DNA of 64,000 nt from Chelatococcus asaccharovorans. GTDB lineage: Bacteria > Pseudomonadota > Alphaproteobacteria > Rhizobiales > Beijerinckiaceae. The stretch is taken from positions 1-64,000 of the forward strand of contig NZ_QJJK01000016.1 of assembly GCF_003201475.1 (NCBI RefSeq), given 5' to 3'. Of the stretch, positions 1-64,000 are shown piece after piece. Position 1 is the stretch's first letter. Every line of letters starts with the position of its first letter. A program made the translations under genes and the position numbers. The notes beneath the pieces were generated by a model. It did not search any database. It had not been told where the DNA came from and saw only the letters and a list, made by a program, of their open reading frames with translations.

Positions 1-236
1 ACGGCCTCGATCGTCGCGACCGGTGTCGCATGCGGCATCCGGCCGGGCGCCGAGCTCCTGTCGTGCAGCATCCGCTCGCCGCCCGCCCGGAACCGGGCCA
101 GCCACTTGTAGGCCGTGCGCTCGGAAATCCCGGCCGCTCGCGCAGCATCCGCGACGCGCCAGCCCCCTGCCACGATCCGATTCACCAGAAGGACTCGACC
201 GTGAACGGTCATCCGCGCATTCTCATGCATGTTCAT
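1..236 (-). CDS. IS481-family transposase, N-terminal part (cut by window edge)
   Basis: About 78 residues of the N-terminal DNA-binding region of an IS481-type DDE transposase, running off the left edge of the window. The visible protein starts MNMHENARMTVHGRVLL and contains a helix-turn-helix of the type ADAARAAGISERTAYKWLARF, followed by the DRSSAPGR linker that normally precedes the integrase core. The catalytic core lies outside the window, so it cannot be seen whether the copy is intact. An in-frame ATG at 311 would add 25 residues that look like terminal repeat rather than protein, so the start at 236 is preferred. The element marks the edge of an accessory region. Confidence 0.8.
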   Translation of the reverse strand, partial: MNMHENARMTVHGRVLLVNRIVAGGWRVADAARAAGISERTAYKWLARFRAGGERMLHDRSSAPGRMPHATPVATIEA

Positions 237-441
237 CCGGGCGCTCCGGTCAGGGTTGGTTGGCTTCGCAACCCCAACCTCACATCCCGGCCCCGGATGA
301 ACAACCTTCATAGCTTCGACATCTAGCAGCCAATTTGCGCGTCTATTCTCGAGCGGCGGAAGTCTGAAAAAGACGGATTTACTCTTGTCGCTGCCCATTG
401 CGGCGGCCAGCTCGCGACGGAGCCCCGAGGCGGTCATGGTC

Positions 442-684
442 TCATCCCGCGACTTGGTGCAGGGCTCGGCGTACGATCCGCGCATTGTCCGAGAGGCCGA
501 GGTCCTCGAAGGCACGGGCCTCGTAGTTGAGCAGGTTGACCAGTTGAACCCGCGATCGCTCGAGCTGTCCGAGCGACAGGAGCACATGCCTTGCTCTAGT
601 GTCGAGCTGCAGCTCGATCCCGCGATCAGCAACGGCATGTCCCGTCGGCAGGGAGACAGGGGATTTTGCAGGGTCGGTCGGCAT
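442..684 (-). CDS. Small protein of unknown function (80 aa)
   Basis: An 80-residue reading frame starting MPTDPAKSPVSLPTG, with a weak GGCGGGA sequence upstream. The second half (residues 30-75) looks like two amphipathic helices rich in Leu, Arg and Glu, which is typical of a small soluble helical protein. There is no signal peptide or membrane segment. I do not recognise the family. It stands alone between the IS481 end and the palindromic repeats, with no clear operon partner. It could be a chance open frame in GC-rich DNA, although the composition of the helical part argues for a real protein. Confidence 0.4.
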   Translation of the reverse strand: MPTDPAKSPVSLPTGHAVADRGIELQLDTRARHVLLSLGQLERSRVQLVNLLNYEARAFEDLGLSDNARIVRRALHQVAG

Positions 685-811
685 CGGCTGGTCCCGCCTG
701 GTTAGGGCTTCAGGACGGCTCGCCTTCGAGGCGGCCGGCGCTGAGGCAGCGGTAGATGTCGGTAGTGTCGTGAAACTTCGATATAATTGTAATCCTATCT
801 GCCCCGCGCTC

Positions 812-888
812 CTAGTGGTTCTGCTCCGACATTTGGATCCGCCTGATACGGGCCTTGGAGCAAATGTCGGAGTCAAGAGAACCACTAG
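812..888. repeat. Intergenic palindromic element 1
   Basis: A long inverted repeat. The left arm (812-835) begins CTAGTGGTTCT and ends GACATTTG. The right arm (861-888) begins CAAATGTCGGAG and ends AGAACCACTAG. The arms pair almost completely apart from a short TCAAG bulge, with a GC-rich loop of about 25 bases. It is the first of three adjacent palindromes in a stretch without genes. Confidence 0.8.
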
Positions 889-902
889 CAAGTTAATGGT
901 TT

Positions 903-980
903 TAGTGGAGTTTTTGAATTTGACATTTGATCTGGAGCCTCATGTGAGGCGGGATTCAAATGTCAAATTCGCTCCACTAG
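903..980. repeat. Intergenic palindromic element 2
   Basis: A second inverted repeat, built like the first. The left arm is TAGTGGAG (903-910), a TTTTT bulge, then GAATTTGACATTTGA (916-930). The right arm is TCAAATGTCAAATTC (956-970) then CTCCACTA (972-979). The outer TAGTGG/CCACTA ends match those of element 1, so the two are diverged members of one repeat family. Confidence 0.8.
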
Positions 981-982
981 AA

Positions 983-1014
983 CATTTCCGGTGAACTCCG
1001 GTTCACTGGAAATG
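983..1014. repeat. Intergenic palindromic element 3
   Basis: A shorter palindrome. CATTTCC (983-989) pairs with GGAAATG (1008-1014), and GTGAAC (991-996) with GTTCAC (1001-1006), around a TCCG loop. It directly follows element 2 and could be a separate repeat family or the end piece of a mosaic element. Confidence 0.75.
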
Positions 1015-1189
1015 CTCCAGGTCTTTGTTTCTACGCATTGTCTTCACACGAGCCGGTGTCCACTTCGTTCGAAAATGCCCGATAAAGCGCCCCGGCTTCG
1101 ATTGAATCAGCCGATTCCGCTCAAGCCCTTGAACTGGCTCGTCTATTTTAGATCTGGCCCATCCGCAGAAGACGGGCTTGCTCTCAACG

Positions 1190-1867
1190 TCAGCTATCGA
1201 GCGCCATGAGCGGCCGGCGGTCGCGGATGACGATGCGGCGGGCGCTCGGCATGGCGATCAGCCTCTGCTCTTCAAGGAGCGTCATCGTGCGCGAGACGGT
1301 CTCGATCGTGAGCCCGAGAAAATCGGCAATATCCTGGCGCGACATGGGAAGTTCGATGGCCCCGTTGGTGACGGACCGCTCGCCCATCGAGACGAGGAAG
1401 GACGCTACCCGCTCGATGGCACTCTTGCGGCCGAGCAGCGCGAAATGGGCCTGCGCGCGTTCGAGCTCACAGGCGGTTATCCGCCAGAGATCGCCCATGA
1501 GCGCGGGCTCGTTCGTCAGGCGGAGCGTGAGACGATCCCGGCGCAGGACGAGGATCTGGCTTGTCACGATCGCCTCGGCGGAAAAGCGATAGTCGCCGGT
1601 CGCCTCCAGTCCGAAGATTTCGCCGGCGAGATAGAAGGCGTTGACCTGACGGCGTCCATCCTCGAGCAACTGGAAGGTGCGGACCGCGCCTGAAACGACC
1701 TTGAAAACGCGATCAGCGGGATCGCCTTCGGAATAGATCGATCGGTTGCGGGCACAGGTCTGGCGTGTTGCAGTCGACCAAAGATCGGAAGGCTCGGTCA
1801 CCGGCTGACCGGAATGGTAGCTCAGGGGCGTTGGGGCGGTCGGGGAAATAGTCGCTTGAGCCAACAT
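1190..1867 (-). CDS. fixK: FixK-type Crp/Fnr transcription regulator
   Basis: A 225-residue Crp/Fnr-family activator: an N-terminal cyclic-nucleotide-binding-like beta barrel (about residues 40-130), a long dimerisation helix (130-160), and a C-terminal helix-turn-helix (about 175-205) with the recognition motif [14 protein letters not shown] typical of FixK. It lacks the N-terminal cysteine cluster that binds the Fe-S centre in FNR, so O2 sensing must come from FixLJ. Cysteines occur only at about residues 38 and 133, none in the HTH. The start at 1867 is preceded by GAGGAT. It is divergent from fixL, and two FixJ-like boxes lie 80-125 bp upstream. Proteins of this family bind TTGA-N6-TCAA sites, many of which occur in the following 40 kb. 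Confidence 0.92.
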
Positions 1868-1946
1868 CTGCGGGATCCTCGTCGCTGTCGCATGGTGTAG
1901 GGTTATTGCTATCGGTATTGGCCAGACTGCGACATTCGGTTTGGTC

Positions 1947-1966
1947 CTTAGGGGAATATACGTTAT
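1947..1966 (-). promoter_or_regulatory. Putative FixJ box, proximal
   Basis: Read on the + strand this is CCTTAGGGGAATATACGTTA; it resembles the reverse complement of the FixJ target as I recall it (roughly TAAGTAATTTCCCTTA). It lies about 80-100 bp before the fixK start and overlaps the fixL ribosome binding site and start codon. FixJ binding here would fit direct activation of fixK. Confidence 0.5.
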
Positions 1967-3455
1967 GGGCTCGCCCTTAAGGGATATTACGGATCTGCCG
2001 CGGCATATCCATCTTCGGCGGCCTATGGCGCGATACCTGCTCGCGGTGGCGCTGGTCGTGGCCGCATTCCTTTTGCGCCTGCTGTTGCAGTCCCTTGTCA
2101 CCCAACCGCCGAATTTCCTGTTCTTCGTGCCGCCCGTCGTCATCGCGGCGGGGCTGGCTGGCTTCGGCCCCGGCCTTGTTGCCGCTATTCTCGGGCTCCT
2201 CGCGGGTTTCGTCTTTATCGACCGTACGCAATGGTTTGCCTCCGGGCTCGCATACACGGCCATCTCGCTCCTTCTGGTCTGGTTTGGCGAGCGTCTCTAC
2301 CGCACCCAGGCCAGCGCCGAGGCAACGACGCAGGACCTCGCCGCGAGGGAGGCGCATTTGCGGTCGATCCTGGAGACGGTGCCCGATGCGATGATCGTCA
2401 TCGACGAGCGCGGCGTCATACAGTCCTTCGCCTCGGCGGCGGAGCGGCTCTTCGGCTACAGCAAGGAAGAGACGATCGGCAGGAACATCGCGATGCTGAT
2501 GCCGACGCCTTACCGGGAGAGCCACGACGGCTATCTCGCACGCTATCGCGATACGGGCGAGAAACGCATCATCGGCATCGGCCGCGTCGTTGTCGGCGAG
2601 CGCAAGGACGGCTCCACCTTTCCGATGGAGCTCAACGTCGGCGAGATGCGGAGCGGCGATCAACGGTTCTTCACCGGCTTCATCCGCGATCTGACGGAGC
2701 GCCAGCAGACCGAGGCGCGGCTCCAGGAATTGCAGGCCGAACTCGTGCATGTCGCGCGCCTGATGGCGCTCGGCGAGATGGCCTCGAGCCTGGCCCACGA
2801 GCTCAATCAGCCGCTCACGGCGATCGCCAATTACCTCAAGGGCTGTCGACGGCTCCTGGAGAGCGACAGCCCGCCGCCGAAGGCGACCTTTTCCGATGCG
2901 CTCGGGAGGGCGGCGGAACAGGCGCTGAGAGCGGGCCAGATCATTCATCGCCTCAGGGAATTCGTCGCCCGTGGCGAAAGCGATCAATCGATCGAAAGTA
3001 TTTCGAAGACTGTGGAAGAAGCAGGCGCACTGGCGCTCGTCGGCGCGAAGGAACGGGCCGTCAAGACCCAATTTCGCTTCGACCCCCGGGCAGACCTTGT
3101 GCTCGCCGACAAGATCCAGGTGCAGCAGGTTCTCATCAATCTGATGCGTAATGCGCTCGAAGCAATGGAGGGCTGTGCGCGGCGCGAGCTCACGGTCTCA
3201 TCTGTGGCACGTCAGGACGAATTCGTCGAAATACGTGTTGCGGACACGGGCACTGGCCTGGACGATGAAATCGCGCAGCGCTTGTTCCAGCCCTTTGTAA
3301 CATCGAAGCCCCATGGTATGGGCGTTGGATTATCCATTTGTCGCACCATCGTGGAAGCTCACGGTGGCCGCATCTGGGTTGAGCCGAATAGCGGTGATGG
3401 TACGATATTCGCGTTTACCTTGCCGCGTGTCGATGGGGAGGCTCGCGTTGAGTGA
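1965..3455 (+). CDS. fixL: Oxygen-sensor histidine kinase FixL
   Basis: A 496-residue sensor kinase that autophosphorylates when its heme loses O2 and passes the phosphate to FixJ. Residues 24-110 hold about four membrane segments. The heme PAS domain (about 132-248) has the proximal heme ligand His187 in [12 protein letters not shown] and Arg207 in IIGIGR. The 20-residue spacing equals that of His200/Arg220 in Bradyrhizobium FixL. The HisKA motif with His278 ([11 protein letters not shown]) and the ATPase boxes ([24 protein letters not shown]) are intact. The ATG at 1965 follows AGGGGA by 9 bases; an ATG at 2025 is the alternative start. The 3' end overlaps fixJ by 8 bases. Confidence 0.95.
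1976..1993 (-). promoter_or_regulatory. Putative FixJ box, distal
   Basis: Read on the + strand this is CTTAAGGGATATTACGGA, the closer of the two matches to the FixJ consensus in reverse complement. It lies 29 bp further from fixK than the proximal site, in the same orientation, inside the first codons of fixL. Tandem FixJ sites are known at fixK promoters in rhizobia. Confidence 0.55.
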
Positions 3456-4071
3456 CATAGGCCAGGTTCACATCATCGACGACGACGACGCCGTACGCGA
3501 TTCACTCGTGTTTCTTCTGGCCTCGGCATCGATCGATGCCGTTGCGCATTCAACCGCCGAAGCGTTCCTCGAGGTTCTTCCGGAACTTGCACTCGGCTGC
3601 ATCGTCACGGACGTGCGCATGCCCGGCATGAGCGGCATCGATCTCCTGCAGCGGCTGCAGAGGGCGGACAAACATCTGCCGGTGATCGTGATGACGGGGC
3701 ATGGCGACATTCCGATGGCGGTCGAAGCGCTCAAGACCGGGGCTTTCGACTTCATCGAGAAGCCGTTTTCGGACGACCAGATGATTGCCGTCGTGCGTTC
3801 GGCGCTCGAGTATCGAACCCGGGCGAAGCGCCAGGATAGCGACCGGGCTGGTATCCTGGCCCGCGTGGAAAGCCTGACGCAACGCGAGAGAGACGTCTTC
3901 GAGGGGCTGGTTGCCGGCCATCCCAACAAGACGATTGCCTATGATCTCGGCATCAGCCCGCGGACGGTGGAGATCTATCGGGCGAATGTGATGGTCAAGC
4001 TCAACGCCGCGAGCCTGTCGGACGTCGTGCGCATGGCTTTCATCGTCCAGAAGGACGGCGACGGGGACTGA
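3448..4071 (+). CDS. fixJ: Response regulator FixJ
   Basis: A 207-residue two-domain response regulator. The receiver domain (1-125) has the acidic pocket IDDDD near residues 10-14, the phosphoacceptor Asp55 in VTDVRMPG, Thr in VMTGHG and Lys in EKPF. A LuxR/FixJ-type helix-turn-helix follows (about 140-200, motif [20 protein letters not shown]). The start is probably TTG at 3448, six bases after GGAGG, which gives the usual FixJ length; an in-frame ATG lies at 3433. It overlaps fixL, so translation is coupled. Its expected target is the fixK promoter across the divergent intergenic region. Confidence 0.95.
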
Positions 4072-4084
4072 CCGTCGCCGCGGC

Positions 4085-4444
4085 TCACGTGCCCAGCGCA
4101 TGGAGCGTGGTGAGCAAGGCGTCGATATCGATCGGCTTGTCGAAGAAGGCGAGCGCCTTGAGTTTCTCGGCTTGAGCACGGGCATCGCGATTCGCGCGGC
4201 CGGAGACGACGATCGCCGGAATGGCGATCTTCTCGGCATGCATGCGCGCCAGCGTTTCGAGGCCGCTTGCGCCCGGCAGGTTGACGTCGAGGATCACGCA
4301 GCGGCTGCCGCCGAGATTCTTATACGTCAGAAGGGCCTCGCCACTGGCGAAAACCTCGACCGCATAGCCATAGATCTCCAGTACCATGCGCAGGGAGTCC
4401 CGGACGGCCGTATCATCTTCGACGATTAGAATGGGCGACTTCAC
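4085..4444 (-). CDS. Receiver-only response regulator
   Basis: A 119-residue protein made only of a CheY-like receiver domain. It has the acidic pair VEDD at 8-11, the phosphoacceptor Asp53 in ILDVNLPG, Ser in VVSGR and Lys in FFDKP, so all catalytic residues are present. There is no output domain. The likely start is GTG at 4444. It is convergent with fixJ and has a FixK-type box 59 bp upstream, so it is probably made under low oxygen. It could act as a phosphate sink for FixL or as a signalling partner for another kinase. No kinase partner other than FixL is encoded nearby. Confidence 0.85.
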   Translation of the reverse strand: MKSPILIVEDDTAVRDSLRMVLEIYGYAVEVFASGEALLTYKNLGGSRCVILDVNLPGASGLETLARMHAEKIAIPAIVVSGRANRDARAQAEKLKALAFFDKPIDIDALLTTLHALGT

Positions 4445-4502
4445 GGCCGTGATCTCAGTTGAAGGGTGGCGAGCATCATGCGCTGGCCAGTGCCCCGGTT
4501 CT

Positions 4503-4516
4503 CTGATGCAAATCAA
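4503..4516 (-). promoter_or_regulatory. Putative FixK box (receiver gene)
   Basis: On the minus strand TTGATTTGCATCAG, one base off the TTGAT-N4-ATCAA pattern. It lies 59-72 bp before the receiver gene start, a fitting place for a class II activator site at about -41. Confidence 0.6.
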
Positions 4517-4587
4517 GTGCCGATGCGGCAGTGCGATCCCGGGCGCGAGCCCTCGGTCGCAGGCGAGCCGTCCGCCTGCGGCTGATA

Positions 4588-5745
4588 TCAGGAGGCGCTC
4601 AGGAGCGCCTTGCGAAAGCGCAGTGCGGCCGCCGCGAAGAAGACACCGCCGATGGCGACGAGCGCCAGCATCTGCGGCCAGATCAGCCCGGCGCCGGCCC
4701 CGCGGTAGAGGATCGCCTGTGAGAGCGCCACGAAATGGGTGGACGGGGAGAGCTGCATCACGTTCTGCAGCCAGACGGGCATGCTCTCCATCGGGGTCGT
4801 CGAGCCGGACAGAAGATTCATGATGATCAGCGACGGCATGACGATCAGGCCGAACTGGCCCATGGAGGTCGACACGGTGGCGATCAGGATGCCGAGCGCC
4901 GTCACGGAGAAGAGATAGAGCACGGTCGCCCCGACGAACAGCGGGACGGAGCCGGCGATGGGCACGCCGAGAAGCCACTCGACCACCACGAGAAGCGAGA
5001 AGGTTGAGGCAACCACGATGACGAGGCCGTTCGCCCAGACCTTGGCGAGCATGATCTCGATCGGCGTGACCGGCATCACGAGGAGATGCTCGATGGTGCC
5101 GTGCTCGCGCTCGCGGATGAGGGCGGCGCCCGCGAGGATGACGGCGAGCATGGTGATATTGTTGATCACCTGCATGACGGCCGTGAACCAGTCGGACTTC
5201 AGGTTGGGATTGAAGTTCACGCGCACGGTCACATCGATCGGGGAGGACTGCGTCGCGCCCGGGAGGGCGGCAGAAACCTCCGCGAGGATGATGCTCTGGA
5301 TATAGGAGGCGCCATTGCCCGCCTGGGACATGGCGGTCGCGTCGATGTCGAGGCCGATCGTCGGGTGTCGGCCCGCGAGGACATCGTGCTCGAATTTCGG
5401 CGGTATCTCGACCACGAAGACGACCCGTCCCCGATCCATGGCCGGGTCGATCGCGTCGGCATCGATCAGTACCGGCTCCTTGAAGAAAGGTTTCAGGAGC
5501 GCGTCGCGGAGCCGCGCCGAGAGCATCGAGCGGTCTTCGTCGACCACGGCGACCGCGGCATTCTCGACCTCGAACTTCGCCCCGTTTGCCACCGTATAGA
5601 CGGCGACGGTGAAGGTGTAGACGATGAGCGCGACGAGGACCGGATCGGCCTTGAGGCTGCGCAGCTCCTTGACGCCGAGGCGGAAGATCCTCGCCATGCG
5701 GGCGGCCAGATGGAGGGCCAGCCGGGGGGCCATGCGGAGGGCCAT
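4588..5745 (-). CDS. ABC-2 type permease, YhhJ-like
   Basis: A 385-residue ABC-2 membrane protein: one N-terminal membrane segment (about 30-50), a large extracytoplasmic domain (about 55-190), then about five segments in the C-terminal half, including the conserved REREHGTIEHLLVMP stretch before the second one. It forms the third gene of the set matching E. coli yhiI-rbbA-yhhJ. The start ATG at 5745 follows GAGGAGCGTGAC and lies 1 base after the stop of the rbbA-like gene. With the permease half of the upstream protein it probably forms one export channel. The substrate is unknown. Confidence 0.9.
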   Translation of the reverse strand: MALRMAPRLALHLAARMARIFRLGVKELRSLKADPVLVALIVYTFTVAVYTVANGAKFEVENAAVAVVDEDRSMLSARLRDALLKPFFKEPVLIDADAIDPAMDRGRVVFVVEIPPKFEHDVLAGRHPTIGLDIDATAMSQAGNGASYIQSIILAEVSAALPGATQSSPIDVTVRVNFNPNLKSDWFTAVMQVINNITMLAVILAGAALIREREHGTIEHLLVMPVTPIEIMLAKVWANGLVIVVASTFSLLVVVEWLLGVPIAGSVPLFVGATVLYLFSVTALGILIATVSTSMGQFGLIVMPSLIIMNLLSGSTTPMESMPVWLQNVMQLSPSTHFVALSQAILYRGAGAGLIWPQMLALVAIGGVFFAAAALRFRKALLSAS

Positions 5746-5746
5746 G

Positions 5747-8458
5747 TCACGCTCCTCGCTTGCGCAGGGCAACGACGGCCGCCGCGATGAAGCCGAGGGC
5801 GAACAGGCCAAGCACGACCATGTTGGGCCACAGATCGGCGAAGCCCAGCCCCTTGGCGAAGACCCCGACGCTGATCGGCTGGTACCAGGCCGCGGGAAAC
5901 GCGAGCCCCATGAGGCGCGCGCCGCCCGAGAGCGAGGAGACCGGCACGAGGAGGCCGGAGAAGTTGACCGCCGGGATGATGGCGATGATGGCGGTCGCGA
6001 AGATGGCGGCGACCTGGCTCTGCACGAAGCTCGACACGAAGAGGCCGAAGCCGGTGGTGGCGAGGACATAGACGAGGGAACCCACGGCGAGCGCCGGCAG
6101 CGAGCCCTTGAGCGGCACCCAGAAGAGAAAGGAGGCGATCAGGACAAGGGTGATGAAGCTCACGAAGGCTATCGCCACATAGGGCAATTGCTTGCCGAGA
6201 AGAAACTCGACCTTCGTCACCGGTGTCGCGCGAAAATTGACGATCGAGCCCGTCTCCTTCTCCTTGACGATGCCGAGCGCGGTCATGATCGCGGGAATGA
6301 GCACGAGCATCAGCACGATCACGCTCGGCACGATGGCGTTCGCGCTCTTGAAGGCCTGATTGTACCGGAAGCGTGGCGCGATGCTGATCGGGTAAAGCGG
6401 TGAAGCCTTGCCGCTGCGGCGCATCTCCTCGTCAGCGAGATAGCTTTGAGCAAGCCCCAGGACGTAGCCGCGCGTCGTCTCTGCCCGGAATGGCATGGCG
6501 CCGTCGAGGAAAACGCCGACCTGGGGCTTGAGGCCGCGCATCAGATCCTTGCCGAAATCGGGCGGCACCTCGATGGCGAGCTTCAATTCCCCGCTTTTGA
6601 GCCGCGCCTCGAGCTCGGAGGCCGACGTGATCGCCGGGTGCTCCTCGAAATAGCGCGAGCCCTGGAAGCTCTCGACGAGCTGGCGGCTTTCGGCCGATCG
6701 GTCCTGATCGAGGACGGCGAAGGGCAACTGCTCCACATCGAAGGAAATGCCATAGCCGAAGGTGATGAGGAGGAGGGCCGGGCCGAGCAGCGCGAAGGCG
6801 AGCCGCGCCGGATCGCGCAGGATCTCGAGCCGCTCACGCCAGGCATAGGCCAGGAGACGGCGCGGATCGAAGCGCCGCGTGTGGCGCGCCACGGGGCGCG
6901 CCGCTGCGAAAGCGGAGGCATCGCTCTCGCCCCGTGCCCCCGCTGCCTCCAGCACGGTGATGAAGACCTCTTCCAGGCTCTCGCCGCCGTGGGCCGCCTT
7001 GAGTGCGGCAGGCGTGCCGACCGCCAGCACCTTTCCCTCGTGCATGAGCGAGATGCGGTCGCAGCGTTCGGCCTCGTTCATGAAATGGGTCGAGAGAAAG
7101 ATGGTGACCCCGTCCTCGCGCGATAAGGCGATGAGGAAGCGCCAGAAATCGTCGCGAGCGACCGGGTCGACGCCGGATGTCGGCTCGTCGAGGATGAGCA
7201 TCTCCGGGTGGTGGATGACGGCGGCGGCGAGCTGCAGCCGCTGACGCATGCCGAGCGGCAGGCTTTCGGGCCGGCTGTCGGCGACCGCGGCGAGGTCGAA
7301 GCGCGTGAGCATCTCGCCGACACGCGGCGTGACTTCCGCCCGCTTCAGCCCGAAGAGCTCGGCATGCAGCACGAGATTCTGGCGAACCGTGAGCTCGCTG
7401 TAGAGCGAAAAGGCCTGTGACATATAGCCGACCCGGCGGCGGGTCTCCATGTCGCGGGCGTCGAGCGGCTTGTCGAACAGCCGCGCGGTGCCCTCGCTCG
7501 CCGGCAGGAGGCCGGTGAGCATCTTCATGGTTGTCGATTTGCCGCTGCCGTTCGAGCCCAGAAACCCGAAGATCTCGCCCTTCTCGATGCGGAAGCTCAC
7601 GTGATCGACCGCCGTGAAGGCGCCGAAGCGTCGCGTCAGCCCATCGGCCTCGATGGCCGGCGGGCCGTCATGCACGACCCGCGCGGGGGTGACCAGCGGG
7701 GCGCCTGTGCCGCGCGCGTCCTGCGGCAGGAGAGCGACGAAGGCGCGCTCGAGGCTTTCTTCTCCCGTGCGCGCCTCGAGGGCGGCCGGGGTGCCGGTCG
7801 CGACGACCTGCCCGCCATGCAGCGCGGCGAGCCAGTCGAAGCGTTCAGCCTCCTCCATATAGGCGGTGGCGACGAGGACGCTCATGCCGGCGCGGCGGGC
7901 GCGCAGATCTGCGATCAGCTCCCAGAACTGTCGGCGCGAGAGTGGGTCGATGCCGGTCGTCGGCTCGTCCAGGATGAGGAAATCGGGGTCGTGGATGAGT
8001 GCGGCGCAGATTCCGAGTTTCTGCTTCATCCCGCCGGAGAGCTTGCCGGCCGGGCGATCGCGGAAGGGGGCGAGCCCCGTTGCGAGGAGGAGTTCATCGA
8101 TCCGCGCGGCGCGCTCGGCCCTGGGCTCGCCGAAGAGCCTGCCGAAGAAATCGAGATTTTCCGCGACGCTGAGCGTCGGATAGAGATTGCGGCCGAGCCC
8201 CTGCGGCATATAGGCGATGCGGCTCGCTGCAGAACGGCGCTCCGTCGCCCTCGCCATGTCGCGATCGAGTACATGAACCGCGCCCTGCTGGATCCGTGTC
8301 ACGCCGGCGGCAAGGCCAAGGAGCGTCGACTTCCCCACCCCATCCGGACCGATCAAGCCAGCCAAAACGCCCGCCGGCACGGCAAGGTCGACGCCGTCAA
8401 GCGCCACCGTTCGACCATAGCGATGGGACACGCTCGCGAAATGGACGACCGCGCTCAT
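5747..8458 (-). CDS. rbbA: RbbA-like double ATPase/permease fusion
   Basis: A 903-residue fusion of two ABC ATPase domains (about 5-235 and 270-500) and an ABC-2 permease domain (about 530-900). Walker A motifs are GPDGVGKST and GSNGSGKST; signature and Walker B regions are KLSGGMKQKL...LILDEPTTG and LPLGMRQRL...LILDEPTSG. The first ATPase has TAYMEE in place of the H-loop histidine; the second keeps STHFMNEAE. This architecture is that of E. coli RbbA (YhiH), first described as a ribosome-bound ATPase and also an exporter component. It overlaps the upstream HlyD gene by ATGA and continues into the yhhJ-like gene, so all three are one operon. Confidence 0.92.
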   Translation of the reverse strand: MSAVVHFASVSHRYGRTVALDGVDLAVPAGVLAGLIGPDGVGKSTLLGLAAGVTRIQQGAVHVLDRDMARATERRSAASRIAYMPQGLGRNLYPTLSVAENLDFFGRLFGEPRAERAARIDELLLATGLAPFRDRPAGKLSGGMKQKLGICAALIHDPDFLILDEPTTGIDPLSRRQFWELIADLRARRAGMSVLVATAYMEEAERFDWLAALHGGQVVATGTPAALEARTGEESLERAFVALLPQDARGTGAPLVTPARVVHDGPPAIEADGLTRRFGAFTAVDHVSFRIEKGEIFGFLGSNGSGKSTTMKMLTGLLPASEGTARLFDKPLDARDMETRRRVGYMSQAFSLYSELTVRQNLVLHAELFGLKRAEVTPRVGEMLTRFDLAAVADSRPESLPLGMRQRLQLAAAVIHHPEMLILDEPTSGVDPVARDDFWRFLIALSREDGVTIFLSTHFMNEAERCDRISLMHEGKVLAVGTPAALKAAHGGESLEEVFITVLEAAGARGESDASAFAAARPVARHTRRFDPRRLLAYAWRERLEILRDPARLAFALLGPALLLITFGYGISFDVEQLPFAVLDQDRSAESRQLVESFQGSRYFEEHPAITSASELEARLKSGELKLAIEVPPDFGKDLMRGLKPQVGVFLDGAMPFRAETTRGYVLGLAQSYLADEEMRRSGKASPLYPISIAPRFRYNQAFKSANAIVPSVIVLMLVLIPAIMTALGIVKEKETGSIVNFRATPVTKVEFLLGKQLPYVAIAFVSFITLVLIASFLFWVPLKGSLPALAVGSLVYVLATTGFGLFVSSFVQSQVAAIFATAIIAIIPAVNFSGLLVPVSSLSGGARLMGLAFPAAWYQPISVGVFAKGLGFADLWPNMVVLGLFALGFIAAAVVALRKRGA

Positions 8459-9501
8459 TGCGGCAGCTTCACGGCGAGGTCCGCGGGCCAGGTCGCTGTG
8501 GGGCTCAGGCGCACATAGGCGACGCCGCGTACGCCGGTCTTCACGCGGCTCTCATACTGCTTCAGCAGGCTCGGCCCGATGCGGAGTTTGACGCGGAACA
8601 TCAGCTTCTCGCGCTCGTCCGCCGTCTCGACCGTCTTCGGCGTGAACTGCGCCTCCGAAGCGACGAAATTGACGGTGGCCGGTATGACATAGTCCGGTGC
8701 GGGATCGAGCACGATCCGCGCCTCGTCGCCGAGGGCGAGCCGGCCTGCCGCCCGTGCCGGCAGGAAGACCGTCATATAGACATCCGAAAGATCGAGCAGG
8801 GTGGCGATGGGAGCGCCGGCCGCGACCACTTCGCCGGACTGCACCAGCTTGTATTCGACCCGGCCGCGGCGCGGAGCCGTGAGGACGGCGTCGTCGAGCA
8901 GGGAGCGTATCCGGGCGACGTCGGCGCGGGCGGCGTCGGCCGCCGCCTCGGCCTGGTCGAGCGACGCCACGGCGGCGCGGCGGGCAGCGTCCATGGCATT
9001 CATCTGGCTTCGTCGCTGATCCACCTGCTGCACGGTGCCGTAACCGCGCTGGCTGAGGGTCAAGGCGCGCTCATATTCCTGGCGGGCGAGAACGAGTTCG
9101 CTCTCACGCTGGGCGATGGCGGCCTCCGCCTCGGCGGCGCTCTTCTCGGCCCGCCGCACCTGCGCCTCGACGCCGGCGAGCTGTGCATCGAGCTCGGCGG
9201 TGTCCATCCGCGCGACAACAGCCCCCTTGTCGACCACCTGCCCCTCTTCGACGAGCACCTCGACGACGCGGCCGGCGAATTTGGCGGCCACCAGCACCTG
9301 TTCGGCCTCCAGGCGCCCGTTGGTCATGACGATATCGGCCGGCAGGCGCTTGCCGCTCAGCTTGTCCCAGAGGCCTTGCAGGCGGTCACCGAGACCGCCG
9401 CCTTCCGCCGCGGCGGGGGAGGCCGCGATGCCAATCGCCAAGGCCAGGCAGGGGATAGCTAGCAGCAATGGAAGACGAACGCGCAAATCCTGCTCCGCCA
9501 A
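8455..9501 (-). CDS. HlyD-family membrane fusion protein, YhiI-like
   Basis: A 348-residue periplasmic adaptor. An N-terminal signal/anchor segment (about 10-32, ending SPAAAEG) is followed by a lipoyl half (FAGRVVEVLVEEGQVVDKG), a long coiled-coil hairpin (about 100-200, with two amphipathic helices around YGTVQQVDQR), the second lipoyl half and a beta-barrel domain. It would bridge the RbbA/YhhJ inner-membrane pump to an outer-membrane channel; no TolC gene is present in the window. First gene of the three-gene operon. A FixK-type box lies 74-87 bp upstream, so export may be switched on under low oxygen. Confidence 0.9.
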   Translation of the reverse strand: MAEQDLRVRLPLLLAIPCLALAIGIAASPAAAEGGGLGDRLQGLWDKLSGKRLPADIVMTNGRLEAEQVLVAAKFAGRVVEVLVEEGQVVDKGAVVARMDTAELDAQLAGVEAQVRRAEKSAAEAEAAIAQRESELVLARQEYERALTLSQRGYGTVQQVDQRRSQMNAMDAARRAAVASLDQAEAAADAARADVARIRSLLDDAVLTAPRRGRVEYKLVQSGEVVAAGAPIATLLDLSDVYMTVFLPARAAGRLALGDEARIVLDPAPDYVIPATVNFVASEAQFTPKTVETADEREKLMFRVKLRIGPSLLKQYESRVKTGVRGVAYVRLSPTATWPADLAVKLPQ

Positions 9502-9574
9502 GCTTGAAGGGGCGCCCCGCGCGGGCGCAAAAGCCGAGGACGGTCCTTGTTATGCCCGGGCCCGTGGCAATGCT

Positions 9575-9588
9575 TTGACGCAGATCAC
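9575..9588 (-). promoter_or_regulatory. Putative FixK box (YhiI-RbbA-YhhJ operon)
   Basis: TTGACGCAGATCAC on the + strand. It is a 13/14 match to the FixK-type site TTGACGCAGATCAA, and lies 74 bp before the HlyD start. The about 300-bp stretch from 9502 to 9801 holds no other gene; it also contains two direct copies of CGCCAGAAGCATCTCG-like sequence near 9648-9680. Confidence 0.6.
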
Positions 9589-9801
9589 GACGGGCGGGGG
9601 CAGCACGTCGTGACGCTCTCGCCGGAAGGATCACGCCAGAAGGAACTCGTCAGAAGCATCTCGCCAGAAGCATCTCGCAAAGAGGATAGAGCGTACTCCG
9701 TGAAAGCCAAGGGCTATATCGGCCAGAGCAAGTCCGTCTGCTGCAGACTTGCCCACGCAAAAAGCGGCGGACGTTCATCGCCCCGGGTGGAGACGACTGC
9801 T

Positions 9802-10296
9802 TCAATCCGGGCCGGATTTGCCCATGAGGCCGGGCGCCGCCAGGAGGCCCTCCAGGCGATCGAGCAGCGGCCGCTGGCCCGCCAGGATCTTGTCGCGCGC
9901 CTCTGACACAGTGAACCACGCGGCGGCGTCGATTTCGGGGAAGGTCTGGAAGCGCCCGGTATGCGGGGGCCACGCGATCGTGACGGTGCTCGCGCAGCGG
10001 AAGCGGTTCAGGTCGAACTGGCCCTCGCCGGCAAAAGCCTCGACCGTCTTGCCTCCCCCCTGCACGATCCGCCCGAGGGGACGCACCACCTCAGGCGGTT
10101 CGCATCCGAGCTCCTCGACAAATTCGCGCCGGGCCGCAATTTCAGCCTGTTCACCCGGTTCCACCTCACCCTTGGGTATGGACCAGGCCCCAAGGTCGCG
10201 CTTGCGCCAGAATGGCCCGCCGGGATGAACGAGGAGAACGACAACATCGGGCTCGTCGCGTCGGTACAGCAGGATGCCGGAGGAGATGCGGGCCAT
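9802..10296 (-). CDS. NUDIX hydrolase
   Basis: A 164-residue NUDIX hydrolase. The Nudix box is visible at about residues 40-62 as GEVEPGE, seven residues, then REFVEELG, matching GX5EX7REUXEEXGU. The N-terminal part (ISSGILLYRR, PGGPFWRKRDLGAWSIPKG) and overall length resemble the family of NTP/ADP-ribose-type pyrophosphohydrolases, but the substrate cannot be assigned. The start at 10296 gives the standard length. It is transcribed in the same direction as the rbbA operon, 300 bp upstream of it, and lies downstream of the hsp20 terminator, so it is likely its own transcript. Confidence 0.88.
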   Translation of the reverse strand: MARISSGILLYRRDEPDVVVLLVHPGGPFWRKRDLGAWSIPKGEVEPGEQAEIAARREFVEELGCEPPEVVRPLGRIVQGGGKTVEAFAGEGQFDLNRFRCASTVTIAWPPHTGRFQTFPEIDAAAWFTVSEARDKILAGQRPLLDRLEGLLAAPGLMGKSGPD

Positions 10297-10400
10297 TGGC
10301 GAATCTGGATAGGGGCGCGAGCGTTGACACCTACCATATCCCATCATGGCGCGTTGGAGCGGGTCCCTGATGCGGACGTGCTCCTATCCAGAATAGGGAG

Positions 10401-10449
10401 AAAAATACCCGCGTGGATCGCGTCACATGCATCGATCCAAGCGGGTATT
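10401..10449 (-). terminator. Rho-independent terminator after hsp20
   Basis: Hairpin arms AATACCCGC-G-TGGATCG (10404-10420) and CGATCCA-A-GCGGGTATT (10433-10449) pair with a single mismatch. On the minus strand the stem is followed by a run of five T, so it ends the hsp20 transcript 61 bp after the stop codon. Confidence 0.8.
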
Positions 10450-10510
10450 GTTCGCGATACTGCGGAAACAGCCGGACTTATCGGCCCGGCTCTTTCCTCC
10501 GAAATCGAGA

Positions 10511-11050
10511 TCACGCTGCCTTGATGGCGATCTTCTTGTCGTTCCGCTGCGCGTCGGCCGTCTTCGGCAGCGTCACCTTCAATACGCCCTTGGCGAAGCT
10601 CGCCTCGATATGGGCGGCATCAACACCCTCCGGCACCGGGAAGGAGCGCTGAAACGAACCGTAGCGCCGCTCGGACACATAGTAATCCTTATGGCGCTGC
10701 TCGGTCTCCTCCTTCTTCTCGCCCTTGATCGTGAGGGTTCCGTTGGAGAGCTTCACCTCGATGTCTTTCTCGTCCATTCCCGGAAGCTCGGCGGTGATTT
10801 CGTAATTCGTCGGCTTCTCCGCCACATCGACGGCCGGGGTCAGATCCCACGATCCCGACCGGCTCCACGGCATCTCAAGTTCAAGGCCATGGCGGCTGAA
10901 AGGCAGGCGCCATGCTCCCAAGTTGAATGCATCGAAGACACGATCGACTTCGTTCCGGAGACTTTCAAACGGCGTAGGCCGCACGGTCGATGGCGCGGGG
11001 GTAGTTGCCTTGGGCTCAGACTTGACGGCAAGTTTCGTTGCATCAGCCAT
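10511..11050 (-). CDS. Small heat-shock protein, Hsp20/alpha-crystallin
   Basis: A 179-residue Hsp20 chaperone. A variable N-terminal arm (1-70, with PFESLRNEVDRVFDAF) precedes the alpha-crystallin domain (about 72-165), which contains VDVAEKPTNYEITAELPGMD, GTLTIKGEKKEE and the FAKGVLKVTLPK strand; the C-terminal tail holds the KIAIKA anchor. It binds unfolding proteins without ATP. The start at 11050 follows GGAG by six bases. Last of three genes (BON, Usp, Hsp20) in one direction, so it may be read from the FixK-type box before the BON gene, from its own promoter in the 263-bp gap upstream, or both. Confidence 0.93.
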   Translation of the reverse strand: MADATKLAVKSEPKATTPAPSTVRPTPFESLRNEVDRVFDAFNLGAWRLPFSRHGLELEMPWSRSGSWDLTPAVDVAEKPTNYEITAELPGMDEKDIEVKLSNGTLTIKGEKKEETEQRHKDYYVSERRYGSFQRSFPVPEGVDAAHIEASFAKGVLKVTLPKTADAQRNDKKIAIKAA

Positions 11051-11313
11051 AATGATCTCCTGTGATTGGCGAACGAAAAAACCACCCGATCTCCAGGAAT
11101 TCGGTTCCATCGACACCTTGAGTGCGATGGAGTGAACAATGTTATACGTCAATACGTCGTTCTATAAGAAGCGATAGCGAAGAGACCGGAGATCGGTGTA
11201 TGAGTTTCGATCTGATAACGCGTCAGTTGTGAAGTTTATCATGGAATATTGTTCCAGATAATTTTTAGTTCTGAAGGTCAAAAGAGGCTCAAAATCCCAT
11301 TTTGACTGTATAG

Positions 11314-12150
11314 TTAGTGCGCCATGATAATAGGGACCGGGCAGCGCGTCAGACAATCGCGTGTTGTGCCGCCCAAGACCCATTCCCGCAGACGCGAATG
11401 ACCATAGGCGCCCAGTACGGCGAGATCCGCCCCGGTGCGCTCCACCTCGTTGAGGAGGGCATCGGACGTATTGCTCCATCCGGCGACATGGCGCAGTTCG
11501 ACGTTGATCCCATGACGGTCCAGGTGGCGGGCGATATCGGCGCCGGGCTCCTCGCCGGCTTGCTCGGCTGCCTCGCGCTCGTCGACCGTCACAACCACGA
11601 CCTGCCCGGCCTTCCGAAGGAAAGGCATGGCCTCTGCGATCGCATGCGCGGCCGCGGGCGTGTCGTTCCAGCCGATCAGGACCGACTGGAGCGCCGCCGG
11701 AGGCGCTGCGCCCTCCGGTGCGACGTAGACCGCCCGCCCTGATTCAAAGAGGCCCGCCTCGACGACATCCGCCTGCCCCTCGTCGCGCTCTGAGCCATAG
11801 GGGCGAAGCGCGATCAGAAGATCCGAAGCGCGCGCCTGCATGGCGACGACCTGCCAGACCGCTTCGCTGAAGATGTCGAGACGACGAAGCTCGCTGGACG
11901 CGGTGACGGCGTCCAACCTGTGCGCCAGCCGTTCCGCGTCGCGATCGCCCCTCTCTTTGGTCTTTTCCTGAATACTCTCCAGGTAGACCGCGTAGGCCAT
12001 GCCGTCAGCCACCGGCATCACCGGCGCCTGCATGATATTCGTCAAAAGGCCGGTCAGATGCGCCTCGAATAAGCCGACGACGAATCCGGCATGGGCGATC
12101 CGTGTATCATCCGCCGCCGTGCCATCGAGATGCACGAGAATATCCTTCAT
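11314..12150 (-). CDS. Tandem universal stress protein
   Basis: A 278-residue protein with two UspA domains (about 1-140 and 150-278). The second carries the ATP-binding signature in GAYGHSRLREWVLGGTTR (G-2X-G-9X-G-S/T type). The first is degenerate at the same place (ALRPYGSERDEGQADVVE), so only the C-terminal half is expected to bind ATP. Tandem Usp proteins are frequent in low-oxygen regulons of alphaproteobacteria. It lies between the BON gene and hsp20 on the same strand; the 146-bp gap upstream contains an 18-bp tandem repeat at 12220-12263. Confidence 0.9.
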   Translation of the reverse strand: MKDILVHLDGTAADDTRIAHAGFVVGLFEAHLTGLLTNIMQAPVMPVADGMAYAVYLESIQEKTKERGDRDAERLAHRLDAVTASSELRRLDIFSEAVWQVVAMQARASDLLIALRPYGSERDEGQADVVEAGLFESGRAVYVAPEGAAPPAALQSVLIGWNDTPAAAHAIAEAMPFLRKAGQVVVVTVDEREAAEQAGEEPGADIARHLDRHGINVELRHVAGWSNTSDALLNEVERTGADLAVLGAYGHSRLREWVLGGTTRDCLTRCPVPIIMAH

Positions 12151-12219
12151 GGGACGTCTCCTGGGAGTGTCTGCGGAGTATCTGCTGCCGCTTGGCGCTC
12201 GCGGATCGTTGACGCGCGG

Positions 12220-12263
12220 GCGCCATGTCTGTTGCCTGCGCCATGTCTATTGCTTGCGCCATG
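12220..12263. repeat. 18-bp tandem repeat
   Basis: Two full copies and a half copy of GCGCCATGTCTGTTGCCT (second copy differs at two positions), directly downstream of the BON gene and before the Usp gene. It may be a slipped-strand duplication; no function is evident. Confidence 0.7.
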
Positions 12264-12296
12264 AACCGGACCGATCGTCCCGTGGGCAACGCAAGA

Positions 12297-12950
12297 TCAG
12301 CGAATGACGAGGTGGTCCTCGACGGCAGTGACGCCGGGCACCGCCCAGGCCGCCCGCTCGGCAACACCGCGCTCATACCAGGCATGCACCTGACCGGCGA
12401 GTGTGACCTTGCCACCCGAGACGCCGACGCGGATCGTGCCCGCTTCGATGGCTGCGTTGCGCTTCAACGCTTCCTCGATCCGGTGTTTGACGTCGTCGGC
12501 CTGAATGCGAGGCCGCACGAGCAGAAGATTGGTCACGCCGACCACGCCCGTCAGCTTGCGGACCGCATCTTCCACGGCCCTTTTCTGAAAATGCCAGTCC
12601 ACCTCACCCGAGAGGGTGATCCATCCGGCCTGCACTTTGACCTGGATCACGTCGTCGGGGATCGTCGTATCCCAGCTGATGATGGCAAGCGCGCGTTTGG
12701 CGATCTCATCGTCAGCGGTCTTCTTTCTTTCCGGATAACGAACTTCGAGCTCCTGAGCAATCGCCCGCACGCCTTTCACGCGCTGCACGGCGCGCTCTGC
12801 AGCAATCTTCTCAGCGTAGCTTCTCACGTGGCCGATCAAGGTCACGACACCGTCTTTCACCGTCACGCCGATATCGGCCGCATCGATGCTCGGTTCGAAT
12901 TCGAGCTCGTCGAGTACGTCCTGACGAAGTCCGAGGTCACGTTCACTCAT
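12297..12950 (-). CDS. Triple BON-domain protein
   Basis: A 217-residue protein with three BON domains (about 8-75, 80-145 and 150-217), each with the beta strand/glycine pattern: VKDGVVTLIGHV, VQAGWITLSGEV and VSGGKVTLAGQV. No signal peptide is seen, so it is cytoplasmic, unlike OsmY. BON domains bind phospholipids or other ligands and are common in stress proteins. The start at 12950 follows GGAGG by eight bases. A FixK-type box lies 80 bp upstream; the gene leads a probable BON-Usp-Hsp20 stress transcript. Confidence 0.9.
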   Translation of the reverse strand: MSERDLGLRQDVLDELEFEPSIDAADIGVTVKDGVVTLIGHVRSYAEKIAAERAVQRVKGVRAIAQELEVRYPERKKTADDEIAKRALAIISWDTTIPDDVIQVKVQAGWITLSGEVDWHFQKRAVEDAVRKLTGVVGVTNLLLVRPRIQADDVKHRIEEALKRNAAIEAGTIRVGVSGGKVTLAGQVHAWYERGVAERAAWAVPGVTAVEDHLVIR

Positions 12951-13029
12951 GATGACGTCCTCCTCCACGAGAGGTTCGACGCGGGTTCCGCGCATTGCGA
13001 TACAATTGCAGAAGGAAAGGGGAATAGCT

Positions 13030-13043
13030 TTGATCTTCGTCAA
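13030..13043 (-). promoter_or_regulatory. Putative FixK box (BON-Usp-Hsp20)
   Basis: TTGATCTTCGTCAA, matching TTGA-N6-TCAA, 80 bp before the start of the triple BON gene. Confidence 0.65.
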
Positions 13044-13231
13044 CACTGGAAAAGTCAGCTTTTAGCAGACTTCGAATGGTAATTATTGCCGCTAAATTGA
13101 TGATATCGACCGGCGCGGTAAAGGGACCAGAGACGGCCGATCGCCAGCAGTGCAGGGCGCCTGCGGGAGACATTCCGTCCCAATGCAAATCCGGTGAGGG
13201 CGTCACGCGCGCCGGTGTAGCGCTCCGCGCG

Positions 13232-13891
13232 TCACGGTTGCCTCAGCGCCGCATCCGACGGATCGGCCGGCGGCGGCGTTGCGGTTTTCGGATCGTGTGG
13301 GGCAATGTCTTCGCCGAAATGCAGGGCGTTCGCAGGAAGGGTCTGCGATAGCGAGAAATCGCTCGACGGCGGCATGACAGGCTCTTCGCGCGTGGGGCCC
13401 GAACGTTCTCGGCTGCCCCTGCCACCGATCAATTCACTCCACACCTGCCCTATGCTCGTCCGTGTCAGATCGGTCGTGAGGCAATAGCCCCGCTTGTCGA
13501 GGACGTAGACGGTCGCATGCGGGTCTGCGCGAAGTCGCCGCACGACATCGTCGATCGCCTGGAGGCAGGCGATGAGCTGATCCAGGCTCTGCAGGCGGGT
13601 ATGGCGCAGCATCTGCAGGAGTGGATGCGCGCAGATGTGCCCCTGGCCAAGAACCATCGCAGGCTGTCCGAGTTCGAAGAACGCATTCGCCACGGAGAAC
13701 ATGCCCCGGACTGAATCATAGACGGCCATGGCTTCTTGCGGGGTCAAGTCGACAAGGTGCTCGGAGCCGAGGCGCGCCACGTCATCGTCAGGCCGAAACC
13801 CGAGTGAGGTTGCGATTTCCTGCTCGAGCCAATGGCGTACCTCCGGCGGTGCGCTGCGGATCTGTTCCGGGCTCAATGTGATGCCAACCAT
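13232..13891 (-). CDS. Conserved-looking protein of unknown function (219 aa)
   Basis: A 219-residue soluble protein that I do not recognise. It starts MVGITLSPEQIRSAPPEV at 13891, five to six bases after GGAGG. The first 150 residues are compact and helical (VRHWLEQEIATSLGF, LTPQEAMAVYDSVRGM, LDQLIACLQAIDDVVRRL) and end with a short beta segment (ATVYVLDKRGYCL). The last 50 residues are Pro/Ser-rich and look disordered. There is no signal peptide. A FixK-type box sits 94 bp upstream, paired with a second box for the divergent cytochrome gene, so it is a candidate low-oxygen protein. Function unknown. Confidence 0.75.
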   Translation of the reverse strand: MVGITLSPEQIRSAPPEVRHWLEQEIATSLGFRPDDDVARLGSEHLVDLTPQEAMAVYDSVRGMFSVANAFFELGQPAMVLGQGHICAHPLLQMLRHTRLQSLDQLIACLQAIDDVVRRLRADPHATVYVLDKRGYCLTTDLTRTSIGQVWSELIGGRGSRERSGPTREEPVMPPSSDFSLSQTLPANALHFGEDIAPHDPKTATPPPADPSDAALRQP

Positions 13892-13984
13892 TCCATCCTC
13901 CGCTCTCCAGGGATTTGCGTCGATCGGTCCGTCCACACAAGCCCTTCTGGCCGCACATCGTTCTCCATGCACGGCGACGCCACA

Positions 13985-13998
13985 TTGACCCCGATCAA
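13985..13998 (-). promoter_or_regulatory. Putative FixK box (unknown protein)
   Basis: TTGACCCCGATCAA, a strong match and identical to the box at 42004-42017. It lies 94 bp before the minus-strand gene starting at 13891. Confidence 0.7.
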
Positions 13999-14040
13999 GG
14001 ATAAACCCTTAAAGCGCGAAGATGGGTTGGCGCCGGTTGC

Positions 14041-14054
14041 TTGATGTCGATCAA
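14041..14054 (+). promoter_or_regulatory. Putative FixK box (cytochrome gene)
   Basis: TTGATGTCGATCAA, a perfect TTGAT-N4-ATCAA palindrome, 87 bp before the start of the cytochrome c gene. Confidence 0.75.
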
Positions 14055-14141
14055 TGCATCTTTCGGGAGGCCGGTTTAGTCGGTAGAATAGTTGAGGTAA
14101 CTGAATACTTGCCGTTGCGGTCTTTGGAGAGGAAGGGTGCT

Positions 14142-14618
14142 ATGAGACGCGCTGTCATCATTTTGAGCGGTCTGGCGGCTTTATGTGCCACCCTCCCGGC
14201 CATCGGCCAGAACACGCGGTTCGGCGTCGAGCCTCCGCGGACGGCCGGACAGATACAGCCCGATCCCGTCGTCGGCCTCTCCGATGTCATGATTTTAAAG
14301 CAATGGCGCCATATCAAGCTCTGGTATGCGGCCAAATCGGACAACTGGGATCTGGTCAACTACGAGCTGCAAGGGATCGCCTCCAGTCTCAACAGAGCGG
14401 CGGTTCACTACGTCAATATTCCCGTGGACTATGTCGTGGCGGCGACGAAGACGATCTCGGACATGCGCGAGGCCGCCGCGGCGCGGGACCACGCCAGGTT
14501 CAACCGCGGCTATGGCGAGCTCACCACGGCCTGCAACAGCTGCCATGCCGCCGGCGGCGTGGGGTTCATCCGGATCCAGACGCCAACGGCGTCGCCCTTC
14601 AGCGACCAGTCGTATTGA
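14142..14618 (+). CDS. Small periplasmic monoheme cytochrome c
   Basis: A 158-residue exported protein: signal peptide (1-22, ending AIGQ), then a helical domain with a single CNSCH heme-binding motif at residues 131-135 near the C terminus and the tail GFIRIQTP. The C-terminal position of the heme motif in a four-helix-like domain recalls cytochrome c'-type proteins, although the overall match is weak. The start at 14142 follows GAGGAAGG. It has its own FixK-type box upstream. A role in low-oxygen electron transfer or gas binding is an inference. Confidence 0.85.
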   Translation: MRRAVIILSGLAALCATLPAIGQNTRFGVEPPRTAGQIQPDPVVGLSDVMILKQWRHIKLWYAAKSDNWDLVNYELQGIASSLNRAAVHYVNIPVDYVVAATKTISDMREAAAARDHARFNRGYGELTTACNSCHAAGGVGFIRIQTPTASPFSDQSY

Positions 14619-14663
14619 GACGTCTCACGTCTTATTGAGGCGTGCCATGGGCGGCCGGGCGGT

Positions 14664-16178
14664 TCAGCCGTCCGCAGCGCCGCGGTCGAGCGATTGGGCA
14701 GCCTTCTTGCGCGCCGCAATGGCCGTGAGGAAGGCGGCATAGCTCCAGCCGAGATCCTTGGCCGATGTCTGGGCGCCCGTCGCGCGGTCGAATTGCTCGG
14801 ACAGTTCGCCGGACGGCGGCGTGAAATGCCGGACCGTGGCCATGAAGGCATCGCCTCTGGCGGCGATCGCAGCTGCGCCCCTCTCCCTTTCCGGTTCGTT
14901 CGCCGGCCAGCGCGCCTGCCCCAGGAGCCCATGGCCGACGATGCGGGTCATGAACGGCTCGTTGTATCGGTCGATTGCAAAGGAACTTCCGGTTCGCACG
15001 GCCGCAGCCAGGCGGAAATAGAATTCGGCGACACCAAGCGTCGCCAGGTAGAAGGCGCCGCCGCCGTAATAGATGTCGCCCTTGTAGCGGCCTATCGCCG
15101 GTGCCGTCCGGCCCGGACCGTCGGCATTGATCGCAAGTTCCGCTGCAAAAAGCGCCTCGACCTTGAAGAGCGTCGCTTGCACATGCGGATCGAGCACGCT
15201 GTGCGCTCCGGCTGGCCGATCGGCGTGCAGCACTGCGAGGATCGTCGCGATATCGAGCGCCTTTTCGGGGGCGTCCTGATCCACCTCCTGGCGGCTTGCA
15301 TAAAAGCCCAAAGCATCGGACCAGTGTGTGTCGAGCGCCGCCAAGAGCGTGATGGCAGCTGAATGGTAGCGTGCCGCACGCTCCGTGTCGCCGTGGTCCG
15401 CGGCCCAGGTCGCCCCATGCTCCAGCGCGGAGCACTGCACGAGCTCTGTATAATAGTGGAGGCCGAATTTCTCCTCCCAAAGGTCGAAGCACGGCGTGGT
15501 GCAGGACTTTGCGACATAGTCGAGGTCCGCCGCCAGCAGCGCCTGCGCCGCTTCCCCCCGATGGTGCTCGCCGGCCATCCGCAACCACCGCAACACGGTG
15601 AGCGCGCGCAGCGCCGGCCCGTCGTTCTGCGGACGTCCCCATCGGATGATGTCGAGCGTGCCGTCGGGATTGAAACGCACGTCGCCCAGCACACGATCCC
15701 CCACGAGCGCCGTGAGTTCGGCATCCGAGCGCACATAGTGCAGGAACGCGGGATCGATCTTGCGCCGGAAGTCCCCGGCCGTCGCGAGGAAGCGCGGGCC
15801 GCTGAGCGCGTTCAAGCCGAGGCTGAATGTGACGAAATCGGCGAACATGGCTTCGCCGCCCCCGCCCAGCAGGCGATCCTCGGCGAGGATCCGCACGGCG
15901 TCCATGACGAGCGCCGAATCCCTCAGCCAATGGAACGTATAGTCGGGGTCGGGGTCATAGGAACCGAACGTCAGCGCCGCGATCACCGAGCCCTTGGCGG
16001 GTGTGATGCGCTGGCCGAACGCGCGGCGCTCCCACACGCGATCGTCCGCCGAGACGACGCGCGGCAGCATTGCTGCAGCGAAGCGATATTCCTGCGCGAT
16101 CCAGGCATCGAGCGAGAGTTGGGGCGGGCTGTGGCCTGCGCCAGCCGGCCGTTGCGCATCAGACATCATGGGAAGCAA
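14664..16178 (-). CDS. GH15-family glucoamylase-like glycoside hydrolase
   Basis: A 504-residue (alpha/alpha)6-barrel hydrolase of family GH15, which removes glucose from the non-reducing end of alpha-glucans; some members are trehalases. Visible family blocks are PDPDYTFHWLRDSAL (about 77-90), CFDLWEEKFGLHYYTELVQ with the probable general acid Glu235/236, and GELSEQFDRATG...KDLGWSYA near the C terminus with the probable base. There is no signal peptide, so it acts inside the cell. Starts at 16178 or, twelve bases on, at 16166 are both possible. It overlaps the end of the GH144-like gene by 20 bases. Confidence 0.88.
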   Translation of the reverse strand: MLPMMSDAQRPAGAGHSPPQLSLDAWIAQEYRFAAAMLPRVVSADDRVWERRAFGQRITPAKGSVIAALTFGSYDPDPDYTFHWLRDSALVMDAVRILAEDRLLGGGGEAMFADFVTFSLGLNALSGPRFLATAGDFRRKIDPAFLHYVRSDAELTALVGDRVLGDVRFNPDGTLDIIRWGRPQNDGPALRALTVLRWLRMAGEHHRGEAAQALLAADLDYVAKSCTTPCFDLWEEKFGLHYYTELVQCSALEHGATWAADHGDTERAARYHSAAITLLAALDTHWSDALGFYASRQEVDQDAPEKALDIATILAVLHADRPAGAHSVLDPHVQATLFKVEALFAAELAINADGPGRTAPAIGRYKGDIYYGGGAFYLATLGVAEFYFRLAAAVRTGSSFAIDRYNEPFMTRIVGHGLLGQARWPANEPERERGAAAIAARGDAFMATVRHFTPPSGELSEQFDRATGAQTSAKDLGWSYAAFLTAIAARKKAAQSLDRGAADG

Positions 16179-17454
16179 TCCTGAAATCGAGCTTCGTCAG
16201 TCCATGCTGGACTTCCGGACAGCTCATGAACAATGTCCACAGAAGGCCCGAGCGATGGTTCTCGATCATCACGACGATCGGGCCCTGGTCGATGGCGACG
16301 GAGCTCGTCGCATACCAGTCCTTGTCTAGGGCGAAACCTGCAGAGAAGCCGCATTCGCCCCAGAGCTTGTCTCCGAGATCATGCGCGAAATGGCGCAGCG
16401 CCCGCATGCACTCGGCCGGCGCGTAGGGTAGGCTCGACAGGGCCGCCGTCGGAGCGATCACGCCGAGGTCCTTGTCAGGCGCATGCGCTTCGTAGCCGCC
16501 AGGATCGTCGCTCGCGGTGAGGCCCCAGCAATCGGGGCCGTAGCCGCGGTAACCGCGCGGATTATGCACACAATGCTGGTAATTGATGAGCACGTGCCGA
16601 CGATTTTGTTCCCAGTAGTCGGCGTAGCGATCGCTCAGCAGCTTGGGCGCGAGGCCAAGGAACGAATAATGCGCGAAGAAGAGGGGGCCGCCGAGGGGTG
16701 GCCCGAGCGGCAGCTTGATGCCGAAGTAGCTGTGCCCGTTCTTGAAATCCGGCCCGGATGCAAAGCCGCGGTGATAGGCTTCGGCATCGATGGCATGGTG
16801 TGGCGAAGCCGCGGCGAGCACATAGGTGACGAGGCACTCGTTCCAGCCGTGAATTTCATGATTCATGGCCCAGCCGTGTTTCGGGCTCCAGTGCCAGAAC
16901 AGGACCGGGCGCCCGCCCCTTGTGTGCCAGTTCCATTCCACCTCTTGCCACAGGCGATTGATGGCGCGGCGCAGATCGCTCTCCGCGGCAGACCGGCCCG
17001 AAAAATACTGCCGGGCGCACAGGAGGCCCTGGATGAGGAAGGATGTTTCGACGATGTCGCCGCCGTCGTCTTTGGCGCCGAAGGGCACAGTGGCTCCTGT
17101 GCGGCCGTCGATGAAATGGGGAAAGACGCCGTGATAGCGCGGAACGTCGCCGAGATAGCGCACGACTGTGGTGAGATGTCCGAGCGCGTCGTCCCGCGTG
17201 ATCCAGCCGCGCTCTGCGGCAACGATGACGGCCATGATGCCGAAGCCTGATCCGCCGATCGCGACGAGATCATTGCCCTCGCCGGTCATGCTGACGCGAT
17301 CCCGCGCAAGACCGCAGGTGGGATGGGCGAAATCCCAGAAGAACCGGAAAGTCTGCCGTTGGACGATATCCAGCAAGGCCTCATCGGACAGGTCACGGTC
17401 GGCAACGACGGAGGCCGGCGTCGACGCGAGGTGGCGGAGGGGCTCAGAGCGCAT
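16159..17454 (-). CDS. Glucoamylase-like (PF10091) protein, GH144-type beta-1,2-glucanase candidate
   Basis: A 431-residue protein of the PF10091 family, which includes GH144 endo-beta-1,2-glucanases and a domain of cyclic beta-1,2-glucan synthases. Recognisable blocks are QRQTFRFFWDFAHPTCGLARDR near the N terminus, the SGFGIMAVIVAAERGWITR segment, a central VLFWHWSPKHG block and HEIHGWNECLVTYVLAA. No signal peptide is visible, which is unusual for a glucanase and points to cytoplasmic substrates. It overlaps the upstream ABC gene by 11 bases and the downstream GH15 gene by 20, so the three form one operon. The substrate is inferred from family membership only. Confidence 0.82.
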   Translation of the reverse strand: MRSEPLRHLASTPASVVADRDLSDEALLDIVQRQTFRFFWDFAHPTCGLARDRVSMTGEGNDLVAIGGSGFGIMAVIVAAERGWITRDDALGHLTTVVRYLGDVPRYHGVFPHFIDGRTGATVPFGAKDDGGDIVETSFLIQGLLCARQYFSGRSAAESDLRRAINRLWQEVEWNWHTRGGRPVLFWHWSPKHGWAMNHEIHGWNECLVTYVLAAASPHHAIDAEAYHRGFASGPDFKNGHSYFGIKLPLGPPLGGPLFFAHYSFLGLAPKLLSDRYADYWEQNRRHVLINYQHCVHNPRGYRGYGPDCWGLTASDDPGGYEAHAPDKDLGVIAPTAALSSLPYAPAECMRALRHFAHDLGDKLWGECGFSAGFALDKDWYATSSVAIDQGPIVVMIENHRSGLLWTLFMSCPEVQHGLTKLDFRIASHDV

Positions 17455-19279
17455 GGTGGATGTCCGATGGCCTTTGATTGAGGGAGGCGGCCGCAGTCTT
17501 CGGCGCGCGGTCGGTGGCGGGGACCTGCCGGATCGGCCAGGGACACGGCGTCCGATGCAGGGTCAGGTGCAGGACGCGGCTGTAGAAGCCGTTCAGGGAC
17601 GCCCGGCGCCCGATGCTCAGCACACCGGTGCCCGTCAGTTCCGTCTCGAAGAGCGAGAGAACGATGCGGCGGTTGTCTTCCTCGATCGTGTCGATCGCCT
17701 CGTCCATGATCACCCAGGCCGGCCGGTTGAGCAGCAGGCGGGCAAAGGCCAATCTCTGCTGCTCATCCAAGGTCAGCTCGCGGTCCCACCGCTGGACCAC
17801 GTCCAGTGACGGCACAAGATGCGAGAGACGCACGCGCTCCAGGGCGGCCGCGAGCGCCGCGTCGCCGGGCGGCGGAACCGAGCCGGCCGGGTAGATGAGC
17901 GCCTCGCGTAACGAGCCGAGCGGGATATAGGGGCGCTGCGGCAGGAACATCATGCTCTGCCGCGGCGGGAGACGCATGCGGCCTTTGCCCCAGGGCCACA
18001 GCCCCGCGATGGCGCGGAAGAGCGTGCTTTTCCCCGATCCCCTGTCGCCGACGATCAGAACCCGGCTGCCCGGCGCGATCTCGATGTCCGTCTCGTTGAA
18101 GGCACTGCAGCCCGCTGCGGACATAACCTCAAGGTGATCGAAGGTGAAGCCGCCGGAGGGGTGCTCCTCGGCCTCGAGGCGATCGATCCCCTCGCCCACG
18201 TCGTCAAGGGCAAGGAGCGCTGTCCTGAAGGATGTCACACGCCCGAAGGTGGCGCGCCAATCGGCGAGGCGGCCGAAATTTTCGACGAACCAGCGCAAGG
18301 CCTGCTGCACCTGCTGGAACGCGCCGACCGCCATCATGAGCTTCCCGAAGGTCAGGCCCCCGCCGAAATAGCCGGGTGCGGCCACGAGCAGGGGAGCGAT
18401 GATGGCGAGCCAGCCGGATCCCGCCGTCACCCATGTCAGGTTGACGGTCGAGCGGACAAGACGCAGCATGACGCCGATGACGTCGTCGAGCTCAAGGTCG
18501 ATGCGCCGGCGCTCTTCCGCCTCCCCGCCGTGCAGCGCGATCGCATCGACATGTTCGGCGGCCCGTACCAGCGTGAAACGCAGATCCGCCTCGCGCGCGT
18601 AGCGCTGCGCGTTGAGCGCGATGAGCGGCCGCCCGATCCTCCAGCTCAGCCAGGATGCTGTTGCCGCGTAGAGGAGGGCGCACCAGACCATGTAGCCGGG
18701 AATGGAGAACTCCCGCGCGTCGAACGAGAAGACGACGTCCTGGGACAGGATCCAGAGCACGCCGACAAAGCTCGCAAGCAGCAGCGCCGACTGGAACAGG
18801 CCGATGGCGAGATCGGCCGACAGTTCGCTGAGGTGGCGTGCATCCTCGTGGATCCGCTGGTCGGGATTGACGCCGATCTCGCCGGCAAGCGCGAGGTGAA
18901 CCGCCCGCCGGGGCTCGAGCCATTCGCTGACAAGACCACGGGTCAGCCGTTCCCTGAGGCGGACCTTCACCGTCTCCTGCAACCAGATCTGCGCGACGTT
19001 CAAAACGAGAAGCGAGCCGGCGATGCCGAGGAAGACGAGGATCTGATGCCCGAAGGCTGCAAGGTCCTTCTTGGCGAGCGCATCGTAGAAGGGCTGATTC
19101 CACGCGTTCAGGCCGATCTGCCCGATGGTTGTCGCCACGATGACGACCACGAGGCCGAGCGCCAGACCGCCCAGGACGGCCGCGTTCGAGCCACTGGGCA
19201 AGGACCACACGAGCTTGCACGCCCTGAGGACCGCCTCGCGCCATCCTGGCAGCGGAATCGGCCGGGAGCCGTCCGGCAT
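17444..19279 (-). CDS. BclA/YddA-like ABC protein with degenerate ATPase motifs
   Basis: A 611-residue fusion of an SbmA/BacA-like membrane domain (about residues 1-370, six segments, with GLNAWNQPFYDALAKKD typical of the family) and an ABC ATPase domain (about 385-560). Walker A (GDRGSGKST) and Walker B (WVIMDEA) are present, but the signature is LTLDEQQR instead of LSxGEQQR, and the H-loop reads SIGRR where family members have a His. Catalysis may be weak. BclA homologues in rhizobia import peptides; the substrate here is unknown. The start at 19279 gives the usual length; in-frame ATGs at 19352 and 19387 would extend it. First gene of the GH144/GH15 operon. Confidence 0.85.
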   Translation of the reverse strand: MPDGSRPIPLPGWREAVLRACKLVWSLPSGSNAAVLGGLALGLVVVIVATTIGQIGLNAWNQPFYDALAKKDLAAFGHQILVFLGIAGSLLVLNVAQIWLQETVKVRLRERLTRGLVSEWLEPRRAVHLALAGEIGVNPDQRIHEDARHLSELSADLAIGLFQSALLLASFVGVLWILSQDVVFSFDAREFSIPGYMVWCALLYAATASWLSWRIGRPLIALNAQRYAREADLRFTLVRAAEHVDAIALHGGEAEERRRIDLELDDVIGVMLRLVRSTVNLTWVTAGSGWLAIIAPLLVAAPGYFGGGLTFGKLMMAVGAFQQVQQALRWFVENFGRLADWRATFGRVTSFRTALLALDDVGEGIDRLEAEEHPSGGFTFDHLEVMSAAGCSAFNETDIEIAPGSRVLIVGDRGSGKSTLFRAIAGLWPWGKGRMRLPPRQSMMFLPQRPYIPLGSLREALIYPAGSVPPPGDAALAAALERVRLSHLVPSLDVVQRWDRELTLDEQQRLAFARLLLNRPAWVIMDEAIDTIEEDNRRIVLSLFETELTGTGVLSIGRRASLNGFYSRVLHLTLHRTPCPWPIRQVPATDRAPKTAAASLNQRPSDIHHAL

Positions 19280-19336
19280 GATCACCCCCGTCTCGACGAT
19301 TTGCGGATGATTGTGACAGCGAGCCCCGCACAGCTC

Positions 19337-19350
19337 TTTGATGCAGGTCA
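19337..19350. promoter_or_regulatory. Weak FixK-like box in divergent glucan promoter
   Basis: TTGATGCAGGTCAT, one base off TTGA-N6-TCAA. It lies 58 bp before the ABC start at 19279 and 64 bp before the GH3 start, so it could serve both directions. Confidence 0.35.
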
Positions 19351-19413
19351 TGTCATTGCCCGCATTCTCGCGCCAATTTCGAGACAAACCGTCTCTACGC
19401 GGGTGGAGGAAAC

Positions 19414-21591
19414 ATGCCTGGCTCGGTCGAAACGCTCCATGTCGAAACGCCTCGCGTCAAAACGCTCCTGGCCGCCATGACCCTCGAAGAGAAGATCGGG
19501 CAGCTCACCATGGCCTCGGGCGAAACGGTGGGCGGGCGGCTTGGGGTTACGCCCTCGGTGGCGGAGGCCATCGCGGCTGGGCACGTCGGCAGCCTTCTCA
19601 ATCTGTGGGGTCCGCTGTCCGTCCGCGAGGTGCAGCGTCTCGCGCTCGAGCGCTCGCGCCTCAAGATTCCCCTCTTCTTTTCGTTCGATGTTCTGCACGG
19701 TCACAGGACGGTCTTCCCCATTCCGCTTGGCGAAGCGGCCGCCTTCAGCCCGGACCTGTGGGAACGCACGGCCCGTGCGGCGGCACGCGAGGCGGCGCGC
19801 GACGGGATCAGTCTCACCTATGCGCCGATGCTCGATCTCGCCCGCGATCCACGATGGGGGCGCATGGCGGAAGGACCCGGCGAAGATCCGTGGGTCGGGA
19901 GCCGCTTTGCGGAGGCGAAGGTGCGCGGCTTCCAGGGCGACGATCTCGCGACCGCCGGCGGCGTCGCCGCGACCGCCAAGCACATCGGCGCCTATGGGGC
20001 GGTAACGGCCGGCCGGGACTATGCTTCGATCGACATTTCGGAACGATCCTTGCGCGAACTTCACCTGCCGGCCTTCAAGGCCGCGGTGGATGCCGGCGTG
20101 GCAGCGGTCATGGCGGCCTTTCCGGACATCGCTGGCGTGCCCGCCACCGGCAATGCGCGGCTGCTGCGTGACATCCTGCGCGGGGAATGGGGTTTCGACG
20201 GGATCGTCGTGAGCGACTATGGGGCGGTCGCGGAACTCGTCGCCCATGGCGTTGCCGCCGATATCGCCGAGGCCGCCGCCCTTGCGCTGAAGGCCGGCGT
20301 CGACATCGACATGACGAGCAAGGCCTACCCCCTGGGATTGCCCGTGGCGCTCGCGCGCGGCCTCGTATCGATGGGCGAGATCGACGCGGCGGTCTCGCGC
20401 GTGCTTCGCTTCAAGGAACGCCTCGGTCTCTTCGAGGATCCCTATCGCGGACTGGCGGACGGCGCCGGAACCGTCGCCCCTGTCGAGCCCCCGCTCGATC
20501 GGGATCTGGCCCGCGAGGCGGCGCGCCGCGCGATCGTGCTTCTCGCCAATGATGGCGTTCTGCCTCTGGCGCGGGAGGCCGGACGCATCGCGCTCATCGG
20601 ACCCTTCGCCGCGGCCGCGAGCGAGATGCTCGGCCCGTGGACGGGCGCCGGCCATGCGGCCGAGAGCATCACCATCGCCGACGGCCTCAGCGCCGCACTT
20701 CCGGAGGCTGCAATCTCCGTCGTCGCCGGCGTCAGCATCGACGGCCCTGATGGGGCGGGCATCGCCAAGGCCGTCGAGACGGCGCGATCGGCCGATGTCG
20801 TGCTGCTCTGCCTCGGTGAGGCGGCTGACATGAGCGGTGAAGCGGCGAGCCGCGCGCGCGTCGATCTGCCGGGTTGCCAGCGTGAGCTCGCCGAGGCCGT
20901 GCTCGCCTTGGGCAAGCCGGTGGTCGCTGTCCTTTTCTCGGGGCGCCCCCTCATCCTGCCCTGGCTCGTCGCGCGTGCCGCGGCCGTCGTCGCCGCCTGG
21001 TTCCCCGGCCATGAAGCGGGCCATGCGGTCGCCGATGTTCTGACGGGCGCCTTCAACCCGGTAGGCCGGCTGCCGCTCTCCTGGCCCTACGATGTCGGCC
21101 AGATCCCGATCTTCTACGCCGAGCGCCCGACCGGGCGGCCGGTCGACGCTGCCAATCGCTACACGAGCAAATATCTCGACGTGCCGACGACGCCGCAGTT
21201 TCCTTTCGGTCACGGCTTGTCCTACACGCGTTTCACGCTGGGAGAGCCGCGGCCGACGTCCCCCGTCATGAGGCGCGGTGACCAGATCTTCGTCGAAGTC
21301 GAGGTCACGAATGAGGGACAGGTCGCGGGAGAGGAAACGCTGTTTCTCTTCATTCACGACGTGGTGGCCAGCATCGCCCGGCCTGTGCTCGAACTGAAGG
21401 ATGTCGCCAAGATCAGCCTGCTGCCGGGCGCATCCGGAACGGTGCGGCTCGCACTCACGGGCGAGGCGCTGACATTCCCGGGTCTCGATCTCGCGCCCGC
21501 GTTCGAAGCGGGCGACATCGTGCTCTTCGTCGGCGTGAGCGCCGATCGCGCGCATTTGCGGCGCACGACAATCCGCCTGATTGATCCGTGA
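19414..21591 (+). CDS. bglX: GH3 beta-glucosidase
   Basis: A 725-residue family 3 beta-glucosidase with the full set of domains: a TIM barrel (about 15-320) with APMLDLARDPRWGRMAEGPGE, the KHIGAYGA block, and the nucleophile Asp268 in VVSDYGAV; an alpha/beta sandwich (about 370-570); and a C-terminal fibronectin III-like domain (about 620-720). It frees glucose from beta-linked oligosaccharides. Unlike E. coli BglX there is no signal peptide, so it should act in the cytoplasm, like the neighbouring GH144 and GH15 enzymes. The ATG at 19414 follows GGAGG by five bases. It is convergent with glucokinase and divergent from the ABC-GH144-GH15 operon. Confidence 0.92.
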   Translation: MPGSVETLHVETPRVKTLLAAMTLEEKIGQLTMASGETVGGRLGVTPSVAEAIAAGHVGSLLNLWGPLSVREVQRLALERSRLKIPLFFSFDVLHGHRTVFPIPLGEAAAFSPDLWERTARAAAREAARDGISLTYAPMLDLARDPRWGRMAEGPGEDPWVGSRFAEAKVRGFQGDDLATAGGVAATAKHIGAYGAVTAGRDYASIDISERSLRELHLPAFKAAVDAGVAAVMAAFPDIAGVPATGNARLLRDILRGEWGFDGIVVSDYGAVAELVAHGVAADIAEAAALALKAGVDIDMTSKAYPLGLPVALARGLVSMGEIDAAVSRVLRFKERLGLFEDPYRGLADGAGTVAPVEPPLDRDLAREAARRAIVLLANDGVLPLAREAGRIALIGPFAAAASEMLGPWTGAGHAAESITIADGLSAALPEAAISVVAGVSIDGPDGAGIAKAVETARSADVVLLCLGEAADMSGEAASRARVDLPGCQRELAEAVLALGKPVVAVLFSGRPLILPWLVARAAAVVAAWFPGHEAGHAVADVLTGAFNPVGRLPLSWPYDVGQIPIFYAERPTGRPVDAANRYTSKYLDVPTTPQFPFGHGLSYTRFTLGEPRPTSPVMRRGDQIFVEVEVTNEGQVAGEETLFLFIHDVVASIARPVLELKDVAKISLLPGASGTVRLALTGEALTFPGLDLAPAFEAGDIVLFVGVSADRAHLRRTTIRLIDP

Positions 21592-21603
21592 ATACGGCGC
21601 GAT

Positions 21604-22596
21604 TTACCGTTTCCATTCCTGCAGATTGGTGATGAAGCGCCCGGGTGCGGCGGCATAGGCGGCAAGACCCGTGAGCCCCGGCTCGGGATCGACGATGACG
21701 GACGTCGGTATCCCGCGCACGACATCCGCGAACGGCGCCTTGCGATCGAAGGCGGCGCGAAATTCGCCGTGGCGGAGGGCGGGGATCATGCGCGGCGCGA
21801 TCCCCCCGCCGATGAAGACCCCACCAGTGGCCGACAAGATGAGGGCGAGATCGCCCGCGAAGCGGCCGAGCAGGCGGGCGAAGAGCCTGAGCGTATCGGT
21901 GGCGAGATCGTCGCTCGCGACGGTGGCGTGGGCGATGATCGCGGCCGAGGTGGCGTAGACCGGCTGCGTGCCCCGCTGTTGTGCCAGCGCCCGATAGAGG
22001 CGCAGCATGCCGGGGCCGGAGAGGACGCCCTCGCTCGTCAGCCGGTCGTGCACGCGTTCGAGGAGAGGAAAGAACGCGAATTCGTCGGCGTCGCAGGCGC
22101 CGAACTCGACATGCCCCGCTTCCGTCGGCAGAACGGCAAACCGCTCGCCGATCGGCACCAGCGCGGCGGCACCGAGCCCGGTGCCCGGCCCGAGGACGAG
22201 GCGCAGGCCACCATTGCCCGGAAGCGCGGGGCCGAGCGGCTGCGCGAAGCCCGGCGGCGGATCAGCAAGCGCCACCGCCACGGGGACATAGTCGTTCATG
22301 ATCACGACCCGGTCCATGCCAAAGTCGCGGCCGATGCGTTCGGCATCGATCGTCCATGCGGCGTTCGTCAGATGGACGATCGGGGCCGCGACCCGCGTTG
22401 CCACAGCCAGCAGCGCCGTGCGGGGCCTCTCGCCCGTATAAGGCTGCAGAGCAGCGGTGATGGCGCCGCTGGGGTCGGCGTGATCCGCCGTCGGCCGCTT
22501 TGCAAGGAAGCGCGCCGGTGCCCCGGCTGCAGGCAGAATGGCAAATCGGGCATTGGTTCCGCCGATGTCGCTGATCAAAACGGGATAGTCGAGCAT
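21604..22596 (-). CDS. glk: Glucokinase
   Basis: A 330-residue ROK-unrelated bacterial glucokinase (Glk family). The phosphate-binding motif LISDIGGTNARFA is at the N terminus, followed by the NDY motif with the catalytic Asp in VVIMNDYVP, LVLGPGTGLGAA, TEAGHVEF and GGVFIGGGIAPR. It converts glucose and ATP to glucose 6-phosphate and would trap glucose released by the GH3, GH15 and GH144 enzymes next door. The start at 22596 follows GAGG by seven bases. It ends 12 bases from the convergent GH3 gene. A FixK-type box lies 70 bp upstream. Confidence 0.92.
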   Translation of the reverse strand: MLDYPVLISDIGGTNARFAILPAAGAPARFLAKRPTADHADPSGAITAALQPYTGERPRTALLAVATRVAAPIVHLTNAAWTIDAERIGRDFGMDRVVIMNDYVPVAVALADPPPGFAQPLGPALPGNGGLRLVLGPGTGLGAAALVPIGERFAVLPTEAGHVEFGACDADEFAFFPLLERVHDRLTSEGVLSGPGMLRLYRALAQQRGTQPVYATSAAIIAHATVASDDLATDTLRLFARLLGRFAGDLALILSATGGVFIGGGIAPRMIPALRHGEFRAAFDRKAPFADVVRGIPTSVIVDPEPGLTGLAAYAAAPGRFITNLQEWKR

Positions 22597-22665
22597 CTCG
22601 CAGCCTCGATGAAGACGGGCCGCCGAGGGCCGCGGCGAGACTGACACTGTCAGGGCAAGATTGAA

Positions 22666-22679
22666 TTGAGCGAGGTCAA
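22666..22679 (-). promoter_or_regulatory. Putative FixK box (glucokinase)
   Basis: TTGAGCGAGGTCAA, matching TTGA-N6-TCAA, 70 bp before the glk start. The gap 22597-22992 otherwise holds only the 13-bp tandem repeat described separately. Confidence 0.55.
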
Positions 22680-22797
22680 GCCGAAAGGATTCAAAAGCTT
22701 CGTGCGGGACCGCGCGGCTGGCCTCGGCACCCGGCCGATGTAACGCGGCCGTGCCGAAACGCGCGGGCCGCCTTCGCGCTGGGCCGCGAGGACATGC

Positions 22798-22836
22798 GCA
22801 GGAGTTTACAGCAGGAGTTTACAGCAGGAGTTTACA
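22798..22836. repeat. 13-bp tandem repeat, three copies
   Basis: Three perfect copies of GCAGGAGTTTACA in a row, in the gap between glk and the 74-residue gene. It may be a recent slippage product or a cluster of binding sites. Confidence 0.85.
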
Positions 22837-22992
22837 CTCGACATTGCTGTCGGGAAGGAACAGGATTGCACCGTCGTCCGTCGGGACAGCGTCCCCGCAC
22901 GGAGCGTTGGGGTTGCGAGCATTGCTCGTAGACGCGAATGTGAAATGGCGATTGTGGTGTAGTAGCCCCTGGCGTTTCCGAGGGAGCTCGCG

Positions 22993-23217
22993 ATGCGAAT
23001 GTTCATCTGCCAGAAGAACATCGAGAATTACCTCAGGCTTCTTCAATCGGAATTGAGCGAAAGCCAACGTATGCAGATCGAGGCGCTGCTCGCGGCGGAA
23101 CAAAAGAACCTCGAGGCGCTTCAACACGCGCGTGCAAGGACAAAACTGACCTTGGGTGATGCACCGGTGAACTTCGCTGCCGCCAGGCCAACCGGTGCGC
23201 CGCGCCGGGCGCCTTGA
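22993..23217 (+). CDS. Small helical protein (74 aa)
   Basis: A 74-residue protein. Residues 8-48 form two amphipathic helices (NIENYLRLLQSEL, SQRMQIEALLAAEQKNLEAL), a pattern I associate with small rhizobial proteins of unknown function in stress gene clusters. The last 25 residues are Pro/Ala-rich. The ATG follows GGGAG by six bases, a good ribosome binding site. It lies 76 bp before the DUF3775 gene on the same strand and may be co-transcribed. The function is unknown. Confidence 0.65.
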   Translation: MRMFICQKNIENYLRLLQSELSESQRMQIEALLAAEQKNLEALQHARARTKLTLGDAPVNFAAARPTGAPRRAP

Positions 23218-23243
23218 TGGGCCGGGATCGCGAGAACCACCGG

Positions 23244-23299
23244 ATGAAGGAGACGACACATGACAGGAGACGACGCATGGCAGGAGACGACACATGGCA
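23244..23299 (+). repeat. Triplicated ribosome binding site and start codon
   Basis: Three tandem copies of a 17-bp unit of the form GGAGACGACRCATGRCA, giving ATG codons at 23260, 23277 and 23294 in three different frames, each with its own GGAG. Only the third ATG opens the DUF3775 frame; the first two give peptides of 14 and 26 residues. Confidence 0.85.
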
Positions 23300-23755
23300 G
23301 ATGAACGCGACGACGGAATGCGTTCCACGCCGGACGACGAGCCGGATGGGACTCTGACGATCTCGCCTGAGAAGGTCTGTTTCATCATCATCAAGGCGCG
23401 CGAATTCGACGCGAAGGACGAGGTGACGGAACCGGATCCGGATTCCAATCCGTCCGACGACCGGGAAATCGCGGTGCTCGAGGACCATGCCGACGATCCC
23501 GTCAGGCAGGAGCTCGTCGGCTTCATCGGAGCGCTGACGGAGGACGAACAGATCGATCTCGTCGCACTCGCCTGGCTCGGCCGGGAGGATTACACGGCGG
23601 ACGACTGGGCCTCTGTGCGCGAACAGGCGGCGGAGGCGCACAACAGGCGCACGGCCGCCTATCTCCTCGGCATACCGATGCTCGGCGACTATCTCGAAGA
23701 GGGCCTCTCGATGCTGGGCTATTCCTGCGAGGAATTCGAGATGGGACGTCTCTGA
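23294..23755 (+). CDS. DUF3775 family protein
   Basis: A 153-residue acidic protein that matches the DUF3775 family: ISPEKVCFIIIKAREFDAK followed by an Asp/Pro-rich linker, the block DDPVRQELVGFIGALTEDEQ, then IDLVALAWLGR and the C-terminal YLLGIPMLGDYLEEGLSMLGYSC segment. The family is widespread in alphaproteobacteria and has no known function. Translation starts at the third of three tandem GGAG/ATG repeats. It lies between the 74-residue gene and the MlaF-like ABC gene, all on the plus strand. Confidence 0.85.
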   Translation: MADERDDGMRSTPDDEPDGTLTISPEKVCFIIIKAREFDAKDEVTEPDPDSNPSDDREIAVLEDHADDPVRQELVGFIGALTEDEQIDLVALAWLGREDYTADDWASVREQAAEAHNRRTAAYLLGIPMLGDYLEEGLSMLGYSCEEFEMGRL

Positions 23756-23831
23756 GAGTGCTGAGCCCGTGCTGCGCGTGCCCCGCCGATGGCGAAGGGC
23801 AAGTGCCCGTGCGGCCGATCTGCACGGCCTC

Positions 23832-23845
23832 TTGATCAAACGCAA
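23832..23845 (+). promoter_or_regulatory. Putative FixK box (MlaF-CBS-PfkB-PpsA-CBS operon)
   Basis: TTGATCAAACGCAA, matching the wider FixK2-type pattern TTG(A/C)-N6-(T/G)CAA, 63 bp before the TTG start of the ABC ATPase gene. Confidence 0.45.
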
Positions 23846-23907
23846 TGGCGTATGGCAGTGGCGGATGTATGGGTCGCTGAGGCGTCACGCATGCCGGGAT
23901 GGTGTAA

Positions 23908-24846
23908 TTGAACGATCAGATGTCGACCCGCCTGTCATCCGCGCCGCGGACCGATGCCGCGCATCAATCGTCGCTCATGGGCGAACCGGCTGCGGCACGT
24001 CCCTCGGAGATCCAGCCGGGTGAAGCGCCCGATGCCAGGCAAGATCCTCAAGCCGAGCAGGATATCGTCATCCGGGTCCGTGACCTCGTCGTCGGCTTCG
24101 GCGACAAGACCGTCCTCGACCATCTCGACCTCGACGTCTATCGCGGCGAAGTTCTCGGCGTCATCGGCGCGTCCGGTTCCGGGAAGTCGGTGCTCACGCG
24201 CGCCATCATCGGTCTCATTCCCAAGCGACAGGGCACCATCGAGATCTTCGGCGAGAATGTCGACACGCTCTCGGTGGAAGCGCGCAGGGCCATGGAGCGG
24301 CGCTGGGGCATCATGTTCCAGCACGGCGCGCTGTTCTCGTCCTTGACCGTCAAGCAGAACGTGCAGGTGCCGATGCGCGAATATCTCGATCTTTCGGACG
24401 AGCTCCTGGAAGAGCTCGCCTCGCTCAAGATCGCGATGGCCGGGCTTCCGGCAGATGCGGCGGACAAATATCCGTCCGAGCTGTCCGGCGGCATGACCAA
24501 GCGCGCCGCGCTCGCCCGCGCCCTGGCGCTCGATCCCGACGTGCTCTTCCTCGACGAACCGACATCGGGCCTCGACCCGATTGGCGCGGGAGAGTTCGAC
24601 GAACTCATCAAGACCTTGCAGGACACGCTCAAGCTCACCGTCTTCATGATCACCCACGATCTCGACAGCCTGCATGCGGTCTGCGACCGGGTCGCGGCGC
24701 TGGCAAGGGGCAAGGTGATCGCCGCCGGGACGATCGCGGCCATGCTCACCACCGAGGATCCATGGCTGCGTGCCTATTTCCAGGGTCCGCGCGCCCGCGC
24801 TGCGATCGCGCGTCCCGCGGCGGACGATCCATCGACAGCGGGTTGA
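23908..24846 (+). CDS. Orphan MlaF-type ABC ATPase
   Basis: A 312-residue ABC ATPase of the Mla/MCE phospholipid-transport class. An unstructured N-terminal extension of about 50 residues precedes the ATPase domain: Walker A GASGSGKS, Q-loop MFQHGALFSSLTV, signature ELSGGMTKRAALARAL, Walker B VLFLDEPTSGLDP and H-loop MITHDLDS. All catalytic residues are present. Normally the gene sits next to mlaE and mlaD, but no MlaE permease or MCE protein is encoded here. The start is probably TTG at 23908 after GGGATGG; the ATG at 23920 has no ribosome binding site. It leads a plus-strand series with CBS, PfkB and PpsA genes. Confidence 0.85.
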   Translation: MNDQMSTRLSSAPRTDAAHQSSLMGEPAAARPSEIQPGEAPDARQDPQAEQDIVIRVRDLVVGFGDKTVLDHLDLDVYRGEVLGVIGASGSGKSVLTRAIIGLIPKRQGTIEIFGENVDTLSVEARRAMERRWGIMFQHGALFSSLTVKQNVQVPMREYLDLSDELLEELASLKIAMAGLPADAADKYPSELSGGMTKRAALARALALDPDVLFLDEPTSGLDPIGAGEFDELIKTLQDTLKLTVFMITHDLDSLHAVCDRVAALARGKVIAAGTIAAMLTTEDPWLRAYFQGPRARAAIARPAADDPSTAG

Positions 24847-24928
24847 GCCAGATTCTGGTTGAGCCATGTCAATGCAGATCCTTTGCGGCCGGGCTTGGAT
24901 GTAACCCGTCGTCGCAGGGAGAATAGAA

Positions 24929-25603
24929 TTGGAAGCCAAGGACATCATGACGACGGACGTCGTGAGCGTCCGTCCCGATACCAGCGTGAAGCACGTCGCC
25001 AAGATCATGCGGGACCGGCGCCTCAGCGGCCTTCCCGTCCTCGACGACGAAGGGAAGCTTGCGGGGATCATCACCGAAGGCGATCTCATGCGGCGCTCGG
25101 AATTGTACTCCACGTTCCTTCCGGCGGGAAACGCTGCGCCGGACGGCCCGGAGGGCTATGTCAAAGGCCATAGCTGGAGGGTCGGTGACGTGATGACCGC
25201 GCCCGTGATCACGGCGGCGGAGACCGACTCGCTCCCAACGCTCGCAGCACTCCTGACCCAGCATGGCATCAAGCGGGTGCCTATCCTCCATGGGGACCGT
25301 GTGGTCGGCGTCGTCAGCCGGGCTGATCTGCTCTGGGCCATCGCCGAAGCCGCCCCTGCGCCGATCTCCACCGGAGATCGGGCGATTCGCCTGGCCGTCG
25401 CGACACGCCTGCGCGAGGACTGCGGGCTCACCGGACCCTGTCCCGTGGTGACCGTGACGAAAGGCATCGTCCATTTGTGGGGAACGGTGACGTCGCAGGG
25501 CGACCGCGATGCCGCGCGCGTCGCGGCCGAGACCGTCACCGGGGTGGTCGGCGTCAAGGATCACCTGCGTCTCGTCGGCTCCTCGGGGCCCGATAGCCGC
25601 TGA
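24929..25603 (+). CDS. CBS-pair plus BON protein
   Basis: A 224-residue protein with two CBS domains (about 5-62 and 84-142: MTTDVVSVRPDTSVKHVAKI and MTAPVITAAETDSLPTLAAL) and a C-terminal BON domain (about 150-215, VTVTKGIVHLWGTV). CBS pairs bind adenine nucleotides, so the protein may sense energy charge. The probable start is TTG, seven bases after GGGAG. A paralogue with the same layout closes the operon at 29067. It lies between the MlaF-like ATPase and PfkB. Confidence 0.9.
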   Translation: MEAKDIMTTDVVSVRPDTSVKHVAKIMRDRRLSGLPVLDDEGKLAGIITEGDLMRRSELYSTFLPAGNAAPDGPEGYVKGHSWRVGDVMTAPVITAAETDSLPTLAALLTQHGIKRVPILHGDRVVGVVSRADLLWAIAEAAPAPISTGDRAIRLAVATRLREDCGLTGPCPVVTVTKGIVHLWGTVTSQGDRDAARVAAETVTGVVGVKDHLRLVGSSGPDSR

Positions 25604-25659
25604 GGATCGTGAAAGGGGGAAGCACCTCCTCCGGGAGAGAGGCGTGCAGGAGCTTGGAT

Positions 25660-26604
25660 ATGGCCGCGATTCTCACGGTAACGCTCAATCCGACGGTCGA
25701 CATGTCGAGCGAAGCCGACCTGGTGCGCCCGACCCACAAGATCCGGACATTCAACGAGCGCTATGACGCGGGCGGCGGCGGCATCAACGTGGCGCGGGTC
25801 GTCACAACCCTTGGCGGCGAGGCCGAGGCTCTCTTCCTCGCGGGGGGCGTGACAGGTGCGTTGCTCGACGATCTCCTGGCTCGCGACCGCATCCGCCGGC
25901 GAAAATTTCCGATCAACGCGTCAACCCGCATCAGCTTCGCCGTCTACGAACGCGAAACCAGCCAGGAATATCGCTTCGTCCCCTCCGGGCCGATGATCGA
26001 GCCGCAGGAACTCAAGGGATGTCTGGAATTCCTGCGTGCCGACCGCAGCCCCTATGTGGTGGCGAGCGGCAGCCTGCCGCGGGGCGTGCCTGGGGATAGT
26101 CTCGCCGAGATGGCCGATATCGCCGCCGCGCGCGGGGCGCGTTTCGTGCTCGACAGTTCGGGCGACGGTCTGCGCGTCACGCTCGACCGGTCGCGCGTGT
26201 TCCTGGTGAAGCCAAGCCGGGGCGAGCTGGAATATCTCGTCGGCCATGAGCTCGACGAGCAGGGCATTCGCGAGGCCGCGGCCGATCTCGTGCGTCGCGG
26301 CAAGGCCACCTTCGTGGCGGTGACGATGGGTGCCGAGGGCGCGCTCCTCGCCAGCGCCGAACAGCTCATCCGCGTGCCGGCTCTCCACGTGCCCGTTCGC
26401 TCGGCTGTGGGCGCCGGCGACAGCTTTCTCGCCGCGATGACCTTCGCTTTGAGCGAGGGCAGAAGGCCGGAAGACGCGCTTCGCTTCGGCCTTGCGGCCG
26501 GTGCCGCCGCCGTGCTCACGCCGGGAACCGAGCTCTGCCGGCGCGAGGATGTCCTGCGTCTCTACGCGGAAGCATGCGGCCAGGTCGCGGGCGATCGATT
26601 GTGA
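25660..26604 (+). CDS. pfkB: PfkB-family phosphofructokinase
   Basis: A 314-residue ribokinase-fold sugar kinase. The N terminus ILTVTLNPTVDMS, the GGGGINVARV substrate loop and the ATP/anion-hole motif VPVRSAVGAGDSFLAAMTFAL with the catalytic Asp near residue 253 are typical of the 6-phosphofructokinase/1-phosphofructokinase branch (E. coli PfkB and FruK). The choice between fructose 6-phosphate and other sugar phosphates is not certain. The ATG at 25660 follows AGGAG by seven bases. Co-transcribed with CBS and PEP synthase genes, it would route hexose phosphates into lower glycolysis under low oxygen. Confidence 0.88.
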   Translation: MAAILTVTLNPTVDMSSEADLVRPTHKIRTFNERYDAGGGGINVARVVTTLGGEAEALFLAGGVTGALLDDLLARDRIRRRKFPINASTRISFAVYERETSQEYRFVPSGPMIEPQELKGCLEFLRADRSPYVVASGSLPRGVPGDSLAEMADIAAARGARFVLDSSGDGLRVTLDRSRVFLVKPSRGELEYLVGHELDEQGIREAAADLVRRGKATFVAVTMGAEGALLASAEQLIRVPALHVPVRSAVGAGDSFLAAMTFALSEGRRPEDALRFGLAAGAAAVLTPGTELCRREDVLRLYAEACGQVAGDRL

Positions 26605-26664
26605 TCAAGAACGCGACCGGCGCGCGCTCGAGACTGAAACTGTGGCCGGAATGGATGGTGCGGC

Positions 26665-29070
26665 ATGTCGAAGCAATCCCCGCCAGTGATCTGGTTCGAA
26701 AGGCTCGCGCGTGGCGACGTCGCCCGCGTCGGGGGCAAGAACGCCTCGCTCGGCGAGATGGTGCAAAATCTCGCCGCCAAGGGCATTCGCGTGCCGGATG
26801 GCTTTGCCACGACGGCAGACGCCTATTGGCAGTTCATCGACGCCAACCGTCTGCGCGAGCCGATCACGGCGCGGCTCGCGGATCTCGCCGCCGGCAAGGC
26901 GACGCTTGCCGACACGGGTGAGGCCATCCGCAGCCTCATCCTGCATGGCGATTGGCCGGCGGATCTGGCCGCCGCGGTCGGGGAGGCCTACGCGGCGCTG
27001 GCCGAGCGGGCCGGCCATGCCGACGTGGCGGTGGCCGTGCGCTCGAGTGCCACCGCCGAGGACCTGCCAGATGCGAGCTTTGCCGGCCAGCAGGAAAGCT
27101 TCCTCAACATCACCGGCGAGGCGGCGCTCCTCGACGCCTGCCGCCGCTGCTATGCCTCGCTCTTCACCGACCGTGCCATCAGCTATCGCCAGGTCAAGGG
27201 TTTCGAGCACATGAAGGTGGCGCTGTCGATCGGCGTGCAACGCATGGTGCGCTCCGATCTCGCCGGTGCCGGCGTCATGTTCTCCATCGATACGGAGACG
27301 GGCTTCGACAAGGTCGTGCTGATCGATGCCGCCTGGGGGCTCGGCGAGACGGTCGTCCAGGGCACGGTGGAGCCCGACGAGTATCAGGTGTTCAAGCCTC
27401 TCCTCGACGATCGCTCCCTTGTCCCGATCATCGAGAAGAAGCGCGGGCAGAAGGCGCAGAAGCTGATCTATGCCACAGGCGAACAGCCGACCCGCCTCGT
27501 GCCGACGGCGAAGGCCGAGCGCGCCGCTTTCGTGCTGAACGACGCCGAGATCCTGACGCTCGCCCGCTGGGCCGTCGCGATCGAAGCCCATTACGGCTGC
27601 CCGATGGATATCGAATGGGCCAAGGACGGCGAGACGGACGAGATCTTCATCGTCCAGGCGCGGCCCGAGACCGTCCAGGCCCGGCGCGCGGCGGGCGTGT
27701 TCAAATCCTATCGCATTACCCAGAAGGGCCGGAGGCTCGTCAGCGGGCTCGCCATTGGCGATGCCGCCGTAACGGGCCGCGTCTGCCTGATCGAAAGCGC
27801 CGATGACATCGGCCGCTTCATCGACGGCGCGGTGCTCGTGACCGCGACGACGGATCCGGACTGGGTGCCGATCATGAAGCGCGCCGCGGCCATCATCACA
27901 GATCACGGCGGGCGCACTTCGCATGCGGCGATCGTCAGCCGCGAGCTGGGCCTGCCGGCGATCGTCGGCACCGGGTATGCCACCGAACTCCTGCACTTCG
28001 AGCAGGAGGTGACGGTCTCCTGTGCCGAAGGCGACCAGGGCTTCGTCTACGAGGGCCAGGCCACTATCGAAGAGGAGGCGCTCGACGTCGCCGGGCTTCC
28101 CGCCACGCGCACCGACGTGATGCTCAACCTCGCCAATCCCGCAGCCGCCTTCCGCTGGTGGCGGCTGCCGGCCGACGGCGTCGGTCTCGCCCGCATGGAA
28201 TTCGTCATCAGCAACGCGGTCCGTGTCCATCCCATGGCGCTCGTGCGCTACGATGCGCTGAAGGACGAGGCCGCCAAGCGAGACATCGCCGCACTGACGG
28301 CCGGCCATGCCGACAAGACCGACTATTTCGTCGACAAGCTTGCTCTCGGCCTCGCGCGGCTCGCTGCGGCGCTCCATCCGAAGCCGGTCATCATCCGCAT
28401 GAGCGACTTCAAGACCAACGAATATGCGGGCCTCCTCGGCGGCGCGGAATTCGAGCCGGCCGAGGAGAACCCGATGCTCGGGTTCCGCGGCGCGAGCCGC
28501 TACTACTCGCCGCGCTACCGCGAAGGCTTCGCCCTCGAATGCCGCGCCATCCGGAGGCTGCGCGCGGAGATGGGCTTCAAGAACGTGATCGTCATGATCC
28601 CCTTCTGCCGGTCCGTTGAGGAGGCCGACAAGGTCCTCGCCGTGATGGCCGAGAACGGGCTCAAGCGCGGCGAGGACGGGCTCAAGGTCTTCGTGATGTG
28701 CGAGATCCCATCGAATGTCATTCTCGCTGCGGACTTCGCCAGCCGCTTCGACGGCTTCTCGATCGGCTCGAACGACCTGACCCAGCTCACGCTCGGCGTC
28801 GACCGTGATTCCGCCGATCTCGCGGAGCTCTTCGACGAGGAGGACGCGGCGGTCAAATGGATGATCGCGCGGGTCATCGCCGAGGCGCGCAAGGCGGGGG
28901 CGAAGATCGGCCTCTGCGGCCAGGCGCCGAGCGACAATCCGGATTTCGCGGCCTTCCTGGTGAAGGCGGGCATTCATTCGATTTCGGTGAGCCCCGACAG
29001 CTTCATCGCCGTGAAGAGGGCCGTTGCGGCCGCAGAGCGGGCGCAGGATGAGAAGGAGATACACGCATGA
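26665..29070 (+). CDS. ppsA: Phosphoenolpyruvate synthase
   Basis: An 801-residue PEP synthase, which interconverts pyruvate plus ATP with PEP, AMP and phosphate. The ATP-grasp N-terminal domain (RVGGKNASLGEM, VAVRSSATAEDLPDASFAGQ), the phosphohistidine domain with TDHGGRTSHAAIVSRELG, and the C-terminal PEP/pyruvate barrel with VFVMCEIPSNV, GSNDLTQLTLGVDRD and CGQAPSD are all present and full length. It lacks the features of pyruvate phosphate dikinase inserts. It sits 60 bp after pfkB and overlaps the next CBS gene by ATGA, indicating one operon. Confidence 0.93.
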   Translation: MSKQSPPVIWFERLARGDVARVGGKNASLGEMVQNLAAKGIRVPDGFATTADAYWQFIDANRLREPITARLADLAAGKATLADTGEAIRSLILHGDWPADLAAAVGEAYAALAERAGHADVAVAVRSSATAEDLPDASFAGQQESFLNITGEAALLDACRRCYASLFTDRAISYRQVKGFEHMKVALSIGVQRMVRSDLAGAGVMFSIDTETGFDKVVLIDAAWGLGETVVQGTVEPDEYQVFKPLLDDRSLVPIIEKKRGQKAQKLIYATGEQPTRLVPTAKAERAAFVLNDAEILTLARWAVAIEAHYGCPMDIEWAKDGETDEIFIVQARPETVQARRAAGVFKSYRITQKGRRLVSGLAIGDAAVTGRVCLIESADDIGRFIDGAVLVTATTDPDWVPIMKRAAAIITDHGGRTSHAAIVSRELGLPAIVGTGYATELLHFEQEVTVSCAEGDQGFVYEGQATIEEEALDVAGLPATRTDVMLNLANPAAAFRWWRLPADGVGLARMEFVISNAVRVHPMALVRYDALKDEAAKRDIAALTAGHADKTDYFVDKLALGLARLAAALHPKPVIIRMSDFKTNEYAGLLGGAEFEPAEENPMLGFRGASRYYSPRYREGFALECRAIRRLRAEMGFKNVIVMIPFCRSVEEADKVLAVMAENGLKRGEDGLKVFVMCEIPSNVILAADFASRFDGFSIGSNDLTQLTLGVDRDSADLAELFDEEDAAVKWMIARVIAEARKAGAKIGLCGQAPSDNPDFAAFLVKAGIHSISVSPDSFIAVKRAVAAAERAQDEKEIHA

Positions 29071-29759
29071 AAGTCGCAGACGTAATGAGCTTGGGTGCGG
29101 CGACCGTCCGGCCCGATGCGCCCGTGTTGGAAGCGGCCCAGACCATGTTGAAATTCAACATCAGCGGGTTGCCGGTGGTCGATAGCGACGGACGGCTCGT
29201 CGGTATGGTCACCGAGGGCGATCTCATGAGGCGGTGGGAAACCGACACGGAACGCCGGCGTTCCCGCTGGCTCACCTTCTTCGTCGATGCCGGCACGCTC
29301 GCCGAGGAATATGTCCACTCCCACGGGCGCAAGGTCGACGAGGTGATGACGCGCAATCCCGTCAGCGCGACCGGCGACATGCCGCTCGCCGACGTCGTCG
29401 GGTTGATGGAGCAGCACAAGATCAAGCGGATCCCCGTCCTGCGCGACGGCAAGGTCGCCGGCATCGTCAGCCGCGCCAATATCCTGCGCGTACTGGCGCG
29501 TCAGCTGGAAGACCTGCCACAGGCGCCTCAGGACGATCTCAAGGTGAGGCAGAATATCCTCGACGAGATCGCGCGGCAGGGCTGGCTGCCCGGCGACACC
29601 ATCAATGTCACCGTCCGCGACGGGAATGTCGAGCTCGATGGCTTCGTAAGAGACGACCGTCTTCGCGATGCGGTACGCGTTGCAGCTGAAAACGCGCCCG
29701 GGGTGAAGTCGGTCACCAACAACATCCAGACGGTGCCCGTGTCCCTCGCGTGGATGTGA
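29067..29759 (+). CDS. CBS-pair plus BON protein, second copy
   Basis: A 230-residue paralogue of the product of 24929-25603: CBS domain 1 (about 6-63, MSLGAATVRPDAPVLEAAQT), a short basic linker (TERRRSRWLTFF), CBS domain 2 (about 92-150) and a BON domain (about 160-228, VTVRDGNVELDGFV). Its ATG overlaps the ppsA stop codon. Having two CBS-BON proteins flank PfkB and PpsA suggests adenylate sensing tied to glycolytic flux; this is inference. The fusion of CBS with BON is seen in stress proteins of many proteobacteria. Confidence 0.9.
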   Translation: MKVADVMSLGAATVRPDAPVLEAAQTMLKFNISGLPVVDSDGRLVGMVTEGDLMRRWETDTERRRSRWLTFFVDAGTLAEEYVHSHGRKVDEVMTRNPVSATGDMPLADVVGLMEQHKIKRIPVLRDGKVAGIVSRANILRVLARQLEDLPQAPQDDLKVRQNILDEIARQGWLPGDTINVTVRDGNVELDGFVRDDRLRDAVRVAAENAPGVKSVTNNIQTVPVSLAWM

Positions 29760-29810
29760 GCGCATGACGAGCGCCCATGATGCAAGTCCATGCCGCACTG
29801 CCGCGGACGG

Positions 29811-30464
29811 CTACCGCGAGACGGCCGTCCGCAGGGATTCGGCGGCTACACGGTTGACCGCGAGCGCATCGAGCAGGCGGCGTGCTTCGTCCGCGGAGCC
29901 GTTGACGTCGATCGCACGGCAGGCGTCCTCGACGACGGCCACCGCGAAGCCGGCGCGGCGCGCATCCTCCGCGGAATAACGGACGCAGAAATCGAACGCC
30001 AGGCCTGCGATGAAAACGCGCCTGAATCCGCGCTCGCGCAGATAGCCCGCGAGCCCGGTCGGCGTCAGCCGGTCGTTTTCGAAGAAGGCTGAATAGGAAT
30101 CGATCGACGGATCATACCCCTTGCGCAGCACGAGCTCGGCGTGGGGGACGTCGAGGTCGTGCCGGAATTCGGCGCCGGGCGTGCCCTGCACGCAGTGGTC
30201 CGGCCACAGCACCTGCGGGCCGTCAGGCAACGAGACAACCTCGAAAGGGCGCTTGCCCGGATGGACGGAGGCGAAGGACTGGTGCCCCGGCGGATGCCAG
30301 TCCTGCGTCAGCACGACATGGCGGAACTGCCGCGCCACTGCATTGACCACGGGGACGACTTCGTCGCCGCGGGGAACCGGCAGCCTGCCTCCCGGACAGA
30401 AGTCGTTCTGAATGTCGACGACGAGAAGAACATCACTGTCGCAGATCACGAATGACGAAGGCAT
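29811..30464 (-). CDS. pncA: Nicotinamidase
   Basis: A 217-residue isochorismatase-fold enzyme of the PncA type, converting nicotinamide to nicotinic acid. The catalytic triad is visible: Asp in LLVVDIQNDFCPGG, Lys in LRKGYDPSIDSYSAF and Cys in GLAFDFCVRYSAEDA. The metal site is in DWHPPGHQSF. The start at 30464 follows AGGAG by seven bases. It is divergent from the Usp gene with a perfect FixK-type box between them, and together with prs and pncB it makes up a nicotinamide-to-NaMN salvage route. Confidence 0.92.
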   Translation of the reverse strand: MPSSFVICDSDVLLVVDIQNDFCPGGRLPVPRGDEVVPVVNAVARQFRHVVLTQDWHPPGHQSFASVHPGKRPFEVVSLPDGPQVLWPDHCVQGTPGAEFRHDLDVPHAELVLRKGYDPSIDSYSAFFENDRLTPTGLAGYLRERGFRRVFIAGLAFDFCVRYSAEDARRAGFAVAVVEDACRAIDVNGSADEARRLLDALAVNRVAAESLRTAVSR

Positions 30465-30515
30465 GGCGCCACTCCTTGCGCGCGTAACGGATAGGCGTTC
30501 TCCGGAGGCCGCAGC

Positions 30516-30529
30516 TTGATTTCGATCAA
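30516..30529. promoter_or_regulatory. Putative FixK box (pncA and Usp-Prs, divergent)
   Basis: TTGATTTCGATCAA, a perfect TTGAT-N4-ATCAA palindrome, 52 bp from each of the two divergent start codons (30464 and 30581). Confidence 0.75.
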
Positions 30530-30580
30530 GGTTCGGCGGGAAGCACGCTCTATGCTGTAAGGGTTTGGTGGAGAACAATC

Positions 30581-31018
30581 ATGTTCAATCACATCCTCAT
30601 TCCGACAGATGGCTCGCCGCTGTCACTTATCGCTGTCGACGAAGGCCTCGCTTTTGCCAGGGATGCCGGCGCCAAGGTTACGCTATTGACCGTTGTCGAA
30701 CCTTTCCACATCTTCTCGGCGGATCCCGACCAGATCGCCGGCACGCGCCAGGACTATGAGCGTCAGGCCAACGAGAGGGCGGCGGCCTATCTGAGCAAGG
30801 CCGAATTGAAGGCGAGGGCGCTTGGCGTGCCCTGCGAAGCCGTGCGCCGCGAGAGCGAGGACCCCTATCAGGCCATCATCGATACGGCGACGGCCAAGGG
30901 ATGCGATCTGATCGCGATGGCCTCGCACGGTCGCAGGGGCGTGACCGCGGTGGTGCTCGGCAGCCAGACCTTGAAGGTGCTGACGCATTCCAAGATCCCG
31001 GTGCTCGTCTATCGGTAG
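30581..31018 (+). CDS. Universal stress protein UspA
   Basis: A 145-residue single-domain Usp protein. It begins FNHILIPTDGSPLS, with the ATP-binding signature in MASHGRRGVTAVVLGSQT near residues 113-130, so it probably binds ATP. It is the first gene downstream of a perfect FixK-type box and probably shares its transcript with the PRPP synthetase gene 66 bp on. It is one of two Usp proteins in the window; the other is a tandem form. Confidence 0.92.
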   Translation: MFNHILIPTDGSPLSLIAVDEGLAFARDAGAKVTLLTVVEPFHIFSADPDQIAGTRQDYERQANERAAAYLSKAELKARALGVPCEAVRRESEDPYQAIIDTATAKGCDLIAMASHGRRGVTAVVLGSQTLKVLTHSKIPVLVYR

Positions 31019-31084
31019 TCGTCCTCGCGCAGAGGGCGGGGCCGGGGCCTGCGCTCTCGCCGCGTACTGAAGGACCTGATATCG

Positions 31085-32110
31085 ATGGCACAGCCGTCCA
31101 TTCGCGCGCCCGCTGGGCCGCCCGCCAGTTTCGAACGGATGCGCCTGTTCGCGCTCGCCGGCACCGACGCCCTTGGCCGGTCCATTGCCGATCATCTGGG
31201 CCAGCCACTCGCGCGGCACGAGGAGCGCGACTTCGAGGACGGTGAACACAAGGCGCGGCCGCTCGACGCGGTTGCCGGTGCCGATGTGTATGTGGTCCAC
31301 AGCCTGCACGGCGGCCCGACGCAGAGCGCCAACGACAAATTGTGCCGGCTTCTTTTCTTCATGGGTGCCTGCAGGGACGCCGGCGCGGCGCGGGTGACGG
31401 CGGTGACGCCCTATCTCTGCTACGCGCGGAAGGATCGGCGGACAAAGCCGAATGATCCGGTCACGACCCGCTATGTCGCCGCCCTGTTCGAGGCCATCGG
31501 CACCGACGCCATCGTCACCCTGGAGGTGCACAATGAGGCGGCCTACGAGAATGCCTTCCGCTGCCGGGCGATCGCCCTGAGCGCAGCCCCCCTTCTTCTC
31601 GAACGGATCAAAGCGATGGTCGGCGACGAGCCCCTTTGCGTCGTCTCGCCGGATCTCGGCGGCGGCAAACGGGCGGATATGCTCAGGGAGGCGTTGGAGC
31701 ACGCGGTCGGGCGGCCGGTCGGCAAGGCCTTCGCTGAAAAGCACCGCAGCGCCGGCGTCGTCTCGGGCGACCTCTTCGTCGGCGAGGTCGCCGGCACGAC
31801 GGCGATCGTCGTCGACGATCTCGTCAGCACCGGCGGGACGCTCGTGCGTGCCGCGCGCGCCGCGCGCGCCGGCGGTGCGAGGCGTGTCTTTGCCTGCATC
31901 ACCCATGGCCTCTTCATGCCGGGCGCCGAGGCGACGCTCGCCGATCCCGCCATCGAGCGCATCATTGCAACCGACACCGTGCCCCCGTTCCGGCTGCAGG
32001 ACCATGCGGTGAAGGACAAGCTCGACGTCGTCCCGGCTGCCCCCCTCATCGCTGAGGCGATCCGCAGGCTCCATACAAACGCGCCACTCACCGACCTTCT
32101 CGTCTTCTGA
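31085..32110 (+). CDS. prs: Ribose-phosphate pyrophosphokinase (PRPP synthetase)
   Basis: A 341-residue PRPP synthetase family protein making PRPP from ribose 5-phosphate and ATP. Family motifs are the ATP site FEDGEHKARP, DVYVVHSLHGG, PYLCYARKDRRTKPNDPVT, LEVHNEAAYENAF and the PRPP loop VVDDLVSTGGTLVRAA. It is divergent from canonical housekeeping Prs, so it is probably a second, condition-specific copy. PRPP is the co-substrate of nicotinate phosphoribosyltransferase encoded 1.5 kb away. The start at 31085 has AAGGA upstream; Met at 31139 is an alternative. The 3' end overlaps the convergent kinase gene by 23 bases. Confidence 0.88.
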   Translation: MAQPSIRAPAGPPASFERMRLFALAGTDALGRSIADHLGQPLARHEERDFEDGEHKARPLDAVAGADVYVVHSLHGGPTQSANDKLCRLLFFMGACRDAGAARVTAVTPYLCYARKDRRTKPNDPVTTRYVAALFEAIGTDAIVTLEVHNEAAYENAFRCRAIALSAAPLLLERIKAMVGDEPLCVVSPDLGGGKRADMLREALEHAVGRPVGKAFAEKHRSAGVVSGDLFVGEVAGTTAIVVDDLVSTGGTLVRAARAARAGGARRVFACITHGLFMPGAEATLADPAIERIIATDTVPPFRLQDHAVKDKLDVVPAAPLIAEAIRRLHTNAPLTDLLVF

Positions 32111-33164
32111 GGAGACGCTCCAGCCGCCGGGCATCCCTGGCGGCAATATCGAGATAGGCGCGGGCAAGCCGTGGCCATTTCTCCGGGGTGCGCGGCACCG
32201 GGTCGAGAAGGTGGGTGATGGAAAGCCGCGCCCTCAGCATCGCACGGTAGCCGTGGTAGAATAAAAACAAGGCCTCATCAGTGTCTTCGCGCAGGAGCTG
32301 CGCGAGCCGCCGGCGGATGCGCGCGCCGGCCCAGGCGGCACCGAGCCGTTCGCATTCCATAGCGAGGAAGGCGATCTCATCGAGTGGATCGAGCGCCCTG
32401 AGCCGGGCGTCGAACTCGAGACAGTCGATGATGGTCACGCCGTCGTCGAGGAAGATGTGCTCCGGGCGCAGATCGCCATGGGCGTCGATAATGAGCCGGT
32501 CCCTCGCGCGACCTGCGAGGAGCGAGGAGCGCGCGGCGAGGAACTGGCTCAGCACATGGGCGGTGTGCTCCGCGCCTCCGCGCGGCAGGCCGAGGCGGGG
32601 ATCGATGAGAACGCGCCTGTTGTAGGCAAGCGCCTGCCGCCAGTTCCGAAGCAGGGCTTCCGGACGGATGGGTACGGTTCGCGTGTGCCGATAGAACCGG
32701 CCGAGCCGTGCGGCGATGCGGTCAGCCCAAAGCGGCGTCAGGCCATGCCCGATCATCGCCGTTTCCAGCGTCTTGGCTTCGTCGAGCCGGCGCATCACCA
32801 CGAGCCAATCGACGACCGTGCCGTCGCCACCGATGGCGAGCGCGCCGCGCGCCATCGTGAGCGGTACCACGGCGAGATAGACATCAGGGGCAAGACGGCG
32901 ATTGAGCGAGAATTCCGCACGGCAGGCCGTCTCGCGACGCGGCAAGGTGGAGAAGTCGAGGAAGGGAAAGCGGACCGGCTTCTTGAGCTTGTAGACACGC
33001 TCACCGGCCTTGAAGACCCATGACATATGGGTCTCGCGCGCCAGAACGGTCTCTACCCCTGGCGCGTAGCTGTCCGCCCGGCCGAGAAAGCGGACCTTGT
33101 CCGCAAGTGTCGGCGCGCCCGAGATGGGGGATGCGGGGGAATTGCCGGTTGACATGTCGAGCAT
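32088..33164 (-). CDS. COG2187-type aminoglycoside-phosphotransferase-like kinase
   Basis: A 358-residue protein kinase-fold enzyme of the APH class resembling the N-terminal half of COG2187 proteins. Visible are the VYKLKKPVRFPFLDFST nucleotide strand, the catalytic loop IIDAHGDLRPEHIFLDDG and IIDCLEFDARLRALDPLDE as the DFG-like segment. COG2187 proteins often carry a C-terminal P-loop kinase domain, which is absent here. The substrate is unknown. Start codons at 33164 or 33155 are both possible and neither has a clear ribosome binding site. It follows the ChaB gene on the minus strand and may be transcribed with it from the FixK-type box at 33487. Confidence 0.75.
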   Translation of the reverse strand: MLDMSTGNSPASPISGAPTLADKVRFLGRADSYAPGVETVLARETHMSWVFKAGERVYKLKKPVRFPFLDFSTLPRRETACRAEFSLNRRLAPDVYLAVVPLTMARGALAIGGDGTVVDWLVVMRRLDEAKTLETAMIGHGLTPLWADRIAARLGRFYRHTRTVPIRPEALLRNWRQALAYNRRVLIDPRLGLPRGGAEHTAHVLSQFLAARSSLLAGRARDRLIIDAHGDLRPEHIFLDDGVTIIDCLEFDARLRALDPLDEIAFLAMECERLGAAWAGARIRRRLAQLLREDTDEALFLFYHGYRAMLRARLSITHLLDPVPRTPEKWPRLARAYLDIAARDARRLERLLRRREGR

Positions 33165-33204
33165 GGATCGCGTGACCGGTGAACAGGCCCGTAACGGCCG
33201 GGCC

Positions 33205-33417
33205 TCAGTCGCGGAGCGGAACCCAGTGATCGCCGCTCTTCACATAGGAACGCTTCACCGCGGCCCAGGCGATGCGGTGGGCGACCTCCTCCCGCCGCGG
33301 ATCATCGGCATGGTCCTCATAGGCGTGGTTGAAGGCGCTGCGATAGATATCCTGGGCGTGGGTGGGCAGATGCGCCCGCACGGGATCGGGAAGATCGGCA
33401 TTGACGGCATAGGGCAT
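33205..33417 (-). CDS. ChaB-family protein
   Basis: A 70-residue ChaB protein with the family sequence MPYAVNADLPDPVRAHLPTH, then QDIYRSAFNHAYEDHAD and AHRIAWAAVKRSY. ChaB was named as a putative regulator of the ChaA cation antiporter in E. coli, although no ChaA is present here. The ATG follows GGGAG. A FixK-type box lies 70 bp upstream, shared with the divergent pncB. It may be co-transcribed with the COG2187 kinase 41 bp downstream. Confidence 0.9.
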   Translation of the reverse strand: MPYAVNADLPDPVRAHLPTHAQDIYRSAFNHAYEDHADDPRREEVAHRIAWAAVKRSYVKSGDHWVPLRD

Positions 33418-33486
33418 GGCGCGAAACTCCCCGCTTGCGAGCGAACAGCCTTGATCCCAAAATCAACCATTTTCCGGCCAGGATGT

Positions 33487-33500
33487 TTGAGCGGGATCAA
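33487..33500. promoter_or_regulatory. Putative FixK box (ChaB and pncB, divergent)
   Basis: TTGAGCGGGATCAA, a good match to TTGA-N6-TCAA, 70 bp before chaB and 101 bp before pncB. Confidence 0.65.
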
Positions 33501-33600
33501 GGCCGGCGATTGAATTTCAAAGACCTTTGACGCATGGCGGCGCGGCAGGCGGCGGCCAGGCGGGCATGGTTTGACCTCGCCCAGTATCGGAGCAGCCCGT

Positions 33601-34950
33601 ATGACGCCGAATGATCCTCTATTGACCGATCTTTATCAGTTCAACATGCTCCAGGCCTATCTGGACGGCGGGAAGATCGACACGGCGGTTTTTGAATTCT
33701 TCGTGCGCAGGCTGCCGGCCCGCCGCGGATTTCTGGTTGCCGCCGGCCTCGAACAGGCGCTCGACTATCTGGAGACGCTGCAGTTCTCCGATGATCATAT
33801 CGCCTGGCTGCGTGACAGCGGCCGCTTCTCCGCGGCCTTTCTCGACCAGCTCGCCCGGTTCAGGTTCACCGGCGATGTGGATGCCATGCCCGAGGGCAGC
33901 ATCTTCTTTGGCAACGAGCCGATCCTGCGGGTCGTAGCCCCTTTGCCCGAGGCTCAGTTCGTCGAGACGCGCCTCGTCAATATCCTCCATTTCCAGTCGC
34001 TCATAGCGTCCAAGGCGGCGCGCATGGTGCTCGCCGCGCCAGGCAAGCAACTCGTGGATTTCGGCCTACGCCGCGCGCATAGCGCCGAGGCCGGCCTCTT
34101 CGCGGCCCGTGCGAGCTATATCGCCGGTTTCGCAGGGACGGCGACGCTGCTCGCAAACCGGGCGTTCGGCATTCCGGTCTTCGGGACAATGGCCCATTCC
34201 TTCATTCAGGCCCATGACGATGAGGCGGCGGCGTTCGAGGCCTTCGCCCGCTCGCGGCCCGATGATCTCGTGCTCCTCCTCGACACCTACGATACGGAAG
34301 CGGCCGCGCGGAAGGTGGTTGAGCTCGCACCGCGCCTCAAGGCGGACGGGATCGCGGTGCGCGGCGTGCGGCTCGACAGTGGCGACATCATGGCCCTGTC
34401 GAAGTCCGTGCGGGGGATCCTCGACGCGGGCGGGCTTGCCGACGTCGTGATCTTCGTGAGCGGTGGTCTCGATGAAGACCAGCTGGCCCGTTTCAGGTCG
34501 GCGGACGCGCCGATCGACGGCTTCGGCGTCGGCACGAGCCTGACGACATCCTCCGATGTGCCGGCGCTCGACTGCGTCTATAAGCTCCAGGAATATGCCG
34601 GGGTGCCCCGCCGCAAACGCTCTGTCGGCAAGGCCACCTGGCCCGGGCGCAAGCAGGTCTGGCGCAGCCTCGGGCGCGATGGACGCATCACCGGCGATAT
34701 GCTCTCCACGGAAGACGACGACTGGCCGGGCGAGCGGCTGCTCGAACCCGTGATGCGCAACGGCCGGCGCCTCCAGCAACCGCCCCTTGCCGCGATGCGC
34801 GCGCGCGTATCACACGGACTCGATCAGTTGCCGGACGGAGCGCGCCGGCTCGAAGAGCCTTCGCCCTGTCCCGTCGCCATCGCGCCAAGGCTTCTTGCCC
34901 TCACGGAGGCAGTCGATCGTCGCCTCGCGGCGCAGGACGAAGACGTCTAG
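33601..34950 (+). CDS. pncB: Nicotinate phosphoribosyltransferase
   Basis: A 449-residue nicotinate phosphoribosyltransferase, making nicotinate mononucleotide from nicotinic acid and PRPP. It begins LLTDLYQFNMLQAY, and contains FFVRRLPARRGFLVAAG, the DFGLRRAHSAEAGLFAARASYIAGF-type block with the catalytic region, GTMAHSFIQAH and RLDSGDIMALSK, GFGVGTSL. These are hallmarks of the bacterial PncB/NAPRT family. The ATG at 33601 follows GGAG by eight bases. With pncA and prs nearby it supports a Preiss-Handler NAD salvage module. Confidence 0.93.
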   Translation: MTPNDPLLTDLYQFNMLQAYLDGGKIDTAVFEFFVRRLPARRGFLVAAGLEQALDYLETLQFSDDHIAWLRDSGRFSAAFLDQLARFRFTGDVDAMPEGSIFFGNEPILRVVAPLPEAQFVETRLVNILHFQSLIASKAARMVLAAPGKQLVDFGLRRAHSAEAGLFAARASYIAGFAGTATLLANRAFGIPVFGTMAHSFIQAHDDEAAAFEAFARSRPDDLVLLLDTYDTEAAARKVVELAPRLKADGIAVRGVRLDSGDIMALSKSVRGILDAGGLADVVIFVSGGLDEDQLARFRSADAPIDGFGVGTSLTTSSDVPALDCVYKLQEYAGVPRRKRSVGKATWPGRKQVWRSLGRDGRITGDMLSTEDDDWPGERLLEPVMRNGRRLQQPPLAAMRARVSHGLDQLPDGARRLEEPSPCPVAIAPRLLALTEAVDRRLAAQDEDV

Positions 34951-35009
34951 AGCAAATCCGCGCCAATCCGTGTTCGGGCGCAGCGGCTCCGTCACAGGGG
35001 CGAAGCTCG

Positions 35010-36029
35010 CTATTGCGGCGCTGTGCTGTTCAACGCCTCTGTTGCCTTCACGATAAGGTCGTATTTTGTCGCGGTCACCCTGAGGTCGCGAAACCAGCTG
35101 ACGAGATCGCCCCAGGGATCGTTGATCTGGGCGAGCCCGGAAATGAAGGCAACGATCGTTCCGAATTCGGTCTCGCCCTTGAGCACATAGTAGCCGCCGA
35201 GCCCCAGCGTTGCGGCGATACCGAGATGATGCATAAAGTTCATGAGGAAATTCATCGAGAACTTCAGGGTGAAGATCCCCATATTAAGGGAAAATGCATC
35301 CACGAGGCGTTCGCCTTGGATGCTTCCTTCAGCGGCTCCGCCGTCGGGCTCGGCTATGATGCCAATGCTGACGCGCCGCAAGATGACGATCCGCTGCCCC
35401 ACGCGCCGGTTGATCGCCCCCTGCATGATGGGCACGAAGACGAACTGCGGCGAGAAAACGGCGAAGGCCACGAGAGCCATCCAGGGTTGCAGATAGGCCA
35501 TATAGGCGAAGACGCTGACCAGGATCCCGCCTCCGAGCAGCGGCTCCGAGACGCTCACACCGACGAAGCTGCCGATTGGCTCGGCCTCGTCGAGGATCAG
35601 CGAGATCTCGACCCCCTCGGTCTCCGGGACGCGACATTCGGGCGGTATGCTGCAGAAGCGGTTCAGGAGCGCGACGCGAAGCCAGAGCACGACGCTTTCG
35701 CTGACGTAGCCGCGATAGACGTTCATGCCGAGTTTCAGGAGACCCGAACCAAGGGCAACCCCGACATAGGCGACCGCGAGGCCGATGATCTGACCGATCG
35801 TGCCGCCGGCGAACGCGTCGTTGACGATGCGCCGCTGCAGTTCGAGAGGTACGATGCCGGCTGCGAACACTGCGGTGGAGAGGAGCGCCAGCCAGAGCTG
35901 GTGGAACGCGCTCACCCGCCAAATGAAGGGGAGGAGGGCCGACGGGATTACAGTGGATTGTTCTTCGCGCGACGCGTCATGCCGGGCCGACACTGCAGGC
36001 CGGAAACGGGATGGAAAGATGACCTGCAC
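35010..36029 (-). CDS. Stand-alone ABC transporter transmembrane-domain protein
   Basis: A 339-residue protein matching the six-helix membrane domain of type-IV ABC exporters (segments at about 35-60, 75-100, 155-205 and 255-300), with the exporter pattern GLGGYYVLKGETEFGTIVAFISGL near the end. The nucleotide-binding domain that normally follows is missing: the frame stops after LIVKATEALNSTAPQ, and the next 60 bp hold no ATPase sequence. Either it works with a separate ATPase, or it is a truncated exporter. The N-terminal 25 residues are uncertain; the real start may lie further in. Confidence 0.7.
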   Translation of the reverse strand: MQVIFPSRFRPAVSARHDASREEQSTVIPSALLPFIWRVSAFHQLWLALLSTAVFAAGIVPLELQRRIVNDAFAGGTIGQIIGLAVAYVGVALGSGLLKLGMNVYRGYVSESVVLWLRVALLNRFCSIPPECRVPETEGVEISLILDEAEPIGSFVGVSVSEPLLGGGILVSVFAYMAYLQPWMALVAFAVFSPQFVFVPIMQGAINRRVGQRIVILRRVSIGIIAEPDGGAAEGSIQGERLVDAFSLNMGIFTLKFSMNFLMNFMHHLGIAATLGLGGYYVLKGETEFGTIVAFISGLAQINDPWGDLVSWFRDLRVTATKYDLIVKATEALNSTAPQ

Positions 36030-36394
36030 GGCGCGACCTCGTTCTGCTTCGGGTTGCGGCGGCCGGATCGGGACGGTCCCAGGTCCGCCAGCGATGAATC
36101 GTCAGGCCGTGTTCCAGGTCATATCATTTGCCGGCGCGACAGACGATCGCGGGCCATCCCGTTTGCCGGCACGCTGATCCCCGGCGCTAAGCAAAGGCTG
36201 AGCTTCCAGCGCATGGGCGCCAGGTTTTGCTGGTCCGGAGGGGAGGAGACAAAGCAGTCCTGCTCGCTTGCGTTCTGTCGCGTCATGCCGGGCGCGCTAT
36301 GGAATAGAGCGCCTCGACACCCGTCGCATCCGCATGGCGGCAGCGTGACAAAGCCTTCCCCGGAAGGCTTCGCACCGTCGCGGAACGCTGTCCG
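36030..36394. other. Intergenic stretch without a recognised gene
   Basis: Between the ABC membrane-domain gene and the host-attachment-type gene. Long open frames here are antisense shadows. The only structure noted is the hairpin at 36351-36370. Confidence 0.6.
36351..36370 (-). terminator. Putative terminator hairpin
   Basis: AAGCCTTCC and GGAAGGCTT are perfectly complementary around two bases, 25 bp after the stop of the host-attachment-type gene. There is no strong T run, so it may only be a stabilising 3' hairpin. Confidence 0.5.
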
Positions 36395-36838
36395 TCACGC
36401 TGCGGTCAGCAGCCGCGTGATCTCATGGACGGGATGCTTCGTCAGGTCCTTGTCGACTTCGGCGATGATCGAGGCACGAAATGTGCGGGCGATGTGCTCC
36501 CTGAGCACCGCCAGCGTGCGCGGTGGAGCCACCAGCACAAGGCCACCGTTTTCCGAACGGTCCAGCGTCTCGATGGCCCGCGCCGTTATCGCCGCGAATT
36601 CGGCCTCGGCGCGCGCGTGCCAATCCGTCTGGTCGACGGCGCTCGTCGGCCCGACGACGTTCTGGCTGCGGCCGGGCTTGTCAGTGCCCTGTTGCGCGGC
36701 TGTTGGATTTTCCGGCGCTTCGCTCGTCCGTTCGACCTTCAGGTTGGGAACGGCCTCGTTGCCCTCGTTACGCAGGAACAAAGCCTTGCGTCCGTCACAG
36801 ACAACAACCCAGGCGTCATGGGGAATACGCAGTTTCAT
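36395..36838 (-). CDS. Host attachment protein family (AtsE-like)
   Basis: A 147-residue protein of the host-attachment family (PF10116): IPHDAWVVVCDGRKALFLRNEG at the N terminus, the QTDWHARAEAEFAAITARAIE helix and the C-terminal LVLVAPPRTLAVLREHIA, plus IAEVDKDLTKHPVHEITRLL. Despite the name, members are small soluble proteins with an eRF1/Pelota-like fold of uncertain function. A FixK-type box lies 65 bp upstream. It is divergent from the small membrane protein and MgtA-like genes. Confidence 0.9.
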   Translation of the reverse strand: MKLRIPHDAWVVVCDGRKALFLRNEGNEAVPNLKVERTSEAPENPTAAQQGTDKPGRSQNVVGPTSAVDQTDWHARAEAEFAAITARAIETLDRSENGGLVLVAPPRTLAVLREHIARTFRASIIAEVDKDLTKHPVHEITRLLTAA

Positions 36839-36902
36839 CCGATGCCCTCCAAGTCAAATCGGGAGCTCGACGATCAGACTAGTCGAACCGAGGCCGCCGA
36901 CA

Positions 36903-36916
36903 TTGATCGAGCGCAA
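36903..36916 (-). promoter_or_regulatory. Putative FixK box (host-attachment-type gene)
   Basis: TTGATCGAGCGCAA, matching TTG(A/C)-N6-(T/G)CAA, 65 bp before the minus-strand start at 36838. Confidence 0.45.
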
Positions 36917-36953
36917 TCGCCGCGCATGGGCATCGCGCCCTTGTAGGCCCAGG

Positions 36954-36967
36954 TTGATCTGCCGCAA
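36954..36967 (+). promoter_or_regulatory. Putative FixK box (small membrane protein-MgtA)
   Basis: TTGATCTGCCGCAA, matching the same wider pattern, 86 bp before the start of the 55-residue gene at 37053. Each of the two divergent genes therefore has its own box, as at 13985/14041. Confidence 0.45.
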
Positions 36968-37052
36968 GGCGACCTGGCGTTGATCCCGTATTGTCAAGTC
37001 CTGCGGAAACGGTTGAGGCCCTCTGCATGTTCCGTCTTCTGGGAGGACGACC

Positions 37053-37220
37053 ATGGCGATTGCGATCATCACGGCAGTGCTGCTCATCCCCGGTTTGCTC
37101 GTGCTGGCGACTTTCTGGGCTATTGCCCGTTCCGGGGAAGTCCCGGCGGCCGTCACCGCCTATTCCAGTGTATCCGGCCATCGCCGCGGCCCGGTCGAAG
37201 TTAGACTGCCGCAACTCTGA
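37053..37220 (+). CDS. Small single-span membrane protein upstream of MgtA
   Basis: A 55-residue protein starting MAIAIITAVLLIPG. Residues 3-25 form a hydrophobic membrane helix; the rest is a short basic/polar tail ending EVRLPQL. The ATG follows GGGAGG by six bases, a strong ribosome binding site, while the P-type ATPase gene that starts three bases after its stop has none, so the two are probably translationally coupled. The layout recalls small membrane proteins that control MgtA in enterobacteria, though there is no sequence relation that I can claim. Confidence 0.7.
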   Translation: MAIAIITAVLLIPGLLVLATFWAIARSGEVPAAVTAYSSVSGHRRGPVEVRLPQL

Positions 37221-37222
37221 CA

Positions 37223-39853
37223 ATGTCGTCGCTTGGGTCCGCTCTGGTGAAAGCTGACGTCCGTCCGCTCGCGCATGATGCACCTCGCGACGATAGGATG
37301 CGTGACGCCGGTGCCCCCTTCTGGACAGAGCGCGAGGAGGACCTCTTCGCCGCCCTCGGCAGCGCCCCCAACGGCCTCACAAGCGGCGAAGCAAGAGAGC
37401 GGCTCGTCCGCTACGGTGCGAATGCGACTGCGGTGAGCTTGCAACGCAGTCTTCTGGCCAAGCTTGGGAAACGGCTTGCAGAGCCGCTCATCGCGATCCT
37501 CTTGATCGCCGCCGGTGTCTCTGGCGCGACGGGGGACTGGCAGAGCTTCGCCATCATCACGATCATCGTGCTCGCCTCCATTGTCCTCGACCTCCTTCAG
37601 GAACGGAAGGCGGAGGCGGCAGTGGAGGCCCTGAAGCATTCCGTCGCCGTCATGGCGTCTGTCCGGCGCGACGGCAGCCTCGTCGATCTGCCGGTTCACG
37701 ATATCGTGCCAGGCGACGTGGTGGCGCTTCGCGGGGGCGACCTTGTTCCCGCCGATGGTATCGTGCTGATAAGTCATGGCGCGCTCTGCGACGAGTCGCT
37801 CCTCACCGGCGAGCCGTATCCCGTCGAGAAGCGGCCGGGTCCCTGCACGGCGAACGAACCGACGGACGCCTTCAGCGCCGTCTTCGCCGGCACGAGCCTT
37901 GTAGGCGGCGAGGCCACCATGATGGTCGTCGCGACCGGCGGCGGAACGCGGTTCGGCGGCATCGCCGCCTCCTTGCAAAGCCGGGTCGCACCCACCGCCT
38001 TTGAACGCGGCCTCCACGCGCTCGGCGCGCTGATCATGCGGCTCACCGGCTTTCTCGTGCTGTTCGTGCTGCTCACGCAGCTTGTCCGGCACGGGCTCAC
38101 GCTTGAGAGTTTTCTGTTCGCGGTTGCGCTCGCGGTGGGGCTGACACCCGAGCTCCTGCCGATGATCACGACCGTGACGCTGTCGCGCGGTGCCGTGCGC
38201 ATGGCCGCGCGCAAAGTGGTGGTGAAGCGGCTTTCCGCCATCCACGATCTCGGCGCCATGGATATCCTGTGCACGGACAAGACAGGCACGCTGACCGAGG
38301 CGAAGATCGTCCATGTCGGCAGCTTCGATAGCGCCGGGGCCCCGGCGTCGCACGTCGCGGAGCTGGTGCGCCTCAACAGCCGCTTTGCAAGCGGGCTCCG
38401 CAGCACACTCGACGATGCTATTCTGGCGGCTGCGCCCGCTGCAGCTGACGGGTGGGTGCATGTCGATGATCTGCCGTTCGATTTCGAGCGTCGGCGCTCC
38501 TCGGTCCTCGTCGCGCGATCCGGCGAACGCCTGATGGTCACCAAGGGGGCGCCCGAGGGGGTGCTCGCCCTGTGCACGCAGGTCGAGGCAAGTGACGGCA
38601 CGACGGCGCCGCTCGATGCCGCCCGCCGCGCTGCGATCGTCGCGCTCATCGATGCACGGGGCCGCGAGGGCATGCGTCTCCTGGGGGTCGCCTGGCGCAG
38701 GATACCGGCGGAGCGCGGCACCATTGCGATCGATGACGAGGCCGATCTCGTCTTCGCCGGCTGTGCGGCTTTTCTCGATCCCCCCAAGGCTTCGGCGACG
38801 GAGGCGGTCGCACGCCTGCACAAAGCCGGCGTTCGCGTGAAAATCATCTCCGGCGACGCCGAACCGGTCGTGCGTCACCTTGTCGAGACGCTTGCCCTGC
38901 CGGCACGCCGCCTCATGACCGGTGCCGATATCGCCAACTTGAGCGATGCGACGCTCGCCGCACGCGCCGTCGATACGGATCTTTTCGTGCGTGTATCCCC
39001 GGACCAGAAGAGCAGGATTGTGCGGGCCCTGCGCCGTCGTGGGCACACCGTTGGCTTCATCGGTGACGGCATCAACGACGCGCCCGCGATCCACGTGGCC
39101 GACGTTGGCCTGTCGGTCGACGGCGGGACGGATGTGGCCCGCGAAGCGGCCGACATCATCCTCCTCGCGCCTGACCTCGGCGTGCTGGCCGATGGTGTTG
39201 CGGAAGGACGGCGCACCTACGCGAACATCATGAAATATGTGCGGATGGGGACGAGCTCGAATTTCGGCAACATGCTGTCGATGGCCCTTGCCTCGCTGGT
39301 CCTGCCGTTCCTGCCGCTCGCCCCGCTCCAGGTCCTCCTCAACAACCTGCTCTACGACCTCTCCGAGATAGGCATTCCCTTCGATTCGGCCGATGCTCAA
39401 GAACTCGCAAAGCCGCGGAGTTGGGATATGGGGGCCGTGCTGCGCTTCACGCTTGTGATGGGTCCCCTGTCCTCCCTCTTCGATCTCGCGACCTTTGCCC
39501 TGCTCCGTCTCGGCTTCGGCGCCGAGGTCGCCGCCTTCCAGACAGCGTGGTTCGTCGAATCGATCGTGACACAAATTCTCGTCATCTTTGTCATCCGCAC
39601 GACCCAGCCGGCCTGGAAGAGCCGGCCGCACCCCGTTCTCGTCGCCAGTTCGCTGACAGCGTTGGCCGCTGCGCTCCTGCTGGCACTGACGCCGCTCGGC
39701 GCCATTGTGGGCTTCGTTGCTCTACCCCCGGCCATCCTGGTTGCGATCGCCTGCGTCAGCCTCCTCTATCTCGCAGCGGCGGAAATGCTGAAGCCTTTGG
39801 CCATGCGGGCCGCGCCCCATCGACAGGGTCGCCGGAGGAGCTGGCCGGCATGA
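37223..39853 (+). CDS. mgtA: MgtA-type (P3B) magnesium-transporting P-type ATPase
   Basis: An 876-residue P-type ATPase with about ten membrane segments. The phosphorylation site is in DILCTDKTGTLTEAK. The TM4 block AVGLTPELLPMITTVTLSRG and the C-terminal LLYDLSEIGIPFDSAD are characteristic of the MgtA/MgtB class; the actuator TGEPYP and hinge GDGINDAPAI are intact. It is expected to import Mg2+ across the inner membrane. The ATG at 37223 lies three bases after the small membrane protein gene; a later in-frame ATG at 37298 is an alternative. It overlaps the next P-type ATPase by ATGA. Confidence 0.9.
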   Translation: MSSLGSALVKADVRPLAHDAPRDDRMRDAGAPFWTEREEDLFAALGSAPNGLTSGEARERLVRYGANATAVSLQRSLLAKLGKRLAEPLIAILLIAAGVSGATGDWQSFAIITIIVLASIVLDLLQERKAEAAVEALKHSVAVMASVRRDGSLVDLPVHDIVPGDVVALRGGDLVPADGIVLISHGALCDESLLTGEPYPVEKRPGPCTANEPTDAFSAVFAGTSLVGGEATMMVVATGGGTRFGGIAASLQSRVAPTAFERGLHALGALIMRLTGFLVLFVLLTQLVRHGLTLESFLFAVALAVGLTPELLPMITTVTLSRGAVRMAARKVVVKRLSAIHDLGAMDILCTDKTGTLTEAKIVHVGSFDSAGAPASHVAELVRLNSRFASGLRSTLDDAILAAAPAAADGWVHVDDLPFDFERRRSSVLVARSGERLMVTKGAPEGVLALCTQVEASDGTTAPLDAARRAAIVALIDARGREGMRLLGVAWRRIPAERGTIAIDDEADLVFAGCAAFLDPPKASATEAVARLHKAGVRVKIISGDAEPVVRHLVETLALPARRLMTGADIANLSDATLAARAVDTDLFVRVSPDQKSRIVRALRRRGHTVGFIGDGINDAPAIHVADVGLSVDGGTDVAREAADIILLAPDLGVLADGVAEGRRTYANIMKYVRMGTSSNFGNMLSMALASLVLPFLPLAPLQVLLNNLLYDLSEIGIPFDSADAQELAKPRSWDMGAVLRFTLVMGPLSSLFDLATFALLRLGFGAEVAAFQTAWFVESIVTQILVIFVIRTTQPAWKSRPHPVLVASSLTALAAALLLALTPLGAIVGFVALPPAILVAIACVSLLYLAAAEMLKPLAMRAAPHRQGRRRSWPA

Positions 39854-41742
39854 CCGTGGTGCCAGCCGCGGAACGACCGGCCCGGGCATGGATTGCATCT
39901 CCCGCTCGGCTGCGCGCGGCCCTGGCACCGATCGCGCTCATCGGCCTTGGTGCCGGCGCCGTGCTGATCTTTCGCGGGGAACCGGACCTCGCGTTCTGGG
40001 TCTTCACGCTCGCCACGCTTCCCGTGCTGGCCGCTCTTCTGGTCGAGATCGTCGTGTCGCTCGGCCGCGGGGAAGTCGGCCTCGACCTGATCGCCGGCCT
40101 CTCCATGTCGACCGCGCTCCTGTTCGGCGAGCCGTTGGCGGGCAATGTCGTCGCGCTGATGTATGCGGGCGGGCAGGCGCTCGAGCATTTCGCTGAAGGC
40201 CGCGCCCGCCGCGACATGACGGCCTTGCTCGGCCGGGTGGCACGAACGACGATGCGTTATGACGACGGCCGACTGGAAGAGGTGGCGATCGATGCGATCG
40301 AGCCGGGCGACAGGCTGCTCATCCGCCAGGGCGAAGTCGTGCCGGTTGACGGAACGGTGGCGGAGGGGGCTGCCGTTCTCGACCTGTCCGCGCTGACGGG
40401 TGAAGCGATCCCCGTCGAGCGGGGCCAAGGCGCGGAGGTGCTGAGCGGCGCGACCTCGGCGGGACCAGCCTTCGATCTCGACGTCGTCCGGCCGGCTGCC
40501 GACAGTACCTATGCGCGGATTGTGCGGCTGGTCGAAGCGGCGCAGCACAGCAAGGCCCCGATGGCGCGCCTCGCCGATCGCTACGCCATCGTCTTCCTCG
40601 TCTTTACGGTGGTTGTCGCTGGCGGCGCGTGGTTTCTCACGGGCGATCGCCTCAGGGCGCTCGCGGTGCTGGTGGTGGCGACGCCTTGTCCGCTCATCCT
40701 CGCCGTGCCGGTCGCTGTCATCTCCGGCATGTCGCGGATTGCGCGTCTCGGTGTCCTCATCAAGACCGGCGGTGCGCTGGAGGCGCTCGCGCGGGTCGCC
40801 GTCGCGGTCATCGACAAGACCGGCACGCTGACCCATGGGCGTGCAACACTCCTCACGGTGAAGGCGGCGCCTGGCTTTTCTGCCGACGAGCTGCTGCGGC
40901 TCGCCGCCTCCCTGGAACAGGCATCGGGCCATGTGGTGGCCGCGGCTCTGGTCGATGCGGCCCGATCCCGGGGGCTCGTCCTCTCGCCGCCGGCAAGCGT
41001 GCGCGAGACCGCGGGCTTCGGCCTCGAGGGCGAGGTTGACGGCCGGGCTGTGGTCGTGGGCGGCAGCTCGTTCGTGGGCGAGCGCAGCCTGCAGGGTGAC
41101 CCGCGTGCCTGGCGCTCGGGTTCACCGGAAGGGGCCGTCGTGGTGGCCGTCGCCGTCGATGGGGCGGTGGCCGGCATCCTCGTCTTGGCCGATGAGATCC
41201 GCGCGGACGCGCCCGGTGTCCTGCGCCGCCTGCGCGAAGCCGGCATCCGGCGCATCGTGCTCGCGTCCGGCGACCGCCTCGATGTCGCAACAGCTGTCGG
41301 CGCCAAGCTCGGCGTGGATCGGATCCTCGGTGAACTCACGCCCGACGCCAAAGTGGCTGCCGTCATCGCGGAACGGAGCCACGGCCCGGTCATGATGGTC
41401 GGCGACGGTGTCAACGACGCGCCGGCACTGGCGGCCGCGAGTGTCGGCGTCGCGCTCGGCGCGCGGGGTGCGGCGGCGTCCTCCGAGGCGGCGGACGTGG
41501 TGCTGCTGGTGGATGAGCTCGGCAAGCTGGCCGAGGCCATCGAGGCAGCGCGGCGGGCTTACAGGATCGCTCTGCAGAGCGTTGTCGTCGGGCTGGGTCT
41601 CTCGGTCCTCGCCATGGGCATCGCGGCCCTCGGCTATCTGCCGCCGCTCGCGGGCGCACTGACGCAGGAGGTGATCGACGTCGCCGTCATCCTGAATGCG
41701 CTCCGCGCGCTCACCGGCGGGCGCCGGGCGCGCCAGCCTTGA
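39850..41742 (+). CDS. P1B-type heavy-metal P-type ATPase without metal-binding domain
   Basis: A 630-residue metal-transporting P-type ATPase. It has no N-terminal HMA domain. The TM motif is TPCPLILAVP, a variant of the CPC/SPC motif, followed by SRIARLGVLIKTGGALEALA, the phosphorylation site VIDKTGTLTHG, the TGEAIPV actuator loop and the hinge MVGDGVNDAPAL. The transported metal cannot be told from these residues. Its ATG overlaps the stop of the MgtA-like gene, so the two pumps are co-translated. It probably belongs to the same low-oxygen transcript. Confidence 0.88.
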   Translation: MTVVPAAERPARAWIASPARLRAALAPIALIGLGAGAVLIFRGEPDLAFWVFTLATLPVLAALLVEIVVSLGRGEVGLDLIAGLSMSTALLFGEPLAGNVVALMYAGGQALEHFAEGRARRDMTALLGRVARTTMRYDDGRLEEVAIDAIEPGDRLLIRQGEVVPVDGTVAEGAAVLDLSALTGEAIPVERGQGAEVLSGATSAGPAFDLDVVRPAADSTYARIVRLVEAAQHSKAPMARLADRYAIVFLVFTVVVAGGAWFLTGDRLRALAVLVVATPCPLILAVPVAVISGMSRIARLGVLIKTGGALEALARVAVAVIDKTGTLTHGRATLLTVKAAPGFSADELLRLAASLEQASGHVVAAALVDAARSRGLVLSPPASVRETAGFGLEGEVDGRAVVVGGSSFVGERSLQGDPRAWRSGSPEGAVVVAVAVDGAVAGILVLADEIRADAPGVLRRLREAGIRRIVLASGDRLDVATAVGAKLGVDRILGELTPDAKVAAVIAERSHGPVMMVGDGVNDAPALAAASVGVALGARGAAASSEAADVVLLVDELGKLAEAIEAARRAYRIALQSVVVGLGLSVLAMGIAALGYLPPLAGALTQEVIDVAVILNALRALTGGRRARQP

Positions 41743-42003
41743 GACGTCGTTTCGCGTCTCGCCGCTTCCGATGTGACGAATGCTGCGCGCGACCGTATGG
41801 ATTGAATGCATAGTAAGAGAACAACTGGCAATGCATGGAGTATCGCTAATAATATGATATAAACTGCAATATTGGATAATGCTTTGAAGAATGAACGTAT
41901 TCATATTGTGAATGCGGCGTTATTGCATTGCGATGATTGTCTATGTCGTTTCGTCAAGGCCTTCATCCACGGAGCGCTGGCTCAAAATCCAAAATGCGCG
42001 CAA
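41743..42003. other. AT-rich intergenic stretch
   Basis: Between the metal ATPase and the FixK-type box of the ferric-reductase-like gene. Bases 41800-41940 are far richer in A and T than the surroundings and contain no open frame with a plausible start. Probably a long promoter region. Confidence 0.5.
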
Positions 42004-42017
42004 TTGACCCCGATCAA
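42004..42017 (+). promoter_or_regulatory. Putative FixK box (ferric-reductase-like gene)
   Basis: TTGACCCCGATCAA, identical to the box at 13985-13998, 86 bp before the start at 42103. Confidence 0.7.
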
Positions 42018-42102
42018 CGACAAAAAATAGAACGAATCTAAGCTGGCGATGGCTGCCATTCTCAGCATGCAGCCGGGTCTGACATGTCGTGAGAGGACGG
42101 GC

Positions 42103-43455
42103 ATGCGCAATATCAAGAGGGCGTTCTGGGCTACGCTCGTAGGCCTCACGCTCCTATGGCTGCTCGCGGAGCCCACCGTATTCCAGTCCGCGACGTTTTT
42201 CGGCCTTCGCGCGGCGATGATGCAAGTGACGGGTGTCCTCGCGATCGGCTCCATGAGCGTGGCGATGGTTCTGGCGCTTCGGCCGCGTTCACCCGAACGA
42301 TGGCTCGGCGGCCTCGACAAGATGTATCGCCTGCACAAGTGGTTCGGCATCGCCGCGCTCGTCGCGGCGGTCGTCCACTGGCTCTGGGCGCAAGGACCCA
42401 AATGGGCCGTGGGATGGGGGTGGCTTGAGCGCCCCGTACGAGGGGCGAGGCGAATCGTCGAGAACCCGGTCGAGGCCTTTTTCCTCAGTCTGCGTGGCAT
42501 CGCGGAAGGTGTCGGCGAATGGGCGTTCTACGCCGCCGTGGTACTGATCGTCCTGGCGCTGCTTCGCTACTTTCCCTACCGGCTGTTCTACAAGACACAC
42601 CGTCTCCTCGCTGTCAGTTACGGTGTGCTCGCCTTTCACGCGGTCGTGCTGCTGGACTTCCGTTACTGGTTAGCGCCGCTCGGCTGGGCGACTGCAGTGT
42701 TGCTCGCCGCAGGCGTCTGGGCCGCCGGCATCGTTCTCCTGCGGCGGGTTGGAGCGGATCGCCAGGTCGAGGGCACGATCGTCTCCTTCCAACACTACCC
42801 CGGCGTGAAGTCGCTGGAGACCGAGATTGCGGTGCCGCGGACCTGGCCTGGTCACAAGCCCGGCCAGTTCGCCTTTGCGATGTCCGACGCGGCCGAGGGC
42901 GCGCATCCGTATACGATTGCCTCCAGCTGGCACCGCGAAAACCCCCGTATCAGTTTTATCACGCGGGAGCTTGGTGACCACACCGGCCGACTACGCGAGA
43001 AACTCAAGCTCGGCCAGGAGGTGAGAGTCGAAGGACCTTACGGTTGCTTTACCTTCGACGACGACTGTCCCCATCAAATCTGGGTCGGTGGCGGCATAGG
43101 GATTACGCCCTTCATTGCGCGCATGAAGCATCTGGCAGCGCGGAACGGCGAGCCGGATCGGCCGGCTGATCAGACTATCCATCTCTTCCACTGCACGATC
43201 GACGTGGACGAGAAGGCCCTGGAAAAGCTCGCTTCAGACGCAAAAGCGGCCAATGTGCGGCTGCATATCGTCATCGACAGCCGCCACGGACGCCTGACCG
43301 GCGAGCGGATCCGCGAGGTCGTACCTGAATGGCGTGATGCGAGCATCTGGTTCTGCGGCCCGACGGGTTTCGGCCACGCCCTCAGGCGTGACTTTGCCGC
43401 GCTCGGGTTCCCGCTCAACGCGCGCTTCCATCAAGAACTTTTCGAGATGCGATAA
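42103..43455 (+). CDS. Ferric-reductase-like transmembrane flavocytochrome
   Basis: A 450-residue membrane oxidoreductase. The N-terminal half (about 1-215) has six membrane segments with paired histidines for heme (RLHKWFGIAALVAAVVHWLW; KTHRLLAVSYGVLAFHAVV). The C-terminal half is a ferredoxin-NADP reductase-like module: FAD site HPYTIASSWH, NAD(P) site VGGGIGITPFIARM and the C-terminal IWFCGPTGFG. It would move electrons from NAD(P)H across the membrane to ferric iron, O2 or a periplasmic partner. The ATG at 42103 follows AGAGG by six bases; an upstream ATG at 42049 lacks one. It is the last gene with a clear FixK-type box. Confidence 0.9.
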   Translation: MRNIKRAFWATLVGLTLLWLLAEPTVFQSATFFGLRAAMMQVTGVLAIGSMSVAMVLALRPRSPERWLGGLDKMYRLHKWFGIAALVAAVVHWLWAQGPKWAVGWGWLERPVRGARRIVENPVEAFFLSLRGIAEGVGEWAFYAAVVLIVLALLRYFPYRLFYKTHRLLAVSYGVLAFHAVVLLDFRYWLAPLGWATAVLLAAGVWAAGIVLLRRVGADRQVEGTIVSFQHYPGVKSLETEIAVPRTWPGHKPGQFAFAMSDAAEGAHPYTIASSWHRENPRISFITRELGDHTGRLREKLKLGQEVRVEGPYGCFTFDDDCPHQIWVGGGIGITPFIARMKHLAARNGEPDRPADQTIHLFHCTIDVDEKALEKLASDAKAANVRLHIVIDSRHGRLTGERIREVVPEWRDASIWFCGPTGFGHALRRDFAALGFPLNARFHQELFEMR

Positions 43456-43496
43456 ATGTGCTGCGGGCGGCAATCTCTCTGCTCCCAAGGCAAGGC

Positions 43497-43517
43497 ATAC
43501 ATGATAGGTAGATGTAT
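43497..43517 (+). promoter_or_regulatory. Palindrome before the MocR gene
   Basis: ATACAT, nine bases, ATGTAT, ending 31 bp before the MocR start. A candidate operator for self-regulation. Confidence 0.4.
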
Positions 43518-43548
43518 GGATATTGTCTGTTCGGATTGAGGGGCAAGT

Positions 43549-44928
43549 ATGTGGCGGCCGCGATTGATCGAAGATGCCCGCCTGAAGTATCTCGGGATTG
43601 TCGAGGCCCTTGAGGCCGATATTCAATCCGGCAGGGTCGCGCGCGGCGAAAGGCTTCCGCCGCAACGCGCCATCGCGGAAGCGCTTAAAGTGGATCTCAC
43701 CACGGTGACGCGCGCGTTCAACGAAGCGCGCCGCCGTGGCCTCGTCGAGGCGCAGGCCGGGCGCGGCACGTTCATCAGCGAGGGGAGCGACGGACCCGGC
43801 GCCGCTGAGCACGCCCATCCATTGATCGATCTCAGCATGAATATCCCGCCTCAACCGGCCGAGGCGGATTTCCGGCGGGCCTTTCCCCAGGGCATCGCGA
43901 CCATCCTCGGCAGCGCGCGTGGCATGCTGAGCCTGCACTATCAGGCAAGCACCGGCGCGGAGCCGGATCGCCGGGCTGCCGCGAACTGGCTGGCGCGACG
44001 GCTCGATGGGGTCACGCGCGATCGCGTCGTGGTGACGGGTGGCGCGCAAAGCGCGCTGTTTGCCATCTGCGAAATCCTGCTCGATCGGGGCGATGTCGTT
44101 GCCGCCGGCGCGATGACCTATCCCGGCCTGAAGGCGGTCGCGGCACAGAAGGGTCTCATCCTGGAGCCTCTGGCCATGGACGGCGAGGGCATCATTCCGG
44201 ACGCCTTCGCGCAGGTCTGCCGCGAGAAGGCGCCGAAGGCGCTCTATCTGATCCCGTCCATCGACAATCCGACGACAGCGACCTTGCCCGAAGCCCGTCG
44301 CCGCGCCCTCGTGGCCGTGGCGCGACAGCATGGTGTGACGATCATCGAGGATGATCCCTATGCGCCGCTCAGGCCGGAGCGGCGTGTCGCGCTCGCAGAA
44401 TTGGCGAGCGACATCACCTGGCATATCGCCACGCTTTCGAAATGCGCGACGCCCGCCTTGCGCGTGGCCTATGTCGTGGCGCCAACCGCGTCTCAAGCCC
44501 TGCGGCTCGCCGGTGTGCTGCGCGCGACCCTTCTTATGGCCCCGCCCCTGATGTCGGCGCTGGCGACCCGCTGGATCGTGGAGGGCACGCTCGACCGGAT
44601 CACGGGGGCGATCCGCGCCGAGAATATGGAACGGCAGAAGCTGGCGGCGACCATCCTGGGCGATGGGAACTTCGCCGCGGATCCGCATGGGCACCACCTG
44701 TGGCTGCGGCTGCCGGATCATTGGCGCGCCGCCGACTTTGCGGACCATGCTGACCGTGCCGGGGTCTCGATCGTGCCGAGCGCGGCCTTCGCCGTTGTCG
44801 CCCATCCGCGCGAGGCCGTCCGGATCTCGCTCGGGGTCGCCCCCGATCGCGACGCGCTTGAAGACGCGCTGACGCTGCTGGCGGGGCTCATGTCCCAGCC
44901 GTCCCTTGCGGCGCGTGCCGTGGTGTAA
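43549..44928 (+). CDS. MocR/PdxR-type GntR regulator with aminotransferase domain
   Basis: A 459-residue fusion of an N-terminal GntR winged helix-turn-helix (about 10-75, [25 protein letters not shown]) and a fold-type I aminotransferase-like domain (about 95-455). PLP-binding residues are visible: [38 protein letters not shown] and the Schiff-base lysine in [17 protein letters not shown]. MocR proteins use PLP as a sensor to control transport or amino-acid/vitamin genes. It stands alone; the nearest possible target is the MsbA-like exporter, convergent with it. The ATG follows GAGGGG. Confidence 0.92.
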
Positions 44929-44995
44929 CGTGCTGCCCGATCCGCTTCCGACTACGAAACGCCCGATGTGGACATGAATCCGCATCGGGCATCGC

Positions 44996-46855
44996 TCACA
45001 CGCTTTCAAAGCTTTTCGTCAGTTCCAGCGCCTGTCTTTCGAAGAGGCGGCGGTAGAGACCGTCCGGCCGGCGGATGAGGGCGGCGTGGCTGCCTTCCTC
45101 GACGACCCGGCCGACATCGAAGACGAGAAGCCGGTCCAGCGACTGCACCGTCGAGAGACGATGCGCGATGACGATCGTGGTGCGTCCGACCATCAGCTTT
45201 TCCATCGCCTGCTGGATCAGCGCCTCGCTTTCCGAATCGAGGCTCGAGGTGGCTTCGTCGAGGATCAGGATTGGCGCGTCGGCGAGGAAGGCCCGGGCGA
45301 GCGCCACGCGCTGGCGCTCGCCGCCCGACAGCTTGACGCCGCGCTCGCCCACCTGCGTTTCATAGCCTTTCGGCAGCTTCGTGATGAAGCCATGGGCGCT
45401 CGCCTGTTTGGCTGCGGCGATGATCTCTTCGCGCGTTGCGTCCGGGCGCGCATAGGCGATGTTCTCCGCGAGCGACCGGTGAAACAGGATCGGCTCCTGT
45501 TGCACGATGGCAATGCGACGGCGCAGGCTGGCCTGCTGCAGGTCGGCGATGTTCTGCCCGTCGATCAGCACGGCGCCACCCGTCACGTCGTAAAGGCGCT
45601 GCACCAGCCTGGCGAAGGTGGTCTTGCCGGAGCCGGAATGGCCGACGAGGCCGACCTTCTCGCCCGCCTTCACGCGGATCGAGAAATCCCGGTAGAGCGG
45701 GGTCGGATGGGTGCCATAGCGGAAGGTCACATGGTCGAAGACGATCTCGCCGCGCGTGATGTCAGCCGGGCGAGCGCCGGGTCGGTCCGCCACGCCGATC
45801 GGTACCTCGTGCAGTTTCACCATCTCCTCCATCTCGTTCACCGAACGTTGGAGATGGTGGATATGCATGCCGACATCGCGCAGATGGCCCTGCACGATGA
45901 AGAACAGCGTGAGCACGAAGGTGATGTCGCCGGGGCTTGCCGCACCGCGCTGCCACAGAACAAGCGCCGAGGCCAGCATGGCGGCCTGCATGCTGACCAT
46001 CATCAGGCCTTGCAGCCACAAGTTCGTCACGGAGCGGTTCCACGTGCGCGCGGTGCGGTCGCGCCATTTGGAGATGACGCGCGCGAGCTTTGTCTCTTCG
46101 CGCCGTTCCGCGCCGAAGGCCTTGACCACTGCGTTGCAGGTCACCGCATCGGCCAGGGCGCCGCCGAGCTTGGTGTCCCAGGCATTCGACAGCGCTGCGG
46201 CCGGGAAGACATAGCCCACCGCCGTGGCGCAGGTCACGACGATGAAGACGAGCGAGCCAAATCCGATAACAAGGCCCATCACCGGCCAGATGGAGCCGAG
46301 CAGCAGCGTCGCGCCGACCAGGGTGACCGCGGAGGACAACAAGGCGATGAGGACCGTGTCGCTCAGGAGATCGAGCGCGCCCATACCACGGCTGATCTTG
46401 CGCACGGTGGAGCCGGCGAAGCTGTTGGCGTACCAGTCGGTCGACAGCCGCTGCACGCGTGCGAAGGTCTCGGTCGCCATGTCGCCCATGATGCGCAGGG
46501 TGAGCTTGACGATGTTCATCATCACGAACTGACGCAGGATGACCGCGCCGAGGCTGAGCGCCAGCAGGGTGCTGAAGTCCGTCCATGCGGCATTGATGGT
46601 CGTCTGGCTGTCGAAGGAGCCCCGCGCGATGGCATCGACGAGCCTGCCCGCGAAATAGGGCGTGAGCACTTCTGCTGCGGTCGCCAGGATGCCGAATAGG
46701 ATGATCGCGCTGACGCGCCCCCGCTGGGCCGCCCAATGGGCGCCCGTGAAGCGAAACACCGATATGACAGTGTCGGCGCGAAGATCTATGGGTTTGCGCC
46801 GGAGACAGCGCCGGGCGCGGCGCAGAGCGCGCGCAGCCTCTTGAACGGTCGACAT
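44996..46855 (-). CDS. MsbA-like ABC exporter
   Basis: A 619-residue half-size ABC exporter: six membrane segments (about 45-330), then a complete ATPase domain with Walker A GHSGSGKTTFARL, Q-loop VQQEPILFHRSL, signature KLSGGERQRVALARAFL, Walker B ILILDEATSSLD and H-loop IVIAHRLST. It is expected to work as a homodimer exporting lipids, peptides or drugs. It is convergent with the MocR gene and has no co-directional partner. The start at 46855 gives a normal length with a basic N-terminal tail. Confidence 0.92.
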   Translation of the reverse strand: MSTVQEAARALRRARRCLRRKPIDLRADTVISVFRFTGAHWAAQRGRVSAIILFGILATAAEVLTPYFAGRLVDAIARGSFDSQTTINAAWTDFSTLLALSLGAVILRQFVMMNIVKLTLRIMGDMATETFARVQRLSTDWYANSFAGSTVRKISRGMGALDLLSDTVLIALLSSAVTLVGATLLLGSIWPVMGLVIGFGSLVFIVVTCATAVGYVFPAAALSNAWDTKLGGALADAVTCNAVVKAFGAERREETKLARVISKWRDRTARTWNRSVTNLWLQGLMMVSMQAAMLASALVLWQRGAASPGDITFVLTLFFIVQGHLRDVGMHIHHLQRSVNEMEEMVKLHEVPIGVADRPGARPADITRGEIVFDHVTFRYGTHPTPLYRDFSIRVKAGEKVGLVGHSGSGKTTFARLVQRLYDVTGGAVLIDGQNIADLQQASLRRRIAIVQQEPILFHRSLAENIAYARPDATREEIIAAAKQASAHGFITKLPKGYETQVGERGVKLSGGERQRVALARAFLADAPILILDEATSSLDSESEALIQQAMEKLMVGRTTIVIAHRLSTVQSLDRLLVFDVGRVVEEGSHAALIRRPDGLYRRLFERQALELTKSFESV

Positions 46856-47285
46856 TGCAGGATCTCACAAGATAGCAGGCGGCAGTGTTGCACCAGGGGG
46901 TGCTGCCGGATCAGGTCTTCGGCAAGAAGAGGCACGATGACGACGCCCGACAGGGCCGTCGGTCAACGTGGCATTGGTGCCGAGCTAATGATGTGAGCTG
47001 CGTTTTCCATAATGGCCGTTTGGTGACACAAGACACGGCTCACTTCAAGCGCAAAGATAGCGTCGCTCGCTGTTTCGTCGGGCGGCTGGTGTATTTACAA
47101 CGCTCTTCCAGCCTATTTGACTCTGGTGGTGAGTATTGCAAACACTGCTGATGAGTCTCTCAATATACGTGAACAGTAAGCGGCTCAGTTGGTTGCATCC
47201 AGCGGCAACCGTCGCCCTCAAGGTTGACGATATCTGCGATTGATGGAGCGGTTCTGAAGCGGCGGTACGCCACACGGGAGCGATC
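46856..47285. other. Intergenic stretch of 430 bp
   Basis: Divergent gap between the ABC exporter and the GNAT gene. No gene is supported. An inverted repeat GGTTGC-N8-GCAACC lies at 47191-47210, about 76 bp before the GNAT start, and may be a regulator site. Confidence 0.5.
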
Positions 47286-47786
47286 ATGCACATCAGAGAC
47301 GAAGCGCCGGGGGACGAGCCGGCCATTCATGCGGTTGTCGAGCAGGCCTTCCGCAGCGCGCCACACAGCAGCGGGACCGAGGCTCATATCGTCGATGCCT
47401 TGCGTGCCGCCGACGCGCTGACCGTTTCGCTCGTCGCCGTGGAAGACGGGGCGGTATGCGGTCACGTCGCCTTTTCGCCGGTGACGGTCGATGGTGCGGC
47501 GGTCGGCTGGCACGGGCTTGGTCCTCTCGCCGTGCATCCGCGCCGCCAGCGCCAAGGCATGGGCTCGCAACTCGTCCTGGAGGGCCTGGCGCGCCTGCGA
47601 ACCGTTGGCGGCCAGGGCTGCGTCGTGCTGGGAGACCCGCTCTATTACGGTCGCTTCGGCTTTCGAGCGAGGGCGGAGTTGACCCTGGCCGGTGTTCCGG
47701 CCGCCTATTTCCAGGCGCTGCCCTTCACGACGCCAATGCCGGAAGGGTCGGTCGACTATCACGCGGCGTTCGCAGCTGGGGCGTGA
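47286..47786 (+). CDS. GNAT-family N-acetyltransferase (YhbS-like)
   Basis: A 166-residue GNAT enzyme. The acetyl-CoA loop is visible in GPLAVHPRRQRQGMGSQLVLEGL (R/Q-x-x-G-x-G/A type, residues about 78-100), and VVLGDPLYYGRFGFRA is typical of the YhbS branch. The substrate is unknown. The gene stands alone, 108 bp before the marR gene, on the same strand. Confidence 0.9.
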   Translation: MHIRDEAPGDEPAIHAVVEQAFRSAPHSSGTEAHIVDALRAADALTVSLVAVEDGAVCGHVAFSPVTVDGAAVGWHGLGPLAVHPRRQRQGMGSQLVLEGLARLRTVGGQGCVVLGDPLYYGRFGFRARAELTLAGVPAAYFQALPFTTPMPEGSVDYHAAFAAGA

Positions 47787-47848
47787 CCGCCTCTGCACCA
47801 TGAGCGCGCGGCGTCTTGTCTCTTGTCGGCGCACGTGCGATCTTTTAT

Positions 47849-47871
47849 ATAGCTATGCATATAATAGCTAT
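47849..47871 (+). promoter_or_regulatory. Putative MarR operator
   Basis: Two copies of the palindrome ATAGCTAT (47849-47856 and 47864-47871), centred 15 bp apart around TATGCATA, 22 bp before the marR start. It fits an autorepressor site for the efflux operon. Confidence 0.55.
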
Positions 47872-47893
47872 CTATAGATTGGTTTCCCAGGCT

Positions 47894-48367
47894 ATGAAAT
47901 CTGAACTCGGCGCCGCCTTCACGTTCGAGCTCGCGACAGCCGGTCGCAAGATGCGCAAGCTCTTCGACCGCTATGTGCGTGAGCGCGGACTGACCTTGCC
48001 CCGCGCGCGCGCCCTGTTGTTGCTGGCTCAGGAGCGCTCCTGGAACCAAACGGAACTCGCGGATGCCCTCGAAATCGAGCATCCCTCGGTGGTCAGGCTG
48101 CTCGACGGCCTTGAACGTCAGGGGTTGATCACCCGATCCGCCGTGGCCGGGGATCGCCGTGCCAAGCAGATCGAACTGACCATCGCCGCGCAGGCCCAGG
48201 TTCGCGACCTCGAGGAACTGACCGAGCGGCTGCGCACCACTTTGCTGCAGGGGATCGATGCCGCCTCGCTGGCGGTGGCCCTCAGTACGCTGCAACGGGT
48301 CGTGGCCAACGCCGAGCAGGCTGCCGCCATGCGGCGGGAGGAGGAAGCCAATGTCGGTCACGGCTGA
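47894..48367 (+). CDS. MarR-family regulator
   Basis: A 157-residue MarR-type winged-helix repressor. The DNA-binding part (about 55-100) reads NQTELADALEIEHPSVVRLLDGLERQGLI, followed by the wing with RSAVAGDRRAKQIELT. It most likely controls the EmrB/EmrA-like efflux genes that follow; its 3' end overlaps emrB by 17 bases. The start at 47894 has only a weak ribosome binding site. The palindromes upstream are a plausible binding site. Confidence 0.92.
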   Translation: MKSELGAAFTFELATAGRKMRKLFDRYVRERGLTLPRARALLLLAQERSWNQTELADALEIEHPSVVRLLDGLERQGLITRSAVAGDRRAKQIELTIAAQAQVRDLEELTERLRTTLLQGIDAASLAVALSTLQRVVANAEQAAAMRREEEANVGHG

Positions 48368-49958
48368 GCAGGTCGCGACGCCGCACCCGCTGACCGTCGC
48401 CGGCCGCGCGGCCGTCTTCATGGCCGCCTCGACGCTGCTGTGGCTGACGCAGGGGCTCGGCATGAACCTGGTGGCAGCCAACACGCCACAGATTCAGGGA
48501 TCTCTCGGTGCCACACTGACGGAAACAAACTGGCTGATCGCTGCCTATATGGCGCCGAATGTCAGCCTTACCCTCCTGTTGACGAAGATCAGGACGCAGT
48601 TTGGTCTGCGCCGTTTCACCGAGATCAGCATCGTCATGTTCGTGCTGACGTCGCTGCTGCATCTCTTCATCTACGATCTGTGGTCGGCCTTGCCGGTGCG
48701 TTTCCTGGCAGGCGCGGCCGCGGCCCCCATATCGACCCTTGGCTTCCTCTATATGCTGGAGGCCTTCCCGCCCGCGAAGAAGATGAGCTGGGGCTTGAGC
48801 CTGGCGTTGATGCTCTCGAGCGCGACGCCGACGATCGCGCGGCTCATCTCGCCCTATCTGCTGGATTTAGGCCAATGGCGGCATCTCTATCTGATGGAGA
48901 TCGGCCTCGCGCTCATCGCATTGCCGATCGTCTATCTGTTGCCACTGACCCCGATTCCGCACGCCAAGGTCTTGCACTGGAAGGATTTCATCACCTATCC
49001 GCTGATTGCCCTGGGCTTCGGGCTGCTCGCGGTCGTGCTGACTGTCGGCCGCTACTATTGGTGGTTCGAGGCGCCGTGGATCGGTGTCGCGCTTGCGGTG
49101 GCCGTGATGGCGATCGCTTGCGCCGCGGCCATCGAGATCAATCGCGATACGCCGCTCATCAATATCCGTTGGCTGACGAGTCCCGAGATCCTCCATCTCA
49201 CGCTGACATTGCTCGTCTTCCGAATGGTCCTCACCGAGCAGACATCAGGCGCGCTGGCGCTGTTCCAGGGGCTGGGCCTCTTCAATGAGCAGAGCCGGCA
49301 TCTGTATCTCGTCGTTCTCGCGGCATCCGTCACGGGGGGGCTGGTTTGCGGCGCAACGCTCAAGATCGAGCGCGTGCACCTCCTGCATGCGGTCGCGCTC
49401 TCCTGCATCGCGGTCGGCGCTTATATGGACGGCCACGCGACGAGCCTGACGCGACCTGGAAACATGTATGTCAGTCAGGCGCTGATCGCGTTCGGAGGTG
49501 CATTGTTCTTGCCGCCGGCTTTGCTCGCCGGCCTGATGAAGACCATGAAGCAGGGGCCGACGTTCATCACCAGCTTCCTTGTCGTGTTTCTGTTCACCCA
49601 GAGCCTTGGCGGGCTGATCGGCTCGGCTGCGTTCGGATCGTTCATCATCATCCGCGAGAAGTTTCACTCGGCGCATCTTGTCGAGCGCATCGTGATGACG
49701 GACCCGCAGGTGACCGAGCGCGTGCGCCAGCTCGCCGGCGCTTTCGGCAAAGTCCTCACGGACGGCCAGCTCCTCAATGCGGAGGGATTGGCGACATTGT
49801 CCCAGCAGGTCACGCTCCAGGCGACCGTGCTGGCTTATAACGACGCCTTTCTCCTCATCTCAGCCCTCGCCGCGATCGCCTTCATGGTGGTCGTCGTCCA
49901 GATGGGGCTCTCCTCTGTCCGCGGCTGGCTTACGACTCGCCGCGCCGCTCAAGCCTGA
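48351..49958 (+). CDS. DHA2-type MFS drug-efflux permease, EmrB-like
   Basis: A 535-residue major facilitator with about 14 membrane segments. It starts MSVTAEQVATPHPL, after GGGAGGAGGAAG. Typical DHA2 pieces are LGATLTETNWLIAAYMAPN at the first extracytoplasmic loop, PVRFLAGAAAAPISTLGF and the late long loop FHSAHLVERI. With the following EmrA-like adaptor it would export drugs, aromatic acids or other toxic compounds by proton exchange. It overlaps the marR gene, so the three form one operon. Confidence 0.9.
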   Translation: MSVTAEQVATPHPLTVAGRAAVFMAASTLLWLTQGLGMNLVAANTPQIQGSLGATLTETNWLIAAYMAPNVSLTLLLTKIRTQFGLRRFTEISIVMFVLTSLLHLFIYDLWSALPVRFLAGAAAAPISTLGFLYMLEAFPPAKKMSWGLSLALMLSSATPTIARLISPYLLDLGQWRHLYLMEIGLALIALPIVYLLPLTPIPHAKVLHWKDFITYPLIALGFGLLAVVLTVGRYYWWFEAPWIGVALAVAVMAIACAAAIEINRDTPLINIRWLTSPEILHLTLTLLVFRMVLTEQTSGALALFQGLGLFNEQSRHLYLVVLAASVTGGLVCGATLKIERVHLLHAVALSCIAVGAYMDGHATSLTRPGNMYVSQALIAFGGALFLPPALLAGLMKTMKQGPTFITSFLVVFLFTQSLGGLIGSAAFGSFIIIREKFHSAHLVERIVMTDPQVTERVRQLAGAFGKVLTDGQLLNAEGLATLSQQVTLQATVLAYNDAFLLISALAAIAFMVVVVQMGLSSVRGWLTTRRAAQA

Positions 49959-49986
49959 CACTACGGATCGAGAAATTTAGAAGATC

Positions 49987-51114
49987 ATGTCCACGTCACA
50001 CGTCATTCGGGCCAGTGCCGCCATCACTATTGGCATCGTTGGTGCCTTGCTGATCCTTCAATCCTGGCAGCTGCCACCGTTTCACGGTTCGGTCGAGACC
50101 ACGGAGAACGCCTATGTGCGCGGCAAGGTCACGACGCTGAGCCCGCAGGTCACGGGCTATGTGGTTGCCGTCAATGCGCGGGACTATCAGAATGTCCATG
50201 CCGGTGACGTCATCGTCCAGATCGATGACCGCATCTATCGACAGAAATTGAAGCAGGCGGAGGCGACGCTCGCGATGAAACGGGCGGCGCTGCAGAATTC
50301 CGAGCAGAGCCAGCGCGCCGCCGAGGCGCGTATCCGTTCAAGCGAGGCGCAGGTGACAAGCGCCAACGCGGCCCTCGACGTCGCACGATCGAATGCAGAG
50401 CGCGTCGAGGCCCTTCTGCCGCGCGGCGCGACGACCCAGAGCGCCGCGGACCAGGCGCATGGCACGCTCGCCCAGGCGCAGGCAACGCTGCATCAGGCGG
50501 AATCCGCGGTGGACGTGGCCCGTCAGGATCTGCAGTCGATCATTGTCAACCGGGATTCGCTGAAGGCGGAGATCGACAATGCCGTGGCGGCGGTCGAACT
50601 CGCCAAGATCGATCTGGCCAACACGCATATCGTCGCTCCGGCCGACGGACAGCTCGGCGAGGTCGGTGCCCGCCTGGGACAATATGTTTCGGTGGGCACG
50701 CAGCTCGCGGCGCTGGTTCCCGAGCAGGTCTGGGTTGTTGCAAACTTCAAGGAAACACAGCTGTCTGGCATGAAGATCGGCCAGCCCGTCACCTTCACGG
50801 TGGATGCCCTGCAGGGCGAGACGCTGACGGGTCACATCGAGCAGTTCTCCCCTGCGGCGGGTTCCGAATTCGCTGTGCTCAAGGCTGACAATGCCACCGG
50901 CAATTTCACCAAGGTGACGCAGCGGCTGCCCGTGCGCATCGCAATCGATCCCGGCCAGCCGCTGACCAAACGGCTGGCGCCGGGCATGTCGGTCGTCGTT
51001 TCAGTCGATACCGCCACAAAAGCCGCGGCGGCAGCTACGCCCGCGTCGCCCCAGCCCGCCGATCCAGATCACGCTCCCGCCGGGAAGCCCGTTGCAGAGC
51101 GCCGATCGAGCTAG
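49987..51114 (+). CDS. HlyD/EmrA-type membrane fusion protein
   Basis: A 375-residue adaptor: one N-terminal membrane segment (about 8-28), the EmrA-type start ETTENAYVRGKVTTLSPQV, a coiled coil (about 80-195) between the two lipoyl halves, and a beta-barrel domain with GQPVTFTVDALQGETLTGHI. The last 35 residues are Ala/Pro-rich. It pairs with the EmrB-like permease 28 bp upstream. Its stop codon lies inside a degenerate copy of the CTAGTGG palindromic element. Confidence 0.9.
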   Translation: MSTSHVIRASAAITIGIVGALLILQSWQLPPFHGSVETTENAYVRGKVTTLSPQVTGYVVAVNARDYQNVHAGDVIVQIDDRIYRQKLKQAEATLAMKRAALQNSEQSQRAAEARIRSSEAQVTSANAALDVARSNAERVEALLPRGATTQSAADQAHGTLAQAQATLHQAESAVDVARQDLQSIIVNRDSLKAEIDNAVAAVELAKIDLANTHIVAPADGQLGEVGARLGQYVSVGTQLAALVPEQVWVVANFKETQLSGMKIGQPVTFTVDALQGETLTGHIEQFSPAAGSEFAVLKADNATGNFTKVTQRLPVRIAIDPGQPLTKRLAPGMSVVVSVDTATKAAAAATPASPQPADPDHAPAGKPVAERRSS

Positions 51115-51198
51115 TGGTTCGTGTCGAGCATCTGCATCCAAATTATGTCGGGCCCGGGGCCGACATCGCGCGGGCACCGAATGTCAAATTCATTCCAC
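51111..51198. repeat. Degenerate palindromic element between convergent genes
   Basis: It begins CTAGTGGTTC and ends AATGTCAAATTCATTCCAC, sharing its ends with the elements at 812-980. A hairpin ATGTCGG (51145-51151)/CCGACAT (51160-51166) lies inside. The stop codons of both flanking genes fall within the element, so it may act as a two-way terminator. Confidence 0.65.
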
Positions 51199-51927
51199 GA
51201 GCTGGACCTTGGCAGCAATGGCCGCGCCCGCGGTCAACCGGTCCTTGCTGCCGATGAGATGCACCCGCATGGCGGTACGCGCATCTTCGGGAGCCTTGCC
51301 CTCGATGGCGGCGAGGATGGCCGCGTGTTCCTGGTTGAGGTGCTTGAGATAGTCCTCCCGGTTGGCGCCGGTGATCTTGAAGGTCTCGAATTTGGTGCGC
51401 GGGATGAGCAACTCGCCGAGGTAGTTGAAAAGCTGCAGGAAATGAACATTTCCGGAGGCCTCCGCGATGCTGCGGTGGAAGGCGAGATCCGCCTGGATGG
51501 CATCCTCCCCGGCTTCCGTGGCCTCGACCATCGCCGTCATGGCCTTGCGCATCTGCCGGAGATGTTTCTCGTCGCGCCGGCCGGCTGCAAGCCCGGCCGC
51601 CTCCACCTCGAGCGCGACCCGCAGTTCGAGAACAGCGATGGCCTCATTGACCAGTTTCAGGTCGGGATCGTCGATGACGAAGGAGCGCAGCGGCACCTGG
51701 CGCTGCACGAAGACGCCGACGCCCTGGCGGGTCGAGACAAGTCCGCCGGCTTTCAGATTGGCGATGGCTTCGCGCACCACCGTGCGGCTGACGCCGAACT
51801 CCTCGATCAGGTCCTGCTCGGTGGGGAGTTTTTCGCCCCGCGGATAGTCGCCGGCCTGGATACGTTGGCGCATGATCGTGACGATCTGCTCCGACAGGCT
51901 TCCCCGGCGAAATTCTATTCTCGGCAT
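51190..51927 (-). CDS. FadR-subfamily GntR regulator (FCD domain)
   Basis: A 245-residue regulator with an N-terminal winged helix (about 8-75, RGEKLPTEQDLIEEFGVSRT plus VVREAIANLKAGGL) and a C-terminal all-helical FCD ligand domain (about 100-235), including the metal-binding residues Asp/His in ADLAFHRSIAEASGN and the later HLNQEHAAIL helix. Members usually respond to organic acids. It is convergent with the efflux operon and divergent from the diguanylate cyclase. Target genes are not evident in the window. Confidence 0.9.
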   Translation of the reverse strand: MPRIEFRRGSLSEQIVTIMRQRIQAGDYPRGEKLPTEQDLIEEFGVSRTVVREAIANLKAGGLVSTRQGVGVFVQRQVPLRSFVIDDPDLKLVNEAIAVLELRVALEVEAAGLAAGRRDEKHLRQMRKAMTAMVEATEAGEDAIQADLAFHRSIAEASGNVHFLQLFNYLGELLIPRTKFETFKITGANREDYLKHLNQEHAAILAAIEGKAPEDARTAMRVHLIGSKDRLTAGAAIAAKVQLVE

Positions 51928-52123
51928 GATATGTGTCTCGCCCTGTCCACGTCCTATGCCGCTCCCACGGGTTCGCCTGCAATCGCCGGACATCATACAA
52001 GCAATTGCCGGTCATGCCAGATCGGATCGCGGCGGGCGTCCGGCCGTTCAATGGCCTGGGGTCTGGCCACGCGCCGCTGATTCGCATAGAACAGACAATG
52101 GAGCGGGGGTGGCAGGTTGCGTT

Positions 52124-53305
52124 ATGAGCGGGGTGTGGTTCCTTAGCCTGTTGAATCCGATCATAGCCTCGGTATTCGCCTTCGTTTTTCTGGCGCTATG
52201 GTTTCATCAACGCGCGCGGCGCTATATCCTTGGTATCGTTGCTGCCGCCTTGCTCTATGTCGCCGGATGTACCGTCCAGCTTTCAAAATTTCCAGCTGAC
52301 GTTGGCTATAATGCAGCGGTGTCTGCCACTCTTTATTCAGCAAGCATTTATTTGCTGTTTGCAGGAATTTTCAAAAGAAAGAATATTACGGATGGGTATT
52401 TACTACTAGCTGCTATTATTGTTTCCATAATTGGCGCGATTATATATTTCTATTTTGTAGTGAATAATCTATATATGCGAGTCTATGTCCTGAATTTCGG
52501 ATTCGGGACCCTGTTTCTGATCGCGGCCTATCGCCTCTGGCGTGCAGGCGCGGCCGGGGTGGGTGACCGCATCCTGTTCTGGGTCATTCTCGCGTCTGGC
52601 ATCCAGTTCTTCCCCCGGACTGTTCTTGCGCTCGAAGTGTTCGATCGCGGGCTTCTTCCGCGCGAATTCGGCCATTCGATCTTCTGGCTGTGGCTCAATT
52701 TCTCCCTGGTCATCGTCATCATCGGCCTCGCGCTCGCGGTCTTGACGGCGGTGGTTCTGGACATCATCGACGACCTGAAGAAGGACGGCAGCACCGACCT
52801 TATGACGGGTTTGCTCAACCGCCGCGGGTTCGAGGAACGGGCGGGCCTCATGCTGGCCGGTGCAGGCACGGGGCCGATCAGCATGGTCTATTGTGATATC
52901 GATCACTTCAAGGCGATCAATGATGCCCATGGCCATGCGGCCGGGGACGGGGTGATCAAGGAATTCGCCGTGCTGCTTGCGGCCGAGATGCGTGCGGATG
53001 ATATCGCCGGCCGCATCGGAGGCGAGGAATTCGCCATCCTGTTGCCCGACGCCGATATCGACGGGGCAAGAGCCTTCTCCGAGCGGGTGCGCCGCAATCT
53101 GGAGCGCAGCCGCTTCGAGGGCCTGCAGGAGCATCAAGGGGTCACGGCGAGCTTCGGAATCGCCACCCGGAATGGGCAGGAACATTTGCACGACCTCACG
53201 CGCCGTGCCGACAAGATGCTCTATGTGGCCAAGCGGAGCGGGCGAAACTGCGTCCGGCCCCAGGAGAATACGGTGGTCGATCTCCGTTCGCAGGCCAAGG
53301 CTTGA
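52124..53305 (+). CDS. Membrane-bound diguanylate cyclase (GGDEF)
   Basis: A 393-residue protein: about six membrane segments (1-220), then a GGDEF domain (about 225-380) with the active-site motif GGEEF in RIGGEEFAILLPD, the metal-binding VYCDIDHFKAINDAHGH and the ASFGIA strand. It should make cyclic di-GMP. The I-site RxxD is not clearly present. The DNA for residues about 60-125 is much richer in A/T than the rest of the gene. The start ATG at 52124 gives a hydrophobic N terminus; no effector gene lies nearby. Confidence 0.9.
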   Translation: MSGVWFLSLLNPIIASVFAFVFLALWFHQRARRYILGIVAAALLYVAGCTVQLSKFPADVGYNAAVSATLYSASIYLLFAGIFKRKNITDGYLLLAAIIVSIIGAIIYFYFVVNNLYMRVYVLNFGFGTLFLIAAYRLWRAGAAGVGDRILFWVILASGIQFFPRTVLALEVFDRGLLPREFGHSIFWLWLNFSLVIVIIGLALAVLTAVVLDIIDDLKKDGSTDLMTGLLNRRGFEERAGLMLAGAGTGPISMVYCDIDHFKAINDAHGHAAGDGVIKEFAVLLAAEMRADDIAGRIGGEEFAILLPDADIDGARAFSERVRRNLERSRFEGLQEHQGVTASFGIATRNGQEHLHDLTRRADKMLYVAKRSGRNCVRPQENTVVDLRSQAKA

Positions 53306-53344
53306 TGCCGCACGCCGGCCGCCTCGTAGGGGCGCGGAAGCCGC

Positions 53345-54052
53345 TCAGACGACCTTGACCGTGATATCGCCGACGCCGTCGACATGCCCTGTCATCACGT
53401 CGCCCCTGGCCACCGCGCCGACCCCGGCCGGCGTGCCGGAGAAGATGAGATCGCCGGGAGCCAGCGTGAACAGGCCGGAGAGATAGGCGATCGCCTCGGG
53501 GACCTTCCAGATCATCTGGTTGAGGTCGCCGGTCTGGCGGCGCTCACCGTTGACGTCGAGCCAGATGGCGCCGGCGGCGGGATGGCCGATCAGCGAAGCG
53601 GGGACGATCGTGCTGCAGGGGGCGGAATGCTCGAAAGCCTTCCCGACCTCCCACGGCCGGCCGAGATCCTTGGCTTTGCCCTGCAGGTCACGCCGGGTCA
53701 TGTCGAGGCCGACGGCATAGCCGAAGACATGGTCGAGCGCCCGCTCGACCGGAATATCGTGCCCGCCCTGGCCGAGCGCGACGACCATCTCGATCTCGAA
53801 ATGGACGTCCTCCGACTGGGACGGATAGGGAAAGCCCGCGTCGGGCAACAGCACGTTATCCGGATTCTTCTGGAAGAAGAACGGCGGCTCCTTGTTCGGG
53901 TCGTGGCCCATCTCGATGGCGTGGGCGGCAAAGTTGCGGCCGATGCAATAGATCCGGCGGACGGGGAAGCGCGCTTCGGTGCCCTTCACAGGCAGCGTCG
54001 GAATGGCCGGCGGCGTGACGACGTAACGGTTTGCGGGCGAGGTTTCGACCAT
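53345..54052 (-). CDS. Fumarylacetoacetate hydrolase-family protein
   Basis: A 235-residue FAH-fold hydrolase similar in length to fumarylpyruvate/acylpyruvate hydrolases. Visible are [28 protein letters not shown], the metal-binding Glu residues in [12 protein letters not shown] and Asp in [11 protein letters not shown], and the C-terminal [17 protein letters not shown]. It probably hydrolyses acylpyruvates from aromatic or gentisate breakdown. No aromatic pathway genes are adjacent. It lies 68 bp after tsaD, on the same strand. Confidence 0.9.
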
Positions 54053-54120
54053 GGATCGCGTCCTTGATTGCAGGAGAGACGGGCAGGGGACCACTGGAGC
54101 CGACGCCGCCATCCAGAGAC

Positions 54121-55158
54121 CTACGCGCGCATGGAATCGAGGGGCCAGCGGGCGCGCGCCGGTGCGGTGAGATCATCGGTGAGGTCGAGCCTGAGCCGTT
54201 CGAGGCCCGCCCAGGCGATCATCGCCGCGTTGTCCGTGCACAGCGCCGGTGGCGGTGTGACGAGGCGCAGGCCCGCCTCCGCCGCGAAGCGTTGCAGCGC
54301 GGCTCTAATCATCTGGTTGGCGGCAACGCCGCCCGCGACGACGAGCGCTGTCGGGTTTCCGGCCGCCGCGTGGAAGGCGCGCAACGCCACGCGGCTGCGG
54401 TCGACGATCACATCGACCACCGCAGCCTGAAACGAGGCACAGAGATCGGCGACGTCGGTCGCGCTGAGCGGCGCGATGCGCTCAGCTTCCAGGCGCACCG
54501 CCGTCTTCAGGCCGGAGAGCGAAAAATCCGGCACGTCCCGCCGCAGCATCGGCCGCGGCAGATTGAAGCGCTCGGGGTCGCCGCGCAGGGCTTCTTTTTC
54601 GACCTCGGGGCCGCCGGGATAGGGCAGGCCGAGCATCTTCGCCGTCTTGTCGAAGGCCTCGCCGATGGCATCGTCGATCGTTGTGCCAAGCCGGATGTAG
54701 TCACCAACGCCGCGGACGCAGACGAGTTGGGTGTGACCGCCCGAGGCGAGGAGCAGGAGATAGGGAAAGGCAACCGAATCGGTCAGACGGGCGGTGAGGG
54801 CGTGGCCTTCCAGATGGTTGACGGCGATGAACGGCTTGCCCGCGACAAGCGCGAGCGCCTTGGCGGCCGTCAGCCCCACGATGACGCCGCCAATAAGCCC
54901 TGGACCGGCGGCGGCTGCGATGCCGTCCATATCGGAGAGATCGAGGCCGGCCCGCGCGAGCGCCCGCGCGACCAGCAGGTCAAGCGATTCCACATGGGCG
55001 CGTGCGGCGATTTCCGGCACCACGCCGCCATAGGCGGCATGTTCAGCGATCTGGCTGAGGACTTCATTGGCCAGGATATGGCCGCGCCCTTCGCCATCGC
55101 ATGAGACGACGGCGGCCGCCGTCTCGTCGCAAGTCGTCTCCAAACCGAGTATACGCAT
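54121..55158 (-). CDS. tsaD: tRNA N6-threonylcarbamoyladenosine transferase TsaD
   Basis: A 345-residue Kae1/TsaD protein that transfers the threonylcarbamoyl group to A37 of ANN-decoding tRNAs. It starts [18 protein letters not shown]. The metal-binding HLEGH motif is in [11 protein letters not shown], followed by [22 protein letters not shown] and [13 protein letters not shown]. Full length and intact. It is divergent from hemC, the usual arrangement in Hyphomicrobiales. Confidence 0.97.
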
Positions 55159-55295
55159 GGTCACCAAAGCGGGTCGCGTATCCCGCATCGTTGTTTCGGA
55201 ATTGTTCTGGAACAACCTATAGTCCGACCGGCGATCCTTCGCCATCTAAAGTCTGGCTGGCCGTCGAAGGGTCGGTGTCCACGGAGTGCATTGCA

Positions 55296-56228
55296 GTGTC
55301 GATCATTTTTCCCGAGCGCATGGTCATCGGAACGCGCGCCAGTCCCCTCGCCCTCGCCCAGGCCGAGGAGACGCGGGCGCGGCTCGTCGCAGCGACCGGC
55401 CTGTCGCCGGATGCCCTGCCGCTGCTGCCGCTGACCACCACGGGGGACAAGATCCAGGATCGCGCCTTGTCGGAGGCCGGTGGCAAAGGCCTCTTCACCA
55501 AGGAGCTCGATGCGGCGCTCATGGCCGGATCAGCCGATCTGACCGTGCATTCCGCCAAGGACCTGCCGACAGAACTGCCGGAAGGGCTCCTCGTCGCGGG
55601 CTATCTGCCGCGTGAGGACGTGCGCGACGTCTTCATCAGCCGTCGTGCCGATAGTCTGATGAGCCTGCCGGCAGGCGCCGTCGTCGGTAGCGCCTCGCTT
55701 AGGCGGCAGGCGCAGATCCTGCGCGCCCGGCCGGATCTCAAGGTCGCGCTGCTGCGCGGCAATGTCGCGACAAGGCTTGCGCGTCTCGACGAAGGACGCG
55801 TCGACGCGACGCTTCTTGCCCTCGCCGGGCTGAAACGGCTTGGCAAGGCCGACGTTGCGACCGCCATTCTCGAGACGGACGACTTTCTGCCCGCCGTCGG
55901 GCAGGGCGCCATCGCGCTCGTCGCGCGGGCGGGCGATTCAGCCGTCCTCGCGGCGGCGGCGGCGATTGCCTGTCGTGACACGGGCATCGCGCTTGCCGCC
56001 GAGCGGGCGTTCCTCAGGGCGCTCGACGGGTCCTGCCGCACGCCGATCGCCGGGCATGCGACCGTGCACGGCGAGAGCCTGCGCTTTTGCGGCCTCGTCC
56101 TGTCGCCGGACGGCAGCCGCTCCGTCGCCGTCGCGCGTGAGGGCGGGCTCGGGGATGCCGAGGCTCTTGGCGAGGATGCGGGCCGCGCGGTCATCGCCGA
56201 GGCTGGGCTCGATCTTCTGCGCGGATGA
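55296..56228 (+). CDS. hemC: Hydroxymethylbilane synthase
   Basis: A 310-residue porphobilinogen deaminase that joins four porphobilinogen units into hydroxymethylbilane. Motifs: IGTRASPLALAQAEE near the N terminus, HSAKDLPTEL, VGSASLRRQAQ, and RALDGSCRTPIAGHA with the Cys that carries the dipyrromethane cofactor. The probable start is GTG at 55296, nine bases after GGAG; ATG at 55320 has no ribosome binding site. First gene of the hemC-hemD-Mic60-hemY cluster. Confidence 0.95.
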   Translation: MSIIFPERMVIGTRASPLALAQAEETRARLVAATGLSPDALPLLPLTTTGDKIQDRALSEAGGKGLFTKELDAALMAGSADLTVHSAKDLPTELPEGLLVAGYLPREDVRDVFISRRADSLMSLPAGAVVGSASLRRQAQILRARPDLKVALLRGNVATRLARLDEGRVDATLLALAGLKRLGKADVATAILETDDFLPAVGQGAIALVARAGDSAVLAAAAAIACRDTGIALAAERAFLRALDGSCRTPIAGHATVHGESLRFCGLVLSPDGSRSVAVAREGGLGDAEALGEDAGRAVIAEAGLDLLRG

Positions 56229-56240
56229 CGAGAGGTTTCC

Positions 56241-56939
56241 ATGCGTGTGCTTGTCTTTCGGCCAGAGGCTGCAGCCAGACGCACGGCGGCGCGCCTTGCC
56301 GTGCTGGGGCACGAGGCGGTGTTGGCACCGGCAACCCGCATCGTCCCCCTCGATACGCCACGGCCTGAGGGCCCGTTCGTGGCCATCGTCGTGGGCAGCG
56401 CGAACAGCTTCGTGATCGCGGCGGATGACACGATCCGCGCCGTGCCTGTCATCGCGGTGGGTGAGCGCACGGCCGAGGTGGCGCGGGCGCGTGGCTTCAC
56501 CGATGTGGAGAGCGCCGACGGCGACCGAATCGCCATGGCGGCGCTCGCCCGCCGGCGTTTCCCGGGCGGCGGCCGCGCCCTCGTGCTCCAGGGGCGCGAT
56601 CACAAGGCCGATACCACGGCTCTGCTGGCTGACGCCGGGCTGACGCCCGTGAGCTGGATCGTTTATGCGGCCGAGGCCGTCGAAGCCTTGACCAGCGAGG
56701 CCGCAGACGCCCTTCGCATGGAACAGATCGATGCCGTCCTTCATTATTCGCGCAGGAGTGCGGAGGTCGCGCTCACGCTCGTGGAGCGCGCGAATCTGAG
56801 GCGACCTTTTTTCGCAGCCTCGCAGCTGTGCCTGTCGCCGGATGTGGCCGAGCCGTTGCTCAGGGCGGGCGGGCGCCGCATCCGGGTTGCCGATGCACCG
56901 CGGGAAGACGCGTTGCTTGCAGCATTGAATGAGGCTTGA
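56241..56939 (+). CDS. hemD: Uroporphyrinogen-III synthase
   Basis: A 232-residue HemD protein that cyclises hydroxymethylbilane to uroporphyrinogen III. Its sequence is poorly conserved, as is usual for the family, but the two-lobe layout is clear: VLVFRPEAAARRTAARL and PFVAIVVGSANSF in lobe one, VIAVGERTAEVARARGF and ALVLQGRDHKAD in lobe two. The ATG follows GAGAGG. It sits 12 bp after hemC in the conserved order, which secures the call. Confidence 0.92.
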   Translation: MRVLVFRPEAAARRTAARLAVLGHEAVLAPATRIVPLDTPRPEGPFVAIVVGSANSFVIAADDTIRAVPVIAVGERTAEVARARGFTDVESADGDRIAMAALARRRFPGGGRALVLQGRDHKADTTALLADAGLTPVSWIVYAAEAVEALTSEAADALRMEQIDAVLHYSRRSAEVALTLVERANLRRPFFAASQLCLSPDVAEPLLRAGGRRIRVADAPREDALLAALNEA

Positions 56940-57022
56940 GGCTCGCCACCGGCGTCGCACAGGTGGTATGACGCAGGGATGAACCGACAGCGAGGCGCAT
57001 TGATTCACCGGGAGCAGCTGAA

Positions 57023-58468
57023 ATGACCGATGATCCGGCCATGACCCCTCCGCCCAAGCCGGGTCGGGGCAAGCTGCGGCGTAATCCCGCCACGCTCGAT
57101 TTGACGGCCGCGCCTGCACCGAGGCCCGACACGGATCCCGTGCCGGGGCGAGACGACCGTGTGAGCGATGCGCCGGACGGTGACGAGCGGCCATCGTCGC
57201 TGCCCGACGTTTCCGCCGCGACCGACGCGCGGCCGCCTGTCACGGCTGAAGCTGTCACGCCTGAACCTGCCCGCCCGGCCGATCTCGGCCAAGGGTCGGA
57301 CGGTTTCACGGGACGGCCGGACGAGGATAGAGCCAAGGGGCGAAGCCATATGGACGATGCGAAGGATGATAGCGCCGATCGTTCGCGGGCGGTCACCCCG
57401 GACCTTCCGCCATCGGGCGCGGCCCCCGCTCCGGCTGAAGCCGGGCCATCTTCGCCATCCGCACCACCACGGGCTACGACCTCCGCAGCGGTGTCCGTGC
57501 CGGCCCTGGCACTTGCAGCGGTCTCTGGCGCCATCGCGGGCGGGCTCGTCAGCTTCCTGCTGATGCCGACCTCCACACCGATCGACGAAACCGCCACACG
57601 TCTTGTTGCCCTGGAGCGACGCGTCGCCGCGCTGCCTGCTCCAGTACCGCAGGGTGAAGTCAGCGCACTTGCAGGACGCCTCAATGGCCTGGCGGAACAG
57701 GTGGCAGGCCTCGGGCGTGAGGTTGCCGCGGCGAGCGGCAAGGCCGATGCAGCGGCGAGCCGGGCTGCAGCCCTCGAAAATGCGCCCCCCGCGAGCGCTC
57801 AGCCGGCCGTGCGCCCCGAGGCCCTCGCGGCCCAGGAGCAGCGGCTCAATGCGCTTGAAGCTACGCTCGGGCGGCTCGATCCCACGCGCCTCGCGGCGGC
57901 TTCAGCCGATGCCTCGACCCGTGCCGGCCGTGTGGCGACGCTTGCGGCCCAGGCCCTCGTCGCCGAGGATCTCATTGGCCGGATCCGGCGCGGCGAACCT
58001 TTCTCCCGGTCGATCGACCGCCTGGTCGAGCTCGGTGTCCCCAATCAGAAGCTGGCGGCCCTGCGCCAAGGGGCGGCTGCAGGCTTGCCGAGCCTCTCGG
58101 CCCTGCGCACGGGCTTCGCCGGCCTCGCCGACCGGTTGGCAGAGCCGCCCGAACAGGCGCCGCCGGAGGATTTCACGAGCCGCGCGCTCGCCAGCATCAA
58201 CCGTCTCGTTCGTATTCGCGCGGTGGGCGCCAATGCGGTGACGGAACAAGTTGCCGCGGTCGACGCGGCTCTTGCCCGCGGCGATGGTGCGGCGGCGCTC
58301 ACGGCCTGGCAGGCGCTGCCGGACAATGCCCGCAAGGCCTCTGCCGCCTGGGGCGCCGAACTCGAACGTCTGGTCGCGGTGGAGACCGCTGCCCAGACGC
58401 TCTCCGGTGAGATCGTCACGGCTTTGGCCGGCGAGGCCGCCAACACCCCGACGGGGGCGCGGCCATGA
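57023..58468 (+). CDS. Alphaproteobacterial Mic60/mitofilin-like protein
   Basis: A 481-residue inner-membrane protein of the mitofilin family, in the hemX position. A disordered Pro/Asp-rich cytoplasmic part (1-160), one membrane helix (about 162-182, LALAAVSGAIAGGLVSFLL), a coiled coil (about 195-290) and a C-terminal mitofilin-like domain (about 310-470) can be seen. Homologues shape inner-membrane invaginations in photosynthetic alphaproteobacteria. It overlaps the next gene by ATGA. Confidence 0.85.
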   Translation: MTDDPAMTPPPKPGRGKLRRNPATLDLTAAPAPRPDTDPVPGRDDRVSDAPDGDERPSSLPDVSAATDARPPVTAEAVTPEPARPADLGQGSDGFTGRPDEDRAKGRSHMDDAKDDSADRSRAVTPDLPPSGAAPAPAEAGPSSPSAPPRATTSAAVSVPALALAAVSGAIAGGLVSFLLMPTSTPIDETATRLVALERRVAALPAPVPQGEVSALAGRLNGLAEQVAGLGREVAAASGKADAAASRAAALENAPPASAQPAVRPEALAAQEQRLNALEATLGRLDPTRLAAASADASTRAGRVATLAAQALVAEDLIGRIRRGEPFSRSIDRLVELGVPNQKLAALRQGAAAGLPSLSALRTGFAGLADRLAEPPEQAPPEDFTSRALASINRLVRIRAVGANAVTEQVAAVDAALARGDGAAALTAWQALPDNARKASAAWGAELERLVAVETAAQTLSGEIVTALAGEAANTPTGARP

Positions 58469-60345
58469 TCCGGGTTCTCGTTTTCCTCGCAGTCCTCGCC
58501 CTGGTCGCGCTCGGCGCCTCCTGGCTTGCCGATCGTCCCGGCGAGGTGGCGGTGATCTGGCAGGGTTACCGCATCGAGACATCTGTCGCGGTGCTGATGG
58601 CGGCGATGCTGGCCGTGGCGTTTCTGCTCGTGTGCCTTTGGTCGCTTTTGCGTCTCATCCTGCGGCTGCCGAGCGTCATGAGCTTTGCCTCACGGGCGCG
58701 GCGGCGCAACCGCGGCTATGTCGCAGTTTCGCGCGGCATGGTGGCTGTGGGCGCTGGCGATCCGCTCGCCGCGCGGCGCCATGCCAGTGATGCCGAGCGT
58801 TGGCTGGGACGCGAGCCACTGACGTTGCTCCTGAAGGCGCAGGCCGCACAGATTTCGGGAGATCGCGCCGGCGCGGAGGCCACGTTCACGGAGATGCTGG
58901 ACGATGCCGAGACCCGGGTTCTGGGACTGCGCGGGCTCTTCGTCGAGGCGCGGCGCAAGGGTGATGCCGTTGCGGCCCGCGCCTATGTGAACAAGGCCGT
59001 GGAACTCGCGCCCGGCGTCGCCTGGGCCAGCGAGGCGATGCTGGAGTTTCAGTCTGCAGAGCGGGATTGGCGCGGCGCCCTTGCCAAGCTCGAGCAACGG
59101 GTCGCGCACCGTTCCATCGACAAGGCGACCGCAAAGCGCCAGCGCGCCGTGCTGCTGACGGCGGATGCGCTGGATCGCGCGGACAAGGAGCCTGAAACGG
59201 CACTCGCGGCGGCGCTGGCAGCCGTCAAGCTTGCGCCGGACCTCGTGCCCGCCGCCGCGCTCGCCGGCCGGCTGCTCGCCGCAAACGGCAAGCTGCGCAA
59301 GGCCGCAAAGGTGCTGGAGGCCAACTGGAAGATCGAGCCGCATCCGGACATCGCGGCCGCCTATCTCGATTTGCGCCACGGCGATTCGACCCATGACCGC
59401 CTTGCGCGCGCCGAAACGCTTGCCAGGCTCAAGCCCCGCCATCCGGAGGCGACGCTTGCCGTGGCCGAGGCGGCGATCGCGGCTCATGAATATGCCAAGG
59501 CCAAGCAGGTCCTGGCGCCCCTCCTGGCCGAGCGGCCGACCGTGCGCGCCTGTCTCCTCATGGCGGATATCGAGGAGGCCGAGCATGGCGCATCCCCGGC
59601 GCTCCGGCAGTGGCTGGGCAAGGCGGCGCGGGCCCCCCGCGATGCGGTGTGGATGGCCGATGGTGTCACCTCGGACCGGTGGGAGCCAGTCTCACCCATA
59701 TCGGGGCGCCTTGACGCCTTCCAGTGGGTCGCGCCGGCCGAGCAGATCGCCAACGGCCGCGTGCACAGAGACGCCGATGCCGTGCTTGCCGATGGCGACG
59801 AGCCGACCGTGCTGCTGCCGGCCGCGTTGGATCAGGGGCAGGAAAGTGGGGACGCGTCGCCAGCGCCCGCATCCGATGTGTCCTCTCCTGTTCCCCCGGC
59901 AGCGCCTACGCCTCTCGCTCCCGCCCCCCTGACTCCTGCTCCGTCCGCCCCGAGCGCGTCGGCTCCGGTGGCCAAGGCCGGCGTCCCGTCGTCGGAGCCC
60001 ATGGCGAAGCCGGCCGAACAGGGCAGTCCGTCTGTATCGCCGGAGCCATCGTTCGGGGAGCGCGACAGTGAGGCTCCTCGCGGCGTGACGCCCCAAGCCA
60101 TGGAATCGGAAGCCAAAGAATTGGAAGCCAGGGCATCGGAAGCCAAGGGGACTGATCTCAAGATTGCCGATGCCAAACCGGCTGGCGTCGGGACGTCCGC
60201 AGCAAAGCCGGAGGCATCCACGAAACGTGCTGCTGGGCCTGTGGTCTTTCCCGTTGCGCGGCCTCCCGACGATCCCGGCACGGACGAGTTTTCTCCCGAT
60301 GACCCGCGGGCCGGTGACCGCCATCCCTTCATGACGCGTCTTTAG
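58465..60345 (+). CDS. hemY: HemY-like TPR membrane protein (Orf52)
   Basis: A 626-residue protein with two N-terminal membrane segments (about 2-24 and 40-66) separated by the conserved DRPGEVAVIWQGYRIETSV loop, then TPR-like helical repeats (about 85-400, for example AAARAYVNKAVELAPGVAW), and a long low-complexity Pro/Ala/Ser/Glu tail (about 455-626). HemY_N proteins accompany heme synthesis genes; in alphaproteobacteria this gene is also called orf52. It is not the protoporphyrinogen oxidase also named HemY. It ends the cluster. Confidence 0.88.
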   Translation: MIRVLVFLAVLALVALGASWLADRPGEVAVIWQGYRIETSVAVLMAAMLAVAFLLVCLWSLLRLILRLPSVMSFASRARRRNRGYVAVSRGMVAVGAGDPLAARRHASDAERWLGREPLTLLLKAQAAQISGDRAGAEATFTEMLDDAETRVLGLRGLFVEARRKGDAVAARAYVNKAVELAPGVAWASEAMLEFQSAERDWRGALAKLEQRVAHRSIDKATAKRQRAVLLTADALDRADKEPETALAAALAAVKLAPDLVPAAALAGRLLAANGKLRKAAKVLEANWKIEPHPDIAAAYLDLRHGDSTHDRLARAETLARLKPRHPEATLAVAEAAIAAHEYAKAKQVLAPLLAERPTVRACLLMADIEEAEHGASPALRQWLGKAARAPRDAVWMADGVTSDRWEPVSPISGRLDAFQWVAPAEQIANGRVHRDADAVLADGDEPTVLLPAALDQGQESGDASPAPASDVSSPVPPAAPTPLAPAPLTPAPSAPSASAPVAKAGVPSSEPMAKPAEQGSPSVSPEPSFGERDSEAPRGVTPQAMESEAKELEARASEAKGTDLKIADAKPAGVGTSAAKPEASTKRAAGPVVFPVARPPDDPGTDEFSPDDPRAGDRHPFMTRL

Positions 60346-60660
60346 ACGGAAGGGTGTTCAGGGAGCGGGCCTGGCGCGGCAGAAGGGGCCGCGCTTTGCC
60401 GGCGGCCTGGATCGGCTGGTCTGGGCGCGCCCGGTGGGATAAATGCGCGGAGATGTGCTGAGATCGGCAAAGAGGTCCTTGCCAAATCCACCCCAATGCG
60501 GATATGAGAGCGCCAACGCAGAGTGAGCCTCAGCCGCTCGGCCGAAGGCGCATTGCATTCCTTGCGGGTGGGTCCGCTGGCGAATGGGAGGCGCTGGCGG
60601 GTTATTCGGTTGAGGTCGGTTTGCGTCGGCAGGCCGCGATAGGGCCTGCATGAGGGTTAG
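60346..60660. other. Intergenic stretch before tRNA-Thr
   Basis: About 315 bp between hemY and the tRNA gene. No gene or clear repeat is seen; it should contain the tRNA promoter. Confidence 0.5.
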
Positions 60661-60736
60661 GCCGCTTTAGCTCAGTTGGTAGAGCACATCATTCGTAATG
60701 ATGGGGTCGCGTGTTCGAGTCACGCAAGCGGCACCA
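60661..60736 (+). tRNA. tRNA-Thr (anticodon CGT)
   Basis: A complete cloverleaf of 76 bases with encoded CCA. Acceptor arm GCCGCTT/AAGCGGC, D stem GCTC/GAGC, anticodon stem CATCA/TGATG around TTCGTAA (anticodon CGT), T stem GCGTG/CACGC around TTCGAGT. A decayed integrase follows within 20 bases, so the 3' end is the probable attachment site of an island. Confidence 0.95.
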
Positions 60737-60755
60737 CCCTTTCATCCAGCATCGT

Positions 60756-61420
60756 CTGTTGCCACGGCGCGGGCCGATATTGACCCAACCTTCGCCTCGC
60801 GTGGCGCTCTGACTGCACCGCAGAGGAAATCCTGGGCCGCCTTGACCGAGCCAAAAGCCTTGCGCGGCGCTCTTGCGGGCGATCGATGGCTTCGAGGGGC
60901 AGGCCACGACGACAGCCGCGCTGAAGCTCTTGGCGCTGCTCTTTCCTCGGCCCGGTGAGTTGCGAGCGGCCCATTGGTCCGCGTTCAATCTGGACGAGGA
61001 GGTATGGATCGTTCCGGAAGCGCGGATGAAGATGCGCCGTCCCCATCGGGTGCCTTTACCCAAGCAAGCGGTTGCCATTCTCAAAGACGTGCAGCAGCTC
61101 ACCGGCCATGGCACCCTTGTCTTTCCCTCGATCCGCTCGGTTCTCTGTCCCATGTCGGAAAACACATTCAATGCGGCGCTACGCCGTTTGGGCTTCACCA
61201 AGGACGAGATGACCTCGCACGGGTTCCGCGCGCTTGCCAGCTCCATGCTCAACGAGAGCAGATTCTGGCATCCCGTTGCCATCGAACGGCAGCCGGCCAT
61301 GTGGAGGAAAACAGTGTGCGGCGCGCCTATGCTCGCGGTGAGCATTGGGACGAGCGGGTGAGGATGATGGCCTGGTGGGCCGACCGTGTGGATGAGCTCC
61401 GCGAGGGTAACCTGAAGTGA
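60756..61420 (+). pseudogene. Decayed P4-type tyrosine integrase
   Basis: Remnant of an integrase of the prophage P4/CP4-57 type. Three pieces in two frames are readable. The first (about 60756-60870) has DPTFASRGALTAP and LTEPKALRG. The second (about 60873-61290) holds LLRAIDGFEGQ, the core FPRPGELRAAHWSAF with the catalytic Arg, RPHRVPLPKQA, SENTFNAALRRLGF and SHGFRALASSMLNE. The third (about 61290-61420) has VEENSVRRAYARGEHW with the Tyr region. Two frameshifts and the lack of the N-terminal arm-binding domain (about 200 residues) make it inactive. It starts 20 bases after tRNA-Thr. Confidence 0.85.
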
Positions 61421-61453
61421 TCGTGCCCTGATCCAGGTGCCGCTGAACGCGAC

Positions 61454-61472
61454 TTTGGAAACCGTTTCCAAA
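61454..61472. repeat. Perfect short palindrome
   Basis: TTTGGAAAC, one base, GTTTCCAAA. It lies between the integrase remnant and the ATPase gene stop. Could be an operator or a terminator stem; there is no T run. Confidence 0.6.
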
Positions 61473-61570
61473 TGGTAGACTTGGGGCCGCTTGCCGACCG
61501 ACCGGTTACGGGCAGATTGACGGCATTAGCTGTCAATCACTCGTCGTAATTCGGCTTAAGCCAATCTCGA

Positions 61571-63277
61571 TCAGAAACCCAAACTTCCCTGCCCGAACAT
61601 CTGATCGACGAGCGGATCTATCTCGGCCCGAGCCTCGTCGTAGCTAGACGCCTGGAGGAGAGAATCCTTGTCCACAGTCACGATCCTGTGACCATCGTAC
61701 ACGACGCCGTGAAGCTTCACAGTGCCGAGCACGAGCTGCGTGTCCTTTGGACGTCTCTCGATGGCGAAGCGGATCATCCGTCGCGCGTTCTCATCGTCCT
61801 GATCCTGCTGCAGCGGCGTATCGAGGATGATCGGGCACATGCACGCCGTGGAGTACTTCGCCACGGTGTGAAGGATCGCATAGTAGTATGCGAGTTGCGC
61901 CCTCGGCAGGTCGCTGCCAGTATCACGGATGGTCATGTCCACCCGGGGCGTAATCCCGGAGACGGCGTTACTCACCTTCAGCTCCTCCGCAAACTCGCGG
62001 AGACGCTCGCCGAAAAATTCCTCGATCTGCGCTCGTCGACCGTGCCGCTCGAACGAACCCATCCTTTCATTCGCCTCGTCGATCTCATGCGCCGCCTGCC
62101 CGATGGCCTCAATCAGCGCGCGGTCCTCGTCCTTGATGGTCACGTCGAGGATTCGCTCGCTCTCGTCCTCAAGCATGTCCCTGAGCTTGATGTCCCCGCG
62201 CGTCTCTTCCAGCAGGCCGTTGATCCGGCCGATTTGCATCTGGAATTCGCCGAGCCGCGCCACGGTATCCTTCGTATGGACCGATATCCGCTCGAGCTCG
62301 GCCGATGAGTCTGTGATGATGGTCCGGCACATCTCCGCATCGGCCAGCAGCCCGAACTTCGCAGCGAAGTCGTTTTCGTGCTCCGTCCCGCAGGTCGGGC
62401 AGATGACCTCACCTTCCAACTTGGTCGCGTAGCGGTAGTCCGCCTCAAGATCGGACAGCGCCGACCGCGCGACTGAAACTTCCTCGACGAGAACCGCCTT
62501 GCGGGACTGGAGAGCCGAAAGCTCGCGGCGGATCTGGGAGTGGCCCTCTTCCAGATGCGTGACCTCTTCCGTTAGCTCGGTGATGTGATCCTCGAAGACC
62601 TCTGGGCGGAAATCCAAGCCAACGGGCCGGCGCCGATCCTGAAGCCTCCGGGCCGCTCTAGCAAGGGCACGCTGCTCGGCGACCAGGTCGGCCTGTTTCC
62701 GAAGCGCCTCGTCACGAACAATCTTGGCCGCATAGAACTCCTTCGGCCGGATGCCCGTGTGGAACTCGACAATGTCCCTCTTGTAGTTGGGGATCATCTG
62801 CACACCGGCGAATGAGATCCAGCTCGACTGCCAGCCAGTGTCCTGATCGACATAGAATGGCATGAAGCTAAATGCTGGCGGTGGCACGACCACCGTCTGC
62901 TGCTTCGTTGCTAGGCGGATACCGAAATCCAGCAGTTCGGCGATCTTCGGGCCGATCTGCGCGGTCACGGCGGTGTGACACCAGAGCATCCTCGCATCGG
63001 CGTCAAAGAGCGCAATGAACTTTCCGTGCTGGACGATAGTGTAGTCATCGGCGTCGACGGAAAAGTCGAGGCGCGCGATCGGGTCGATGGAATTCCAACG
63101 CGGATTTATCTTGGTGGCCGGCGCCGCGAGCGCGCCGTAGATAGATTTGATCAGGCACGACTTGCCCGTGTCGTTTTCGCCGATGACGACGTTTGATCCG
63201 TCATCGAACTTCTCGATCCTTCCCTTCCTTTCCTTCTTTGAAAGAAGCGATAGCCTTCGTAGTTTTAAGCTTTTCAT
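61571..63277 (-). CDS. Short Rad50/SMC-like ATPase with zinc-hook-like motif
   Basis: A 568-residue ABC-class ATPase of the Rad50/SMC/RecF type. The N-terminal P-loop is GENDTGKSCLIKSIYG (about residues 33-48). A coiled coil (about 190-420) is broken by VICPTCGTEHEND at about 286-298, a CxxC resembling a Rad50 zinc hook. The C-terminal Walker B is CPIILDTPLQQDQDDEN (about 485-500) after a DLPRAQLAYYYAILH signature-like helix. Such short ATPases often form multi-gene phage-defence or DNA-processing units with a partner. The partner here is the gene 41 bp upstream. I cannot place it in a named family. Confidence 0.75.
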   Translation of the reverse strand: MKSLKLRRLSLLSKKERKGRIEKFDDGSNVVIGENDTGKSCLIKSIYGALAAPATKINPRWNSIDPIARLDFSVDADDYTIVQHGKFIALFDADARMLWCHTAVTAQIGPKIAELLDFGIRLATKQQTVVVPPPAFSFMPFYVDQDTGWQSSWISFAGVQMIPNYKRDIVEFHTGIRPKEFYAAKIVRDEALRKQADLVAEQRALARAARRLQDRRRPVGLDFRPEVFEDHITELTEEVTHLEEGHSQIRRELSALQSRKAVLVEEVSVARSALSDLEADYRYATKLEGEVICPTCGTEHENDFAAKFGLLADAEMCRTIITDSSAELERISVHTKDTVARLGEFQMQIGRINGLLEETRGDIKLRDMLEDESERILDVTIKDEDRALIEAIGQAAHEIDEANERMGSFERHGRRAQIEEFFGERLREFAEELKVSNAVSGITPRVDMTIRDTGSDLPRAQLAYYYAILHTVAKYSTACMCPIILDTPLQQDQDDENARRMIRFAIERRPKDTQLVLGTVKLHGVVYDGHRIVTVDKDSLLQASSYDEARAEIDPLVDQMFGQGSLGF

Positions 63278-63318
63278 GCGTCTTCTTTCTTAGGCTTCGC
63301 ACAAGTCTCTTGTAGTTC

Positions 63319-64000
63319 TCAAGCTGGGTCCTGCGTATATAGCTCATAGATGATCATTGCCCTCAGTCGTGCTGGTTGGAATGGCGCGAGATAGGTTCTG
63401 CCGACGCTCTCGACGGCGATGAACGTGGCGTCGATGACCTGTACCAGCGTGTCTGCATCACCGAAGCCGGTCGCGACCCGTTCGCGGATCGCACGTCGGA
63501 TGCTGCGCAGGGCCTCGTCCGCCTGGTTCAGCGCTTCCGCACGGTAAACGCTCCATTCGCGCCTCAACAGGAGTTTCTCTGAGATTCCGTAGGTCAGCTG
63601 CGGATCGAGCTCCTCCCATGATGGAAGCCGGACCGCGGCCTTCACCGTGTCCAGCCATCCCTGGACGTCGGCCCGCGTGATGCCCTTCAGGCGGACAACA
63701 TCGCCGAGCGTGGGCGCGTCGCCGGTGAACTTCGAGCGCTTGCGGCATTCGTCCGCGACGAGACGAAACATGGAATCGAGCGGAAAGTCGTCCGGACCGA
63801 CGTGCTTAGTGACGAAGTCATGCAGCTTGCCCTTCATGTGGGCCGAGCTGTCCTGCAGGCTGAGATCCGATCGCTCGAATCCAAGAAGAGCGACCTCCGC
63901 CTCGGTCGCGTCGTCATATTCCCCCTGCACGGCCTCAATCAGCTTCGCGAAGGTGGTGGGCACGCATTTACTGAACTCGAAGGCTCGCTCCGAATGCAGT
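63319..64000 (-). CDS. Unknown partner of the Rad50-like ATPase (5' end outside window)
   Basis: At least 227 residues, open to the window edge; a GTG at 63963 could start a 214-residue form, but the frame reads on upstream as LHSERAFEFSKC and still looks like protein, so the gene is probably larger. The visible part is mostly alpha-helical: LIEAVQGEYDDATEAEVALL, KGKLHDFVTKHVG, MFRLVADECRKR, LNQADEALRSIRRAIRERVA and a final LRAMIIYELYTQDPA. There are no recognised motifs. It lies 41 bp before the ATPase gene on the same strand, so they are very likely co-transcribed. Confidence 0.6.
   Translation of the reverse strand, partial: LHSERAFEFSKCVPTTFAKLIEAVQGEYDDATEAEVALLGFERSDLSLQDSSAHMKGKLHDFVTKHVGPDDFPLDSMFRLVADECRKRSKFTGDAPTLGDVVRLKGITRADVQGWLDTVKAAVRLPSWEELDPQLTYGISEKLLLRREWSVYRAEALNQADEALRSIRRAIRERVATGFGDADTLVQVIDATFIAVESVGRTYLAPFQPARLRAMIIYELYTQDPA

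What the first reader, a model, noticed from the sequence alone, without database searches (positions are those of the whole stretch)
61571..64000. Candidate new defence-type unit: short Rad50-like ATPase plus unknown helical partner
In a tRNA-borne island, an SMC/Rad50-like ATPase with intact Walker motifs and a CPTC hook is encoded with an unassigned helical protein. The layout resembles SMC-ATPase-based anti-phage systems such as Lamassu or ABC three-component systems, but neither protein can be placed in a known type from the sequence alone. A third gene may lie just outside the window.
Basis: partly seen in the sequence, partly recalled or inferred. Interest (0 to 1): 0.65.

Follow-up and report, generated by a model that had tools for sequence, protein, structure and literature searches.

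The report
Known two-gene Lamassu phage-defence system
The two genes at the edge of the window are an ordinary, previously described kind of bacterial anti-phage system (two-gene Lamassu: a DNA-sensing ATPase plus a DNA-cutting enzyme), sitting next to a tRNA gene where related bacteria carry other cargo.

Summary
The genes are real but the system is of a known kind. The ATPase (63277..61571, minus, 568 aa) matches a PADLOC LmuB model over residues 1-561 (E 7.7e-189). The "unassigned helical partner" is the C-terminal part of a protein cut by the window edge; read past the edge it is a 380-aa Cap4/DUF4297 nuclease, LmuA. LmuB's best structural match is the solved LmuAB-DNA complex 9ux7; an LmuA homologue matches the same complex (second by Foldseek; first by VIA). 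The genes lie 41 bp apart with no middle gene, so this is two-gene (type I) Lamassu. All 26 loci laid out, own included, have an LmuA homologue beside lmuB. The Walker B glutamate is Thr here and Ser, Thr or Ala in 23 of 23 aligned sequences, own included, which suggests slow or no ATP hydrolysis. The tRNA-Thr site swaps cargo: a sister species carries Hachiman there. New member of a known kind; low interest.

The parts
61571..63277 (-). lmuB: Rad50/SMC-like ATPase, probable DNA sensor, 568 aa
   Evidence: PADLOC LmuB PDLC00249 E 7.7e-189 over residues 1-561; AF2 model mean pLDDT 87.2, best match 9ux7_A LmuB: Foldseek E 3.3e-19, VIA Z 32.2, rmsd 7.9, 398 aligned
63158..63181 (-). Walker A of LmuB, GENDTGKS, residues 33-40
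   Evidence: G38 and K39 in 23 of 23 aligned sequences, own included
62390..62401 (-). zinc-hook-like CPTC of LmuB, residues 293-296
   Evidence: Cys at 293 in 19 of 23 and at 296 in 19 of 23 aligned sequences, own included
61814..61831 (-). Walker B IILDTP; the catalytic Glu position is Thr487
   Evidence: Position 487: Ser 17, Thr 4, Ala 2 of 23, no Glu; 0 of 16 Glu in a second set that shares own and Rhodobium rows
63319..64000 (-). lmuA: Cap4/DUF4297 nuclease, 3' part only; the gene goes on outside the window to contig 64461 (380 aa), or 64485 from an earlier ATG
   Evidence: nuclease-region residues D55, Q72, K74 in 23 of 23 aligned sequences, E51 in 21 of 23, all coded outside the window
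60661..60736 (+). tRNA-Thr (CGT), the probable insertion site
   Evidence: ARAGORN; matching tRNA stretch in sister genomes G001, G002, G003
60758..61408 (+). integrase remnant: C-terminal part of a tyrosine integrase; first part missing, and the frame appears broken by comparison with G001
   Evidence: Pfam Phage_integrase 3.1e-13 for the open part 60873-61361; a full 397-aa copy lies at the same tRNA in sister genome G001

Best explanation
A two-gene (type I) Lamassu system with a Cap4 nuclease effector, carried in a decayed tRNA-Thr integrative element. LmuB, a short Rad50-like ATPase with hook and coiled coil, probably binds DNA ends or abnormal DNA of invading phages or plasmids as an ATP-held dimer; it then releases LmuA, which oligomerises and cuts DNA, stopping the infection and probably the cell. 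Shown here: gene content, family membership, fold match, conserved pairing, loss of the Walker B glutamate. Transferred from published work on other Lamassu systems: DNA-end or hairpin sensing, LmuA release and tetramer formation, abortive infection. Inferred only: that Thr in Walker B makes LmuB a slow or non-hydrolysing, single-use clamp.
For: PADLOC LmuB 7.7e-189; PADLOC LmuA 7.6e-55 and Pfam Cap4_nuclease 5.9e-26 for the 380-aa partner. Both partners match one solved complex: LmuB to 9ux7_A (Foldseek rank 1; VIA Z 32.2), the Rhodobium LmuA homologue to 9ux7_C (Foldseek rank 2; VIA rank 1, Z 16.9). Profile A3 finds 9ux7_A among PDB sequences at 3.7e-46. An LmuA homologue lies beside lmuB in 26 of 26 loci laid out, own included: 23 by script (gaps -11 to +59 bp), the other 3; for one of the 23 (L031) the name rests on annotation. 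LmuA and LmuB divergence go together (Pearson r 0.92, 21 loci, 0 of 2000 permutations). The closest relative found is in another order (Novosphingobium plasmid, LmuB about 71%, LmuA 61%), against at most 45% in the 397 genomes drawn from its own order, and the 3 other genomes held for the genus lack it: probably acquired horizontally.
Against: No experiment on this system. The LmuA fold was predicted on a 32%-identical homologue (Rhodobium, L019), not on this protein. This LmuA has no sequence match among PDB chains at E 1, and a solved Hachiman chain ranks above 9ux7_C by Foldseek. The correlation of divergences can partly reflect genome relatedness, and by rank it is weaker (Spearman 0.61 on 22 loci).
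Confidence: 0.96

Rival explanations
1. Three-gene Lamassu (type II, DdmABC/ABC-3C) whose middle gene was missed.
For: Same superfamily; type II LmuB chains also match the model (9uxh_F, 9hqx_B).
Against: Only 41 bp between the genes. Next to lmuB lies the integrase remnant, next to lmuA an opposite-strand AlpA-like gene. No middle gene fits in the 23 scripted loci (gaps -11 to +59 bp). The best structural match is the two-gene complex 9ux7. Short ORFs around the pair were not each scanned against LmuC models.
Confidence: 0.02
2. A housekeeping Rad50/SbcC-type repair ATPase with an unrelated neighbour.
For: Rad50-like fold; weak matches to NCBIfam Rad50 models and to an archaeal SMC-related model.
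Against: NCBIfam Rad50 models score 13-25 bits against cut-offs of 700-1087, the archaeal model 33 against 300; patchy distribution (5 of 149 relatives, own included; 2 of 385 in the class, own included); constant nuclease partner.
Confidence: 0.01
3. A real Lamassu system that is decaying or silent because its mobile element is broken.
For: The integrase is truncated. Several relatives are broken: IS66 insertion in lmuB of L021, frame breaks in L025 and L033, and genes in two frames in viral L048, L051, L053 and L066.
Against: Both genes here are full-length and open, with Walker A, hook and nuclease residues kept.
Confidence: 0.15

Closest known systems
Lamassu type I (two-gene LmuA-LmuB; solved as LmuAB-DNA, PDB 9ux7)
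   Same: Two genes, nuclease-type LmuA, Rad50-like LmuB with Walker A, no Glu after the Walker B Asp (9ux7 LmuB reads MDS), fold of both parts.
   Different: Sequence is distant (17% identity over the structural alignment of LmuB); CPTC hook here, CQYC in 9ux7.
Lamassu type II / DdmABC / ABC-3C (LmuACB)
   Same: Same sensor-effector logic and folds; Cap4 effector (PMC12409362 passages).
   Different: Has LmuC; a review says LmuB generally has Gln for the Walker B Glu (PMC10586767, section 9). Here there is no LmuC beside the pair and the residue is Thr.
CBASS Cap4
   Same: Nuclease domain fold (6wam, 6vm6).
   Different: No SAVED match on LmuA in Pfam; the partner is an SMC-like ATPase.
Hachiman HamA and DUF4297-HerA
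   Same: Related nuclease domain fold (8zue, 9c1m).
   Different: The partner is a helicase or HerA ATPase there (PDB titles and recalled), a Rad50-like ATPase here.

Membership tests
Lamassu (any type) | LmuB SMC/Rad50-like ATPase | tested here: met
   PADLOC LmuB 7.7e-189, residues 1-561; 9ux7_A Z 32.2, rmsd 7.9, 398 aligned
Lamassu (any type) | LmuA effector encoded beside lmuB | tested here: met
   PADLOC LmuA 7.6e-55, Pfam Cap4_nuclease 5.9e-26, 41 bp gap
Lamassu type I | Two genes, no LmuC | tested here: met
   No room between the genes; flanked by an integrase remnant and an AlpA-like gene. Short ORFs around were not each scanned against LmuC models.
Lamassu (any type) | Activity against phage or plasmid needing both genes | not testable with these tools
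   Needs an experiment
Lamassu type II / ABC-3C | Middle component LmuC between the two genes | tested here: not met
   41 bp gap
CBASS Cap4 | SAVED ligand-binding domain on the nuclease | tested here: not met
   Pfam finds only Cap4_nuclease at E 0.01, while PADLOC LmuA matches to the C-terminal end. A nucleotide-cyclase neighbour was not searched for by profile.
Rad50/SbcC repair | Rad50 family score above cut-off | tested here: not met
   NCBIfam Rad50 models 13-25 bits against cut-offs 700-1087
Rad50/SbcC repair | Mre11/SbcD partner gene | tested here: not met
   The adjacent genes are LmuA, an integrase remnant and an AlpA-like gene; the rest of the genome was not searched for Mre11

The most novel reading that the evidence does not exclude
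The two-gene Lamassu lineage works without LmuC as a one-shot sensor: LmuB, with Ser, Thr or Ala replacing the catalytic glutamate, locks on DNA in the ATP state without turnover, so a single DNA-end capture irreversibly frees the nuclease.
Probability: 0.3. Interest if true: 0.3.

Novelty: new member of a known kind. Interest (0 to 1): 0.12.

Why it matters
It settles the finding as a known defence type and gives its full effector gene, half of which lay outside the window. Two side points may help specialists: the Walker B substitution is constant in the relatives aligned here, and the tRNA-Thr site holds Lamassu, Hachiman or metabolic genes in different members of one genus.

Tried and rejected
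New defence family: rejected, both proteins match curated Lamassu models. Third gene: not found on reading on. Direct repeat from the tRNA to mark the right border: no second copy of a 13-base word in contig 60001-100000. PHROGs: LmuB matches an unnamed family, LmuA nothing at E 0.001. NCBIfam: LmuB reaches no cut-off, the LmuA part in the window has nothing at E 1. The genome-contig scan gave one locus. The papers on the LmuAB and LmuACB structures are not held; of them I saw only reference entries in other papers and PDB titles. One search translated LmuA in a wrong frame and was not used.

Rows dropped: from the genome-search hits I left out of the pairing count L038, L043, L044 and L045 (three genomes, short or weak matches, two of them with a stop inside); L039 is a second piece of L033; L006 appears to be the same contig as L019 (same length and match place). 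Of 20 Klebsiella plasmid records one was read, of 12 Klebsiella phage records one was read; H29, H43 and the two unlisted plasmid records were not read. L025 had no open lmuB for the script and so is in no LmuB count; L021 and L033 were removed from the LmuB counts because their genes are interrupted. L035 and L036 are near-identical; one search repeats the correlation without L036 (r 0.95 on 22 loci became 0.92 on 21).

Full report
The window is G000 contig C16, bases 1-64000. The finding sits at its right edge, so I read on (L002 = contig 60001-80000).

What is there. The ATPase gene runs from 63277 to 61571 on the minus strand (568 aa). Upstream, on the same strand, the second gene runs into the window edge. 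Its visible part has no Pfam match at E 1, which may be why it looked like an unassigned helical protein. Beyond the edge the frame continues to an ATG at contig 64461 (380 aa), the start that best fits relatives; an earlier ATG lies at 64485. The full protein carries a Cap4 dsDNA endonuclease domain (Pfam 5.9e-26, residues 16-243). The gap between the genes is 41 bp. On the far side of lmuB lies an integrase remnant next to tRNA-Thr; on the far side of lmuA lies an opposite-strand AlpA-like gene.

What it is. PADLOC names the ATPase LmuB (7.7e-189) and the partner LmuA (7.6e-55). An AlphaFold2 model of LmuB (mean pLDDT 87.2) has its best PDB match in 9ux7_A, LmuAB-DNA complex (Foldseek E 3.3e-19; VIA Z 32.2, rmsd 7.9, 398 residues). 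A model of the LmuA homologue of Rhodobium orientis (mean pLDDT 82.6; 32% identical to this LmuA) ranks 9ux7_C second by Foldseek behind a Hachiman chain and first by VIA (Z 16.9, rmsd 5.7, 288 residues). So both partners point to the same solved two-gene complex. This LmuA itself has no sequence match among PDB chains at E 1.

Pairing. I laid out 26 loci: own, 13 from other genomes, 11 from plasmids, 1 from a phage record. A script found an LmuA-size ORF (355-385 aa) directly upstream of lmuB in 23 of 26, at -11 to +59 bp. In the other three an LmuA homologue is beside it too: L024 across the record start of a circular plasmid, L025 with a broken lmuB, L033 with a split lmuB. For L031, one of the 23, the LmuA name rests on its annotation, since it has no BLAST match to this LmuA. 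In 24 viral-contig loci an LmuA profile match lies upstream in 20, some in pieces or cut short; the other four have a 341-343 aa ORF there, and the two of these tested, L063 and L064, match PADLOC LmuA. LmuA and LmuB divergence correlate (Pearson r 0.92, 21 loci, 0 of 2000 permutations; by rank 0.61 on 22 loci); shared ancestry of the genomes can add to this.

Distribution. Genomes with a match at E 1e-3 or better, own counted each time: 5 of 149 relatives, 2 of 385 in the class, 9 of 397 in the order, 8 of 398 in the phylum; the draws overlap, and three of these genomes have only short or weak matches. The three other genomes held for the genus lack it. The nearest relative found, on a Novosphingobium plasmid, is about 71% identical in LmuB and 61% in LmuA, nearer than any in the draw from its own order, which argues for horizontal transfer.

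Motifs (own sequence included). Walker A G38 and K39 are in 23 of 23 aligned LmuB; hook cysteines in 19 of 23 at each position; the Walker B Asp in 23 of 23; the catalytic Glu position is Ser 17, Thr 4, Ala 2. 9ux7 LmuB has Ser there. A review states that LmuB generally has Gln at this place and that Vibrio Lamassu may hydrolyse ATP little or not at all (PMC10586767: passages and section 9 read). LmuA D55, Q72 and K74 are in 23 of 23, E51 in 21 of 23.

Mechanism. Published work on other Lamassu systems (passages read) proposes sensing of DNA ends or hairpins (PMC12904381) and release of LmuA, which forms a tetramer with active nuclease (PMC12409362). I transfer that model by homology. The two-gene layout is called type I and the three-gene layout type II (PMC12409362); LmuC was found in about 10% of the Lamassu systems detected when type II was named (PMC8565338 passages). 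What two-gene systems use in place of LmuC is not shown here.

Island. Comparing sister genomes at the same tRNA-Thr: G001 has a full 397-aa integrase, then about 16 kb of cargo with a Hachiman pair (HamA 4.2e-130, HamB E 0), then an AlpA-like stretch at 87% DNA identity to ours. G003 has a matching integrase stretch (not checked for completeness) followed by genes that read as metabolic by eye. G002 has the tRNA without an integrase match in the 20 kb compared. So this looks like a cargo-swapping site. The AlpA-like and integrase stretches recur several times in this genome.

Verdict.

Noticed in passing
L072 8765-12366 (sister genome G001, same tRNA-Thr site): A Hachiman pair (HamA 4.2e-130, HamB E 0 in PADLOC) occupies the place where this genome has Lamassu, between a full integrase and an AlpA-like stretch.
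   Followed up: partly
L021 7845-10178 (Novosphingobium sp. KACC 22771 plasmid): The closest relative found of this lmuB is interrupted at its hook by an IS66-family insertion (Pfam DDE_Tnp_IS66 1e-104).
   Followed up: partly
G000 contigs C4, C5, C6, C7, C11, C13, C16 and others: The AlpA-like and integrase stretches that bracket this cargo recur in the genome (26 matches with the query L002:300-8000, the query itself and some other gene matches included); three AlpA-like copies lie on C16 alone.
   Followed up: partly
12 Klebsiella phage records (one read, L032) and 20 Klebsiella plasmid records (one read, L028): LmuB relatives occur on Klebsiella phage records and plasmids; the one read of each kind has the two-gene layout.
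   Followed up: partly
window 61814-61831 and the aligned relatives: The Walker B catalytic glutamate is Ser, Thr or Ala in 23 of 23 sequences aligned, not the Gln that a review reports for Lamassu in general.
   Followed up: partly
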